Positions 1-64,000 of a stretch of 64,000 nucleotides of DNA are shown in pieces. The notes below the pieces were generated by a model, which was given only the letters and a program-made list of their open reading frames with translations, did no database searches and was not told the origin of the DNA. The translations under genes were made by a program, and so were the position numbers. The number at the start of each line of letters is the position of its first letter. Position 1 is the first letter of the stretch. This stretch comes from Willaertia magna (taxonomy: Eukaryota; Heterolobosea; Eutetramitea; Acrasida; Naegleriidae): NCBI GenBank assembly GCA_902984215.1, contig CADWAF010003358.1, positions 1 through 64,000 on the forward strand, in the 5' to 3' direction.

Positions 1-91
1 GGTGTAGTCTTGCCTTTGAGATAAACCTTACAAAACGAAAGGGGAATTGAACAATCAACTTTGGCGTTAATTTACCCATCCCGAAAAAATT

Positions 92-1874
92 ATGAAAACT
101 TTACTTTTTCTTCTTGCCACCTGTTTGTTGGTGATTTTCTCTAGTAACATTTATGCAGGAAAGCAACTTAGAGGTACTTTCAAAGTTTGGCCATACCCAG
201 AGACTGTTAATACAGGAAATCAAATAGGTATCATTTCAAATTACAAAAACTTTAGATTTAACTTTAATGCAGGTAATTCCGTAGGAGATAATGAACTTTT
301 AACAGAAGCAATTCAACGTTATACTTCATTGATTTTCTTTGATCAAACAATCAATAGCTCCAATGTATGTCCAAAATTCAGAGATACTTCACGTGTTGTT
401 TATTGTTTCAATGGACTTCAAATCAATGTCAATCAACCAAGTGCTTCTCCTAAACCATACCCATCTTTTGGAGTTGACGAAACTTATTCTTTAATTGCTG
501 ACCCTTCCAACAATGTCATTACTTTGACTGCAAATACCGTTTGGGGAGCTCTTAAAGGAATTGAAACATTTTCACAATTAGTTATACCACAAGTAGATAT
601 GAATGATTTTTCATTTGATGGTCAAATTATTTATACAATCACTGAATACATTCCATTACAAATTAAAGATCGTCCTAGATTTGGTTGGCGTGGTTTCCTA
701 GTTGACACTGCAAGACATTATTATTCTGTAAAAGCTATTTTACAAATTATTGATGCATTATCATATGTCAAATTTAATGTTTTACATTGGCATTTAGTTG
801 ATGCTCAATCTTTCCCATTGGTTGTCCCTCAATACCCTAATTTAAGTGGAAAAGGTTCATATAGAAAACAAGCAATCTATACACCACAAGATATTCAAAC
901 AGTTGTTGAATATGCAAGAAAGAGAGGCATGAGAGTTATTCCAGAAATTGATGTTCCAGGCCACGCAGCATCTTGGGGCTTTGGCTATCCAGAAATTACA
1001 GCAAATTGCCCACGTTATGCAGCAAATATTAATAACATTCCATTAAATGTCGCATCTGAAAAGACTTATCAAGTTTTAGCAGGTATTATTGCTCAATTGA
1101 ATGCTACTTTCCCTGATCAATATCAACATATTGGTGGTGACGAAGTTGTATTAGGTTGTTTCTTACAAGATCCAACAATTGTTCAATTTATGAAGGAACA
1201 TAATTTCCAAACTACAGCTCAATTAATAACATACTTTGAAGATAGATTAAGAGATATTTATAAACCTTACAAGAAGACTTATGTTTGTTGGGAAGAATTA
1301 GCATTGGATTATAACTATCAATTACCAAAAGATACTATTGTTCATGTATGGAAAGAAAGAACTACTTTACCTCAAGTTGTCCAGGCTGGTTATCAAACTT
1401 TATTATCAGGTATGTATTCATTTAAATAATTTATCTTAGATTCTTTTTATTAAGGTGGATGGTACTTGGATCAACAACTTCCAAACAAGACTCAAACTTT
1501 TTATGCATTTGAAAGTACTTGGAAGAATTTCTATTTAAACGATCCAATTAAAGATTTGGGTATCCCAGAAAATTTACAACATTTAATTATTGGAGGTGAA
1601 GGTGCAATGTAAGTATATACTTTGATAATAATTTGTATATTAACAACTTTTTAGGTGGTCTGAACAAGTTGATGAGACTAATTTCCACTCTCGTGTATTT
1701 CCTAGAAGCTTAGCAATTGCAGAAAGACTTTGGTCACCAATTACTGTCATGGATACTGTTAATGCAGAAGGTAGATTAGAACATGCAAGATGCAATGTTT
1801 TGGTCAGAAGAGGAATAGGTGCTGGTCCAGTAATTCCAGGTTATTGTCCTGCAAGCTATGGTGAAACTGTTTAA
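92..1874 (+). CDS. beta-N-acetylhexosaminidase (GH20), three exons
   Basis: Glycoside hydrolase family 20 enzyme that removes terminal GlcNAc/GalNAc from glycans, normally in lysosomes or secreted. Exons are 92-1409, 1455-1608 and 1655-1874. Both introns (45 and 46 nt) are GT-AG and keep frame, giving about 528 aa, the usual length. Residues 1-22 form a signal peptide. The N-terminal GH20b-like domain leads into the TIM barrel at the RPRFGWRG motif. The catalytic Asp-Glu pair lies in HIGGDE (D350, E351). Exon 2 supplies the Trp-rich GGWYLDQ segment and exon 3 the WSEQVD and ERLWSP motifs typical of the family end. Reading on without splicing stops after exon 1 at 1429, so the introns are needed. 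The family call is secure; substrate preference is not visible. Confidence 0.95.
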
Positions 1875-2268
1875 ACTCAATTGATTTTTTTCTATTTAGA
1901 ATAAACAATTAAATTACGAGATATTAAATAATTAATAAATATTTTGTAAAAAAAATTTATGCTCCATTATTACTTGCAACCATCTTATTTTAAACAAATT
2001 GGTTTTACTTAAATTTTGTATAAAAATTGTAACTTTTTTATAAAGTGTATTTATTGTAAATGAATTTCAAATGTTAATAAATATAATGACCATCAAATTT
2101 AGATACTAATTTGTATTTTTTAAACTTAGTATTAATTACTATAAATACTGCTAACCCAGAAAGTAAATTAAAATAATTATATTTAAATAGTTTATAAAAT
2201 ATTGTTATTAACTGATTTGCTAACTTTACAAAGATAACACGTGACTGAATTTTCACAGCCAAAAAAAA
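1875..2268. other. intergenic region, very AT-rich, one E-box
   Basis: About 390 bases with no supportable gene: the 3' end of the hexosaminidase transcript and the promoter of the glucosidase gene. TTTTGTAAAAAAA near 1940 could serve in polyadenylation. A CACGTG palindrome at 2238-2243 lies 25 bases before the next start codon. A minus-strand frame here begins only with TTG and has no family signature. Confidence 0.5.
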
Positions 2269-4659
2269 ATGATGTTAAGGGTGATGTTGGGGGTATTAAC
2301 CTTTACCTTCTTTATTCTGATGATTCTATCTTTCGGAGAGAGTAACAACAATCCAACAATAGAAGAGAAAGTACCTTTATTTCAAACAAATTTATATAAC
2401 CATACAATGAAATGGGGTACCTATAGACCACAAGTAATTTTTGGTATGAAAACAAGGAGTCCTAAGCCAATTCTGAATGGATTAATGTGGTACAAAGCAG
2501 ACACAGAAAATGGAATTGAAAGAATGAGACATGATAGTACAATGGATATTGAAAACGTAAGATATGGATGGGAAAGACATGATGGTCAAAATTTTGGTCT
2601 ACAAAATGTACAAGATTATGAAAATCAAATTTCATTAGAAACAATATTATTAAAAAACATTAAAGAAATAACAACAATAGAAGATGAAGAAGGGGAATAT
2701 AAAAACTATGTTAACCAAAAGGGAGGTGATTGGACTGTTAAAATTAGTGGAAAACCATTAAAATCAAATAGACCAAATGATCAAATAATTTCAGTTCTAT
2801 TTTATGTGGCATTTGAAAATGATGAAATTTCTAATTTTAAAATCTCTGGAGTTCAAGGAAGTAGAAAACAAGGATTATCGTCACCAATTATTATTCGTGG
2901 AGAGAATGAAGATGTTGGACCTTTTTATATTCATTTAAGTACAAAAGATAAAGCAGTAGAAAGTTATGATGGTATTTATTTCTATGGTGTTAAAAGAAAA
3001 GAAGTTTGGAATATTAACACTGAAGTAAAAAGAATGTTAAATGATAAAATGCAAGAATTATTAAAGAATAAAGAAGATAGAACAGTTTTGACAGAATATC
3101 CAACATTACCAAATACAATTGAAGATGACAGTAATGTTATTGTTTTCCAAAAGTTTGTTAGAGTACCTTTTGAAATGGATATTGTATTCTTGTCACATGA
3201 ACAAAACCCAGATATTTATTCTAATTTTCATATTAAAGAAAAGTCAGCATTATTATTAGATAATCTTGATAAATCTATTAAGGAAAGAAAAGAGCTATTC
3301 GAAAAGAGATTTGAACAAGTATTTCATTTAGAAAAATTAAATTTCCCTGAAGTAAAAGAAATGGCAATGTTTGCACTTTCAAATTTAATTGGTGGAATTG
3401 GACATTTTCATGGAAATTCATATCATAAATATGGTGACAATCCACAAGTTCATGTTATTCCACCTTATTCATTGTTTACAGCTTGTCCATCACGTTCCTT
3501 TTTCCCTCGTGGATTTTTATGGGATGAAGGATTTCATTCACTTTTAATACAAAGATGGAATAAAGAAATTGCTAAAGATATAATTACTAATTGGTTTAAT
3601 GTAATGGATAAGAAGACTGGATGGATACCTAGAGAACAGATATTAGGTGATGAAGCTAGAAGTAGAGTTCCACAAGAATTTCAAGTACAACATGATACTC
3701 ATGCTAATCCTCCAATGTTGTTCTTTGCTGTTTTTGAATTAATTCAAAGTTATTTACAATCAAATCAATTTATTGAAATTAATATTGAAGCGTCACAAAG
3801 TTATTCATCAGAACCACCATCTACAGAATCTGAAAGTATGATTTCATTCTTGAAACAAGTTTATCCTTTAATGAAGATTAATTATGAATGGTATTTAAAA
3901 ACACAACAAGGAAGGGCATTACATTCTTATCGTTGGAGAGGAAGAACTCCTGGACATACTCTTTCTTCTGGTTTAGATGATTTCCCACGTGGAACAGATA
4001 TTCCAAGTGACGATGAACGTCATTTAGATTTATTTTCATGGATTTATATGATGACTGACACAATGAATAAGATTCATAAAATTATTTACAATACTGAATC
4101 AAAAGAATTAGTTGAAAGAATGCAAAATATGAAAGATAATATTAAATCTTTACATTGGAATAGTAATATTAAATGGTTTAGTGATTATGCTGGAGAACCA
4201 AGAAAATATTTAAATGAAACAAGACCTGCTTATTCTCCTCACGTTGGTTATATTTCTCTTTTCCCTTTCTTTTTTGGTTTAGTTCAAACATCAACAGAAT
4301 TAGATAGAGTTTTAAATTTTGTAATTAAAGAAAAGTTATTGACCTTACATGGTTTAAATTCTTTAAGTATGAGTGATCCATTGTATGGAACAAAAGAAAA
4401 TTATTGGAGAGGTCCTATTTGGATTAATATTAATTATTTAACATTAAGATCTTTATATAAATGTAAAGATGAAACAAAATTATGTGAACAACTTTACAAT
4501 ACAACAAGAGATAGATTAGTGACTACACTTGGTGTAGAATGGAGACGATCAAAAACATTGTATGAACAATATAATGCTGAAACAGGTCACGGACAAGGAG
4601 CAAGACCATTTACAGGTTGGACATCCTTAATTGCCTTAATTTTAGGAGAATTATATTAA
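2269..4659 (+). CDS. mannosyl-oligosaccharide glucosidase (ER glucosidase I, GH63)
   Basis: Removes the outermost alpha-1,2-glucose from the Glc3Man9GlcNAc2 glycan just after transfer to nascent protein in the ER. The 796-aa single exon starts in a long A run; a second ATG follows at once. Residues about 5-22 are a hydrophobic segment fitting a type II membrane anchor. Family motifs in order: WGTYRPQVIFGMK near residue 50, FPRGFLWDEGFH (W418 D419 E420, around the catalytic acid), DDFPRG, GYISLFPFF, GPIWININYL and the C-terminal GARPFTGWTSL. Length agrees with fungal and animal glucosidase I. Its stop codon is only four bases from the stop of the convergent ZIP gene, so the 3' UTRs must overlap. 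Confidence 0.95.
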   Translation: MMLRVMLGVLTFTFFILMILSFGESNNNPTIEEKVPLFQTNLYNHTMKWGTYRPQVIFGMKTRSPKPILNGLMWYKADTENGIERMRHDSTMDIENVRYGWERHDGQNFGLQNVQDYENQISLETILLKNIKEITTIEDEEGEYKNYVNQKGGDWTVKISGKPLKSNRPNDQIISVLFYVAFENDEISNFKISGVQGSRKQGLSSPIIIRGENEDVGPFYIHLSTKDKAVESYDGIYFYGVKRKEVWNINTEVKRMLNDKMQELLKNKEDRTVLTEYPTLPNTIEDDSNVIVFQKFVRVPFEMDIVFLSHEQNPDIYSNFHIKEKSALLLDNLDKSIKERKELFEKRFEQVFHLEKLNFPEVKEMAMFALSNLIGGIGHFHGNSYHKYGDNPQVHVIPPYSLFTACPSRSFFPRGFLWDEGFHSLLIQRWNKEIAKDIITNWFNVMDKKTGWIPREQILGDEARSRVPQEFQVQHDTHANPPMLFFAVFELIQSYLQSNQFIEINIEASQSYSSEPPSTESESMISFLKQVYPLMKINYEWYLKTQQGRALHSYRWRGRTPGHTLSSGLDDFPRGTDIPSDDERHLDLFSWIYMMTDTMNKIHKIIYNTESKELVERMQNMKDNIKSLHWNSNIKWFSDYAGEPRKYLNETRPAYSPHVGYISLFPFFFGLVQTSTELDRVLNFVIKEKLLTLHGLNSLSMSDPLYGTKENYWRGPIWININYLTLRSLYKCKDETKLCEQLYNTTRDRLVTTLGVEWRRSKTLYEQYNAETGHGQGARPFTGWTSLIALILGELY

Positions 4660-4663
4660 TAAT

Positions 4664-5792
4664 TTATTTAAGATAGAATTCAACAAATTGTTTTGTAAAA
4701 TCATTTAATGTATCTTCATAAATTCCAATAATATGCATCATTAATATTCCAAAAGTAATACCACTAATAGCTGTAATTAATTTTGAAGTAAATGATTGTT
4801 TTAATGATTTGTCATCTCCTTCTTGATTATCATTATTTTCAATTAATTGATTTAATACTTCTGGTATCATTGAAGTAGAAATGTAAAGAAAACTTCCAGC
4901 ATTTAAGGCAATTAAATGTGTTTCCGTCACATTTAAAACATTGTTGTTTGTAATTAACAATCCAAATAAACAACCAACAACAGAAAATACACCACTCAAA
5001 AAGTTGAAAAACAATGCCTTTTTAGCTGTAAATCCAGCAGCAAGTAAAATACCATAATCACTTAATTCTTGAGGAATTTCATGTAAACAAATACTTAAAA
5101 CACTTGCTAATCCAACTGGCATTGAAATTTGAAAACTCCCAGCAATTCCTGCTCCATCCTTTTTTTTCATTCATGAATGTTTATAAATAAATTTAATTAA
5201 AACATACCATAAAATTATGCAATGCATCACCAATTAAATTAAGCCAACCAAATGCCTTAATATGATGATGGTGATGACGATGTTTTGAAGAATTCTCTTT
5301 GTTTTCTTTGTTTTGATTTTCACTCTTTTTTTGTTGTAATCTTAAATACAATTCTATACATAAACAAGAAATAAATCCAAAAAGTAAAACAAATGTATTT
5401 GAACTGTCACCGTGATGATGATGATGTGTTTCATTTGCAGAATGCTCTGTTTTGTATAAATTAGGCATCAAATGCAAAAAACAATCTCCTAATAAAGATC
5501 CAATTGCCAAACAAGATAAAAAGAATTGTAATTTTAAAGTTGCTTTTGTTGCTGAAAATAATAAACTTGCTCCAACAAATGAGAGTAAAGAAACAAATAA
5601 AGAAGAAAGAAGAGAAAAAATCCATATATTTACAGAACCATCTTTTGTTTCCTTTTTGCTTTCCGATACATGATGGTGATGATCGTGGTCATGGTGGTGA
5701 TGGTTGTGTCCTTTATGACCAAATACTATACATTCATTCGTTATTAATAAAATAAAAAGAATTAATAAAGTAAATATTTGTCTTAATTGCAT
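4664..5792 (-). CDS. ZIP-family zinc transporter (KE4/ZIP7-like), two exons
   Basis: Membrane transporter expected to move zinc into the cytosol from ER/Golgi or outside. Exons on the minus strand are 5792-5208 and 5158-4664, separated by a 49-nt intron. The join restores the signature HNFMDGAGIAGSF followed by LHEIPQELSDYGILL, the two metal-binding helices of ZIP proteins. Neither half is complete alone. The start at 5792 is chosen because an A run precedes it and a signal-peptide-like stretch (QLRQIFTLLILFILLIT) follows; an in-frame start further upstream would overlap the neighbouring gene. His-rich loops occur after the leader, between early helices and before the signature, as in LIV-1/KE4 ZIPs. 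About 359 aa. Confidence 0.92.
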
Positions 5793-5856
5793 TTTTTTAT
5801 GATTTATACTTGCAATACTATTGTAAAGTTCTAAAAAGGTTTTTAGTATAAAGGTA

Positions 5857-8800
5857 CTATTCAATCTCTTCGAAACTCAGTTCATTTTCACAAGTTTTTC
5901 TTTCCTCAATATTTTCATTTCGTTCTGCAATGTCATTATTATTGTTTGTCAGTTCATCCACTACTGATTGTTTGTCATCTGTATTTAGTGAGATTTCTTG
6001 TTTTGTTTCACTTGAATCAACTAAGAAATATAAGGCAGCGTCCTGCATTTTCTTAATTGGAAACCTATTTTCAAATAGGAATCTAGGGAAAGGAGTTTTT
6101 AGCTTGGCTTTTACATTTAAATTTTTCAAAGATTCTACATGTTGTGAAATATACTGAGTTATAATATTAAGGCTGATTTCATTTCTTAATATTTCTCTAT
6201 TCGTTTCATTATCATAACATGCACATATTAAAGTAGGTAGTAATATAGAGAATATATCTTTAGAGGCATTAGGGAAATTTTTAAGTAATACAGACATCCT
6301 TTGCAAAAGAGTTGGATTTCTTGCGCTATGATAGTGAAGCATCTCTTGATTTGATTCATTTTCCAAACTAAAATATCCAACTAATAAAATTATTTCATTT
6401 AAAAGGTCTAATGTTGTAACTTTTGTAGGGGAAACAATATTGTTATTTTCGTAAATTACAATACTCTTGTAATTTACAGTTTCAAAATATGAAAACAAAT
6501 AACCTAAAATGTGAAATAGCTCTGTTTGAAATGTATCACCTAATATTTGCTGTATAAAGTTTATATCTATTGATGCTAGGTTATTGAGTGTTTTAATACT
6601 CATAAATGTTATTCTGAGATATGTATCAGATATTTCAGGTTTTGTAATACCTTTTAGTTGACCATTTTCTAGTAAAATAGTTGAAAGTAATGGTAATATA
6701 CCAACCAAGTTGGATTCTCTAAATCTATTTACACAATTTTCTATCTCATTACCTCTTTTTCTTACATAAATTGGTATGTATGTCACCTTGGAAACAGGAA
6801 GATTAGTTATGGTTAATATTAACTCCAAACATTTCAAAATTACTGGTGTAAATTGTTGTTGTTGCATTGTTTGGAGGGACTCGGATCTTATTTGAGCTCG
6901 AATACCCATTAACAGTCTTGAATTCAAAATAAAGTCCACTAAATAGTCTTTAAAGGTAATTTCCAATTCTAGAGTTTCAGCTGTTGTACTAGTTAGTAAT
7001 TTAATTAAAATATCCATTAGGGGAACCAATTCATATTGAACTGTGGGTACAATAGAAATCTCTGTCATTAGTTTAACCAATGGGCAAACAAGTGTTGAGG
7101 CCTTGGAATTAATGTAAAGAACATTATCTTTAGAATTGCAAATAGAGTTTAATGCCTTAGCATATGCTTGTCTTTCAATACTTTGAATTTTTAGATCTAA
7201 AAGTTGTTGACAAAAAATATCAATTAGCTCTCTAAATGAATCCAAATTTTCAATCTTAGTTATTCTTTCAATTGCACCTAAAGCGGACAACAAAACTTCT
7301 TGATTTGTTGGACTTTTGACGTGTTGAATGGTTTTTTTAAATAAAGGATTTTTCACAACTGGTTTAGGAATTAAAAGTTTTTTCTCTATTGAAGCAAAGG
7401 CTATTTCAAATTTACGATAAGCTTTTTTAAATTTCTTGTTAAGTGATTTTCTGGAATTTTCAATTTCTGTTTGGTCTTCAACTGTCAGTATTTCAAGTTT
7501 TGTAGGAGATTGAGCTCTCTTGCGTGCTTCTTCAACTTTTTTTAGATCAGAAGCAGCTTTTGCCTTTTTGTCTTCTAAGGTTTTAATTTTTCTTTCAACA
7601 CTTGCCTCTAATTTCTTAACCAGCTTTTCAGAAAGCTCTTTTGTACTTCTTTGTGTCTCTTTTTTAGTTCGTTCTATTTTCAATTCATATTCTATCTTTT
7701 TAGTATTTCTTTCTGCATTTTCTTTCTCTTTTTTCTCTTTTATAGTTTCCTCCTTTTTTTCTTTTGCCTTAATAATTCCTTGCAATAAATGTTGACGTTC
7801 AATCTCAAGTTGTTCTCTTCGTATTTTGGCAGCTTTTTCTTTTTCTATATCTTTGTTAAGTTTTTCTTTCAGTTTGTCCAATTCCTTTTTCTTTCTCTCC
7901 TGAGATGCTCCCAATTTTCTTTCCAAATCAAACTTGTTTTTTTCAATATTAAGAGATTGAATAAACTTTACTTCATCTACTTTTTCACTTTCTTTTCTTG
8001 CCTCTTCTGCTACCTTTTGTTTATGATTTTCTACATTTTTCCTTGCTCTTTCCTGTTTAGCTTCATGTTTTTGTTTGTTTTCTAATATAGTCTTTTCTCG
8101 TCTTTTGATTACTTCTTTTTGTTTTTCTGCTTCTTTCAAAAATTTAACTTGTTGTTGCATTTGTATTGATTTTCTATTCCAAGCAGATTTTGCCATTTTC
8201 TCTTCTTGTTTTTTAATTATATCATCTGGTGATAACTTCTTCCTATTTGGTGAAGAAAGCCTTTCTTGTATAGATAGCCCAACTGGGGAGCTAGGTGGTG
8301 AATTTTCATTTGAGCTACAACAAGATGCCCAATCTTTTCCTTGAGTACCAAAATCTTTGTCATTGAATAAATCCTCAATAGTTATTGAAAGTGAGCTATT
8401 AGTTGAAGATACAAAATTTTGATTGTTTGTTGTTGCTGTGCCTTGCTTAGTAACCAGCTTTATGAAAAATTAAAATTTAATTGACAAATAAATACAAACC
8501 TCATAAAAATTATTTGCTGCATTATTAAGAACAGAAAATGCCTCATTTGTGTTTTCAATTGTTCCATTATTAGTACATTCCTTATATAATTCCTGAATAT
8601 TTCTATCAAGGTTAGAAAAAGGGTAAAGTTGACTTACTCTTTTAGTTGTATCAGTAGTTGATTCATTTTATCACTTGAAGGTGGTGATAAAGTCTAATAA
8701 TGCAAGTGTTATTGAAATGAAAAATAAAACTCACCTTTAAGGAAATAGATGATGAAACTAAATTACCTTCTATTGGTACTATTTTCTTTTGTTTACAATT

Positions 8801-8941
8801 AGGAGATGGCGTTTTAGATTTTGGAGATTCATTCGGTAGTCTAAAATGTTGTAAGTTCTTCTTTTCATACGAGCTTCTATTCGATCCAAGTACACTTTGA
8901 CCTTCCGAGTTATTATTTGAAGTTGATTTGTTTGTTTTCAT
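5857..8941 (-). CDS. SCAPER: SCAPER homologue, four exons
   Basis: Homologue of S-phase cyclin A-associated protein in the ER, a protein linked in animals to the cell cycle, cilia and microtubules. Exons: 8941-8735, 8693-8638, 8602-8500 and 8457-5857, with introns of 41, 35 and 42 nt and consistent phases, giving 988 aa. Residues up to about 200 are low complexity. A charged coiled coil follows, starting near AWNRKSIQMQQQVKFL. The C-terminal half matches the SCAPER helical-repeat end: LNNLASID, LLNEIILLVGYF, then PTLLQRM and LLPTLICACYDNETN. It is shorter than the roughly 1,400-aa human protein, mainly N-terminally. An E2F-like box touches the start codon. Confidence 0.85.
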
Positions 8942-8944
8942 TTT

Positions 8945-8956
8945 TTTGGCGCTAAA
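8945..8956. promoter_or_regulatory. E2F-like box TTTGGCGCTAAA before SCAPER
   Basis: Near-palindromic TTTGGCGCTAAA lies 4 bases upstream of the SCAPER start codon on the minus strand. The E2F/DP consensus is TTTSSCGCSAAA. It is one of several GC-core boxes near starts in this window. Binding is inferred from sequence only. Confidence 0.35.
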
Positions 8957-9153
8957 ACTCTAAATTCAAATCACCATTAACTTGTAAACTTTTGTAAAGA
9001 AAGGAATTTGTTTTAAAACAACATGTTTCGGTCAAGATGTACTTTTAGTTAATGATAACAATTCTTTTTCTGTTGTTGCTAAAACGCAGGCTAAAGAGAT
9101 TACAAACAACAAAAAAAGTATTTTGAATTTTGAAAATAAACATTATTTAAAAA

Positions 9154-11484
9154 ATGCAAACAAATAATCTTCTCTCATACCAAGATATTCAAAGAATGGA
9201 ACTCAAAAAGAGAGCCAACAATACCCAAGCTTTGAATACCTTAACTTTCTACTGTCCAAACAAATTTTCTTTTCGCGGATCAAAGCTGTATGCTTTAGGT
9301 TTATCAGAAAAGACAATGAAGAATGCTTTTTTTTCAGTTGATCTCCCAAATCAAAATAATGTTGCAACAAGTCTATCATTTCAAATCGAATTGGAAGAAT
9401 TAACACACAATGTACATTTCTCAAAAGAAGAAGAATTGTTGAGAGAAAGATTGAGACAACGAGTTATGGGTATCACTTCTTATACACATTTTAATAAATC
9501 AAATAAATGCTTATTCCCTTCAGGAGAATCTATATTTATATATAATTTGGAAACAAAAGAACTAAATCAGCTTAATATGAATTTAATTGAAAGTAACCAT
9601 CAATTTTCTATTAAATCTATTGAAGGCAAACCTAAAATGGATGTTAAACTTTCAAATGATGACAAATTTATTTCTTTTATTCTAGAATCAAATTTATTTG
9701 TTTGTAATTTACAAACTGGGAATACCATTCAGTTGACCTTTAGTAATGACATTGAAATTCAAAATGGTGTAGCAGATTATGTTATGCAAGAAGAGTTTGA
9801 TAGATTTACAGGTTATTGGTGGTCAACCGAAAGTAAATCCAATATTTATAGAATATCTTACATAGAAGTAAACAATGAAAATATACCAAAGAAATTAATT
9901 CCAGGAATGGGGATAAGTATGAGTGTTGAAGATTGTGATGTGTATAACTATCCAAGAGCTGGAGAATCAAATGCTATTCAAACACTTTGTATGGTAGAAT
10001 TTGATGAATCATTTAGTTATTATAATAATACAAAGTTTAAAGAAATAACTGCTGCTTCGAAAAGTGAAAAGAATTTATTTCCTTGGTGTGAATATATTTT
10101 ACAAAGTGGATGGGTAGATTGGCAATGGTGTTATTTAGTTTTATTAGATCGACTACAACAACATGCATGTTATATTTTATTTAATGTTGAAACTAAAGAA
10201 GTTACAAAGGTATTAGAGGAAAGTATTCCAGAATATTGGTTTAATGTTAAACGTTCATTTAAGTTTTTAAACAAAGACAAAGCCATAATTTCTTCTGAAG
10301 CTAAAACAGGTTTTAATCATCTATATTTATTGGAAAGAAATCCTTCGACTGTGGAATTTTCTTGTACAGAACTAACTTATGGAGATTGGATGGTTGAAAA
10401 CGAAAATATATGGGTTGATGAAGCAAATATTTATTTTGCTTCTACAAAGGATACTCCATTGGAAAGTCATCTTTATAAATTGAACATTAAAACCAAAGAG
10501 ATTACTAGATTGACCACACCGGGATATTTCCATTTTGATATAACGTTTAACAGTGATTTAACATCCTTCATTTGTACAGGGTCATCACTGAATTCTATAA
10601 ATCAAGTTTTGGTATACCATAAGGCAAATAATGGTGAATTTGTACACACCTTCAACATAACATATCCATTGAAATCACCAGAACAACTCAACTTGGGTTT
10701 TGAGTGCTCAATTCCAAAGATATTTAATTTCGAAACGACAGATGGTATTACGTTGTATGGTTGCTACTTTTTACCTCCTAATTATGACTCCAACAAGAAG
10801 TATCCTTGCGTCGTTTATATCTATGGTGGGCCTCATGTTCAGTTAGTTCAAAATAAGTTTACTTTGGTCATAACTGGAAGAATTCAATATCTTGCATCTT
10901 TGGGATATATAGTATGTATAGTAGACAATAGGGGAAGTGCTAGAAGAGGACTTAAATTTGAGGGAAAATTGCGGGGAAAGATGGGTCAAGTTGAAATTGA
11001 AGACCAAGTACAAGGTTTGCTTTACTTAATCAATTCAGGTGTGTCGATAGACAAAAAAAGAATTGGTATTACTGGTTGGTCATATGGAGGCTATTTATCC
11101 CTAATGGCTCTGGCCCAAAGACCAGATATTTTCAAGATTGCCATTGCTGGGGGTCCTGTAGTTGATTGGCGTTTATATGACACTGGTTATACAGAACGAT
11201 ATATGGGTTTGCCAAACACTTCATTAGCTGACTATGACAACGCCTCAGTTTTGACTTATATTAAAAACTGCCCTGAACAACCAAACAGATTGTTGCTTAT
11301 TCATGGATTATTGGATGAAAACGTCCACTTTAAAAATACAGAACTTTTAATTAGTGAACTAGTTAGACTAACAAAACCTTACCAACTTAATATATTTCCA
11401 GAAGAGCGTCATGGCGTGAGACATTTACCAGCAATGATTCATCTTCTATTATCCACCATAGATTTTTTTAATCAAAACCTTTAA
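9154..11484 (+). CDS. dipeptidyl peptidase, S9B family (DPP8/DPP9-like)
   Basis: Serine peptidase that removes N-terminal dipeptides, typically X-Pro, from peptides. The 776-aa single exon starts behind an A run. The N-terminal half is a beta-propeller and the C-terminal third an alpha/beta hydrolase. The triad is visible: S643 in GWSYGGYLSLMAL, D721 in LLDENVHF and H753 in EERHGVR. The Glu pair that grips the substrate amino end is E213-E214 in MQEEFDRFTGYWW. The DENVHF, YTERYMG and SLMALAQRPD wording is closer to cytosolic DPP8/9 than to membrane DPP4. There is no signal peptide or membrane anchor, which fits a cytosolic enzyme. Confidence 0.93.
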   Translation: MQTNNLLSYQDIQRMELKKRANNTQALNTLTFYCPNKFSFRGSKLYALGLSEKTMKNAFFSVDLPNQNNVATSLSFQIELEELTHNVHFSKEEELLRERLRQRVMGITSYTHFNKSNKCLFPSGESIFIYNLETKELNQLNMNLIESNHQFSIKSIEGKPKMDVKLSNDDKFISFILESNLFVCNLQTGNTIQLTFSNDIEIQNGVADYVMQEEFDRFTGYWWSTESKSNIYRISYIEVNNENIPKKLIPGMGISMSVEDCDVYNYPRAGESNAIQTLCMVEFDESFSYYNNTKFKEITAASKSEKNLFPWCEYILQSGWVDWQWCYLVLLDRLQQHACYILFNVETKEVTKVLEESIPEYWFNVKRSFKFLNKDKAIISSEAKTGFNHLYLLERNPSTVEFSCTELTYGDWMVENENIWVDEANIYFASTKDTPLESHLYKLNIKTKEITRLTTPGYFHFDITFNSDLTSFICTGSSLNSINQVLVYHKANNGEFVHTFNITYPLKSPEQLNLGFECSIPKIFNFETTDGITLYGCYFLPPNYDSNKKYPCVVYIYGGPHVQLVQNKFTLVITGRIQYLASLGYIVCIVDNRGSARRGLKFEGKLRGKMGQVEIEDQVQGLLYLINSGVSIDKKRIGITGWSYGGYLSLMALAQRPDIFKIAIAGGPVVDWRLYDTGYTERYMGLPNTSLADYDNASVLTYIKNCPEQPNRLLLIHGLLDENVHFKNTELLISELVRLTKPYQLNIFPEERHGVRHLPAMIHLLLSTIDFFNQNL

Positions 11485-11576
11485 ATGAATATAAATATAC
11501 TTTATATTACAAAACCCTAAATGACCTTCGTTTATTTTACTAAGGTTTATTCGCGCTAATAAAGAACTACAAAAAA

Positions 11577-14500
11577 ATGAATTCAGATGATGACGACGAG
11601 GAATTGAAAGTTAGTAGTGATGAGGTTGATCAAAGAAAATTTGAGCTTAGCTTTTCCGAAGAAGACCTTGATCAAGATGAAAATGTAGAAACAGTAGATG
11701 ATAAACAATTAGAGAACGAAAATGAGATAATTGAAAAAGATTTACAACATTTTAATTATCAAAGCCTATTGAAGAATGATGGCTTTATGTTTAAAACTGA
11801 AGAAGAAAAGACTATGTCTGATAAAAAAATTGAGGGAAACATTAAAACTTTGTACGAAAAACTGTACATAGATTATAGAAATCGAAACAGCCTTAAAAAG
11901 ATGGACGCATTTGACCTCCTTTACTTTATGACCAATTATAGAGAAATTGACTGGGACAAACTAATTTATAAAGCAAAAGAAGAGAAAAGAAGAGAAACAT
12001 TAATAACTGAAATTAATAAGAAAGAAAGAATGAAAGGTTTTACAATGGATAAATTTGAAGAAGCTGACGGCAATATCATAGTTCAGATTATAGATGATAA
12101 TCCAAAGGAAACTGTAAAAAGAGAGTTAAATCAAAAAATAGAAAATTCTATAAAACAAATATTGGATGTTTTGTATCTGCCTATCAAAAAAGGAAACATT
12201 ACCAGACCACTAATGGATTTTGGTCCAAAGAAATTAAAACCAAAATTAAGGAGTATAATTAGCTCTATTGTATTTAAGGATGACATGTATTTAGAAGGAG
12301 ACGAAGAATGTCACGACAGCGATGAAGAGACGGAAGTTGGTCAATATGCCTCATACGATTTAGCCCATAAAGAACTAGAGAAAATGCAAAAAGAACTACA
12401 TGAGCTTAGAAACGAAAGAAGATCTTTCAATGAAAAAGAACACCTTTTGATAGAAATTGTAAGAGATAAAATGTACGAAGTAGCAAATGAGTCAAAACGA
12501 CAAACTGCTGAAATTAAACAATTGAAAGATCAAATAGTAAGCAGAAACAAAATAATAGACAAACTAAATGAAATGTACAATATGGATTTTCAACAGCTAA
12601 AGAGACAAATTCTAGAAAAAATAGAAATAGGAACTCTGAATGCTGGAAGTGCAGAACTTATGCTTTTAACAACAATGGGAGGTTCTGTGGTTAATGATAT
12701 ATCTTCCTTACTGGAAGAAGAAAGGAAAAAATCACAAGATACCCTAAAATTTACAAGAGCTACTTTTGATAAAGAGAAAAAACTTATTGAAAATCAAAAG
12801 TTAAAGGAAATTCAAATTTGGAAACAAAAATTAGAGAACATTGTAAATGAAAAATCTCAAAGTAATGAACAAAACCCTCGCCCAGAAACATCACAATCCA
12901 CAAAAAGTGTTAGAAAGCTCACTGTTGAATTGCTTCGTCCTAAAGAAATTAATACAGGAAATAGATTATTGTTTATAGACTACCAAAAGCCAGTAACAAT
13001 AGCCCCAAAACGTACATTTAATTTAAATCAGGAATTTTATGAAGATAATATTAGTGGGTCTGATTTGGATGAAACAAATTTTTCACGAAAAAAGAAAAAT
13101 AGAAAAAAGGTGCGTATTACATCCAGGAGTTCAACAAGGGACAGCTCCCCTTCTCTCTTTTTAAGTCACAACTTTGATGATCCAATACAAACATCCTCAA
13201 TTCTACCCTCTTCAATCAAAGATAAGGCGTTAAGAGATTATTTTATAAAATCTCAAAGAAATATAGAACTTTTTCGTAAACAAAACAAAGAGCTTAAAGA
13301 TATAATAAGAGATAGAAATGACAAAATTAAAGAATACAGTTTAAAGATAAAACAGTTTAAACTTAAAAATGGGAAGTTAAAAGATGAAATCTTAGTTTTC
13401 AAAAACTCGAACCAAAATGTTGATGACAGTACTGTCTCTATGAAATTGCAAATAAGGAGCCTTAACGAACAGCTCAAAAGGTATTCATTATTCGAAAAAA
13501 ATCTTTCCAGAAAACTGCAAAAAGAACTGGACAGTCAATTACAAGGAAATGTCGCTCCTAGCATTATTGCTAATCAAATTCTTGACAAAAAGAAAAGAAA
13601 AAGTATGCGAATTATTGAAATTAGAGAAAAGTTTGATGATTTGAAATTAAAAGTAGAATCAATGGAAGATAATCTAAAAATGGAGTTTCAAAATTTATTA
13701 GACGTACATACAGTGGGAGAATTACAAGAAGCAGTTGTAGAGGCTCAAGAATTGGATTCGAAGTACTCTAACAACGTTAGAAAGTGGGGCGATTATATTA
13801 AGAAAACAGCAATGAGAAAAACTAAAAGCCAACCGAGCATAGCCTTTAACAAACCCAATCAAAAAACATCTGATATGGGACTTTCTCTATTAGAGGATGA
13901 AGCTTTGTCTAGTATTACAAAGCTATCATCTTTTCCTACTGTTAAAATTGATAGAATTGTACAAACTGATATATCTCTTTTGTCATCTTTGAAAGAAAAC
14001 TTAGACGATCAAAAATTACTACAGCCCTACCTTGGAAAATTAGTTAACGAACACAAAGATCTGGATAATGTTTTGGACGACTTTGAAAAACAATACGAAT
14101 TATCGGATAAAGAAAAGAAAGCCTTAGAAAAGATTAAGGAAAAGAAACAACTACTAGAATTCGAAAGACAAGAAAAATGGAGAACTGTTTTATTACTTGC
14201 CAACAAGATTGCAAATTATAGCATGCAAAATAAACGAGCCCCAGTGCCTTTAGTAATCAACACAATTGATAAGGCCGGCGATCTTCAAAGGGACCTCAGT
14301 GACCACGCTAAGTTTTTTGGTGTCTTTCCTGGAAATCAAAAGTCTACTATTAACAGCAAATCTCAGCGATCGTTGAATACAAGTAATAACAGAGAACTAA
14401 GACAAGAAACTAATACTCCAATTCCTATAAATCCTTCTGTTGAAATTAATAACACAATTAACACCTCAAATGGAAGTTTTAACATTAATTTTGATGGAGA

Positions 14501-14756
14501 AAAGATCAATCTTGTGACACTTTCACCAATTGCCCCACTAGGTCAACTACAAAATGAATGGGAAAAGGAAAGACTAAAACTCCCTACTATCACGAACCCA
14601 AATAGCACCGCCAATGATACACAAGTTAAAGTGAACAGGATAGATAAAATCAACAACAGTAGAAGTTACAGCTTAACTCCTCCACCCAACGATTATAGAA
14701 TGTTTTTAAATTCTTATAAACTAAAACACCCTCCCAAGCGACCGTTTATTCCTTAA
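11577..14756 (+). CDS. large coiled-coil protein, function unknown
   Basis: A 1,059-aa single-exon protein that I cannot assign to a family. Residues 1-60 are very acidic. Residues about 90-150 form a charged block containing AFDLLYFMTNYREIDWDKL. Coiled-coil stretches rich in Lys/Glu cover roughly 260-340, 380-440, 560-690 and 830-890. Basic and Ser-rich linkers lie between them, including RKKKNRKKVRITSRSSTRDSS. The last 180 residues are Asn/Ser/Pro-rich and end in HPPKRPFIP. No catalytic or membrane motif is seen. The layout suggests a cytoskeletal, ciliary or scaffold protein, but that is a guess from composition. It starts after an A run, about 90 bases behind the DPP gene. Confidence 0.75.
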   Translation: MNSDDDDEELKVSSDEVDQRKFELSFSEEDLDQDENVETVDDKQLENENEIIEKDLQHFNYQSLLKNDGFMFKTEEEKTMSDKKIEGNIKTLYEKLYIDYRNRNSLKKMDAFDLLYFMTNYREIDWDKLIYKAKEEKRRETLITEINKKERMKGFTMDKFEEADGNIIVQIIDDNPKETVKRELNQKIENSIKQILDVLYLPIKKGNITRPLMDFGPKKLKPKLRSIISSIVFKDDMYLEGDEECHDSDEETEVGQYASYDLAHKELEKMQKELHELRNERRSFNEKEHLLIEIVRDKMYEVANESKRQTAEIKQLKDQIVSRNKIIDKLNEMYNMDFQQLKRQILEKIEIGTLNAGSAELMLLTTMGGSVVNDISSLLEEERKKSQDTLKFTRATFDKEKKLIENQKLKEIQIWKQKLENIVNEKSQSNEQNPRPETSQSTKSVRKLTVELLRPKEINTGNRLLFIDYQKPVTIAPKRTFNLNQEFYEDNISGSDLDETNFSRKKKNRKKVRITSRSSTRDSSPSLFLSHNFDDPIQTSSILPSSIKDKALRDYFIKSQRNIELFRKQNKELKDIIRDRNDKIKEYSLKIKQFKLKNGKLKDEILVFKNSNQNVDDSTVSMKLQIRSLNEQLKRYSLFEKNLSRKLQKELDSQLQGNVAPSIIANQILDKKKRKSMRIIEIREKFDDLKLKVESMEDNLKMEFQNLLDVHTVGELQEAVVEAQELDSKYSNNVRKWGDYIKKTAMRKTKSQPSIAFNKPNQKTSDMGLSLLEDEALSSITKLSSFPTVKIDRIVQTDISLLSSLKENLDDQKLLQPYLGKLVNEHKDLDNVLDDFEKQYELSDKEKKALEKIKEKKQLLEFERQEKWRTVLLLANKIANYSMQNKRAPVPLVINTIDKAGDLQRDLSDHAKFFGVFPGNQKSTINSKSQRSLNTSNNRELRQETNTPIPINPSVEINNTINTSNGSFNINFDGEKINLVTLSPIAPLGQLQNEWEKERLKLPTITNPNSTANDTQVKVNRIDKINNSRSYSLTPPPNDYRMFLNSYKLKHPPKRPFIP

Positions 14757-14904
14757 ATCGAATATTTCTTGTCTCCCTTATCATACAATGGATAAAACCC
14801 AATGATCATCAGCCTCATTGACTTCATTACCCAATGTCCAAAAGCAATCCATGAAAAAAGTTGTAAAAGATAGCCATCCCATTTCATCAAACCAAAACAA
14901 AAAA

Positions 14905-16364
14905 ATGTCAAAAACTACCCCTATTTATGATGCTCAGGTAGATCCTGATACAATTTTTAATCGTTTAGAAGTTTTAGGAGAAGGGTAAGAATTCAATTGA
15001 TCAATAAATATTTATTATTAATTTATAATCTAGATCATATGGTATTGTATACAAGGTGTTTAATAAACAAGATGGAAAAATTTACGCATTGAAATGTGTT
15101 CCTGTAGAAAATGATATTACTGAAGTAGAAAAGGAAATAAATATTTTAAAGGCTTGTGATTCTCCTTATATTGTAAATTATTTTGGAGCATATAAAAAGG
15201 ATCAAGAACTTCAAATAGCTATTGAATATTGTGGAGGAGGTAGTGTTCAAGACTTATTGACTGTACTTGGACCAGTTCTAAATGAACAACAAATTGCAGC
15301 TATTTGTTCTTCCGCATTAAAAGGTTTAGTTTATTTACATTCTCAAAAAAAGATTCACAGAGATATTAAAGCTGGTAATATTCTATTAACTTCAGAAGGA
15401 GATGTAAAATTAGCAGATTTGTAAGTATTAGTTTTTTTAGCCTAATATCTTATTCAATAATAGTGGTGTGAGTGCACAATTAAATAATACTATTTCAAAG
15501 AGACGTACTGTTATTGGTACTCCATACGTAAGTATTAATTCTTTTCAATATCTAATTTTGTATTAGTGGATGGCTCCAGAAGTTATACAAGAAACTGAAT
15601 ATGATGGTAATGCAGATGTTTGGTCATTGGGTATAACTGCGATTGAAATGGCTGAAGGTAAACCACCACTTCATGGAATTCATCCAATGAGAGCAATATT
15701 TATGATTCCTAATAGACCACCACCAACCTTTGCTAATCCCGATAAATGGTCAGATGAATTTAAAGACTTTGTAGCATGTTGTTTAATGAAAGATCCATCT
15801 GAAAGACCAAGTTCTAAACAATTATTAAAACATAAATTTATTCAACGTGCTAAATCAACTAAAACACTTCAAGAATTAATTGAAAAGATGAATAATATAT
15901 TCCAAGAAGCAGGAGGTAGATTAAATTACTTTAAGAAGAAGGCTGAAAATGAGGCTGGAAATGAAACTGCTTCAAGTTCTGATGATGAAACTGATTCATC
16001 TGATACTGACTCTGAAGAAGATGAATATGGAACTTTAGTTCATAACAAAAATCTTAATCAAACTACAAAAGTAACAAAGAAGAAAGTTGAAAGTAGCAGT
16101 AGTGAAGAAGATGATTCTGACGATGATTCAGATGATGAGTGTGGTACTATGGTAAAACATTCAATTCCTCCAAAAGTTAATAATAATATTTCATTAAGTG
16201 CAGAAGCTGAACAATTTAGAAAAACAGTAACAAATTTATCAAAGGAAGAATTAAAGAAGAAATTACAAAATCTTGATGATGAAGAACAAAAACAAATACA
16301 GATTATTAAGAATACTTTTGCTGAGAGGAAACAAATTGTAAAAGCTTTAATTGAACAAAAATAA
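14905..16364 (+). CDS. Hippo/MST-type STE20 kinase with SARAH domain, four exons
   Basis: Ser/Thr kinase of the GCK-II (MST1/2, Hippo) group. In other eukaryotes it phosphorylates NDR/LATS kinases and MOB and pairs with Salvador or RASSF. Exons: 14905-14984, 15034-15420, 15464-15527 and 15567-16364, with introns of 49, 43 and 39 nt. The first intron lies in the glycine loop (GEG/SYG), the second inside DFG and the third before WMAPE. The protein is 442 aa: GEGSYGIVYK, IHRDIKAGN, DFGVSAQ, activation loop RRTVIGTPYWMAPEV, and GITAIEMAEGKPP as in MST. An acidic Ser/Asp linker contains two GTxV/GTMV motifs like those of MST. The last 45 or so residues (NLSKEELKKKLQNLD onward) fit a SARAH helix. 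Family call is strong. Confidence 0.93.
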
Positions 16365-16535
16365 TTTTTTGTATAGTATTATTATAGTTTATTGTCAACT
16401 AGACAGTGTGTATACTTCCTTTAATGAATTTCATCAATACTTTTTATCAAATCAATAAATAATTTATTTTGAATGCCTTGTTGGCCCATTTCAAACGAAC
16501 GAATTTCTCCTTCCAAAAAAATATAAAAAAAAAGC

Positions 16536-16541
16536 ACGCGT
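16536..16541. promoter_or_regulatory. ACGCGT (MCB-like) element before the KDM4-like gene
   Basis: An ACGCGT core inside GCACGCGTGT, 55 bases before the start codon at 16596, in otherwise A/T-only surroundings. It resembles the MluI cell-cycle box of fungi. Function is inferred only. Confidence 0.25.
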
Positions 16542-16595
16542 GTTTAAAATTTATCTTTGCAATCAGTTTAGATTGAGTTAAAAAATCGGTTCGGA

Positions 16596-18101
16596 ATGAG
16601 TCATATTGCTTATGAAAAAGTACCAGTGTTCTATCCAACACTAGAGGAAATGTCAGACTTTGTTGGCTATATGGAAAAGATAGATAAAGAATGTCTTTAT
16701 GCAGGGATTTGTAAAATTGTTCCACCTAAAGAATGGTTTCCTCATCACTACACTTTAGATAACATTGATTTTGAAATTGCCACACCTATTATACAGTATA
16801 ATAGTGGAGGAAAAGGTATTTATCAACAAGTACATGAAGAAACTAAGGCATCAACATTTAAACAATGGGAGAAGAGAGTAACAGAAAAAGCTCCAAAAAT
16901 CCCTGACAATCTTAAAAAGGAAGAAGAGATATTAGATTTTATGGAAAGAAGAATTTGGAAGAATGTTTTATTTAGACCTGCAATTTGTAAGTAAAAAGAT
17001 ATTAATTTTAATTATTAATTATCTAAAGATGGTTCTGATTTATATGGTAGTTTATTTACAGATGATTGTCCATCATGGAATTTAAGAAATTTAGATTCTT
17101 ATCTTTCAAGAATATTAAAACTACAAGGTAATGCTGTATTGCCAGGTATTAATAGTCCATATCTATATGTTGGTTCATATAAATCTTTATTTTCATGGCA
17201 TTGTGAAGATCTTGATTTATTTTCAATTAATTTTATGCATTTTGGTCAACCTAAAATTTGGTACACCATTCCATCTCCATATAAAAAACAATTTGAAGAT
17301 TTAGCTAAACAATTCTTTCCTGAAGAATTTGCTAATTGTTCACAATTTTTAAGACATAAAACTACTTTAATATCTCCTTCCATATTAAAAGAACATGGAA
17401 TTAAAGTTACAAGAGTAATGCAAAATCCAGGTGAATTTATTATAACTTTACCTGGAGCATATCATCAAGGTTTTAATTGGGATATTAATGTTAATGAAGC
17501 TGTTAATTTTGCTACAAGAAGATGGATAGATATTGGTAAATCATGTAAGAGATGTTTATGTGATCCAGATAGTGTTAGAATTGATTTAAATATTGATGTA
17601 GATGCTTTATACAATGATAATACACAACAAGAAGTAAATACTGTCAATAATCAATTATTAAATGATAGTAATAATATATTATCACAATTATTACCTCTTA
17701 AAGAAGGATTTACAAAATATTTTGATGAATCTACAATGACTTATAGTTATCCATTCATGGCACCTGCAAAAGTATATGATCATGAAATTCAAATTGAAGA
17801 ACAAAAGAAGAAAAAGAAGACAAGTAAAAAGAAGAAAGAAAAAGTTGTAAACAATAATTGTTTAAAGGTTAGAATTGTTCATACAAATGAAAATGGTCAA
17901 GTTCTTGAAACAAATGCATCTACTCCAACAATTATTCAGGAAAAGAAGACAACAAGTAAGAAGAAAGTAAACAATTCTTCATTAGTTGTAGATACAACAA
18001 GTGTTTCTACAGTTGAAAAGATAACAAAACAAAGAAAAACAAAGAAGCAACATCACCCTTTGTTTGCCAAATTCTATTCTAGACAAAGATTTTTAAAATA
18101 A
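16596..18101 (+). CDS. JmjN/JmjC histone lysine demethylase, KDM4-like, two exons
   Basis: Fe(II)/2-oxoglutarate demethylase, expected to act on methylated histone lysine in the nucleus. Exons 16596-16986 and 17029-18101 join across a 42-nt intron to give 487 aa. JmjN is at residues about 8-50 (VPVFYPTLEEMSDF, ending CKIVPPKEW). JmjC spans about 130-290 with iron ligands H188 and E190 (SWHCEDLDLFSINF) and H276 (AYHQGFN). FLRHKTTLISPSIL and the NFATRRWIDIG stretch are typical of KDM4/JMJD2. A CKRCLC motif follows where KDM4 has a zinc-binding Cys cluster. Animal KDM4 PHD and Tudor domains are absent; the C-terminal 190 residues are Asn-, then Lys-rich and may be a nuclear signal. Confidence 0.92.
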
Positions 18102-18183
18102 TTATGTACATTAAAATAAATAATTTGTAAAATGTGATCCTTTGATTTGTGAAAAACTGAGATATTGATGATTTGAAAAAAAA

Positions 18184-19089
18184 ATGTCTTCATTGATTGA
18201 TTTGCCAACATTAGAACAAATTCAACAATTACATTCTACTTATACTAAAAAAGCAGATAATAGTAAATTAGAATTAATTCATAAAGCATTAAATTTATTA
18301 TATAAAGTATTTGTTTTAAGTTTTAATGAAACAGATAGTGCTAGTTCATCACCAACAACAGAAATTCCTAAAAGTATTTTAGATGAAAAGAATACTATTC
18401 AATTTACTTTAGAAGAATTTAATAAAGAAAGACAAGATGGAAATAAATTAGATAATTTAACAATTTATCGTTTTTTACATGGTTACGATTGGAGTGTAGA
18501 AGAAGGAATGAGAATTTTAATTAAAACATTAAATTGGAGAAAGAATTATCAACCTGAAAAGATTCAACTCTCAGAATTTAAAGACACTCTTATTCCAGAA
18601 AAGTTTTTAATTGAAACTGGAAATGCAAAAGATGGAACTGCAATTATGTATTTATGGGTCAGTAGAGATGTATTAGAAAATACTGAAGAAAACAAACAAC
18701 TTAAATTTAGATATTTAGTTTATTTACATGAACAAATAATACCAAAACGTTTTGAAAAGGATGCTTTCCAAATTACATGGGTAGTTGATGTATCTGGTAT
18801 TTCATTAAGTTTAGTTAAAACTATGAAAGGCTTATTTGATGAAATTGGTTTTTATTATAGTGAAAGACTTAAGAGAGTTTGTGTTTTAAATGCAGGTTGG
18901 ACTATCAATCTTATTTGGGGATTTCTTGCTCCTTTCTTTAACGAAGAAGTTAGAAACAAATATATTATTATGAAATCTAAAGATGAATTATTGAACCATA
19001 TAGATAAAGAACAACTAATAGAAGAACATGGAGGAGATAGAAAGCTTGATTATGATCAATACTTTAAATCCTTAGAAGAATCTAAATAA
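18184..19089 (+). CDS. CRAL-TRIO (Sec14-like) lipid-binding protein
   Basis: 301-aa single-exon protein of the Sec14/CRAL-TRIO family, which binds and exchanges phosphoinositides or other lipids between membranes. The CRAL-TRIO N-helical part reads DNLTIYRFLHGYDWSVEEGM (about residue 95) and WRKNY. The lipid pocket domain covers about 140-285, with VVDVSGISLSL, the GFYYSERLKRVCVLNAGW stretch and FLAPFFNEEVRNK, which is the gate helix region. HGGD near the end is also typical. The first 75 residues are family-unspecific. Start chosen behind an A run. Specific lipid unknown. Confidence 0.9.
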   Translation: MSSLIDLPTLEQIQQLHSTYTKKADNSKLELIHKALNLLYKVFVLSFNETDSASSSPTTEIPKSILDEKNTIQFTLEEFNKERQDGNKLDNLTIYRFLHGYDWSVEEGMRILIKTLNWRKNYQPEKIQLSEFKDTLIPEKFLIETGNAKDGTAIMYLWVSRDVLENTEENKQLKFRYLVYLHEQIIPKRFEKDAFQITWVVDVSGISLSLVKTMKGLFDEIGFYYSERLKRVCVLNAGWTINLIWGFLAPFFNEEVRNKYIIMKSKDELLNHIDKEQLIEEHGGDRKLDYDQYFKSLEESK

Positions 19090-19159
19090 ATGTATATTAA
19101 GGAAATGAACAAGAAATTGTAATTTATTGCCAAAAACGAATAAAAGTACACTTAAATAT

Positions 19160-19612
19160 TTAAAGAGAAGACTTAAGCTTTTCTAATAAATATTTCTCTT
19201 CAAGGTCTGCTAATGCAGTACCTTCCATACAAACCATGGAGCAGTTTAACTTGCTGTAAAGAGTTCCCTTGGTTGATGCCATCAACATTTTCAACTTCAA
19301 TTTAGATTTATTTGGGCACCAGTGGAGGTAAACTAGTTTAGAAATGTGTCTTTCTACACTATCTTCAACCTTAACTGTTTCAAAGTTAAGGGTAACCCAT
19401 ACTGGAGAGGTTTCATATTCCTTTTTAATAACGTTTTCTATTAAGTCATTCCAGGTATCTGCATTTTCTCCCTTAGCAATTTTCTTAACTACATCTACTG
19501 AGGAACATTCATCGTTAATAGCAAAAACTAATGCCCTCCATTGGGATTTTTGGGAATTGAATGTCTTGAATTCATCAATACAGCTATCAGAAACTCTAAC
19601 TCCTGCGTCCAT
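19160..19612 (-). CDS. ADF/cofilin family actin-depolymerising protein
   Basis: Binds actin and promotes filament severing and turnover, important for amoeboid movement. From the start at 19612 it is 150 aa, the normal length of a single ADF-H domain. It begins MDAGVRVSDSCIDEFK, as ADF/cofilins do. WRALVFAINDE and KMLMASTKGTLYSKL (the long actin-binding helix) and the C-terminal LEEKYLLEKL agree with the fold. The reading frame stays open upstream to an ATG at 19762. That would add 50 basic, hydrophobic residues not found in the family, so I chose the shorter form, although no A run precedes 19612. Confidence 0.9.
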   Translation of the reverse strand: MDAGVRVSDSCIDEFKTFNSQKSQWRALVFAINDECSSVDVVKKIAKGENADTWNDLIENVIKKEYETSPVWVTLNFETVKVEDSVERHISKLVYLHWCPNKSKLKLKMLMASTKGTLYSKLNCSMVCMEGTALADLEEKYLLEKLKSSL

Positions 19613-20003
19613 TCTAGTGTTCTTTTGTTTTTTTTGAAAATATTGTAGACGGTAATTTGTAATTTTTGAAACGAAAAATGGAGGGATTTTACCATTCGAT
19701 ACTTGACCTTTCTTTACAAAATGACTTCTTAGCAACCGTAAATAAACAGCTTTTGGCAGCATAATTAACAAATAGTAGTTGTTGGACTATCACTTTAAAA
19801 TTGCTTTTCAATAGTTTTAAGAAGTTAATAGTATCCGATAATTGGTAAAAAGTATCTTGTTGTTTGGTGATTTCATCACTGATAAAAATTTGGAACTATT
19901 TATCAGGGCATTTGTCTCTAAGGTGAAACAGGCAAATTTTTACTGAACGATTTTTATTAAAAGCGAAAATGATTTTTGTTTTGAGCAAAAAAATATATCA
20001 ACA
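19613..20003. other. divergent promoter between ADF and pyrophosphatase
   Basis: About 390 bases shared by two outward-facing genes. The first 150 bases are an in-frame open extension of the ADF gene that may be 5' UTR. The rest is AT-rich, with no clear promoter motif apart from GATTTCATCACTGAT-type imperfect dyads. Confidence 0.5.
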
Positions 20004-20828
20004 ATGGCACACGCATGGCATGGTAAGTACAAGAATTGCGTCATTATTAATTAACTGTTATTTTGCAGATTTGGGTAAGTTTGAAAATTTCAATAATTTA
20101 TCAATTAAAAAATAATTTTTTGGTTAGACGTAAGTTTTATTTTGTTTTTGGAATAGTTTATTAACTCTGTAATAGTGGAGATGTGAAAAGGGTGAACACA
20201 TCAGTGAAGAAGACCCAACAATGTTTAACTGTGTTATTGAAATTCCAATGGGATCTAAAGTAAAATACGAATTAGATAAAGAAACAGGTTTATTAAAAGT
20301 AGATCGTATTCTTTCATCATCTGTAAGTAGAATTTAACGAGTTGTTGGCATAACCCATTTGTTTAGGTTGTATACCCAGCAAACTATGGTTTCATTCCAC
20401 AAACCTATGGTGATGATCATGATCCTCTTGATGTCTTAGTTTTAATGCAACAATCTGTTGCTCCACTTATTTTCCTCCGTGCAAAACCTATTGGTGTTAT
20501 GTGGATGACTGATAACGGTGAAAAGGATGATAAAATTGTTTGCGTACATGCAGATGACCCAGAATATAACCATTATAATGATATTTCTGAACTTCCTCCA
20601 CACAAATTACAAGAATTAAGAATTTTCTTTGAAGATTATAAAAAATTAGAAAAGAAGACAGTTAGAGTTGATGGTTTCGAAGGTCCAGCTGAATCAAGAA
20701 AGATTGTTGCTAACGGAATTAAAGCATACAAGGAATATGTTAAACAAAAAGAACAAGAAGGAGAAGAATTAATCTCACCTAAGTTTAAAGCATATAAGAA
20801 CTTCTTCGGAAAGGAAGAACAAAATTAA
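20004..20828 (+). CDS. soluble inorganic pyrophosphatase, five exons with micro-exons
   Basis: Family I pyrophosphatase that hydrolyses PPi to phosphate in the cytosol and pulls biosynthetic reactions forward. Proposed exons: 20004-20022, 20069-20074 (6 nt), 20128-20129 (2 nt), 20176-20322 and 20367-20828, giving 211 aa. Each intron (46, 53, 46, 44 nt) begins GTAAGT and ends AG. The start reads MAHAWHDLDW, like the conserved HPWHDL of plant and bacterial enzymes. Then follow [51 protein letters not shown] and [18 protein letters not shown], carrying the metal-binding acidic residues. Alternative: splicing from 20074 directly to 20210 also restores frame and avoids the 2-nt exon. The downstream enzyme part is certain; the 5' splice pattern is not. 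Confidence 0.93.
20069..20129 (+). other. proposed 6-nt (20069-20074) and 2-nt (20128-20129) micro-exons
   Basis: ATTTGG sits between GCAG and GTAAGT. AC sits between TTAG and GTAAGT. The 6-nt exon can be skipped without changing frame. The 2-nt exon is needed for frame if the next acceptor is at 20175. All flanking introns have the size normal for this genome. Confidence 0.55.
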
Positions 20829-20864
20829 ATTTATTAAAACCCTAATTTAATTTTATTTACATGT

Positions 20865-21245
20865 TTATGGATTAGTTGTGAAACCATCAAAGGGGAATTG
20901 ATGAATTTCTTGCTTAAGTTCAATCTTTCTAACAGTTTCTTTTTGTAAGTCTTCTATTGTTTTTCCTTCTGTTTCCCTTTCAGCCTTAATTATAGACTCA
21001 GAACATGACGCAACGTTCTCGTTCCAGCCCTCCACTCCATCAATAGAGGGAATAATGTCTCCCTTTTTGGTTTTTTCTACTTCTTTTTCAAAACCTTATT
21101 ATTATGTTAGTTTATTGTTAAATGTTTCTTACTTACGAATTGGAGTGTCAGTCTCGCCTGTAACCAATTCAACTCTTACAAATCTTGATTGGAAAGCTGG
21201 TCTTAAGAAAAATAACAGTTTGTTGTGTTTAGTTAATCTATTCAT
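20865..21245 (-). CDS. small two-exon protein, possibly mitochondrial, family unknown
   Basis: Two short exons, 21245-21137 and 21094-20865, joined across a 42-nt GTAAGT-AAG intron, read as 112 aa. The N-terminus (MNRLTKHNKLLFFLRPAFQS) is basic and hydrophobic without acidic residues, like a mitochondrial presequence. The second exon begins FEKEVEKTKKGDIIP and holds GWNENVASCSESIIKAERE and IEDLQKETVRKIE, which look like a compact helical domain. I do not recognise the family. The evidence for coding is the consistent phase, the amino-acid composition and the lack of stops. It is convergent with the pyrophosphatase (37 bases between stops). Confidence 0.6.
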
Positions 21246-21587
21246 TTCTTTTGTATGTTAAAAACATTAATAATTATCAACCTATTAATACCAAATGTTA
21301 CTTTCTATAAAAGTAAAAAATACAAAGCAAAAAGTGCATTCTATTTTTGTTGTTAATCACCAAGTCAAATTTTTGTTTGGAACAAGGGTATTTACAATTT
21401 TCAAATTTATAATTTTTATTTATTTTTACGTTGGGTTTTCTAAAAGCTTTGTATAAGAAAGACAAAAATCTATTTAAATCATTCTTTCCCTTTTGCGAAT
21501 GAAACACAACAAATAAACTGAATAAGATGTAAACATTACAGACAATTAGCAACAAATTGTTTACAAAATCAAATAAACCATTAAAAA

Positions 21588-22797
21588 ATGTCTTCAATCA
21601 TTGTTATGAGAACAAATGGATCGGAATACTCTCAACCAGAAAATATTTTGTTTTTAGGATTTCATGAAGAAAGTAACTTACTTGCTTGTGGTACCGAACA
21701 TGGATTTCGTATTCTTTCAGTAAATAGTCAAGAATGTAAAGAAGAATATAGAAAAAGTAAAGTATTTAAATTTTTCTTTGTTGATTAAAAAAATTAGATT
21801 TTATGGATGGAGGAATAAGTTATGTTGAATTTATGGAGAATAATACTGTAGCTTTAGTTAGTGGTGGTTATAAACCTGCTTTTTCCATGAATAAAGTTGT
21901 AATATATAATTATAAAGAAAAGAAAGTTTTAAATGAAATACTTTGTCCAAGAAATGTAATATCCGTTCATTTCAAACATAAATTGTAAGTTTTCAATTGA
22001 AATAGTATTAAGATTAATAATTTACATTTAATAGTTTAGTAATTGTTTCAGAAGATATGGTTTTTATTTATAATTATAAATTTAAAGAAATATTTAATTT
22101 TAAAACTTGTTTAAATCCTCAAGGTATTTGTTCATTAGTTTATAATGATAAATTAAAAGAATGTATATTAGTGTTTCCAACTGAATTAATTGGACATGTA
22201 AAAGTAATTAGATTATCAACTAAAAAGAGTAAACAAAATAATAATGTAATTTTAGATGAATATGAACTTAGAGCACATGATTCTTCTATTCAATGTATCT
22301 CATTAAATTCAAATGGTTCATTATTGGCAACTGCATCTGAGAAGGGTACAATTGTAAGATTATTTCAAATAATTAATGGTGAGAAGTTAAATGAATATAG
22401 AAGAGGTAATTTAACAAATGAAATTTATTCAATTTGTTTTAGTCACAATAATGAATATATTGCTTGTGTTTCTTCTGGTGGAACATTACATGTATTTGTA
22501 TTAGATATGGAGAAGTGGAAAAAGAATCAACAATTAAATAGTTCATCTAATCAAACATCAAATGGAATATTATCATATATTTTAAATTATACAAATGAAA
22601 CTTATGATTCTACACCAAAAAGTGTATTTAAATATAGAAAGGTTGAAGGGATTGGCGTTTGTAATTTTGATGTGGCAGATGAATATATTTTTGTTTGTAC
22701 TCATAAGGGAGCTTTTCATTCATTAAGATTTGATTTATCAGGTGTAACACAACAAGAAGAACCATTAGAAGCAAAAGAAAAACAATTTTATTATTAA
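21588..22797 (+). CDS. PROPPIN (Atg18/WIPI family), three exons
   Basis: Seven-bladed beta-propeller that binds PI3P and PI(3,5)P2 and acts in autophagosome formation. Exons 21588-21756, 21798-21984 and 22035-22797 (introns 41 and 50 nt) give 372 aa. Blade 1 contains ENILFLGFHEESNLLACGTEHGFRIL. The lipid-binding signature (L/F)RRG appears as EYRRGN, with Tyr in the first position, followed by EIYSICFSHNNEYIACVSSGGTLHVF exactly where WIPI proteins have this blade. RAHDSSIQCISLNSNGSLLATASEKGTIVRLF just before it is the typical blade 5. A loop after blade 6 is Asn/Ser-rich. Closer to the WIPI3/4 (WDR45) type by length; subtype not certain. Confidence 0.92.
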
Positions 22798-22876
22798 GAA
22801 GATATTCGAATAGTAATATCTCCTATTTAAATACAAAATCTTTCCTTAAAACTATTATTTATTCATTTTACAAAAA

Positions 22877-24247
22877 ATGAGACCACAAGGATTGGGGAGA
22901 AGTATTTCAATATTAAATATTAATCCGGATAAGAAACGACTAGTTAAGAAAAAGGAATGGGATAGTTCAATTAATGATCTTTCTCAATATAAACTATCGA
23001 GGGAAGAACAAGAGGCAAAAAAGAAGAAGCTAATTTCAAAAAACGTGGAATTAGTGCTGAAAACAAAAGAAAAGAGACCTCAATCTGCTCCGCATAATAG
23101 AGCAAATAACAGTAATACATCAGTAAATACATCCCCTAAGAAGGCATCACCCAAAGCCTTAAAACAACCTTCTGTAATGAAAGTCCATGTACAAACAACT
23201 AAGGCTGAAAAGAACAATGTACAATCAAAGTCTAATTCAAGGAAGTCTTTGACTCCTTCAGAATTTTCTTTTTATAACAATAATTCAGGTAATCAATTTG
23301 ATATTACAAATGAAGATAATGAATATTATAATGAGCAATGGACAAATAATAAGGTTCAAGATAAACAACAAGTATCATATTCTCAGTCACAAATAGATCA
23401 GTATTCTCTTACTGATATAGATTACATTAAAAAAGAATTATTTGCCCTAAAAAACAATATTGCAAGACTGGAGAATGATAAAAGTTTTGAAATAAAAAAG
23501 GATAATACCCCAACATCTTTAATAACAAGAGAAAAGGAACTTGAAGAAAGAAATTACAATCTTCAAAAAGAATTAGATGAATCAAGGAAATCTTATTCAG
23601 AATTAGAGACACAATTTAAAAAATATCAATTTGAATGCGAGATAAAAATAGATAGCTTATTAAAGAGAATAGAGGAATTAGAGAAAAGAGAAGAAGAACT
23701 GATATGTTTTAAGGGAAATGAAAATATTTATTGTGAAAATGAAAATGACTCACAAGAAAATAACTTTGATTATACTCCTTTCTTAGGAAATATGATTAAT
23801 GATAAACAAATTTCAAGTAGAAATACTCAACCATCAACAACTATTTCATTGGATGAAAACCCTCGCTTAAAATCTTCAATAGGTAGATATGCTTCATGTT
23901 CTTCGTCTGATGAAGAAAATAGAGAACTAAATAGTGATGCTTATTTAAACGCAATGAGACTAGAGGAGGGATCACCTTCAAGTGATGATGTTTTGTCTTA
24001 TGGATACAAATACTCAAATAGTGAGGCGTCTATTAATGTTAATAATAGTGATAATACAGGCAACATTGAAGTACATAAACCTATGATTGTTGGAAGAGAT
24101 TTTTCAAATACCTTAATTGGAACTCAAATAACAACTAAAAATACTCATACAACAAAGGTTCCAGTGTTTTCTACCCCAACTGTGAATGCTATCCCTATTT
24201 CATCAGGCACTAAAGCTATGAAGTTTAATTTAAGACCAAAGCAGTAA
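22877..24247 (+). CDS. coiled-coil protein with SPICE1-like N-terminal motif
   Basis: 456-aa single exon starting after an A run. Residues about 26-55 read KKEWDSSINDLSQYKLSREEQ and on to SKNVEL. This resembles the EWD..(I/V).DLS..K.(T/S).EE....SKN block I remember from the N-terminus of SPICE1/CCDC52, a spindle and centriole protein. The match is short and from memory, so the name is tentative. A basic Ser/Pro/Asn linker including KRPQSAP follows, then a coiled coil at about 190-285 and an acidic, Ser-rich end. No catalytic motif. If not SPICE1-like, it is an unassigned coiled-coil protein. Confidence 0.7.
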   Translation: MRPQGLGRSISILNINPDKKRLVKKKEWDSSINDLSQYKLSREEQEAKKKKLISKNVELVLKTKEKRPQSAPHNRANNSNTSVNTSPKKASPKALKQPSVMKVHVQTTKAEKNNVQSKSNSRKSLTPSEFSFYNNNSGNQFDITNEDNEYYNEQWTNNKVQDKQQVSYSQSQIDQYSLTDIDYIKKELFALKNNIARLENDKSFEIKKDNTPTSLITREKELEERNYNLQKELDESRKSYSELETQFKKYQFECEIKIDSLLKRIEELEKREEELICFKGNENIYCENENDSQENNFDYTPFLGNMINDKQISSRNTQPSTTISLDENPRLKSSIGRYASCSSSDEENRELNSDAYLNAMRLEEGSPSSDDVLSYGYKYSNSEASINVNNSDNTGNIEVHKPMIVGRDFSNTLIGTQITTKNTHTTKVPVFSTPTVNAIPISSGTKAMKFNLRPKQ

Positions 24248-24399
24248 TTGAAACAAATTATTAAGAAGTTTATGACTTTCCCAAGGAAGATATAATTATT
24301 TGTAGAGGATTTACTATTCGTTTAGGAAATTAATTTGTTGTGAGTATTGAACTAATTTTTTGTAACGATTTTAATAACAAATTTTCATCACAACAAAAA

Positions 24400-26986
24400 A
24401 TGTCAGCACACAACATTATATTTTTTGTTGCTTTATTAATAGCTGCCAATTATTATTATCAATCTTTGTTACCATCTCCAGAGCCACAAACCACTGATTT
24501 TCAAGTGTTTTCGGAAGAAAGAGCATTGAATCATTTGAATCAGTTAAGTAAAAATATTGGAGTAAGATTATTTGGAACTACCCAAGAGAAAAGAAGTACC
24601 GATTATATAGTTAAAACTATAAGAAAGATTATTTCCGAAAATAAATCTAATTCATTTATTGCTGATCTTGACATTCAAAATATTTCAAACGATGTTTATT
24701 TGGAAATGATTGATAGAAAGATTTTTACTAGTTATTCGAATGTGACAAATGTAATTGTAAAATTAATGCCTATAGACAAAAGACTTCAACACGATGGATT
24801 ATTATTATCTGCCCACTTTGATTCCGGTTTGTATTTTTATATTTTACTTTGTTAAGTTTTAATGTTGTTAAGGTGTCACTAGTCCAGGATTTTATGATGA
24901 TGGTATTCCAGTTGTTGTTATGATAGAAACATTTTCTAATATTATTCAACATTTAAGGAAAAACAAGGTAGCTTTAAAAAGACCGTTAATCTTTTTATTT
25001 AATGGAGCAGAAGAAGTAGGATTACTTGGTAGTCATGCTTTTCTATTTCATCCAACTTTTAAGAATGTTAAATATTTCTTAAACTTGGAAGCTGCTGGAA
25101 GTGGAGGAAAAGAAGTTTTATTTCAAAGTAATGATTTATGGCTATTAAAACAATTCTCTAAATCTTTAAAAAGACCTAATGGAAATGTCATTGCTCAAGA
25201 TATCTTTCAAACAAATATTATTCCGTCACAAACTGATTTTTTAATATTTACAACGAAAGGTAATTTAAAAGGAATTGATATTTCTTTTTATAAAAATGGT
25301 TATGTTTATCACACTTCGTTAGATTCAAGTTATAATTATAATTCCGGAAGTATTCAACATATGGGAACTAATGTACAAAGTTTTGTCTTTCACTTTTCAA
25401 ACATTTCAAATATCAATAATGAAGAAGAAGAACAATTGAGTAATATTGAAAACCCAATTTATTTTGATTTATTTGGATTAATTATGATTGTTTATGATAT
25501 GGAATTAGCTAGACTTATTAATACATCTATTTTAGTTATTGTTGGTGCTATTGCTATACATTCTACGTTTAGAGATGGTGCTCTTACACTATTTGACACT
25601 TTAGCTTCACTTTTTTGTTTAAGTATTGCTTTATTATTTTCAATATTAGTTAATTTATCAATTGCACTAGTTTTAAATACAATGGAATTAAGAATGTTAT
25701 ATTATTCATTTCATCCAATATATCCTTTTGTAATGTATGGATGTTTTAGTTTATTAACTTATTTAATTTTATTTAAATTTGGTGGATTAGGTTTTTATAC
25801 ATTTCATTTTGAGGGAGTAAGAGATGGAATGACAATATTATGGATTACATTCTTAGCTTTAACAACAAAGTTTGGATCTTCTTATTTATTTATGATTGTT
25901 TGTATTTGTATGGCATTAGCTTATTATACTTTTAGAAAAGTAACAATTATATCTTATTTATTTATTTCAATAGCTATTAGTGTAATTAGTTCAATTGAAA
26001 GTAATATTATTGATATGTTTATTCCAATGACTGGAAGGATGGGAAAATTACTTGAAGGTGATATTGCTGTAGCAATGTTAATTTCTTTATTAATATTCTT
26101 AATTATTTCAATTATTTTACCATTACTTATTGAAAAGATTAATCCTTTATCTATTTTAATTACTTTTTTAATTTCCATTACACTTTTATTAATTTTAATA
26201 TTTACAAATACTCCTTATTCATATAATCATCCTAAACGTTTATCTATACAACATATTTATAAATATAATAATAATAATAACAAGGATTTAACTTTATCTA
26301 CAAGTTATGTTTCTATTGTAAGTCCAGATACAACTCCAGAAGAAATTGTATTTAAGAATAGTAAAAAAGGATCTATTGGTAGACAATTCTTTAAGAATGG
26401 CAATTTAAAACCACAAGTAGTTAGGTCAGTAATTAGTCCAAAGAAGTATAAAGGTCCTTTCCTTACTCTTTCAGCTTTTAGTAGTAACACTCAATCACCA
26501 CCATTTGTATTACCTAATAATATAGAAATATTATGTGAAAGTAATAAGAGAATTAGAATTAAGTTGGCATTTGATGAAGAGATATTCCACACTGGAATTC
26601 ATATTTATACTAACTCTGCTTTATCAACATCATCTTTTCAAACAGATATTATGTTTTCTAGACAACACGTTTCAGATAAAAGTGAATATTCAAATGAATA
26701 TTTAATTTGGCATGTTTTTGGATATGACAGAGGTGATACATTAATTTCTAAGAGAAAGAAAGTATTAGACTTTTGGTTTGAAATGGACAAATCAGGGGAA
26801 GTAATGATTTGTTTGGAAAATGTTTTTATTTTCAAAACATCAACTTTAACATTAATTGAAAGAGATTTACCAAATTGGACTAGACCTATAAGTACTTCAC
26901 ACTCTCTTATTGAGCTCAGTCCTTTTGTTCCCCAAAATAACCTTAACTTTAATTTTGGTAAAGTTGAGCAGACTAAACAACAATAA
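24400..26986 (+). CDS. M28 metallopeptidase, ERMP1/Fxna-like ER membrane protein, two exons
   Basis: Zinc aminopeptidase-type domain fused to a multi-pass membrane region, as in endoplasmic reticulum metallopeptidase 1. Exons 24400-24826 and 24873-26986 join over a 46-nt intron inside the zinc site, giving 846 aa (human ERMP1 is about 900). The start at 24400 follows a run of A; residues 4-20 are a membrane anchor. Zinc ligands and catalytic residues: H139 in SAHFDS, D152 in GFYDDG, the Glu pair in FNGAEEVGLLGSHAF, Glu in NLEAAGSGG and His in VYHTSLDS. About eight or nine hydrophobic helices lie between residues 340 and 600, followed by a roughly 230-residue luminal-type domain. Substrate unknown. 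Confidence 0.9.
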
Positions 26987-27260
26987 TAAAAATTATTTAA
27001 TTTCATTAATAATAAATTTATATTTATAAAAATTATATATTTTATTATTTTTATTTTATAAAATATATTATATAGAAAAAATTACTTAATAAAATTGTAA
27101 TTAAGTTAAAAAAAATATATTTAAATTACTATTATAAATTAAAAAATACAAAAATTCATTAATCATTTGATAATATCAATAACTTGTGTATTTAATAATT
27201 AGAGTTCGAGCTTGGACACTTTAAAATTATAGTAACTAATGCACCCTATTTTCTAAAAAA
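26987..27260. other. extremely AT-rich spacer
   Basis: Nearly pure A/T from 26987 to about 27180, then a short mixed stretch (GAGTTCGAGCTTGG near 27204) before the small gene candidate. No open frame or hairpin of note. Confidence 0.5.
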
Positions 27261-27668
27261 ATGCAAAACAACTATTTATTTACAGAACATATTATAATCT
27301 TACTTGTCTATCTATTCATTTTTTACAATTAAAACATTATGTTCGTTAGATTACTCCAAAAGAATTTAGGTTGTTTACAAAAGAAAATATTGACAGAATT
27401 TTTTCAGGAGGCAATTATTTTTACAAAAATATTTTGATTATCCTTCAAAACAATTAGAATTAAATATAAATATATGCGTTTGTAAGTTTTTTTTAATATT
27501 AACTCTGTTAATTGTCCCACAAAAGGCTGTTCAAATGTTAATGAAATGTTCGAAGACTTAATGAATTCTTGTTTAAAAAGGGTTAAATTTGACGAATTGA
27601 AAGCTTTAAAAGAATTTTGTGAGAAAGAGGAAAGATTTTTAGATAATTTAAATTCGCAAAGAAAATAA
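27261..27668 (+). CDS. candidate small four-exon gene, function unknown
   Basis: Weakly supported. The ATG at 27261 has the usual A run. Exons 27261-27305, 27350-27369, 27408-27481 and 27526-27668 join with matching phases into 93 aa without stops; introns are 44, 38 and 44 nt. The last exon gives NEMFEDLMNSCLKRVKF and FCEKEERFLDNLN, which look like genuine helical protein. The third exon gives QKYFDYPSKQLELNI. Only the third intron has a strong GTAAGT donor; the first donor is GTCTAT and the second GTTGTT. No family recognised. The last two exons are more credible than the first two. Convergent with the remodeller gene. Confidence 0.4.
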
Positions 27669-27751
27669 ATGTCTAATAATGTAAACAAATATATAAAAAG
27701 AATTTATTGTTTGTATAGTTTTTGTAATAAATTCCTTTACAAAAATAAAAA

Positions 27752-30033
27752 TTATTCAAGCATTGAACTGAATCCTTCTTCAAATATATTTGCTTCTTCA
27801 AATCCTTCTCCAGAAGTTGGAATACCTGAATCTTCCCCTCTGACATTAAGTAATCTGTCCAAATTTTCGTCATTAATTCCACCCTCATGTTTACTTTCAT
27901 CAATATTAGTTTCATCACTCAAAATTTCAAGTAGATTTTTAGTTGTTATTGTTAACTTGTTATCTGTATGTTGACCCTTAAAATTTCCTTTATGAATGAT
28001 CAATCTTTCTAGTTTAAGTTTCTTAGTAGCAGTTACAAGAACCTTTTTTTCTATACTGTTGGTTGTTAACAATCTGAATATTCTTACACTCCTTGTTTGC
28101 CCTATTCTGTGACATCTATCTTGGGCTTGCAAATCTATTTGAGGATTCCAATCAGAATCATAAATAATTACAGTGTCTGCTGCTGTTAAATTAATACCAA
28201 GACCTCCAGCCCTAGTTGAGAGAAGGAAACAAAATACATCAGGGTTATTGTTAAAATCTTTGATTTCTTGTTCTCTATCGGTTTGGGCGACTGCACCATC
28301 AATTCTACAATATTGCATGTCTCCTCTAACTTCTAAATAATCCTCCAAAACATCTAAAAAACGAGTCATTAGAGAAAAGATTAATACTTTATGTCCATTC
28401 TTTTTCAAATTTTCTAACATTCTCACAAGTAGTTTGAATTTGCCACAATTCTCTTCGCACTCCTTTTTGAATCTTTGGTTTGCCTTTTCGTCTGATTCGT
28501 TTGATTTTTGTTCAAATTCTCTATGACAATCGTTAAAATAATTGTTGTAATTAATACTTACTTAATTAAATATGGATGATTACAAATCTTACGTAATTGC
28601 ATTAAAATATTTAATAACTTGGTACTGTTGGCCTTTTCTGAATTTTTGAAAATAGGTAATAAATCCTTGTTTTTAACAGCATCATAATACTCCTTTTGCA
28701 TTTTTGTCATTGGAGTAAAAACCAAATATTCTTTCTTTGATGGTATCTCAATATCCACGTCTACCTTTAATCTTCTTAATAGGAAAGGACGAAGAATGTT
28801 ATGTAATTTTCCAACCAATTGTGTCTTCTCATTGTTTACATAACTATTAGAACCTTTAGCAAAGTTAAACCACTTGTTAAATGCTTGAAGATCGTCAAAT
28901 AAGGAAGGAAGTAAAAAGTTCAATAAAGACCACAATTCTGATAAGTTATTTTGAAGTGGAGTACCTGTTAATAATAATCTATTTTCACTTTCATACTTTT
29001 TCAATTCTCTAGTAAGTCTACAATTGAAATTCTTCAATCTGTGAGCTTCATCAACAACAATGTATTTCCAATTAAACTTATTTGCCAAATACTTTTTGTC
29101 ACGCATTGCGATTTCATAAGATGTCACAACAACCGAAATATGCTTCTTTTTAACTTGTGGGAATTTCTTTGCCCTTATAATTGATCTTTCATCCTTATTA
29201 CCATGGTAAAGTACACAACCCAGTTCGGGTGCAAATCTATCAATCTCATTAATCCAATTTGAAAGTGTGGAAAGTGGTGCAACAACAAGGAAAGGTCCCT
29301 TAACTCCTTTCTCATACAAGTGACAAAACAATCCAATGGTTTGAACAGTTTTACCTAAACCCATCTCATCAGCTAATATTCCATTCACTCCATTTTCATA
29401 CAAACTAATGAGCCAGTTTACTCCTTGTAATTGATAATCTCTTAATGTTGCTCCTGAAAGAAGTTTAGGTTGTGGATATTTTAATTTTACTTCCTTGGCA
29501 CTTTGTAAATTAGATGTTTGACCAAGAACTTCTTTTAATTTCTTTTGAGCTGATTCGTCATCAGTTGAGCCTTTCTTTCTTTTTCTTTTTCCACTACTTG
29601 CTTCTTCATCTTCTTCAACTTCAAGGTTACCTAAAACATGTTCGTGGATTACTTGACTGAATTTTTCAGTTTTGGCTAATAGTTCATGAAGTTTATCCAT
29701 ATTCTCTTTAATTGCTTTAGGAGCTTCTGGTTGTACTTCCTCTTCTTCTTCTTCACCATCTACAATATTATCACCATCTATTACTTCTTCAGTAGTAGAT
29801 GTTCCAGTTTTTGTATTACAATTTTCACTTAATAACTCTGCGACACTCTTTTCTTCATTTATCAACTCTTTCTCTTCATCCGAGTCTGCAACTGTAATAT
29901 CAGTAATACTCTCTACACTAGGAGTAATAGATAAATGATTTTGGTGGTGTAATCTCTTTGTTGGTTTAAACATTGGAGGTGAAAGCTCATCGTCCCCAAT
30001 GATAACATCATCTTCAGCCGATGTAGAAATCAT
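27752..30033 (-). CDS. SNF2-family chromatin remodeller, LSH/HELLS/DDM1 type, two exons
   Basis: ATP-dependent nucleosome remodeller of the LSH/DDM1 subfamily, tied in plants and animals to DNA methylation and heterochromatin. Exons 30033-28562 and 28520-27752 join across a 41-nt intron to give 746 aa. The start at 30033 is the first real ATG and has an A-rich lead. The N-terminal 150 residues are acidic, then MDKLHELLAKTEKFSQ precedes the helicase, as in LSH. Motifs: DEMGLGKT (Walker A), DEAHRLKNF (Walker B), LLTGTPLQNN, RKICNHPYL, the spliced CGKFKLLVRML, FLLSTRAGGLGINL and RCHRIGQTRSVRIFRL. The HKGNF element near the end also fits LSH/DDM1. No chromo- or SANT domain is present. Confidence 0.93.
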
Positions 30034-30062
30034 ATTTTTTTCCAATAGAAAAGTGAAATAAA

Positions 30063-30074
30063 TTTGGCGCCAAA
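30063..30074. promoter_or_regulatory. perfect E2F-like palindrome TTTGGCGCCAAA
   Basis: TTTGGCGCCAAA, a 12-base perfect palindrome equal to the textbook E2F/DP site, starts 30 bases upstream of the remodeller start codon. Surrounding DNA is almost all A/T. LSH/HELLS is an E2F target in animals, which fits, but binding here is inferred. Confidence 0.5.
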
Positions 30075-30133
30075 CAAAGCTTTATTTTGGCCAATTTGCA
30101 AATTCATTTACAATAAAATTATTATAAATTTAA

Positions 30134-31099
30134 TTAATCTTTTAACCATTGTTGTTCAAGATATCCAGTCAACGTATTAACATGTTGTTTTGCTAACAAA
30201 TAGGCAATTAAGGAAATTATATTTAAAACTAAATTCCACATTAAAATACTTTGAAATCTATTTAATCTTTTTAATTTATTTATTTTAAATATTAATAAAT
30301 AAATATCTAATAAACAAAGACAAACCAATGCAAATACTCTTTTATGTACATTCTGTTTAGAAAACCAATAAACTAAAATTAAATATAAAGCACTTTGAAG
30401 TGTTTCAGCTCCAAATAATTTAATTAAAGTTCTAAATTTAGTTGAACCAAATAGTTTAGTTGTTTTTAAAGATGATGTTGTATTACTATTCATTGGATAA
30501 TAATTTATAGCAAATAAAGAAGATAACATTGCAGCAGTACTATTTACGTTATCAAATAAAGAATATTTTACATTTGAATTATTACTAAAAAAAGAAGAAA
30601 TATATTGTAAAAAACTTTCTTCATTATTTCTTGTAAAAAAATGTTTATATTTTCGTTGACGTTGTTCTTGATATTCTTTAAATACATTTTCATGATAATT
30701 TTTAACATGTTGAGTTATATTTTGTAATGCATTACTCTTTTCAAATTTACTTTTCATCCAATTTGACATTAATTTACCAATTGTTAATTGATGAGAGACA
30801 GTATGATAGATTGATGTATTTACAACTCTTAAAGATTTTTCGGCAATTATATAAATAGCGGAAATTAAATGTAAACTTATAACAATTTTTCTTGAATATT
30901 TAGCTAAAATCCATTGATTTTTATATACTTTAATTTCTTCAATTGTTTTCCGTAATTGTTCTACTTCTTGTTTACATTTTGTTATTTGTTTTCTTCTTTC
31001 AATTTCTTCTTTTTCTTCTTTTGTTAAGTCTACAAGATGTTCAATTCCTTCGTTTTCTATTAAATGAAGAATAGATGAATACGATTGGGATCTTTTCAT
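30134..31099 (-). CDS. multi-pass membrane protein with N-terminal coiled coil, unknown
   Basis: 321-aa single exon; the start at 31099 is preferred to one 11 codons upstream because an A run precedes it. Residues 15-55 are a charged coiled coil (LTKEEKEEIERRKQITK). Hydrophobic helices lie near residues 70-90, 230-250, 260-280 and 290-312. The middle 110 residues are polar and Ser/Asn-rich. The C-terminus is lysine-containing (QQWLKD). I do not recognise a family. Possible peroxisomal, ER or mitochondrial membrane protein; the sequence does not decide. Confidence 0.7.
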   Translation of the reverse strand: MKRSQSYSSILHLIENEGIEHLVDLTKEEKEEIERRKQITKCKQEVEQLRKTIEEIKVYKNQWILAKYSRKIVISLHLISAIYIIAEKSLRVVNTSIYHTVSHQLTIGKLMSNWMKSKFEKSNALQNITQHVKNYHENVFKEYQEQRQRKYKHFFTRNNEESFLQYISSFFSNNSNVKYSLFDNVNSTAAMLSSLFAINYYPMNSNTTSSLKTTKLFGSTKFRTLIKLFGAETLQSALYLILVYWFSKQNVHKRVFALVCLCLLDIYLLIFKINKLKRLNRFQSILMWNLVLNIISLIAYLLAKQHVNTLTGYLEQQWLKD

Positions 31100-31386
31100 T
31101 TTTTTTGTAAACTTTTTAGATGTTTTATACAACGAGATGAAAGGAATTAATGGCTTTAACTATTGTAAGTAATGTTTTGAAAAGGCTTTTAATTCCTTAA
31201 AAAGAATTGTTTGTGTCGCGTATTTTCATGTGGTGAAGTTGATTAAAACCAATCATCATAATGGTCTTTTGTGCAGGCTCTACATTTGGCTGAATAACCT
31301 TAAATAAAGCCACACTTTATATTTCTCATCAGTGGAAAGCTCTTGGTCCCTTGGACAAGAGTTTGTTTGCCAACAAAAAAAACAAG

Positions 31387-31866
31387 ATGCAAACAAACAT
31401 CAAAGATAATAACCAACAACAATCCCCTTTTCACACCTTCCATGTGAATCAAAACAATACCAATGTTAAAGCAAACAATACAATTTTAAAGTGTAAAAGA
31501 ATTGATAATATTACTGCACAACAAAAGATAAATGATTCTGTTACTTCAAGGCTCAATAATAAATCAATTCCCCATTCCAATGGCAATAAACAGAAGTTAA
31601 TATGGACACAATATGAATTTCAATTAGGTTCTTCTAGGAAAACTGCTAAGAATGATTTTATTGACTACTCACCAAGTGACAAAATAGAGAAGAAACGAAA
31701 TGTAAAGAAAAATATAAAATCTAAAACATCAACTAGTAAATCTTCTCTACCTACTATTAAAGTAATTAATGAAACCAATTTGTCAAATGTAAACATAGCC
31801 AATATAATAACGCCCAAAAAACCATTTTATAGAACTAGTATTTCAATAAAAGAATTACTTAATTAA
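31387..31866 (+). CDS. basic low-complexity protein, unknown
   Basis: 159-aa Asn/Lys/Ser-rich protein with no recognised domain. The start at 31387 is the first in-frame ATG. It contains LIWTQYEFQLGSSRKTAK, a basic KKRNVKKNIKSK stretch that could be a nuclear signal, and a short ordered end (KPFYRTSISIKELLN). Its stop codon overlaps that of the AlkB-like gene on the other strand. Composition supports coding; function is open. Confidence 0.55.
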   Translation: MQTNIKDNNQQQSPFHTFHVNQNNTNVKANNTILKCKRIDNITAQQKINDSVTSRLNNKSIPHSNGNKQKLIWTQYEFQLGSSRKTAKNDFIDYSPSDKIEKKRNVKKNIKSKTSTSKSSLPTIKVINETNLSNVNIANIITPKKPFYRTSISIKELLN

Positions 31867-32627
31867 GAAGAGTTATTATTTGTTGTTGGGTAAATTAAAT
31901 GTCTAAAAGTTAATGAAATTCTTCTAGGGTCATGTTTCTTTCTTTTAATTCCATGTTTCCATAGAAATCTACATTCATCTTTTAAAACACAAACTGAATT
32001 AGGTTCTAAAACTACTTTAAATTGTTTATCTTTTTCTTCAATATGTTCAAATGTCATTTCACATGGATTTAATAAAGAAAGTATAATTATTTCTTTTCCA
32101 AAAACTTGAACATTATCAACATGTTTAGCAATTGATTGTCCATAATATTCCTGAACTAAACATTGATTAATAATATTGTCATTATTTAAATCTACTATTT
32201 CATTTAACGATTGTGAATTATTTATAACTATTTCTTTGTCATCTAAATAATATTCTGGTAAACTATTTAACAATCTTCTTCCTTCTTCTTCATCATCTCT
32301 TAACATTTGTATTCCGAAATCCCTTTCGAAACACTTTGTAAAAAAATAGAGTTCTGAAAGTTTAAGATTAGATTTTCTCATTGGTTGAAGCCTTTTATCA
32401 AATAGTTTTGTTATGTAATAATGAATACCGTAACATTGAATTCTTCTTGAAAGAAGAGTATCAAACCATGTATTTCTATCAATTACATTTAATATTTCAT
32501 TTCCAACCTTTTCTGAAAAGTAATTAGGGATATAAGTAAGTCCTGGAATTAAATTAATTTCTTTTTGATGATAACTTTCACTTTGTACAATATTTCTAAG
32601 ATATGATGTTATTTTCTTTTTAAACAT
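31863..32627 (-). CDS. AlkB-like Fe(II)/2-oxoglutarate dioxygenase
   Basis: 254-aa single exon of the AlkB superfamily, enzymes that oxidatively demethylate nucleic acids or, in some members, modify tRNA or protein. The N-terminal substrate-lid part contains GLTYIPNYFS and RRIQCYGIHYY. The core reads VQEYYGQSIAKHVDN (HxD iron ligands), FGKEIIILSL, LEPNSVCVL, FLWKHGI (third iron ligand) and RRISLTFRHL (Arg that binds 2-oxoglutarate). The wording is nearest to ALKBH8/ALKBH6-type proteins, but the RNA-binding and methyltransferase parts of ALKBH8 are absent. An acidic insert lies near residue 115. Substrate unknown. Confidence 0.88.
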   Translation of the reverse strand: MFKKKITSYLRNIVQSESYHQKEINLIPGLTYIPNYFSEKVGNEILNVIDRNTWFDTLLSRRIQCYGIHYYITKLFDKRLQPMRKSNLKLSELYFFTKCFERDFGIQMLRDDEEEGRRLLNSLPEYYLDDKEIVINNSQSLNEIVDLNNDNIINQCLVQEYYGQSIAKHVDNVQVFGKEIIILSLLNPCEMTFEHIEEKDKQFKVVLEPNSVCVLKDECRFLWKHGIKRKKHDPRRISLTFRHLIYPTTNNNSS

Positions 32628-32707
32628 TTTTTAACAAACAACAATCCCATTAACATTGTACTATCAAGACAATTAATTGATGCACTAAACGACTTTACTC
32701 AACAACA

Positions 32708-32854
32708 ATGAAATTCAAAGTGTTATCTATTTCCATCCATCTTGTCAATACTCTTTTTTCAAAAATGACCAACTCATTGCCGTTTCTTTCAAAATCAAAA
32801 CGAATGGATGTCTACTCACCATCATTCTTCAAAAAATGTCACAACGTAGTATGA
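32708..32854 (+). other. possible upstream ORF overlapping the PI-PLC start
   Basis: An ATG at 32708 opens a 48-codon frame, out of phase with PI-PLC, that ends at 32854, 16 bases after the PLC start codon begins. If it is inside the mRNA it could reduce PLC translation. The transcript start is unknown. Confidence 0.3.
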
Positions 32855-35445
32855 GTATAATTAAAAAGAGAGATAAAACAATAGATTTATGTGATTTAAT
32901 TTTAATAAATCCCAGTTCATTAGATGTAACAATATTTGAAGATGCAGGTAAATTAAATGGTATTTTACATGAATTAAAATCAGGTAGAAAAATAAAATCA
33001 ATTATTGGAACGAAAAAGAAAAGTAATCCAAAATTAAAAGAATATTATTGGATATTAGATGATGATCAAAGTTATATTGAAATTAAAGATTCCCGTAAAA
33101 AAGTTACAAAAGCACATGGTAAGTAGTAATTGATTGTAAACACATAGATATTTAAATAAATAGTATTTATAAGAGATATTAAACAAGTATTAGGTAATGA
33201 ATCATTAAAGAGTGGTAGATTAAATAAAATAATAAGTAAAAAACAAGAGAGTTTATTAGAACATTCATTTTGTATTGTATTTGGATCACAAGATGAAAAG
33301 ATAGATGCATTATTTGATAATTCTAATGATTTTAATTGTGTTGTATCATTATTAAATTATTTAATTAGAGAACAACATATGGCATTTGATAGAGATCCAA
33401 CTAAATTATTAATTTTAAAATATTGGTTAAGAGCAGATAATAATAATGATGGTAGTTTAGATTTTAAAGAAGTGTCAAAATTATGTCAAAAATTAAATAT
33501 AGATATGAATTCAAAGACAATGAAACAAAGATATAAACAATTTGATACAGATGGTAGTGGATATATAGATTATTTAGAATTTGTAGAATTTTATAAATCT
33601 TTAATGAGAAGACCAGAAATAGAATCAACAATATTTACAAAATATTCAAAAAGAAATCAATTAGTTTTAGAAGATAAATTTAAAGAATTTTTAGAAAAGG
33701 AACAATTAGAAATATTAGATATAGAACAAGTAAGAGAATTAATGAAAAAACATGGAGCAGTACAAACAGATGAAGGATTAGGTTTTACTAGTTTTGATTT
33801 CACTCGTTATTTATTTTCAACTTGTAATTCAATTTTATATTCTGATTTTAAGAAATTAAATCAAGATATGAATTTACCAATTACTAATTATTATGTTGCT
33901 TCTTCACATAATACTTATTTAACTGGTCATCAATTAAAAGGTGAAAGTTCAGTTGATAAATATAGAGAAGTTTTATTAACTGGTTGTAGATGTGTTGAAT
34001 TAGATTGTTGGGATGGTAAAGATGCTCCTGTCATTTATCATGGTCATACTTTTACTTCTAAAATATCATTTCGTTCAGTTGTTGAAATTATTAATGAATA
34101 TGCTTTTAGAGCATCACCTTATCCTGTAATTTTATCTTTAGAAGTACATTGTAGTGAACCACAACAAGAAATGATGGCTCAAATAATGATTGAAGTATTT
34201 GGTGACAAATTATTAAGACCTTTAGATAATTTAATTCAATATCCTTCTCCAAATGAATTAAGGGGTAAGATTATTGTTAAAGGTAAAAGATTATTGAATG
34301 CATGTGGTTCTTCATTATCTATTGTTTCAAGTATTGCCACAAGTGCTAGTTTAACAAATTTAGCAATAATGAATACAAGTAATACAAGTAATACTATTAG
34401 TAGTAATACAAATAGTTCAACTGAAGGATCTGATGATGATGATTCAGATGATGATGAAGAAGAAGAAACATCTACTCCATCTTCATTATCAATAACTACA
34501 AATAATAAGAAACATGATAAAAAGAAACAAAAAGTAGCAAAAGGATTATCTGATATTTGTGCAATGTGTGGTATTTCATTCAAAGGATCATTTACAGATA
34601 GATTTGATGGAATGCATTCTTGGAGTGAAAAGAAATTAGAAAAATTATTAAAGAAAGATCCAGATGCAGTTGTTAATTATAATAAATTACACATGAGTAG
34701 AATATATCCTAAAGGAACTAGATTTTCATCAAGTAATTATAATCCAATGACTGGATGGAGAGGTGGTTGTCAATTTGTTGCATTAAATTATCAAACGTGG
34801 GATGAACATTTAAGATTGAATGAAGTAATGTTTGAAGCTAATGGTAAATGTGGTTATATTTTAAAACCTGAATTCTTTAGATTAGATTCTACAATTCCTA
34901 ATCCTTTATTACATGCTAATAGACCTGTATTAAGAATATCAATGGATATTATTTGTGGTGAACAATTCCCTAAACCTGGTTTAAGTGACGTTGGTGAAAT
35001 TGTTGATCCTTTTGTAAAGATTCAAGTTTTAGGTATTCCAATTGATGAATTTGAAGATAGAACTGATAGTATAACTGATAATGGTTTTAATCCTCTTTTT
35101 AATAGAAGATTTGATTTTACAATTTCATGTCCTGAATTAGCTATTATAAGGGTTGCTGTTTTTGATAAAAACAAAGCTTCAAATGATCTTTTTATTTGTG
35201 AAAATTATTTACCTGTCACTCAATTGAAAGAAGGTTATAGATCAATTCCAATGTTAAATCAATATGCTAAACCAATTGAAGGTTGTGTTTTATTTAGTGA
35301 AGTTAGAATTACTAGATATGAGAGAAATTCTCAAAATTTAAGTAACAACAACAACGAAGAAGATATTGCAACAGTTCAACAAAAACAAGAGGAAACTTTA
35401 TCTACTAGTGTTTCTACATCTACTACTGAGGCAACAACTGAATAA
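32836..35445 (+). CDS. phosphoinositide-specific phospholipase C, delta-like, two exons
   Basis: Hydrolyses PI(4,5)P2 to IP3 and diacylglycerol, calcium dependent. Exons 32836-33118 and 33164-35445 join over a 45-nt intron inside the PH domain, giving 854 aa. Order: PH domain (about 20-160), EF-hands ([12 protein letters not shown] near 186 and [13 protein letters not shown] near 221), X domain with catalytic H343 ([12 protein letters not shown]) and H387 (IYHGHTF), an acidic Ser/Thr/Asn linker ([15 protein letters not shown]), Y domain with [13 protein letters not shown], and a C2 domain (about 690-820). This is the PLC-delta layout. The start follows an A run. The final 30 residues are low complexity. 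Confidence 0.95.
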
Positions 35446-35454
35446 ATAATTCTT

Positions 35455-36648
35455 TTAATGCAAAACCTCAATGATTGATTTATCCAAATCTAAATTAAAT
35501 TGTAAATTCTTTGGAATATTATTATTTAATTCAGGTGTGTAATTAATTAATAAATATTCCTCAATTTGTTTTAAAATGTTAATTGAATCATCTACAATTT
35601 CAATTGGTTCATGTTCATTTCTATCAATTGTTAAGAAATGTACTTTCTTAATATTATCATCATATTTAGTTCCTAATAATTTACCATAAATCTCTAATAA
35701 ACTATTACTTTCTTTACCAATAAATAATTCTTTAATATCATTAGTTGATTTAATATAAACTATTTTAGTTTTATTTGTATATTTATTTGTAACTGTAATA
35801 ATCATAAAGACAACTGAACGAAATGAATCAACAACATGACGATAAACATCTACATATAATGATTTATATCTATTTAAAACAAAATCATATAAATTAGTAT
35901 CTACAATTAAATGTTTTGATGGACTAATAGTTTGTTGTTCATTGATTGATTGCCATAATTCTAATTTATTTAAAATATTTAAAGTAATTTCTTTTGCATA
36001 TTTTAATAATTCATCTTCATCTTTAATTAAACCAATTAAATGATTAAAAGTATTATAATTATTAAAATGATTCATATTTTGAAATAATAAATTATCTAAA
36101 TCTTTATTTTCAATTGTTAAATTATTTACAGGCATTGTTTTATTTAATAATTCTAATATTTTAACTTTAAATTGATTAGCAGATAATATAATTTGTTTTA
36201 AATCATCTAAAACATTATGAAATGTAGAATTATCTCCAATTAATGGAAATTTAGTTTCTAAATTTTCAAATAATTCATCTAATTGACTTTGATTGATGTC
36301 TAATGATTTATTAATATTTAATTGTTGTTGATCATCTTCTTCATCAATAAATACATGATGTTCTTTTGCCCATTCATTTTCTTCAATATTTTCTTTTAAT
36401 TGAATTATCTTTTCTTTAATTTGTTGATAAAATTTATTTTGTTCTTCAACTAATGTTTCTTCATAATAATAAACACATTCATAAAGTAATTTAGCGAATT
36501 CTTCATTTATTTGTTGAATTGTTTTAGAAAGAATAATTTTACTTGATTGTAAAGATAAAAATCTTTTAATAAAATCATTGTCAATTGTTTCTGTTGGTGT
36601 AATTGATAGGAATGGACGTAAAATATATTTATGTTTATTATTTGACAT
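35455..36648 (-). CDS. hypothetical Asn/Leu-rich helical protein
   Basis: 397-aa single exon beginning after an A run; no family recognised. The first 110 residues are helical and charged, with EEDDQQQ near 105. The middle is Asn/Leu/Ile-rich. The stretch RHVVDSFRSVVFMIITVTNKYTN near 275-300 and the C-terminal IEEYLLINYTP look like ordered alpha/beta protein. No membrane or catalytic motif. Convergent with PI-PLC (nine bases between stops). Confidence 0.65.
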   Translation of the reverse strand: MSNNKHKYILRPFLSITPTETIDNDFIKRFLSLQSSKIILSKTIQQINEEFAKLLYECVYYYEETLVEEQNKFYQQIKEKIIQLKENIEENEWAKEHHVFIDEEDDQQQLNINKSLDINQSQLDELFENLETKFPLIGDNSTFHNVLDDLKQIILSANQFKVKILELLNKTMPVNNLTIENKDLDNLLFQNMNHFNNYNTFNHLIGLIKDEDELLKYAKEITLNILNKLELWQSINEQQTISPSKHLIVDTNLYDFVLNRYKSLYVDVYRHVVDSFRSVVFMIITVTNKYTNKTKIVYIKSTNDIKELFIGKESNSLLEIYGKLLGTKYDDNIKKVHFLTIDRNEHEPIEIVDDSINILKQIEEYLLINYTPELNNNIPKNLQFNLDLDKSIIEVLH

Positions 36649-37041
36649 TTTTTTTGTAATAAAATTAAAGGAATAATTTTATATTTTTAAAGTGTGAAGC
36701 TTGTTTTGTTTTATTTAGGTACAATTATAGAAAATAATTACAACAAGTTATTTGACTGATAAATGGTCCAAAACCATCAACTTAAAAAATGTGAAAGGCT
36801 GCTCTGATTATCCGATATAATTTTTTAGATATATCAATCTATTCTTTGTACAAAGTCTTTTTTATTTAATGATAAGTCACATATATTTATCTATGTTTGA
36901 ATAATTTCTTATAAATACTTAACCTTCGATATATCCAGATGTTGTGTTAAAATTTAACGACAAGAATTTGGCGGGATGATTTACGGAACGTTAAATATTA
37001 AAAAATAAAAAAAAAACTAGGCTTTATAGTGTGACTAAGGA
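36649..37041. promoter_or_regulatory. divergent promoter with E2F-like box at 36967-36976
   Basis: About 390 AT-rich bases between two outward-facing genes. The only GC-rich word is TTTGGCGGGA at 36967-36976, 66 bases before the LRR gene start. It fits the E2F consensus. No other motif stands out. Confidence 0.4.
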
Positions 37042-39218
37042 ATGGAAAAGGTAAAGGAAATAGTGTTGAAATTTCCAGATACCACAGAAGTATCTTTAGA
37101 AAGAACTGGGATATATTCCCTTGAGGAATTATTAAATGAATTGTCAAAGTTAAGAAATTTAAGAGTGTTAAGATTAGCTAATAACGAGCTAGATCATTTA
37201 CCAGCTGATATGAGTTCACTTCAAAAAGTAGAATATCTTGATTTAAGAAATAATAATTTTAAAGATTTACAATCATTGATGTCTGGACTGTTTAGCCTTC
37301 CGTCCCTCAAACATTTATACATAAATTTAGATGAAAAGGATGAAGATGAAATTATTATTTCACTATCCAACCTTCTCTCATTCAACGGAACTCGTAAGTA
37401 GTTAGAAAAAACATTTAAGGAAAAACTAATTAAAATTTAAAATTTGTTTTAAAGCCCTCACTGATTTACCTGACAATGACTTTCCAACAATTGAACCTGA
37501 AATATTTCTATCCCCGATAAATAAGCTACAAAATAAACATGAAAAAGAACAGAATACAGAGGAAGGACAATTTGCAATGAAAACTCAAACTAAAGAGAAA
37601 GAAGACACCATTACTGTGGACTTGAGCTTAGAAAGCTTTCCTGATGCAAGAAAACTGTATGAAGCCGTTTGTCTGTACACAAGTGAAAATGGTGATTTTG
37701 AAACATTTTCTGAGGTGGTGTTAAAAGAATTGCATCAATTAATTAATCCTAAAACTGATAAATTAAAGTTTCAAGCAGAAATACTAAACGCAAAGAAAGT
37801 ACTTTTTGACAGTTCTGTGGATGGTTTTATTTCCAAAATTGCAGAGAACGATAAAAAAGCGGCTAGCGTTTTAATGATAGTTAAAAATACCTATTCTGAC
37901 CTTTGTGACCAATATTACACACTGAACAAGCAAGTACACGTAGATACGAGTGCAAGAGTATCAATTTTAAGAAGTGAACTTGAAAAGGTAAACAAAGAAT
38001 TAATCACATTAAGGGAATCATCAGAAAATTTAAGGGTGTCTTACAACGAGAGCGAAAAAGTAAGGAAAAGAATTGCCATAGATGCTGAAACAGAAAGAGA
38101 AAAATTAACTGAAGAAATAGGATACCTTAAAACTGAAATTGAGAGTAAGTACCAACATTATTATTACCGATTTAACCAAAGCAGAATATAAAAATAGATT
38201 ACAACAGTTCCAGCTTAACAGGCAGAGAATTGTTTCTCAGGTTAATACATCTCCTAGACAATTTCTTCAACATAGTGTAAGACAAAAGAGTGAGCTTAAG
38301 TCTCCAAGTAAAATGAAACCACTTTCTTTAAAACAACTTAAAGAGATAATAGATGAAATTTATTCGTCAAAGGTAAAGTTTGACCAAAAGTGCAGAGAAA
38401 GTAATTTGCCAAGAGAAACAATGGAACAACACCTGTATACATTTTTGAACCAAAAGTATGGATTGAAGCCTTTGATATATGATTGGGCCACAACAATAAC
38501 ACACGCCTTAAAGAAATTTGCAAAAGAAGATAACGATGTCAATACATTTGGCAAAATATTGAGAAACGAAATTGACGAAGAGTTTAGACTTGTTCAAAAA
38601 CAATTAAAACAAACAGTTGCAGAACTATTGAAAGCTTTCCTTAAAGGAAAGTTCTCAAGGAAATTAGAGAGTGAAATATCAGGAATAATTCATCAAAAAC
38701 TTAATGGTGAATTGAATGAAGAGGAATGGGTAGATATCATTAAGTACATGTACAACAATGAGGATTCCATTGCTGTTATAATTAAAGTAAATGATGTCAT
38801 TAGGGAAAATCAACTTATTTCAGGCAAAGCAAAGAATAGCAGTTTTGATGCAGAAAAAGGAAATAAGGTACCTTATAGACTTTTTGTAGAGGTCTTACTT
38901 GATTTTCAATTAGAAGCACATGAAAAGTTTTTGTCTCGATACATAAAAATATTTAGAGAAATTGACAGCAATAGAGATGGTATTTTGACAGACCAAGAAT
39001 TCAAACAACTCGTTCTAAGGTTGGAGCCAAGCAAATCTGAAGAAGAAATTGAGAATTGGTGGCATTTAATTGATCCAAACAATCACAAACAAATTACTTT
39101 CACTGAATCAGTCACTTACTTATCAGCAGACTTAATTAAAATGATGAACAAATCTAGACAATCTACGTCCAATTTGTGTAGTAGTGAAACTTTGGATGGA
39201 CTAAACTCCAGCATTTAA
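37042..39218 (+). CDS. leucine-rich repeat / coiled-coil / EF-hand protein, three exons
   Basis: Exons 37042-37393, 37455-38144 and 38182-39218 (introns 61 and 37 nt) give 692 aa. Residues 15-117 are SDS22-type leucine-rich repeats (LRNLRVLRLANNELDHLP, VEYLDLRNNNF). A linker leads to a coiled coil at about 290-370. A helical middle follows, and the C-terminus has an EF-hand loop EIDSNRDGILTDQEF plus a degenerate second one (DPNNHKQITFTES). This combination is common among axonemal and basal-body proteins, so a ciliary role in the flagellate stage is plausible but inferred. I cannot name an orthologue. The second intron ends in a tandem AAGCAG acceptor, giving 692 or 691 aa. Confidence 0.82.
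38179..38184 (+). other. tandem NAGNAG splice acceptor (AAGCAG)
   Basis: Either AG keeps frame: using the first gives ETEYKN, the second EKYKN. The isoforms would differ by one residue at the end of the coiled coil. Confidence 0.45.
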
Positions 39219-39266
39219 TAATGTATATTATTATTAACTAAAATATCGTAATTTTCAATTCTTTTA

Positions 39267-40712
39267 TTAGACTATTTCATCATGATGTACTACTTCTGTT
39301 GTATAATAAGAATACTGATAGTTTTCATTTTGGTTATGATTATCATTTACTTGGTCAACTATATCTTCTTGTTGTAACTCCATCAACTCATGAGATGGTT
39401 CTCCAACAAGCATATCAGGATTACCAGTTTCAATTTCATTGATTGTAATCATTTTAGTTAAACCAAGTTGACTTTTTGGAACTGTTGAATACAATACATC
39501 TTTCATATTTTTCCAAAATCCCAAATGGAAAGGATTTCCACTCTTTTTATAAGTTTCATTTATCTTTTAAAGATACTAAATATAATTATTATTGTAAATT
39601 ACTTACATGTTCATAAGTTGTAATATTCTTACAAACTAAAAAACTGTGAAAACAAGATAATGAACCTGTACTAAAAACCATAATCACAGTAAAAAAACAA
39701 ATTACAAAACTTAGTGGACTAGATGCTAAACAAGCAAATAAAGCATTTCCAACACTTTCATCTTTATATCCAGTTGAATTATCATAGGATCTTGTTGCCT
39801 TAAACACAAATAATGCAATCTCTAATGCACTACAAGTAAATCCATAAATCATTGCAATTGTTGTAAATAAAACAAAAAAGTAAAAATATTTATAATTTCT
39901 TCTCCCAATACATGTTCCAGTCCAAGGACAATGATGATCAAATCTATCAACACAACTATTACATCTTCTACAATGACTAGTTCTAGGTAATCTATATATT
40001 TTACAAGTACTACAATATTTTAATCTCATCTTAAATCCATTACATGTAAAATCTTTATATTGTGGTTTTTTATTCTTTTCACCAGTGACACTTGTCATTA
40101 AACCATTACCTCCTAATGGATCTTCTTCTTCATCATCCTCTAAATCACTATCTTCTTCTTCATCTTCTAATACTTCATTATGATGATGATGATGATAATT
40201 TACATTACTTAATTTCTTTAATAATTTTCTATCTCTTGTTAATTTATCTTTATAACATTCAATTGATTTAGGTAAATAACCTGGATCAATACTTCCAACT
40301 TTTATTAAACAATAAATAACTAATGATAATAAAAATATTGCAATTAATGTAATTGGTATTCCTGCAAAAATATTTATAAATCTAAAATAATCTGTACAAC
40401 TAATTTTCAAATTATTATTTTATAAAATTAAATAAATACACTTACACTCCTCCAAAAAATAAAAGAGAAGGTATAATAACTAAAATCCATGTAGCTATAT
40501 ATGTTCCGATATCACGTCTATTATTAATAATATTATTGTAAAGTGTTAAAAAAAATTAAATCCTACCCCATTATATATTTTCCTGATCTTAAAAAATAAT
40601 TATTCCCTGGCCATATTTTATATAAAGGTATCGGAATAGATTTATCTTGTTCTAAATAAGATAATTTCTGTTTCATCTTTTTTTCACCACTTGAACAACA
40701 ATAACATGACAT
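39267..40712 (-). CDS. DHHC palmitoyltransferase, four exons
   Basis: Attaches palmitate to protein cysteines at Golgi, ER or plasma membranes. Exons 40712-40567, 40517-40446, 40399-39607 and 39563-39267, with introns of 49, 46 and 43 nt in matching phases, give 435 aa. The N-terminus has a Cys cluster after the start (MSCYCCSS). Four membrane helices are visible, two before and two after the DHHC-Cys-rich domain (CSTCKIYRLPRTSHCRRC, then DHHCPWTGTCIGRRNY). A His/acidic loop (YHHHHHNEVLEDEEEDS) sits between helix 2 and the domain. The last join restores TTYEHINETYKKSGNPFHLGF, the family TTxE motif. The cytoplasmic tail is acidic. Confidence 0.93.
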
Positions 40713-40888
40713 TTTTTTTTGACTTTCCATTCAGCTCACACCAATTGAACTATGAATTAGGAATCAATTAGATTGTTGATGGAATAATGAATGAATTGGC
40801 CTATGAGGTTTATTGTAATTACAAAAGGAAGCAAGATGACAATTAGACATTTATCATGTCTTTTTTCAACAACGTGAAAGGGAAGAGA

Positions 40889-40894
40889 ACGCGT
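40889..40894. promoter_or_regulatory. ACGCGT (MCB-like) element before GNA1
   Basis: ACGCGT inside GAACGCGTGTTC, 35 bases before the GNA1 start and about 180 before the DHHC gene start. The same core occurs before the KDM4-like gene. Function inferred only. Confidence 0.25.
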
Positions 40895-40928
40895 GTTCAT
40901 GCTTCAGTTAACAACAAATAATTAAAAA

Positions 40929-41489
40929 ATGCAATCATCACCTGAAGCAATTGAAATTAAACGTAGATTAGAAGTTGTAAAGAAACATTTATCTCCATCA
41001 ATTAATAATGAATCTAATAATAATAATCATATTCAACAATCTTCTGTAAATTATAAACCTTATGTAAGATTATTACAACCCGATGATTATGAAAAGGGAT
41101 TCTTGTCAATACTATCACAATTGACAACAATTGGTAATATTACAAAAGAACAATATTTAAAAAGATTTAATGAATTATTTAATAATGAATTACCTGATTA
41201 TTATATTTGTGTTATAGAAGATAATGGTACAATTATTGGATCAAGTACTTTATTAATTGAAAGAAAATTTGTACATGAATGTGGATATGTAGGTCATATA
41301 GAAGATGTTGTAGTAGATAGTAGATATAGAGGATATAATTTAGGTAAATTATTAATAGATGAATGTATTAATTATTCAAAGAAAAGGAATTGTTATAAAG
41401 TTATATTAGATTGTAGTGAGAAGAATGTTGGGTTTTATGAAAAGTGTGGTTTTATTAGAAAAGAAATTCAAATGAGGTTAGATTTGTAA
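40929..41489 (+). CDS. GNA1: glucosamine-6-phosphate N-acetyltransferase
   Basis: GNAT-fold enzyme that acetylates GlcN-6-P with acetyl-CoA on the way to UDP-GlcNAc, needed for N-glycans, GPI anchors and any chitin-like wall. 186 aa, single exon, A-run start. The first 40 residues are a variable Asn-rich leader. The core matches GNA1: VRLLQPDDYEKGFLSILSQL, GSSTLLIERKF, the acetyl-CoA loop HIEDVVVDSRYRGYNLGKLL and the end YKVILDCSEKNVGFYEKCGF. Together with the hexosaminidase and glucosidase genes it shows several amino-sugar functions in this window, but they are not adjacent. Confidence 0.94.
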   Translation: MQSSPEAIEIKRRLEVVKKHLSPSINNESNNNNHIQQSSVNYKPYVRLLQPDDYEKGFLSILSQLTTIGNITKEQYLKRFNELFNNELPDYYICVIEDNGTIIGSSTLLIERKFVHECGYVGHIEDVVVDSRYRGYNLGKLLIDECINYSKKRNCYKVILDCSEKNVGFYEKCGFIRKEIQMRLDL

Positions 41490-41521
41490 ATAATATTAAG
41501 GATTGTAAGGAAAATAAACTG

Positions 41522-41529
41522 TGGCGCCA
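41522..41529. promoter_or_regulatory. TGGCGCCA palindrome before the Q/N-rich gene
   Basis: Eight-base palindrome with the E2F-type GGCGCC core, 58 bases before the start codon at 41587; flanks are G and GA, so the consensus match is partial. Confidence 0.3.
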
Positions 41530-41586
41530 GAATTTGTCATAACTTACCGTTAAACGATTCCCGCTTAAAAAAATTAAGATTAAAAA

Positions 41587-43449
41587 ATGAATAGAATATT
41601 TCCACAAAAAAATCAACAACAAAGGCTTTACACTTTTGTTCAAGAACAACCAAACGAATATTTAAATATTAGTAATTTAACTACTTCAGATTCTGATTCA
41701 ACAACAAATACTATAGGAAATAATAGTTTCTGTTCTTTACTTTCTCCATCTCCTCAACATATTATGAATAATCAACTAAACCATTCATTTGATGGTGATA
41801 ATAGATTAAAAAGATCAATAGGAAATTCACGACCTTTTTTCTCTCCTCCAACAATGTCTAAACCTCCTCATATTTCTACACCACACCCTTCTATGCCAGT
41901 TTTTGAAGATAATGAAGAAGAGGAAACAAAAATTGTTAGTAGAAAAGATAGATTAAGACAAAGAGCTCAAAAACAAGGAATGATGACAAATACTTTTCAA
42001 CAACCTGTAAATAATAACATGATGATGAATAATAATATGGCTATGAATAACATGAACTCAGGCATGGTATCTGGGGTAACACAAAAACAAGGTACAACAA
42101 GTTTTGTGGTAGAGTTTTCTCCAAAAAAGAAAGTTGGGCCACCACAACGTTTATTGGAAAGGTTGACACAAAAATCTGTAAAAACATCCAAAATGTCAGA
42201 CGAAAATTCTACCATGTCTACAAGTGCATCTTCCACTATTCAAAATAAAAAGCCCTTAATATCAGAGCAGAAGAGGAAAGCCATGGCCACTATGAAACAA
42301 AACAGCTTGTGCACAGGAAATGCTGGAATGGGATTTTCATCAAATACAGGAGCCTTAAAGCTTCATGAAGCACCTCCAACAACTATTGGGAATGAAGATG
42401 AAATTAATTTTAGTTTTAGTTCACCTACTGCAGCTAATAATTCGTCACAACCCTTCAACCAATCTGTAATGAACTCAACTGTTTTATGTAATAATCAACA
42501 AAGTCAACAAATACCTCAAGATAACAATTGGACTACTTCAACTAATAATGCTACAGAACATACTGTCACAAACAATAATAACAATGAAAATGTTTTTGGA
42601 GGATTTTCATCTCAAGCCCAATCAACTACCTTCGCACAACAAACCAATAGTTTCTCACAAAATAATGAAAACGTTAATTCTTTTTCATATTGCAATGTAG
42701 AAGCTAGTAACATACAAAATCAATATCAACAACAACAAATTCAAAATGTGCAACAAAACTTTAATAATGGGTTTGGCTTTTCCACTAACAATTTTGAGCA
42801 ACCACAATGTGTAGATCAAATTCAACTTGAAAGAATGGAAATAGAAAGAGCAAAAGAAATGTTAAGGCAACAACATTTGGAGCTACAACAAAGATTTACA
42901 GAATTTGAGCACTATAGAAGAAATATGGAGCAAATGCTCTCCTATCAACAATCTATAATAGATTCTAATAAGCGACTGTCTTTGGGATCTAACAACGTGA
43001 CTGAAAATAGTTATGATAACAGAGAAGATGAATTTGAAAATGAAAGAATGGAAAAAAGAAGACAAATTCGTGAAGGAATAGTGAAATCCAAAAGAGAACT
43101 GAATTTATTACATGTAGATAAATTATCTAAAGCAAGTAGACAACATAGAAATTCTAGCCAATCATTACTTCCTACAAGTTGGTCACCAAAAAGACACTCT
43201 TTGTTGGCACCCCCTAAGCCAAGAGGTTTATCAACCCCAACAAAAAGGAAACAAGAAGCTAACAACTTAACTCCAACAAGAGAACCTTTGAGAGAAATAA
43301 TCAGTGGAGCCTCTATGGAGAAGTTAATGAGGTTAAGACAAATTATTAAGGAAAGCACTCCTACTAAGAATTACAGTAAAAGACGACAATATTTAATTGA
43401 AAAAACTAGACAAGAAGCATTAAATCATTTGAGAAACCAAGATAAATAA
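41587..43449 (+). CDS. Asn/Gln-rich protein with coiled coil and basic tail, unknown
   Basis: 620-aa single exon behind an A run. The first 110 residues are Ser/Pro-rich. RKDRLRQRAQKQGMM and an Asn/Met-rich stretch follow. Residues 270-400 are an Asn/Gln/Ser prion-like region. A coiled coil spans about 415-460 (ERAKEMLRQQHLELQQRF). The basic tail contains SWSPKRHSLL, TPTKRKQ, TPTREPLREI and ESTPTKNYSKRRQ, several S/TP sites that could be CDK targets. A cell-cycle or cytoskeletal role is possible, supported only by these sites and the GGCGCC box upstream. Family not recognised. Confidence 0.72.
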   Translation: MNRIFPQKNQQQRLYTFVQEQPNEYLNISNLTTSDSDSTTNTIGNNSFCSLLSPSPQHIMNNQLNHSFDGDNRLKRSIGNSRPFFSPPTMSKPPHISTPHPSMPVFEDNEEEETKIVSRKDRLRQRAQKQGMMTNTFQQPVNNNMMMNNNMAMNNMNSGMVSGVTQKQGTTSFVVEFSPKKKVGPPQRLLERLTQKSVKTSKMSDENSTMSTSASSTIQNKKPLISEQKRKAMATMKQNSLCTGNAGMGFSSNTGALKLHEAPPTTIGNEDEINFSFSSPTAANNSSQPFNQSVMNSTVLCNNQQSQQIPQDNNWTTSTNNATEHTVTNNNNNENVFGGFSSQAQSTTFAQQTNSFSQNNENVNSFSYCNVEASNIQNQYQQQQIQNVQQNFNNGFGFSTNNFEQPQCVDQIQLERMEIERAKEMLRQQHLELQQRFTEFEHYRRNMEQMLSYQQSIIDSNKRLSLGSNNVTENSYDNREDEFENERMEKRRQIREGIVKSKRELNLLHVDKLSKASRQHRNSSQSLLPTSWSPKRHSLLAPPKPRGLSTPTKRKQEANNLTPTREPLREIISGASMEKLMRLRQIIKESTPTKNYSKRRQYLIEKTRQEALNHLRNQDK

Positions 43450-43477
43450 AAATGTCAATATTAATTTATTGGCATTA

Positions 43478-44314
43478 TTAGTTTTTGTAAGGTGAAAATC
43501 CCCCAAAAGTTCCAAGATCACTACTTCTAGAAATTATTCTAGGATGTTGTTCAATATAATGTAATAAACTATTTTTATCTAAATAGATAGAATCAGCTGT
43601 GACATCCATAATATGATTCCATTTTCTACCCTTAATACCTACAAACACATAATCACCTTTTCCTTTCATTTGTTTAATTTGAGTTGATGATGGAGATTTA
43701 CTAACTGTGTTATCATTAAGAAATAGATCCATTCTTAAATTGTCTATTGAACTTGGCATAATTTTAATATCTTTTGCAGGAATTCTTAAATCTTGATAAT
43801 TATTAAATCCAAACTTTGCAGTCACTATTCTGATTGTGTCTTGATTAATTTTACCCATTTCCAGTATATTATGTTTTGCATAATATGCAGCTCCAGCAAT
43901 TACACCAATAGCTGCAAATCCAAAACCTAAACCAATTAATGATTTTTGCAAAAGAGATGCTTCTTGTTTTTCTCCAATTTCATTATATTTTACCATAGTC
44001 ATTGTTAAATAAGCTAAAATTGTCATTGAAATAGCATTAATAATAGAAGCAACAGTTGCAAATTTAAAGAATCTAGCCTTTGTATTTCTGTAAAATAAAA
44101 CATATTCGGAAGGTAATGGTGGTTGGTTTTTTGCTGGATGTATTAATTCTTCAAGAGTATAAGTTTCTTCTTGTTGAAGTTTTGCATTTTGACGTATCGG
44201 AGCTCTCTTATTAATTAAATTTTGGTGATAATTTTTAGAGAAGAGTGAATTTGTTCTCGTTTTAAGAGCGTGATAAGTGTTTTGTGTTAAATTACATAAT
44301 CTGGATTTTAACAT
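43478..44314 (-). CDS. TMEM223-like mitochondrial membrane protein
   Basis: 278-aa single exon. The N-terminal 60 residues are basic and look like a mitochondrial presequence. The domain begins VLFYRNTKARFFKFATVASI, followed by two membrane helices (SIINAISMTILAYLTM and IGLGFGFAAIGVIAGAAYYA), then a soluble part with RIVTAKFGFNNYQDLRIPAKDI and YVFVGIKGRKWNHIMD. This order resembles TMEM223, an inner-membrane protein linked to complex IV biogenesis in animals. The resemblance is by recall, not alignment. The function in this organism is inferred. Confidence 0.7.
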   Translation of the reverse strand: MLKSRLCNLTQNTYHALKTRTNSLFSKNYHQNLINKRAPIRQNAKLQQEETYTLEELIHPAKNQPPLPSEYVLFYRNTKARFFKFATVASIINAISMTILAYLTMTMVKYNEIGEKQEASLLQKSLIGLGFGFAAIGVIAGAAYYAKHNILEMGKINQDTIRIVTAKFGFNNYQDLRIPAKDIKIMPSSIDNLRMDLFLNDNTVSKSPSSTQIKQMKGKGDYVFVGIKGRKWNHIMDVTADSIYLDKNSLLHYIEQHPRIISRSSDLGTFGGFSPYKN

Positions 44315-44340
44315 TTTTTATTTACTAAAAATCACAGTCT

Positions 44341-45033
44341 TTATAAAACATATTCAATGTCAGGGAAAGGTGGCTTTTTACGACTGCCAGTCTCTTCTTC
44401 TTCCTCTTTTTCAGTTCTGCTACTGTGTTTACAATAGTCTTGTCTTGTAAATTTAAAGCGTTTAGTATTAATTTTCTGTTTTCTTAATTTATCTAAGGCA
44501 GTGTTAAGATAAACGTCTTGAAGTACTTTTTCTCTTCCTAATATCCAAGCATATTCATAATGATATAATTTAAATAAACCATTTTTACAACTCCAAACTA
44601 CAGAATAGTTGTCATAATCAGTGTCTATAATCCAATAGTCTACCTTAATGTCCTTCTTTCTCTTTTTACCGTCGTCTTCTTCTCTTTTACGAGTACAGTT
44701 AAAGTGGAATTCTAATTTTCCAGGTTCGTTTTTATCTGGAGTTGTTAAATAACCTTTAAAACTTCTTTGTCTCTTTCTTTTATAAAAAGAATTTACAACG
44801 TTAAGCGTGTCATTGCTAGAGCCCTGTGTGTAATTAGCGGTTACACACACTGCGTTGAACAAAGAACGGAAGCGAGCTATTTCGTACCACTCTCCTGTAT
44901 AGTCACTTAATGTAAAGTTGCTTGTAGGTTTCACTTCAGGACAAGGACCCCAAGCAAATCTTGACTCAATAAAATATGAGTTGATTAACAAAGCAGCAGA
45001 AATTACAATGAATAAATAAAGGAAATTGTTCAT
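44341..45033 (-). CDS. secreted lipocalin (apolipoprotein D / Blc-like)
   Basis: 230-aa single exon starting at 45033, the first real ATG. A signal peptide (MNNFLYLFIVISAALLINSYF) is followed by the lipocalin signature: SDYTGEWYEIARFRSLFN, then CVTANYTQ. DYWIIDTDYDNYSVVWSC contains the second conserved lipocalin stretch, and YAWILGREKVL the third. Cysteines in CPEV, VCVTA and WSCKNG could pair. Basic inserts (KRKRQRSFKGY and KREEDDGKKRKKD) lengthen two loops. The C-terminus is Glu-rich then basic. It likely binds a hydrophobic ligand outside the cell or in the endomembrane system; the ligand is unknown. Confidence 0.88.
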   Translation of the reverse strand: MNNFLYLFIVISAALLINSYFIESRFAWGPCPEVKPTSNFTLSDYTGEWYEIARFRSLFNAVCVTANYTQGSSNDTLNVVNSFYKRKRQRSFKGYLTTPDKNEPGKLEFHFNCTRKREEDDGKKRKKDIKVDYWIIDTDYDNYSVVWSCKNGLFKLYHYEYAWILGREKVLQDVYLNTALDKLRKQKINTKRFKFTRQDYCKHSSRTEKEEEEETGSRKKPPFPDIEYVL

Positions 45034-45605
45034 GAATAAAGTTTGTTTTTTTAATTTAGACAATAAACGGAATCGTTTTCATATTAGAGTTAAATAGGTT
45101 TTTACAAAGGAAATTGCCATCCAGTTGGAGTTTTTAAAGTAAAGGAATTCTCTTTTTTAAGATTTGACCAACAAGCTTTTTAATAATAGATCTCTTTAAT
45201 TAATATCTATTATTCGTTGCTACAATAAGTATATAAAAAGTCTTTGGAAATATCCTTATTTTAATCAATATTGTTTTCTACTGTGAATCAGTTAACTTCT
45301 CTTATTCTTTTGAAATTTAATGTTTCAATTAATTATTTAAGGTAAGAGTCGTTTAAATACTATCAAATAGAACTACTTTATTACTTTAAATAGTGGGAAT
45401 TGAATTTCTTTCCTTAATTCACTTTTTACATTCTGCAAAACCAACTTTCACTTTTCTCTTTTTTGATTGTCACAAAACTATTTTAAAATGATCTTCTATT
45501 TGATTTGAATTTTTTGTAAGCAACTATTTTTATACACAAAAAAAAAAAATAATTTCATTACAAAAAGTAATTTGTAACGAAATCTAAGCTGAAACTAAAC
45601 AACCT
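45034..45605. other. long divergent promoter region
   Basis: About 570 bases between the lipocalin and BCAS3 genes, one of the longest gene-free stretches here. It holds the inverted repeat at 45182-45214, a TATATAAAAAG-like word near 45231 and a 12-13-base A run near 45540. No open frame worth calling. Confidence 0.5.
45182..45214. repeat. inverted repeat, 10-base perfect arms
   Basis: AATAATAGAT (45182-45191) and ATCTATTATT (45205-45214) are exact reverse complements around a 13-base AT spacer. It lies between two divergent genes and could be a protein-binding dyad; with arms this AT-rich it may also be chance. Confidence 0.4.
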
Positions 45606-48600
45606 ATGAATGTCTGTCCTGATCAACATCATGCAACTACATTTAAGGAACAATCGTCACAGTCTGAACTGATTAACAACAACAAAAGAAAAAATCAATC
45701 AAATCTCAAGCCTTCCCCACCCTCTCCATTCAATAACTCTACCTGTTCTTCCTCCCCTATAGTACAGGGTCATCTTCATTCCATTGGAAAATCCTTAAAC
45801 CAAAATTCGACTGTAAATTGCCAACAACCTTGTTTTTCAGATCAATTTTTGACACAAACAAAAAATCCCTTTACTTTAGCTAAAAATAAAATGAAAGTGA
45901 ATCAACATCCCTCCTCGGTTGCACCTTCATCTTCTTCGATATCTACTACCGGGAGTGGTATCTATAATAATAGTAGTAACAAGGCTAATAGTAAATTACA
46001 TAAGAATGAATCTGGATTTTCTAATGTAGATGATAGTAGTACTACTAATGGAATATATCCTTCCATTGGTTCAGCATTACAAGCTGCAGCAACTTCTATT
46101 TATCCAACACTAGAGGATGATGAAGAAGATTTATTACATTATCATCAACAAGTAACTTCTATTTCTTCTCAACCTAAAAAACTTTCAAGAACAAACTCTT
46201 CTAACCCAACAACATCAACTATGAATAATAATCCATCTACTAGTAAATTACTGTATGATTCTTCATCTCAACTTTTATCGGATTTATCTGGTTATGTAAA
46301 GAAAATACCCTGGTATCATTTAGCAAAACAATTTAATCAACATATTATAAAACCAACAAGTAGTTATGTAGCCAATACTATTAGACAAACAAATGTAATT
46401 GGTTCAGCAAATACAACATCTAATAGTAATCCTAATTCCAATGGTATAAATAATAATGTAAATAATTTAAATGGATTATCCTCTTCCTATTTAGGTCCAG
46501 TTTTATGGTCTGATTTTATGTTTGTTTCTTCCTCTGAAGATAACCCATCTACAACAGGAGATCATTTATTTATGGTTGTTGCATACACTAATGGATTTCA
46601 ATTATTCGATGTTCATGATTTTCACCATGTCAAAGAGGTAATAACTAAAAGAAGTGATGAGTTACGTCAACAATATCCTTTACATATTATTAATGATTTA
46701 GGTTCTCTAGGTGCTTCAGCTCCTCCTTTTTCAATGATTCAAGAAAGCCCTCCACAACCATCATTAGAACAACAAAAAATAGAGGATAATCATGTTGTAG
46801 AAGAAATTATGGAAAATCATGAAGATAATAATGACACAAAAGAAGAAATACAGGAAGAAACAAATTTTAACAATTCTTTTGAGAATCACCATTTAGATGA
46901 GAAGGAAGATAATTTCATTAAAAAAAAGAAAAAAGATGCTTTGGATTTTGATTATTTCTTTGATACATTTCAAAGAAATAATTCTGCTCTTTTAGATGAC
47001 AATGAGATTGACACTAACCAAATGCTAAACGATTTAGATGAAGAAGAAAAAGAAGAAGAAATTGTTTTTCAACCTTCTAACAACCAAACTGTTGAGGAAC
47101 AAGAAGAAGAGCCTTACAGCTTAAAAGAAGAAATACTAATTGATTTTGGAAATGATCTTCAACAACAATCAAGTTTAAACAATTTACCAACAACAGAAAC
47201 AAAAGAAGAGGAAGAAAAGAAAGAAGAAATAAACAATGAAAGTATTAATTCTTCAATACCTCAAGTATTTGGACCAATTAAGGTTGCAAAATTATTATCA
47301 AGACCGTCAAAAAAGACAATTCATAAAAGTGAAAGGAGAAAACAAGAGAATAATACACTTGTTTCATTACTTGATTATTATCCATTGGTTGCAATAATAA
47401 CTTATCAAGAAGATCATATAATACATTTTTATTCATTAAAAACTCAAACTTATTTAGATGATATTTGTAGAATCCAAAGTATTGAGAACAATGAACCAAT
47501 TCCAATATTTCAAATTATTACTTCTGAAGAATTATTTGCAGTTAGTAATAATGTTGGTAAATTATATTTTTATGATCCTTGTACTTTTGATGTTATTTCA
47601 CAACAATTATGTTTTCCATCACCTATTATTGAAAGCAAAAAGTCAACTTATTCTTCATCAACTCCTTTATATGGGGGTGTAATGGCAAGTAGAAAACGTT
47701 GGATTGCATTTGCAAGTAATAATGAAATAACAAATAGTAAATTAGATTTTACAACTAAAATTAATTCAAGTATAACAGAGATTTCTTGGGATGTTGCAAA
47801 GAAAGCAGCAACTGGAATATATTACTTGGGAGACTTAGGATTCAAACATGTTTCTAAATATATTTCAGAGATGAATAACAATAAATCTTCTTATGATAAT
47901 GAATCTGATGGAGTATATTCATCAGATCCAGAGGAAGAAAATGTAAACAGTGAAAATGTAGAGGTGCCAATAGAACTAAAAGGATATAGTAAAACAGCTG
48001 GTATTGTAGAGATTAGAGATATAAGAACAAATAAGATATTATTACACTTCAAAGCACATAATGAACCAATTGTTGCAATGGCCTTTGATAAAACAGGTAC
48101 ATTGCTTTGTACAGCGCCAATATCTGGACAATATTTGAATGTATTTCAAATATTCCCTAATAATAATTCTGTTGTAAATAGTAATTACAGTCCGTGGGAG
48201 ATGAAATCATCTTCTGAAAAGAATGTAAAATTATTGTACAGATTGTATCGTGGATTGACTTCTGCCACTATTCAAGATATTCACTTTAGTGTAAATAGTA
48301 AGTGGGTTGCAGCATGTTCAGCACGCGGTACAATACACCTTTATGCTATTAATCCTACAGGTGGACAAATTGATCCAAAGTTCTTTTGTACAGGTGAAAG
48401 TTATGATAAGAGTTATTTAAATCAAACCAATAATGACCAACCAATTATTTTGAATGCTATTACTAGGATACATGATCCTACTTTTGGAAGTAGAAACAGT
48501 GAGGAAAGCATACTTCATACAAGGTCTGCATTTCAATTCTTTACATTTGTTGATGTTAAATCTTCATTAGAAAACAATAATAATCAACAATCATTAGAAA

Positions 48601-49979
48601 CTATGAATTTGTTAGATACAGAAAAAAGACGTTCTACTAACATTGGAAATGAAAATGTGTTGGTATCTTTGAGTGGTGGAATGTTAAGTTATTACTTACT
48701 TAAACCTCAATTAAAAAGAAAAGAAAAATCTAGTGCTACTGATAATTTAAGCAAGACAACAGTTGGTACTGCCTCTTCAGGTGTTTCTTCAAATAGTATT
48801 GATGAATATGACTTGGAATTGCCAGTTGAATTGATAGCTAGATTTGATATTTATCAGCTACAACATTCTTCTCATCAAAACAGTACTTCATTGGAGAGTA
48901 TGACATGGGATAGCTTAGTTTCTAATAAGGAAGAAGAGGAAGAAATATCTACACCTAAAAGATATGTAGATGAATTACAAGATACTTTGTCTAGGTGGAT
49001 ATCAAATGTTGAACTGGAAACATATGCCCAACCTTCTGTTCCATTATGGTCAACTGGTCACTTTAAATTTAAGACAATTAAACAACAAGTAAATGACAAT
49101 GAAGTTAAAGAGGAATTTATAATTAGTGAAGACGACTATAATCAAATGAGCGATCTAAGTAAGAGTTTGTACATTAAAATATCAAATCCAATACCGTTAC
49201 ACAAACAATATGTTGAAAGTAACTTAGTTGTTAAAGAAAAAGTTAATGAACCACCTGTAGACAAGGATACAATTAACAGGGCTATGAGTACCCCAATGTA
49301 TGGTATTAAAGGTATTGATGAAAAACAAAATGTAGAAAAGCTGAATTTATCATCATCGCCTTTTAACAAAAAGAAAGTCAGTTATAGAAGAGAAGAAGAA
49401 GAAAAAAAGAATATTTCAAATGTAACACCAACAATATTTAGAAATGAAACAATTTCAATAGATAGTGAATCTGAAGAGGATGACGAAGAATATAATACAT
49501 TTTCTAATAATATTAAGACTGACAAAAATAGATTTAATCCTGCATCAAATGATATTGACCCTAATGCCTTAATGCACCAACATGAAGAGGAAGAAGATGA
49601 AGATCATATGAAAGATAGTAAACAAAATGGTTATTCACATGTTTGGAATTATTTTGGAAATGATAATGGTAAAAACAATAATAGTAGTGTAAATAGTAGT
49701 AATAATTCATCAATGAACACTCAAACCACACAATCTTCTGCACCTTCGTCAACTGATGTGGAGAAAACAAAATCAATAACCCCACCAACAATAAGTTTAG
49801 CAGCCTCTATTCATCAAGATTACTTTGATGATGAAGAGGAGGAATTGAAACACCGAGAGCAATTACTGGCTTCTCTTTCTGGAGATCAAATGATATCTAA
49901 TGATGACTTTAATTCAAAAGGTATTTATTCTAACTATATGGATTCAGAAGAAGAAGTGGACGATTATTTTAAACATTAA
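45606..49979 (+). CDS. BCAS3 homologue (WD40-like, phagophore-associated), expanded
   Basis: 1,457-aa single exon. In animals BCAS3, with PHAF1, binds phosphoinositides on the forming autophagosome; plant Atg18g/h carry the same BCAS3 domain. Propeller elements are split by low-complexity inserts: VLWSDFMF and VVAYTNGFQLFDV (about 298-335), then a 250-residue acidic insert, PLVAIITYQ and LFAVSNNVGKLYFY (about 590-665), GIVEIRDIRTNKILLHFKAH, and DKTGTLLCTAPISGQYLNVF. The BCAS3 hallmark YRLYRGLTSATIQDIHFS is followed by KWVAACSARGTIHLYAI. The C-terminal 500 residues are mainly disordered. Human BCAS3 is about 930 aa, so inserts explain the length. Start ATG follows ACCT, not an A run. Confidence 0.85.
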   Translation: MNVCPDQHHATTFKEQSSQSELINNNKRKNQSNLKPSPPSPFNNSTCSSSPIVQGHLHSIGKSLNQNSTVNCQQPCFSDQFLTQTKNPFTLAKNKMKVNQHPSSVAPSSSSISTTGSGIYNNSSNKANSKLHKNESGFSNVDDSSTTNGIYPSIGSALQAAATSIYPTLEDDEEDLLHYHQQVTSISSQPKKLSRTNSSNPTTSTMNNNPSTSKLLYDSSSQLLSDLSGYVKKIPWYHLAKQFNQHIIKPTSSYVANTIRQTNVIGSANTTSNSNPNSNGINNNVNNLNGLSSSYLGPVLWSDFMFVSSSEDNPSTTGDHLFMVVAYTNGFQLFDVHDFHHVKEVITKRSDELRQQYPLHIINDLGSLGASAPPFSMIQESPPQPSLEQQKIEDNHVVEEIMENHEDNNDTKEEIQEETNFNNSFENHHLDEKEDNFIKKKKKDALDFDYFFDTFQRNNSALLDDNEIDTNQMLNDLDEEEKEEEIVFQPSNNQTVEEQEEEPYSLKEEILIDFGNDLQQQSSLNNLPTTETKEEEEKKEEINNESINSSIPQVFGPIKVAKLLSRPSKKTIHKSERRKQENNTLVSLLDYYPLVAIITYQEDHIIHFYSLKTQTYLDDICRIQSIENNEPIPIFQIITSEELFAVSNNVGKLYFYDPCTFDVISQQLCFPSPIIESKKSTYSSSTPLYGGVMASRKRWIAFASNNEITNSKLDFTTKINSSITEISWDVAKKAATGIYYLGDLGFKHVSKYISEMNNNKSSYDNESDGVYSSDPEEENVNSENVEVPIELKGYSKTAGIVEIRDIRTNKILLHFKAHNEPIVAMAFDKTGTLLCTAPISGQYLNVFQIFPNNNSVVNSNYSPWEMKSSSEKNVKLLYRLYRGLTSATIQDIHFSVNSKWVAACSARGTIHLYAINPTGGQIDPKFFCTGESYDKSYLNQTNNDQPIILNAITRIHDPTFGSRNSEESILHTRSAFQFFTFVDVKSSLENNNNQQSLETMNLLDTEKRRSTNIGNENVLVSLSGGMLSYYLLKPQLKRKEKSSATDNLSKTTVGTASSGVSSNSIDEYDLELPVELIARFDIYQLQHSSHQNSTSLESMTWDSLVSNKEEEEEISTPKRYVDELQDTLSRWISNVELETYAQPSVPLWSTGHFKFKTIKQQVNDNEVKEEFIISEDDYNQMSDLSKSLYIKISNPIPLHKQYVESNLVVKEKVNEPPVDKDTINRAMSTPMYGIKGIDEKQNVEKLNLSSSPFNKKKVSYRREEEEKKNISNVTPTIFRNETISIDSESEEDDEEYNTFSNNIKTDKNRFNPASNDIDPNALMHQHEEEEDEDHMKDSKQNGYSHVWNYFGNDNGKNNNSSVNSSNNSSMNTQTTQSSAPSSTDVEKTKSITPPTISLAASIHQDYFDDEEEELKHREQLLASLSGDQMISNDDFNSKGIYSNYMDSEEEVDDYFKH

Positions 49980-50029
49980 TTGTAAATTTTTGTAAAGTTT
50001 TTTTGATTGTAATAATAAAAGGCACTTAT

Positions 50030-50650
50030 TTATTTACTTAATCCAAAGATAATGCCTAATAAGTCAACAGTTGAAGATAAACTTGAGGGAACAAACCTAT
50101 TGGTTTTATTCCAGTACTCCACATAGCTTTCACCAAACTCTCTCTTCAACATTTCTTCTTCCTTAGGGGTTCTAAAGAACAAGATTGGGACTAAACTCAA
50201 AAGAAATCCAGAAAAGACTATGGCATGGCAAGAAATAATTCCAAATTATTAATACATTAAAACGAGAGACGAATACATTGGATGTTGTATAAATTTGAAA
50301 GCACCAAAATCAATCAATTTATGGTCCTTCTTGATAGACAAAGACATTGAATAGCTGTTGCCTAAAACTGAAAGTGTATGTGTCAGCAATGCAAATCCCA
50401 CTGCAAAAGCTAAACTCCCTATCACTACCAGTTTAGTGGCGTCACTAATGATTGGAAAAGGCAAGAAAAATACAAGGTATAAACAATAAGCAGTGGACAA
50501 AACAACTAGGCCTCTAGACAGTAAGAAAATGATTGGACCTTCTTCACCACTATACACTTTTGCGCCATGTTTACTTTTGGTTAGTGCCTTTGTTATCAAA
50601 GAAAAACACAAGATTAGCTGTACCAGAAGTTCCATGCGCAAAAAATCCAT
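50030..50650 (-). pseudogene. isoprenylcysteine methyltransferase-like (ICMT/PEMT fold), broken by two in-frame stops
   Basis: From the A-run ATG at 50650 to a TAA ending at 50030, a single frame encodes a small multi-helix membrane methyltransferase of the ICMT/PEMT fold. These proteins use S-adenosylmethionine to methylate prenylated cysteines or lipids. Visible parts: FIQHPMYSSL (family HPMY), then RTPKEEEMLKREFGESYVEYWNKTNRFVP, the EE/FG.YY..RF.P end. The spacing between HPMY and EE is about 40 residues, normal for the family. In between, codons 50251-50249 and 50248-50246 are TAA TAA. No GT-AG intron I could find removes them and keeps the conserved helix. It may be a pseudogene, a sequence error, read-through or an unusual splice. 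Family call is solid; status is open. Confidence 0.7.
50246..50251 (-). other. two consecutive in-frame TAA codons
   Basis: TAA TAA directly after LVLMY and before FGIISCHAIVF in the same frame. The 60-nt segment beginning GTATTA at 50255 and ending TTTTGAG would remove the stops in frame, but it also deletes part of the helix and uses poor splice signals. Confidence 0.6.
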
Positions 50651-50721
50651 TTTTTTAACGTTGTAACGCAAGGACGTTTGTTCCCCCGCCAATCGAAAAA
50701 TTTACTTCTCGGAACCATTTG

Positions 50722-51098
50722 ATGATGATTGTGCTGGTTGAGGAAAACGGGTTCTTTCTTTTCAGTACCTCAAAAACAATAAGGAAACAACACCAATACT
50801 GGAGTCGCCCAAAATTTTCATATAAAAAGCATGCCTCCAATAAAAACACTATCAATATTAAAAAAACAACTCAACAAAAACTTGACTTAATAAGAAACAA
50901 GATGCTAGCCCAATACTTGAAGAGAAAGTACTTTCAATATAAAATCATGACTGCTACAAGTGAGATGACTTTACTAGAGGCAATGTCTTTTAGTAAGTAG
51001 CTGTTGTTACTTCTTTCTTACTAAATGTTCTTTTAACAGACTTATTAAACTTAATTGTCGTACTATTCATAGTTTATCTTGCATCCCTAAAGTTTTAA
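50722..51098 (+). CDS. small C-tail-anchored membrane protein, two exons
   Basis: Exons 50722-50992 and 51040-51098 join over a 47-nt GTAAGT-CAG intron into at most 109 aa. The join creates MSFNLLNLIVVLFIVYLASLKF, a single C-terminal membrane helix, while reading through the donor stops at once. The preceding part is basic and Asn/Lys-rich. An inner ATG at 50902 would give a 49-aa form (MLAQYLKRKYF). No family recognised. The C-terminal helix supports the splice. The N-terminal half is less certain. Divergent from the methyltransferase-like gene, sharing a 71-base gap that contains TTCCCCCGCCAA. Confidence 0.5.
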
Positions 51099-51194
51099 CT
51101 CTTGGGACTGTTACAAAATCCTAGGTACTTGAGATTCCTTAGATACAAAACTTTATTTTTCTTGTGCATAACAAAACAACTAATAAATGAGTAA

Positions 51195-51457
51195 TCATTG
51201 CTTTTGATTCAATTTCTGTGCTTCATTTCTAATTTCTTTAATACACGATGCCAATGCTTCAGGATTAACTCCCAATTCACAAAGATTCATTACAATTGAT
51301 AAACTTTCTCTATCTAATCCAGCGTTCAATAATTGGTTTATTTCATAAGCGACTGGACGTTATTTGTACCAAATTGTTTGTATCGGAAAAAGGCTTTTTA
51401 AAACCTACCTTCAAGTGTTTCTTGTGCTTCTTTCACTACATCTTCCGATGACGACAT
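51195..51457 (-). CDS. MZT1: MOZART1, gamma-tubulin complex component, two exons
   Basis: Mitotic-spindle organising protein 1, a tiny helical protein that binds the N-termini of gamma-tubulin complex proteins and helps target the complex to microtubule-organising centres. Exons 51457-51409 and 51352-51195, with a 56-nt intron (GTAGGT-CAG), give 68 aa. After SSSEDVVKEAQETLE the core reads YEINQLLNAGLDRESLSIVMNLCELGVNPEALASCI, and the LLN.GLD...L.....LCE.GVNPEALA pattern is the MZT1 hallmark. Human MZT1 is 82 aa. Both exons are too short to stand out on their own. An E2F-like GGCGG box lies just upstream. Confidence 0.88.
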
Positions 51458-51470
51458 TTTATTGGTTTGT

Positions 51471-51480
51471 TTTTTGGCGG
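51471..51480. promoter_or_regulatory. TTTTTGGCGG box before MZT1
   Basis: TTTTTGGCGG followed by T7, 14 bases upstream of the MZT1 start on the minus strand. It resembles half of an E2F site. It also lies only a few bases beyond the stop codon of the upstream CCDC77 gene. Confidence 0.3.
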
Positions 51481-51485
51481 TTTTT

Positions 51486-52828
51486 TTACAATTGAGATTT
51501 TAATTTTCTTTGTAGCGAGCTCAATTTCTTCCTAAGTATAAGAACATCACTGTTAAATCCTTCTACATCCAGAGACCTTCTTTTTATCAAATCCTTATAC
51601 TTCTTTTGCAATTTAGCGACCTTATCTTCCATTAATTTCATCTTTGTATTGTATTCTTCTTTACTGGCAGCCATTTTATCCTGTAAATGTAAAATATCAT
51701 TTTCTTTCATTATCGTTTGTTCTCTAAAATGTTTAGCATATTCTTCAGTTTGTTCTCTTGCATGTTCCAATATCATTTGAGTTTCTATTTGTGTTCTTTC
51801 TTTTAGTTTTTCAGATTGTTGTTTTAATATTACATTCTCTTGTTTTATCTTTTCCATTAGTTCTGCTTGTTTTCTTAATTCTAGTTTTAAATTATGTGAC
51901 ATTACAAAATATTCTCTATTAGCAGTTGATAGTTTTTTTTGATAATCTTGCAATTCTTTTTGTAATCTTTCTATACTTGTTTTATCTCTTTCTCTTCGTT
52001 TATTCTCTTCATCAATTAATAATTTTCTTTCTCTTAATAATGCCTCTTCTTTCTCAGTTGACAACGTTTTCACTTCTTGTAATTGAGCTCTTAATGATTC
52101 TATTTGTAATACCAGAGTATCTGTTTTTTCATTAGGCATAAAAATAGTTCTAAGAATTCTTGATGGAGTAGAGGTTGGATTATTAGATTTCACTCTAGTT
52201 CTAGTTAATTTAGGGTCATTAGTTTGTATTTTTCCAGGCGATTCAACTCCTCTTACATAATCTTCTATACAAATTTCATCTCTATCTTCTCTATTATTAA
52301 TACTACTATTTATACTATTACATTGAATTTTATTCGTTTTTGTATTTAAGGCATATCTAGTCATTTGATCAGGACGGCAATCCTTAAAGTACGTAATCTC
52401 TTGATTTACAGGTTGAGTTAAGGCTAATAAATCTCTTATTTTCTTTCTATCTTCCATTTCTTGAACTTTATTAATTTAGAGAATTATTATCTTTACGTTC
52501 TACTACTTACCTCTTAAGGCATCGTTTTCATGTTGAAGATGCATGGAATGTTCTCTTTCATCAAATATATGTAATTGAGCATCCGATAATGCTCTCCTTA
52601 AAGCATCTATTTCTTCTTCTCTTCTTCTTAATTCCCATTCCTGTTCATGAAATCTTTTGTAATCAACTTGTAGTTCTCCAAATTTTCTTATGAAATCTTC
52701 TCTTTCCTTTTCATATTCCGCTATCTTGTTTTCTAATTTCAAATTCTTAAATTAAACAACCTACCAATTTTATGTTTATAAAATTCCAATAAATCTTTGG
52801 ATAAACACAATTCTTCTTCCGCCAACAT
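51486..52828 (-). CDS. CCDC77: CCDC77 homologue, centrosomal coiled-coil protein, three exons
   Basis: Exons 52828-52765, 52732-52511 and 52465-51486, with introns of 32 and 45 nt, give about 421 aa. Conserved CCDC77 features in order: SKDLLEFYKHKI at the start; WELRRREEEIDALRRALSDAQ then EREHSMHLQHENDALR in exon 2; MEDRKKIRDLLALTQPVNQEITYF across the second join; and the C-terminal LIKRRSLDVEGFNSDVLILRKKL. The middle is a long coiled coil. Vertebrate CCDC77 localises to centrosomes and its family occurs in ciliated eukaryotes. The 32-nt intron is the shortest I found. The last acceptor may be six bases further on. The start codon overlaps a TTGGCGG word. Confidence 0.82.
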
Positions 52829-53026
52829 TTTTTCTAACGCATAACAGTCAGTTTTTTATTTTTGTAAAAAAGTTGCTACTCTCACAGCTAGCATCATTCC
52901 CTTAGATAATTCCACCCAAAAATGGTGCAATTTTCAACTTTTCATCTATTCATTCAGTGAATTTACTGAATTATGCTTCAATTTTTTAACGGATATCATC
53001 TCTATAATCAATCAGCTCTGCAAAAA

Positions 53027-55267
53027 ATGTTAAAAGTTGGATGCTCTCTGGATTCCGATTTTCAACCTTTGAAATTAGATAGTGACAATCCACCGTCCTT
53101 CAAAGAATTAAATCAAATTCTATTGGAAGAATTTTCTTTATCAAATGATAGTTCATTAGAGATCAAATATTTTGACAATGATTTTGACAAGGAGATCAAA
53201 GTGACTAACGATAAACATGTTAGGAACATGACAGAATATTTTCAAGAACAATCTTCTATAAAAGATAGAGTCATTAAATTATCTATTGTAAAACAAAAAG
53301 AAGAAGAAATGCACAGAAAAGAAGTAATAACTGATACAATAGTAGATGATCTTGCACAACATAATTTTACATTACAATTATCATTTCCTTCTATTACAAA
53401 TGATTTGACTAGTGACAACAATCAAAATGATGACTTTTCCAACATTTCATCTTATGGTTCTTTTGCTCCTTCGTTTTTAGATTCTTTTTCAGACACCACT
53501 TCTCAAAAACAAGATCAAACAATTGATATTTTAAATCAACGTTATTCATCTATCGAATTTATTGACAAGGGAGCGTTTGGAGCTGTTTATAAAGTAATGA
53601 ATAAAGAAGCATCAACTGTCAGAGCAATTAAATTAATTCAATCAGAAAATATTCAACTATTAAATGATTCATTAAAAGAAGCTTTTGTAATTTTAAAAAT
53701 TGGACACGAAAATGTTGTTCATTTATATGATGTATTTTTTACAACAGCTAAAAAAGATACATTATGTTATGAAATGGAATATTGTCCTTTAAAAAGTTTA
53801 CATCACACATTTATTGTAAAGAAAGAACAATGCTCTGAATTTTATATTTTAAAAATTTTACAACAAACTGCAAAAGCATTAGAATATTTATATTTTATTC
53901 ATAATTTTGTACATCGTGATATTAAACCACAAAATATTTTAGTCAGAGAACTTTTACAAAATGAAAATATTGAAGTAGCTTTAGCAGATTTTGGTTTAAC
54001 TAGAACATTAGAATCAAAAGCTCATCCAATGGCTGGAACATTATTTTATTTATCACCTGAAATTTTATTACAACAAAATAATGCAGTATCTCATGCATCT
54101 GATATATTTGCATTGGGAGTAACAATTTATCAATTAATTACATTAGATACATCTACAAATATTTCAACATTGTGTTGTTATTCATCTATTGAAGAATTTC
54201 AAGATAAAATTAGAAATAATTTAAAGAATTGTAGTGTTAGTAATTATTTAACAGAATTAATATTATTAATGTTACATAAAGAAAGTGAACAAAGACCAAC
54301 TGCAAAACAAATATTAAATATTCTTAAAGGATATTATAAAGATTCAAAAGTTTTAATTAAAGAATCTACTCCATTTTCAAATGATTTTAATTTTATTAAA
54401 TCATTTGGTAGTTATGGAAGTGAAATTAATCAATTTAATACTCCATATGATATTAAGGTAGATGCCACAAGAGATTTGATTTTTATTGCTGACAATGAAA
54501 ATCGTAGAGTATCAGTATTTAATTATACAACAAATGAATTTTTATATCTTATTGATATTCCAACTGGTTATTATCCAAGAGGTTTGGCATTTGATCCATC
54601 AGATGAAGAAGTAATATTAATTACATGTGGTGATAATGCAACACAGAATTTTGGACATTGTATTTTAAGATTTAATAAAGACGGAAAACAATTAATAAGA
54701 CAATATGGTAAAGGACCATGTGGAGATACAGCAGATTACTTTGATAGACCTACTGGATTGACGGTTGATCCTGCTGATGGAACAATATATGTTTGTGACA
54801 CTGCAAATAATAGAATTCAAGTTTATTCAAAAGAAGGCGTTTTATTAAGATCATTAGGAACATATGGCAAAAAGAAAGGTGGCACATTTGACAGGCCTTA
54901 TATGATAGATATCAATTTAGATGGTAACTTAGTTATAGCTGATTGGGAAAATCATAGAATACAAGTAATTGATAAAATTACTGGTAAATTTATCTCTGCC
55001 TTTGGTAAATCAGGCCACGGCAATGGTGAGTTCCGTAATCCTGAAGGCATAGCAATTGATAAATCAAATGGTAATATTTTAATTAGTGACACTGATAACC
55101 ACAGAATTCAAGTGTTTGATAAAGATTTTAAATTTATTAAATCTTATGGAAAATATGGAACAGAAGAAGGAAAACTTCATTGTCCTAGGGGAATCGATTT
55201 ATGTAAGGTAAATGGTTGGTTATTTGTCATTGATTCTACAAATAATAGAATACAGTACTTTAAATAA
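53027..55267 (+). CDS. PB1-like / protein kinase / NHL beta-propeller fusion
   Basis: 746-aa single exon. The start at 53027 is chosen for its A run; an in-frame ATG 54 bases upstream lacks one. Residues 1-90 look like a PB1/ubiquitin-like domain (CSLDSDFQPLKL, LKYF-like strand SLEIKYFDND). The kinase spans about 178-445: GAFGAVYK, K202 in RAIKLI, HRD at 296-298 (FVHRDIKPQN), D321 in ADFGLTR, and SPEI for APE. The C-terminal 290 residues are about five or six NHL repeats (RPTGLTVDPADGTIYVCDT then NNRIQVYS; NPEGIAIDKSNGNILISDTDN). There is no membrane helix. Kinase-NHL fusion is known from the bacterial PknD; this order with PB1 is unusual. Ligand and substrate unknown. Confidence 0.88.
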   Translation: MLKVGCSLDSDFQPLKLDSDNPPSFKELNQILLEEFSLSNDSSLEIKYFDNDFDKEIKVTNDKHVRNMTEYFQEQSSIKDRVIKLSIVKQKEEEMHRKEVITDTIVDDLAQHNFTLQLSFPSITNDLTSDNNQNDDFSNISSYGSFAPSFLDSFSDTTSQKQDQTIDILNQRYSSIEFIDKGAFGAVYKVMNKEASTVRAIKLIQSENIQLLNDSLKEAFVILKIGHENVVHLYDVFFTTAKKDTLCYEMEYCPLKSLHHTFIVKKEQCSEFYILKILQQTAKALEYLYFIHNFVHRDIKPQNILVRELLQNENIEVALADFGLTRTLESKAHPMAGTLFYLSPEILLQQNNAVSHASDIFALGVTIYQLITLDTSTNISTLCCYSSIEEFQDKIRNNLKNCSVSNYLTELILLMLHKESEQRPTAKQILNILKGYYKDSKVLIKESTPFSNDFNFIKSFGSYGSEINQFNTPYDIKVDATRDLIFIADNENRRVSVFNYTTNEFLYLIDIPTGYYPRGLAFDPSDEEVILITCGDNATQNFGHCILRFNKDGKQLIRQYGKGPCGDTADYFDRPTGLTVDPADGTIYVCDTANNRIQVYSKEGVLLRSLGTYGKKKGGTFDRPYMIDINLDGNLVIADWENHRIQVIDKITGKFISAFGKSGHGNGEFRNPEGIAIDKSNGNILISDTDNHRIQVFDKDFKFIKSYGKYGTEEGKLHCPRGIDLCKVNGWLFVIDSTNNRIQYFK

Positions 55268-55397
55268 AGAACTAGTGTACTTGACCTGTTGTATATTATT
55301 TAATGCAATTTTTATTGGTTGCTTGTCACTCCACTTGATTTTCAGAGTTCTTGATATTTGGCAGGTAATTGTTTGAAGGCAAAAAAAAGTAAAAAAA

Positions 55398-56867
55398 ATG
55401 TTAGAAGTTTCCAGTCAACTTGAGCAATCCAGCATTCTACAACTAAATTGTTTTTCTTTACATTTCTATCAACCAGGAACGTCCCCATTACCTCCACAAA
55501 TTGAAAAAGGAATTGGTAAATTAGATGAAATACATAACATTGATAAAATTTACTGTACAATTTACAATTTACTAATATTGACAAGTAAGTTAAAATAATA
55601 ATAATTAATTAACAAATTAAATAATAATTTAGAAAATGGCAATTTATATATAGGAGGGAAATTTTTACCAAATAATATTTACCAAAATAATCAAATAAAT
55701 AATAAATTTCAATTATTCTTTCCTCCAAATGATAATCGTAAAATAATTAAAATTTCATGTGGTCCAGAATTTGGAGTAATAATTACAGAACAAAATAAAG
55801 AAAGAGAAATGATAATATTTGGATGGGATTCAAAGAAAGTTTTTCATCAAAATAATAATAATTTATTATTAGATAATTATATTACAATGAAATTACCTTC
55901 TTCTATTCAATTAAATGATAAAATTACACATTTAGAATGTGGTGGAGATTTTATTGTTTTAGTAATTAATAATAATGAGATTTATGTAATGGGATTTAAT
56001 CCTTGTGGTCAATTAGGATTAGGACATCAAAAAGATGTTTTTGAATTAACAAAAGTGACAATTGACAATAATGAATTTAATGATTTTAAAAATAATTTTA
56101 TTGTGGAACATGTTAAATGTGGAATTTATCATACTTTTTATGTTGTAAAAGAAATTAAAAATAATCAATTATATTTTGTGACATGTGGAGATAATAGAAA
56201 AGGACAATTAATGAGAGAAGAATGTGTAAAGTATTCATTTGGATTTGTTAATTTATTTCAATCAAAACATAATACTTGTCAATCAATCAAAAATATGGTA
56301 CAAGAAGAAGGTATTGAATTAATTAATACTCAATATTTAAATTCTTTATTTTTAACCAAAAAGAATAAAAGATTATTTGTAAGTGGTTTATTAGATCCAT
56401 TTATGGAAAAGAATGCAAGATTTAAAACTAAAAAAGAAAAAGAAAATTTAATTTATAAAACTTTTGAACCAATGGAATTAAAATTAAATTATTTAAATTT
56501 AAAACATTTAAAATTACATTCTGGAGGATGGCATTCAATTATTGGAAATGATAATAATTTATTTGGGTTTGGAATTAATGGTGATTTTCAATTAGGTTTA
56601 AAACAACCACCTTTAGATCAATCAACAATTGTTCCAAATGATTTACTATTTAATAATAGTGATTTTAGAAAAGAATTTACAGAATTAAAAGAAGTAAATG
56701 AAATGATTAGATCTAAAAATTATTATTATATTAAATCTATTGCATGCTGTAGAGATTGTAGTTTTATTTTAATTGATATAATGGATTCTATTTTTGTTAA
56801 GCAATTTAATCAAGTAATGAATGAATATATTGATATAAATATTATTGTTTTTAATAACGATATTTAA
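55398..56867 (+). CDS. RCC1-repeat protein, two exons
   Basis: Exons 55398-55584 and 55633-56867, joined across a 48-nt intron, give 473 aa. The join restores NGNLYIGGKFLP, an RCC1-like strand. Propeller repeats are degenerate: EIYVMGFNPCGQLGLGH near 195-215, FVTCGDNRKGQL near 265 and LFGFGINGDFQLGLK near 375, each with the G.N..GQLG pattern and paired with HTF/HSI strands. A basic patch KTKKEKENL lies between. RCC1 propellers serve as GTP-exchange factors or scaffolds; which applies here is not visible. The ten bases after the stop are TAATTGTAAA-like, a possible polyadenylation word. Confidence 0.82.
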
Positions 56868-56914
56868 TAAATAATTGTAAAATAAAAATAAAATATAAAA
56901 AAAAATAATGTTCC

Positions 56915-59900
56915 ATGTGGTCTGAATCACCAACATTAAATACTAATCCAGTTAATTTAACTTCAGAAGAACTAATTACTTCCGAAGAATATATTGACGA
57001 CTCAACTTATACTAATCATGATACACATCATCATGTAGTAAATGGAACATCTATAGAACAAGAAATAATGATGTTACCTCATCATAGTACAATAAATTCA
57101 AGTAATAATAATAGAATTGAAGCGTCTCATATATTTTTATATTCTAGAGATTATTCTCTATTTAGAAGAACAGAAAGATTAATATGGCATTTAAATCATT
57201 TACACACAAATATTAATTTACAAATTCAAAAAGATAATTTTTCTTCTCATACTTTTAGTCAACAAAAGAACGTAAAAGTAATTTCATCTTCTTCGAGAAA
57301 GTTTTCATCTTTAAAAAGAAATCGTTTTCTAAAATTATCAGATGAATTAATTTCCGATAATGAAAGTGGTGTTAATGGAGTAGATACAAACAATTCACCA
57401 ACTGAAAGTTATTTAAGTGAAGATAGTAGTATTATTAGTAATAATTCTTCTTATATTTCAACATCAAATAATAATTCAACAAGAATTAATAGATCATCTA
57501 GTTTTTATCAACCACATAAATATAATAATAGATCTACTTCTGGAGTGTCAAATAGTTTTAATAGAAAAGTAGCTTATAATTCACCTGTAACGAATGAAAA
57601 TGAAAATAATTATAATATAACGAGGAGTGTTAGTATGGTTGATCAATTGAATCAATCAACATCTAATAATATTACTAGAAGTGTAAGTATTGATCAAATA
57701 CATCACCCAGTTGTAGGTATTATACTTCCACCAATGCACACTTCTACTACAATGACATCTATTCATGGTGTTGAAGAAAATACAGGTGATAATGAGAATG
57801 AAACATTAAGTACAACATCTAATGCAAGTTCTCATTTATTGATTGATGAAAGTCAACTGGCAATGGAATTACTACCAAGTACTTTTGTACATACTGTTTA
57901 TTCAAAATATAATATTGTTATAACGATTGATATAAGTTCTTCTATGGTAGCTATTGATCCATCTACTGGTGAAGTTTTATTTGATAGAATTTATGATATT
58001 TATGCAAATATTTTGAGAAGATTAACTGAACCAATAACAATACCAAAATATGATGGTGAAATAATACCAGAATTACATTTGACAGGTATAGCAATAGGGA
58101 TGGTTGGAAAACCAATTCATACAATGTTTCAAGATTTTAGTATAACATGTGATAATATTGATGAATCATTGTATAAAATTAAGAGATTTATTGTAGAAAC
58201 AGAACATATCGCTTCAAATGCATTAAGAAATTCTAAATCATGGAATAGTCAATCTGCTACATTTAAATTTAATAATTATATAATGAATTCTTTATTGGCT
58301 TTTGATTTTCTTCCAAAAGATGCATGTCCTGTATTATTATTAATAACTGATGGAGTATTTAATTTAAGTGAATTGTCATATGAAATAATTAATCATATTA
58401 ATCAAATGGATGTTAGTTTTGGTTTAGTTAATATTTCAAATATTCAAACAAATAATGATTTTCTTTATAGTTATGTTCCAAATATTGATTTAATGGAATC
58501 TATTGTTACTTGTGTAGATAATGGTGTCTATATAGATTATGATTATTTATCTAGATCATTATTAGAAACTACTGATAGATTGAAAACAAAGAATATTCAA
58601 GAAGCATTACTTTTAAGAAATTCTCCTTTCTTTGTATCTAATGATTCTGATGCTTTATTATTAACTTCTAATGAAGGAAATGTTTTATCCTTATTAAAAG
58701 CAAAAGATAAAACATTACAAGAAATTGAAATGATAAACTATCCTTTACACATGACAAATATTGAATCATTACTTAAAATAAGAACAAAACAAGGATTTAA
58801 AGTGATGGATATTAAATATGTAAAAAATACAGATTCTATAACTAATTTTAAAACTGAATATGAAAAATTAGAAGTTAAATTTGTAAGATTAAGTTATTTA
58901 TTTAAAAGAAATATTGAGATTATTTATAAATTACAAATAGAAAGATCTAATAATGAAATGGAAGAACAATCTAGTTATATGTCTTCTGGATTTGGTTTAT
59001 CAAAATTACAAAGAATGAATAAGGCAGTTATCTCAATTTCTGTTGTAATGCAAAAATCTATATTTGAAAAGTTTAATTTATTTATTAAAAAGAGAGCAAA
59101 AACACCTCAAGATTCTTTATTTAAATCAATACATGAATTTATTCAAAATGTAAATATAGAGGATGTTTTAGTAGAACAATATTATAACTTTGCTGAAAAG
59201 GCATCCAGTAACAAAATTTCAATAAGAAAGTCAGATTTGACAAGTATCAACTTGGAGCATAGTAGAGAGTTACTTTTTGATATACAATCATTATTACTTA
59301 GATTTTCATTTGATAATAATCATGTATCATCCAGAGCTGAACCTATAGTTCAAACAATTTTATCACAACTTTTACCAAGTAAAGAATCAACAGAATTAAC
59401 TCCTACAACGCCTACAAGTAATCCTTATAGTATTTTAAAGAATGGTCTTGAAAAGAATTGGTCATCTTTTAGAATTAATGATGAATTATTTATCAAATTT
59501 ATTTCTGAACAAGAATGTACCTATTTTTTATATAATGATATTGATGATAGTGAACTATTAACAATGGAGGAGAAAGAAACATGCTATTCAAATGGTTTTT
59601 GTGCCTTAAATATTAATTATCATTCTAATTCCTTCCTTGAAATTACATGTAGATTTTTTAATGTGTCATCTTTTACTATAAGGAAAATGATGGATCAATT
59701 GAAACAACAATTCTTTTCATTATTCCAACATAAGGGAATCAATACCTCATTCTTGAATAATTGTTCACTTGGTAAAATTATTGAGCGATTACCAAAATGT
59801 AAAGAAGATGAGGTACAATATATATCTTCTTTATTTAGTGTGGCACCTCATTACACTTCCTATTTAAAACACAGAAATTGGGTTTGGCCTTTGGGAGGAA

Positions 59901-62900
59901 AGTTAAACATTGCAGGAATTTTAACAGCAATATTTTCTCAAAGATTAATTGAATCATTTAATTTAGTGAATGCAAAAACATCAACTGTTTTTGTAAAAGA
60001 ATTGGAAGTGAAAAAGAGGAATAATCATACGAAAGACATTCAATCCACTAAATTTTTTATTTTATATTGCATTCACATTTTAAAAAAGGAAAAGAAATTA
60101 ATTACAGAAGTTTGGATAGAACCTCAAACAGGTTGTTTACAATATAAGAATTTTAGTAATACTGACGTTTCACAATTTTGTGCTGACTTGTGTGACCACT
60201 GGTTTTATAATCTGGATATGCAAGTTATATCCTTATTTGCTACATTTGAATTAATTGTCAGCGCTTGTAAATCTGGTAAAGGAAACATTAACAATATTCC
60301 AACATTAAATGTTGAGAAAACTAATCTATCTACACCATTCAATTTTACAGGAATATATGAAAGATCTTCAAAACAAGATCTTTTACTGAAAGCATATACT
60401 CATAGTCAAACTGAAATGAATAAGGAATCAATTAAAAAGAACAATTTAGCTTTATATGATAGATTAATGAAACTTTTGATTGGTATAAATGATATTGAAA
60501 TCTTAATGGAAAAAAATCCTTTACAATTCGAGTCGAAGGTGAGATGTTTTGCTAGAATAATAGAAACTGTTGGTTCTGAAAGACAAAAAGATTTTATTCT
60601 TACAATTGTCCCAGCAATTATATCAGGAGATGAAACTGAATTTAAGATTGTGGTTTGTGAATGTACTGAAGATCAATTAATTTCTCCAAATATGTTAAAA
60701 AAGAACGGGGATATACAAAAAATTATGTGTTCTCAAATACAAACACACAATTCAAACAAGAATATTTCTACTCTAAATGATGACAGAAATTCTGGTGTAT
60801 TTAATTATTTAGATTTCATTACAAATTTACATTCATACAGCTATTCTTATGGTGTTTACAAATACTTAAACCAAAAAGTTACGCTTGATAGAACTAATAT
60901 AATTTCTGCTATTGAATCTTGTTATGAATATAGAGAAGAAATAGATTTAACTGAATTCTTTGAGGCTATAATGTTGGCCAGAAAATACTTTTTTGAAAAG
61001 GGAGAAAATGGTGAAGCTCCTTGTTCACAAATGATAAATAGTTTAAAAATTATAATAGAAAAGTACTTTGAAGAAATTAAGGAGACAAATTATCATTACT
61101 TTTTGAGAGAAAGTTCAATACCCAGAAGTCAAAAACCAAATACGAATGTTTCGTTAAGAAAAGCTAGTATTAAGAGCTTTGATCATTTAGAGGAAATTGA
61201 ATCTGAAGATAATTATGAAATGGAAGAAAACTTATCTATTCATGGAGATGTTAATGAAATTCATGATGATACACTATCTGTTTCAAGTGCACTTCATTCT
61301 GTGAATACAACAGAGTCACTTAAGGAACATTCTGACTCTTTTTCAGAGAGTTCATCTTCATTTACATTTATTGATTCAGCACATAGCTCAGATTTAGAGA
61401 ATGCAAGCGTGCCTGTATTTATGCGTATGGAATATGTAATGACACCAAACATAAAAGACCAAGAAGATTGGCATCCAATTACTAATTACGATGAAAATAT
61501 AATTAAATTACCAATGAAGGAGTTACCAATAGAAACCATTTCAAAAACCATAATGTCAAGTAATGGAGATGTGACAAAAATCTTTTCTTCAGTCTCTAAA
61601 GTAAATAAGGAAGAATCTGAAGAAGAGGAAGAAGATGAGGAAGAAGAAAGTGAAGAGGATGAAGGAATGAGTACCGTTAGTTCTTATAGTGACCTACAAG
61701 CACCACAAAACTTTATACCAAATATGACTGATCTTGACTGGATTAATTCCTTAAACTCTGTTAAAACAACCTTAAGATTGTATGCTATAACCCTTCCGCC
61801 AGATAAACATGCCAGTGCCTTCAATGAATTTGAACCTTCTAAGAAAGAAATATTATTGATGTTTAAGAAACATGTCACTGAAAGTCAATTTGCTTATGCT
61901 AAAAGTAAATTCCCAAGAGATGATGATGAATCTAATAGTTCAGATGATATTAGTCCAACAGATGAGGCAGCCCCATATCTAGATAAAAATTATTTACCAA
62001 AACATATTAGAACAATAATATCTAGAACAAAGAAAAGAATTCAAGCGTTAATTTCTAAAGAAATATTAAATGCTTTGTTAAATACATCACCAATTACTAC
62101 CTATTCAATTAAAAAGGTATATGACAATTTGGAAAAATTACCACAAGCATGTTATCAAAAGTATTCTATACCTTTACACTTTATGGATCAAATAGAAGGT
62201 ATTAAATTATTCCATCAAGAATTAACTAAATGTAAGAATTTAGTTTTTAAAAGAATGGAAGATCAATATATTGTATATTTTAGAAAAAGAAATTGTTGTC
62301 AAAAACATATTGCTTATGAAGAATTTGATAAGACTTGCGAACACGAACTTTCTGGAGAAGATAACACAACTGTAAACATTTTTAAAAGGGAATTTGATGA
62401 TTTGGAAATGTTAATGTTTGATGATGATAATGAAATGGAAAGAAGTTGTTTAGAAATACCATATTGGATTATTGCAAAAACAGAGAATAAGAAATCTCTT
62501 TCTATTTTATTTTACTCTCCTGTAACATTAACTACAAAACAAGCTAATGATGTTGTATCACTTTTAAGAAAAGGTGTTAGTGTAGTTTGTAAAAGAGTTA
62601 ACACACTTCTACTTTTGAGTAATTTACATGATACAAGAATATGTAGTTCTTTGTTATTACCACCAAGAGATAAAGATAAAAAAACTTCTTTGTCAGAAAT
62701 CAGTCCATTAGATAAAAGGTTCTTAAGGAAAGATAATGATAAATCTAGTGATAAGTTTGATGAGGGAACATTTGCTTGTAAGAAAATTCATGAAATTACA
62801 TTCCCTCTTCATAGTAGATTGACAACTACAATGGCAATTAATCATTTAAATCAAGCTGTTTTTAATCCTTTCATAGTTGTAAATAGAAGTGAAATGTTTA

Positions 62901-64000
62901 TTTATAAGGAAAGAAATGGTAGAGTTTTTTATTTACAATTAGTAGATGCTTGTAAAAATCAAGAACAAAAGATAACTTCTGAAACAAAATCACCAAATAG
63001 TGACACTGCTTCGCAATCTTCTGAACAAGAATTAGATAAAACTAAATTAAAGGAGTATTCTATTTCATTATCAAGTATGGGACAATATTTATATGCAGAA
63101 CTAGATATTGGAAGAAAAGTATCTGCAATAACACTTGAAGTTTATGGCGTTTATAAACCAAGTAATGAAATTACAGCACAACTTAGAAAATTGATTGAAG
63201 GAAAATTATCTTCATTGACAATGAATATTATCTCCAATTTATTATTAAGAAATCGTCAATTTAAATTAACTATAGATGATTTAGATTTTATTAAACCATT
63301 CATTCAAAGACCACATAGAACAGTATTTATTAACATTCCAAAGTTTGTTGGTAATAGACTATTACTCATGTTATTTATTCGTAATAATTTATTAACTTAC
63401 ATGAATCAATTATATTTATCTAGTCCTGATGACACTACTAATGATATGACTTCTACAACATCATCACTTTCATTTACAGAAGAAGAAGAAGATGATGGTA
63501 TGATGTTTAAGGCTTTAGAGTTTTCCTTTTTATATAATTCTGTCCCTCAAAATACTTATAGTAGAACTATGACTTCAGCAGTTGTTTGTAAGGGAATTTC
63601 ATCTGTCCAAATGACATTATTAAATCCTGACGGAGAATTAGTCACTAATTTCTCTAAAGATAAGGAACCTTGTGTTTGTGATATTTCCAACCTTTTACAA
63701 ATGAATTTAAATGTGCAAAGTGAAATAGCCAATATTGAATATACGGATTATGGTGCAGCTATATTAAAGAAAGAAGCCGAAGACTCTGAAGATGAAGAAA
63801 ACTTAAAGAATTACTCTGATTCCTATAAAAGTGAAAATGGTAAATTATTATTAGAAGTTTGGAAAAAAGGAGATGTTGATGTTGACTCGTTATTAGAGAA
63901 AATAGTTCAAACTGTCAATCAATCCTTAACAGATTATGTTTTAGAATGTGGATTATTAAATACTACTATTCCTTTAGATGGATTTAATAGACTATTCTTA
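56915..64000 (+). CDS. SZT2: SZT2 homologue (KICSTOR complex subunit), 5' part, runs off the window
   Basis: One uninterrupted frame of 2,362 codons from 56915 to the end of the window, with no intron and no stop; human SZT2 is about 3,400 aa, so roughly a third is missing. SZT2 is the large subunit of KICSTOR, which holds GATOR1 on lysosomes so TORC1 responds to nutrients. Matching features: FLYSRDYSLFRRTERLIWHLNHLH near residue 75; the vWA-like part with D339-x-S-x-S (TIDISSSMVAIDPSTGEVLFD) and LLITDGV (D479); VPNIDLMESI; WPLGGKLNIAGIL; and LITEVWIEPQTG. Acidic low-complexity inserts separate the blocks. The chosen start is ATGTGG at 56915; an ATG at 56908 stops after five codons. Confidence 0.88.
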   Translation, partial: MWSESPTLNTNPVNLTSEELITSEEYIDDSTYTNHDTHHHVVNGTSIEQEIMMLPHHSTINSSNNNRIEASHIFLYSRDYSLFRRTERLIWHLNHLHTNINLQIQKDNFSSHTFSQQKNVKVISSSSRKFSSLKRNRFLKLSDELISDNESGVNGVDTNNSPTESYLSEDSSIISNNSSYISTSNNNSTRINRSSSFYQPHKYNNRSTSGVSNSFNRKVAYNSPVTNENENNYNITRSVSMVDQLNQSTSNNITRSVSIDQIHHPVVGIILPPMHTSTTMTSIHGVEENTGDNENETLSTTSNASSHLLIDESQLAMELLPSTFVHTVYSKYNIVITIDISSSMVAIDPSTGEVLFDRIYDIYANILRRLTEPITIPKYDGEIIPELHLTGIAIGMVGKPIHTMFQDFSITCDNIDESLYKIKRFIVETEHIASNALRNSKSWNSQSATFKFNNYIMNSLLAFDFLPKDACPVLLLITDGVFNLSELSYEIINHINQMDVSFGLVNISNIQTNNDFLYSYVPNIDLMESIVTCVDNGVYIDYDYLSRSLLETTDRLKTKNIQEALLLRNSPFFVSNDSDALLLTSNEGNVLSLLKAKDKTLQEIEMINYPLHMTNIESLLKIRTKQGFKVMDIKYVKNTDSITNFKTEYEKLEVKFVRLSYLFKRNIEIIYKLQIERSNNEMEEQSSYMSSGFGLSKLQRMNKAVISISVVMQKSIFEKFNLFIKKRAKTPQDSLFKSIHEFIQNVNIEDVLVEQYYNFAEKASSNKISIRKSDLTSINLEHSRELLFDIQSLLLRFSFDNNHVSSRAEPIVQTILSQLLPSKESTELTPTTPTSNPYSILKNGLEKNWSSFRINDELFIKFISEQECTYFLYNDIDDSELLTMEEKETCYSNGFCALNINYHSNSFLEITCRFFNVSSFTIRKMMDQLKQQFFSLFQHKGINTSFLNNCSLGKIIERLPKCKEDEVQYISSLFSVAPHYTSYLKHRNWVWPLGGKLNIAGILTAIFSQRLIESFNLVNAKTSTVFVKELEVKKRNNHTKDIQSTKFFILYCIHILKKEKKLITEVWIEPQTGCLQYKNFSNTDVSQFCADLCDHWFYNLDMQVISLFATFELIVSACKSGKGNINNIPTLNVEKTNLSTPFNFTGIYERSSKQDLLLKAYTHSQTEMNKESIKKNNLALYDRLMKLLIGINDIEILMEKNPLQFESKVRCFARIIETVGSERQKDFILTIVPAIISGDETEFKIVVCECTEDQLISPNMLKKNGDIQKIMCSQIQTHNSNKNISTLNDDRNSGVFNYLDFITNLHSYSYSYGVYKYLNQKVTLDRTNIISAIESCYEYREEIDLTEFFEAIMLARKYFFEKGENGEAPCSQMINSLKIIIEKYFEEIKETNYHYFLRESSIPRSQKPNTNVSLRKASIKSFDHLEEIESEDNYEMEENLSIHGDVNEIHDDTLSVSSALHSVNTTESLKEHSDSFSESSSSFTFIDSAHSSDLENASVPVFMRMEYVMTPNIKDQEDWHPITNYDENIIKLPMKELPIETISKTIMSSNGDVTKIFSSVSKVNKEESEEEEEDEEEESEEDEGMSTVSSYSDLQAPQNFIPNMTDLDWINSLNSVKTTLRLYAITLPPDKHASAFNEFEPSKKEILLMFKKHVTESQFAYAKSKFPRDDDESNSSDDISPTDEAAPYLDKNYLPKHIRTIISRTKKRIQALISKEILNALLNTSPITTYSIKKVYDNLEKLPQACYQKYSIPLHFMDQIEGIKLFHQELTKCKNLVFKRMEDQYIVYFRKRNCCQKHIAYEEFDKTCEHELSGEDNTTVNIFKREFDDLEMLMFDDDNEMERSCLEIPYWIIAKTENKKSLSILFYSPVTLTTKQANDVVSLLRKGVSVVCKRVNTLLLLSNLHDTRICSSLLLPPRDKDKKTSLSEISPLDKRFLRKDNDKSSDKFDEGTFACKKIHEITFPLHSRLTTTMAINHLNQAVFNPFIVVNRSEMFIYKERNGRVFYLQLVDACKNQEQKITSETKSPNSDTASQSSEQELDKTKLKEYSISLSSMGQYLYAELDIGRKVSAITLEVYGVYKPSNEITAQLRKLIEGKLSSLTMNIISNLLLRNRQFKLTIDDLDFIKPFIQRPHRTVFINIPKFVGNRLLLMLFIRNNLLTYMNQLYLSSPDDTTNDMTSTTSSLSFTEEEEDDGMMFKALEFSFLYNSVPQNTYSRTMTSAVVCKGISSVQMTLLNPDGELVTNFSKDKEPCVCDISNLLQMNLNVQSEIANIEYTDYGAAILKKEAEDSEDEENLKNYSDSYKSENGKLLLEVWKKGDVDVDSLLEKIVQTVNQSLTDYVLECGLLNTTIPLDGFNRLFL

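Follow-up and report, generated by a model that had tools for sequence, protein, structure and literature searches.

The dinucleotide AC at positions 20128–20129 of the window, a 64,000-nt stretch of Willaertia magna DNA from an assembly of 19.24 Mb in 894 contigs, is very probably a 2-nt exon of an inorganic pyrophosphatase gene, included, we infer, in the mRNA. This was the reading of the initial annotation, and comparison of the genome with related proteins supports it. The gene consists of the following features, all on the forward strand, where percentiles refer to 67 introns modelled elsewhere in the same genome.

19969..20022, forward strand: overlapping start of the public gene model in another frame, an exact translation match to public protein P0002
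20004..20022, forward strand: exon 1, 19 nt; ATG at 20004, encoding MAHAWH, with one base left over for the codon that follows
20023..20068, forward strand: intron 1, 46 nt, GTAAGT..GCAG; donor at the 60th percentile, with a weak CAG acceptor at the 10th
20069..20074, forward strand: exon 2, the 6-nt ATTTGG; finishes the D codon, supplies L and starts the codon of a second D; retained by the public model
20075..20127, forward strand: intron 2, 53 nt, GTAAGT..TTAG; donor at the 96th percentile, acceptor at the 39th
20128..20129, forward strand: putative exon 3, the 2-nt AC; would end the Asp codon GAC
20130..20175, forward strand: intron 3, 46 nt, GTAAGT..ATAG; donor at the 82nd percentile, acceptor at the 46th
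20176..20322, forward strand: exon 4; peptide conserved in Naegleria lovaniensis P0247, acceptor shared with the public model
20323..20366, forward strand: intron 4, 44 nt; donor at the 30th percentile, acceptor at the 13th
20367..20828, forward strand: exon 5; remainder of the pyrophosphatase including the stop codon

Joined, the five exons encode 211 amino acids with no internal stop and with the N-terminus MAHAWHDLDWRCEKG, which divides by exon as MAHAWH-DL-D-WRCEKGE; the first 27 coding bases are spread over three exons (19 + 6 + 2 nt) that, with their introns, occupy 172 bases. The coordinates, exon letters and splice borders first given for this region agree with the sequence base for base, and intron lengths of 46, 53 and 46 nt are, as had been claimed, normal for this DNA (the 67 modelled introns span 35–112 nt, with a median of 49). 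Exons 5 and 4 match PF00719 at 155.6 and 32.6 bits, respectively, against a curated cut-off of 23.5, which by the Pfam criterion places the product in family I of the inorganic pyrophosphatases, and its best protein match is the W. magna protein P0002 (ABK040_008828; 97% identity), whereas the initial annotation had taken the DNA for Naegleria. Two further loci of this family, both above the Pfam cut-off, occur in the W. magna assembly (G000:C221:29012-29473 on the reverse strand and G000:C449:25039-25614 on the forward strand).

The reading frame carries much of the argument for AC. Without AC, MAHAWHDL and WRCEKGE lack the two bases that would bring them into one frame. All single GT–AG internal exons that donor 20075 and acceptor 20175 could enclose were enumerated, with minimum lengths of 25 and 20 nt for the flanking introns, and AC alone allows translation to run on to the natural stop. 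The earlier claim that the frame is lost without AC if 20175 is the acceptor proved correct, as the product then ends after 11 residues (MAHAWHDLVEM-stop). Skipping the 6-nt exon keeps the frame while skipping AC shifts it, and the triplet immediately before 20176 is an in-frame TAG, so the open frame of exon 4 cannot reach upstream without a splice. The Asp that AC completes is the second commonest residue at its position (17 of 101 WHD-containing homologues among the matches listed), after Glu (24). AC shows two attributes of an ultra-small spliceosomal microexon: as an internal exon it would lie between canonical GT–AG introns of normal length, and a conserved protein depends on it for its reading frame. 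A second acceptor, at 20190, is also in frame when combined with AC, but scores 3.4 bits versus 6.1 at 20175, would remove the conserved WRCEK and still requires AC. A 2-nt slip in the assembly is unlikely, since the public W. magna protein, which derives from another contig (1,292,540 versus 101,374 bases), matches the same exons letter for letter.

Splice signals were scored against introns modelled by an iterative scan of 324 kb of the same genome, which kept 68, or 67 outside the pyrophosphatase gene; selection of this set was motif-trained and also filtered on acceptor score, and the set probably includes some false introns. The donor is GTAAGT or GTATGT in 57 of the 68, and 42 end in TAG. 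Summed over the region, the signals give 28.8 bits for the model with AC (less if 2-nt exons carry a prior penalty), 1.9 bits for a single 101-nt intron from 20075 to 20175 and −8.6 bits for splicing directly to 20210. Donors of the GTAAGT/GTATGT type at least as good as the one that follows AC number 47 in 648,000 strand-bases of the W. magna genome, and only at the AC site does such a donor lie exactly 2 nt past an acceptor as good as 20127. When the gap to a good acceptor is widened to 0–12 nt, two of the 47 qualify, the AC site and one within a long open frame; no donor as good occurs in the 3,551 bases that the 67 modelled introns comprise. A convincing, frame-fitting 2-nt cassette within this single interval is therefore improbable as an accident. 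A scan for exons of 1–12 nt with normal introns and coding flanks returned two distinct sites, with the AC site ranked first. A probable decoy lies elsewhere in the window, at 57678–57682, where a long open frame contains a strong acceptor with a strong GTAAGT 1 or 4 nt beyond it. Two of the genomic stretches analysed, L107 (C551:1-10000) and L023 (C1:1-10000), differ in base composition from the others, with 15% and 17% GC versus 24–31%.

Both sides of the AC junction resemble sequences in other proteins. The start MAHAWHDL is identical in P0003 and in Acrasis kona P0004, and, in agreement with the proposed match of HAWHDLD to the family start, 94 of 120 homologues among the matches listed (P0002 counted among the 120) have the motif H[APS]WHD in roughly their first 15 residues. 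Downstream, the last 200 of the 599 residues of N. lovaniensis P0247 (C9374_012707) are 81% identical to the W. magna product and begin WRCEKGEDVPEDDPTIFN. WRCEKGE and the residue after it form an 8-residue insertion relative to the family, present in W. magna and N. lovaniensis and in none of the eight other relatives aligned; a search with the N-terminal fragment likewise found it absent from the eight examined among 120 listed of 644 matches. In the suggested comparison with Naegleria, the WRCEKGE peptide is kept in P0247, whose similarity begins only there; the HAWHDL exons are absent from that gene model. P0247 itself appears to be a DJ-1/PfpI-type protein fused to the pyrophosphatase just ahead of WRCEKGE, probably a gene-model error. 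Searches for the corresponding DNA of relatives gave four pattern matches in viral contigs, none of them confirmed, and, in genome contigs, relatives of which the best 80 of 142 carried bacterial titles. The distance from WHD to VIEIP is 16 residues in 95 of the 96 homologues in which it could be measured and 15 in the other (among 120 matches listed, of which 22 lacked the second motif and two the first). It would be 24 with AC and 12 with splicing to 20210, so that spacing by itself backs neither model.

The initial annotation had offered direct splicing from 20074 to 20210 as the rival to AC; a join to 20210 (or 20213) would give MAHAWHDLEDPTMFN and leave both AC and 20176–20209 intronic. 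Such a transcript makes a microexon unnecessary and stays in frame as far as the natural stop, but we regard it as extremely unlikely, being strongly contradicted by splice score, base composition and the N. lovaniensis peptide. With −1.5 bits at 20209 and −1.3 bits at 20212, its acceptors fall below those of all 67 modelled introns. Because that set had been filtered on acceptor score, acceptors were also picked by coding score alone for 35 donors: 34 offered a choice, 27 of the picks coincided with the trained acceptor, and none of the 34 scored as low as −1.5. The intron required would be 135 nt long, versus 112 nt for the longest modelled, and the 34 nt that it would additionally remove are 44% GC, a value matched by no 34-base stretch in the 67 introns. 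Positions 20176–20208 are moreover coding-like by 13.6 bits, a score reached by none of 715 windows within modelled introns (maximum 9.9), and the peptide lost is the one conserved in N. lovaniensis. Splicing to 20210 would also cut by four residues the spacing that is constant in 95 of 96 homologues among the matches listed. The in-frame 20210 acceptor was open to the public annotation pipeline too, yet was not picked.

What that pipeline produced instead, P0002, is the letter-for-letter translation of 19969–20022, 20069–20074, 20176–20322 and 20367–20828. Both ATTTGG and the acceptor of exon 4 are retained in it, but AC is omitted and translation begins at a different ATG in a different frame, so that the family N-terminus is missing. 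A 2-nt exon overlooked in annotation would explain this altered N-terminus, as would genuine skipping of AC; errors of this kind have been described for missed 1-nt exons in plants (PMC8831610). The public model may instead be right as it stands, with a start at 19969, 20074 joined to 20176 and AC intronic, for its frame is open across the 20074/20176 join, it matches P0002 exactly and its annotation was probably guided by RNA-seq; if ABK040 denotes the T5(S)44 assembly, as we infer, the pipeline comprised HISAT2, Trinity, GMAP and BRAKER2 with RNA-seq (PMC11702301). We nevertheless think this very unlikely, as the model drops the family-matching MAHAWHDL for sequence without family resemblance, does not account for the good acceptor that stands only 2 nt ahead of a strong donor, and requires an intron of 101 nt, a length exceeded by just one of the 67 modelled. 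Several points weigh against the reading with AC: the 20074–20176 junction of the public model, if RNA-guided as is probable, could reflect real skipping; the protein would carry the 8-residue insertion, so far apparently shared only with N. lovaniensis, against the constant spacing of 95 of 96 listed homologues; the HAWHDL exons are missing from the N. lovaniensis model; and the acceptor of intron 1 is weak.

There is also a slim chance that both forms are made and that AC acts as a switch, its inclusion giving the standard enzyme and its skipping either a dead message (the 11-residue product) or, from the ATG at 19969, an enzyme with another N-terminus. AC would then be a real exon, and this slim chance is accordingly contained in, rather than additional to, the probability of the AC exon. 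The frames are open in the combinations required, and the public junction may be a genuine skipped junction. On the other hand, a second frame that stays open for some 20 codons arises by chance fairly readily (we estimate about one in six), and the same junction is expected from aligners blind to tiny exons. The frame that begins at 19969 supplies 20 residues without Asp or Glu and, when AC is skipped, runs open via the 6-nt exon to exon 4. In principle both outcomes could then be productive, the second yielding the enzyme with a basic N-terminus that is free of acidic residues and could target an organelle, although we doubt this strongly.

If AC is an exon, the most likely mechanism is that these short introns are recognized singly as units (intron definition), in which case a complex across the exon (exon definition) would not be required for AC. 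Acceptor 20127 and donor 20130 are too close for joint occupancy, so introns 2 and 3 would leave sequentially, aided by their GTAAGTTT donors, and once the first had gone the other would meet an exon of ordinary, or at least greater, length. AC would then give GAC (Asp) its last two bases and set MAHAWHDLD in frame with exon 4. In plants, introns flanking microexons appear to be removed consecutively, and in one class reads from downstream-first removal were the more numerous in 32 of 49 cases (PMC8831610).

Such an exon would extend the range of exons of 1–2 nt to the Heterolobosea, distant from plants, animals and fungi, and the compact layout (19, 6 and 2 nt) would suit minigene tests of the smallest exon that intron definition allows. 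It also marks an annotation trap, as both heterolobosean models found with the insertion (P0002 and P0247) lack the HAWHDL start. In the open-access literature we found no report of microexons in Naegleria, and a search there for a two-nucleotide exon returned only a disease-genetics database, judged by its title; the available portions of PMC6892926 and PMC7285305 make no mention of introns in the W. magna pyrophosphatase gene.

The suggestion that 2 nt is about as small as an exon can be has been overtaken by exons of 1 nt already in print, in APC11 of Arabidopsis (PMC4674806), in VPS55 (PMC8831610) and in CYP621A of Fusarium (PMC12940212), while exons of 2–5 bp had previously been identified in Arabidopsis, Drosophila and humans (as cited in PMC12940212). 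AC thus appears to be a remarkable further example of the tiny exons already known from plants and fungi. As in Arabidopsis APC11, a sub-codon exon between GT–AG introns would restore the frame and would have been overlooked by annotation; however, the plant exon is 1 nt long, its two introns total 422 nt, and it was proven by cDNA and minigenes (PMC4674806), whereas that predicted from the amoeba genome is 2 nt long and has introns of 53 and 46 nt. Strong donors and adjacent microexons are features shared with the plant microexons of 1–15 nt that include APC11 and VPS55, where one rice transcript has neighbours of 5 and 12 nt; those are supported by 990 RNA-seq sets and kept across plants, in contrast to one gene and genomic evidence in W. 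magna (PMC8831610). The 1-nt exon of Fusarium CYP621A is likewise marked by a phase mismatch at a conserved motif and by an apparent intron more than twice the median length, and there 20 orthologues and SRA reads provide the support that the genome provides for AC (PMC12940212).
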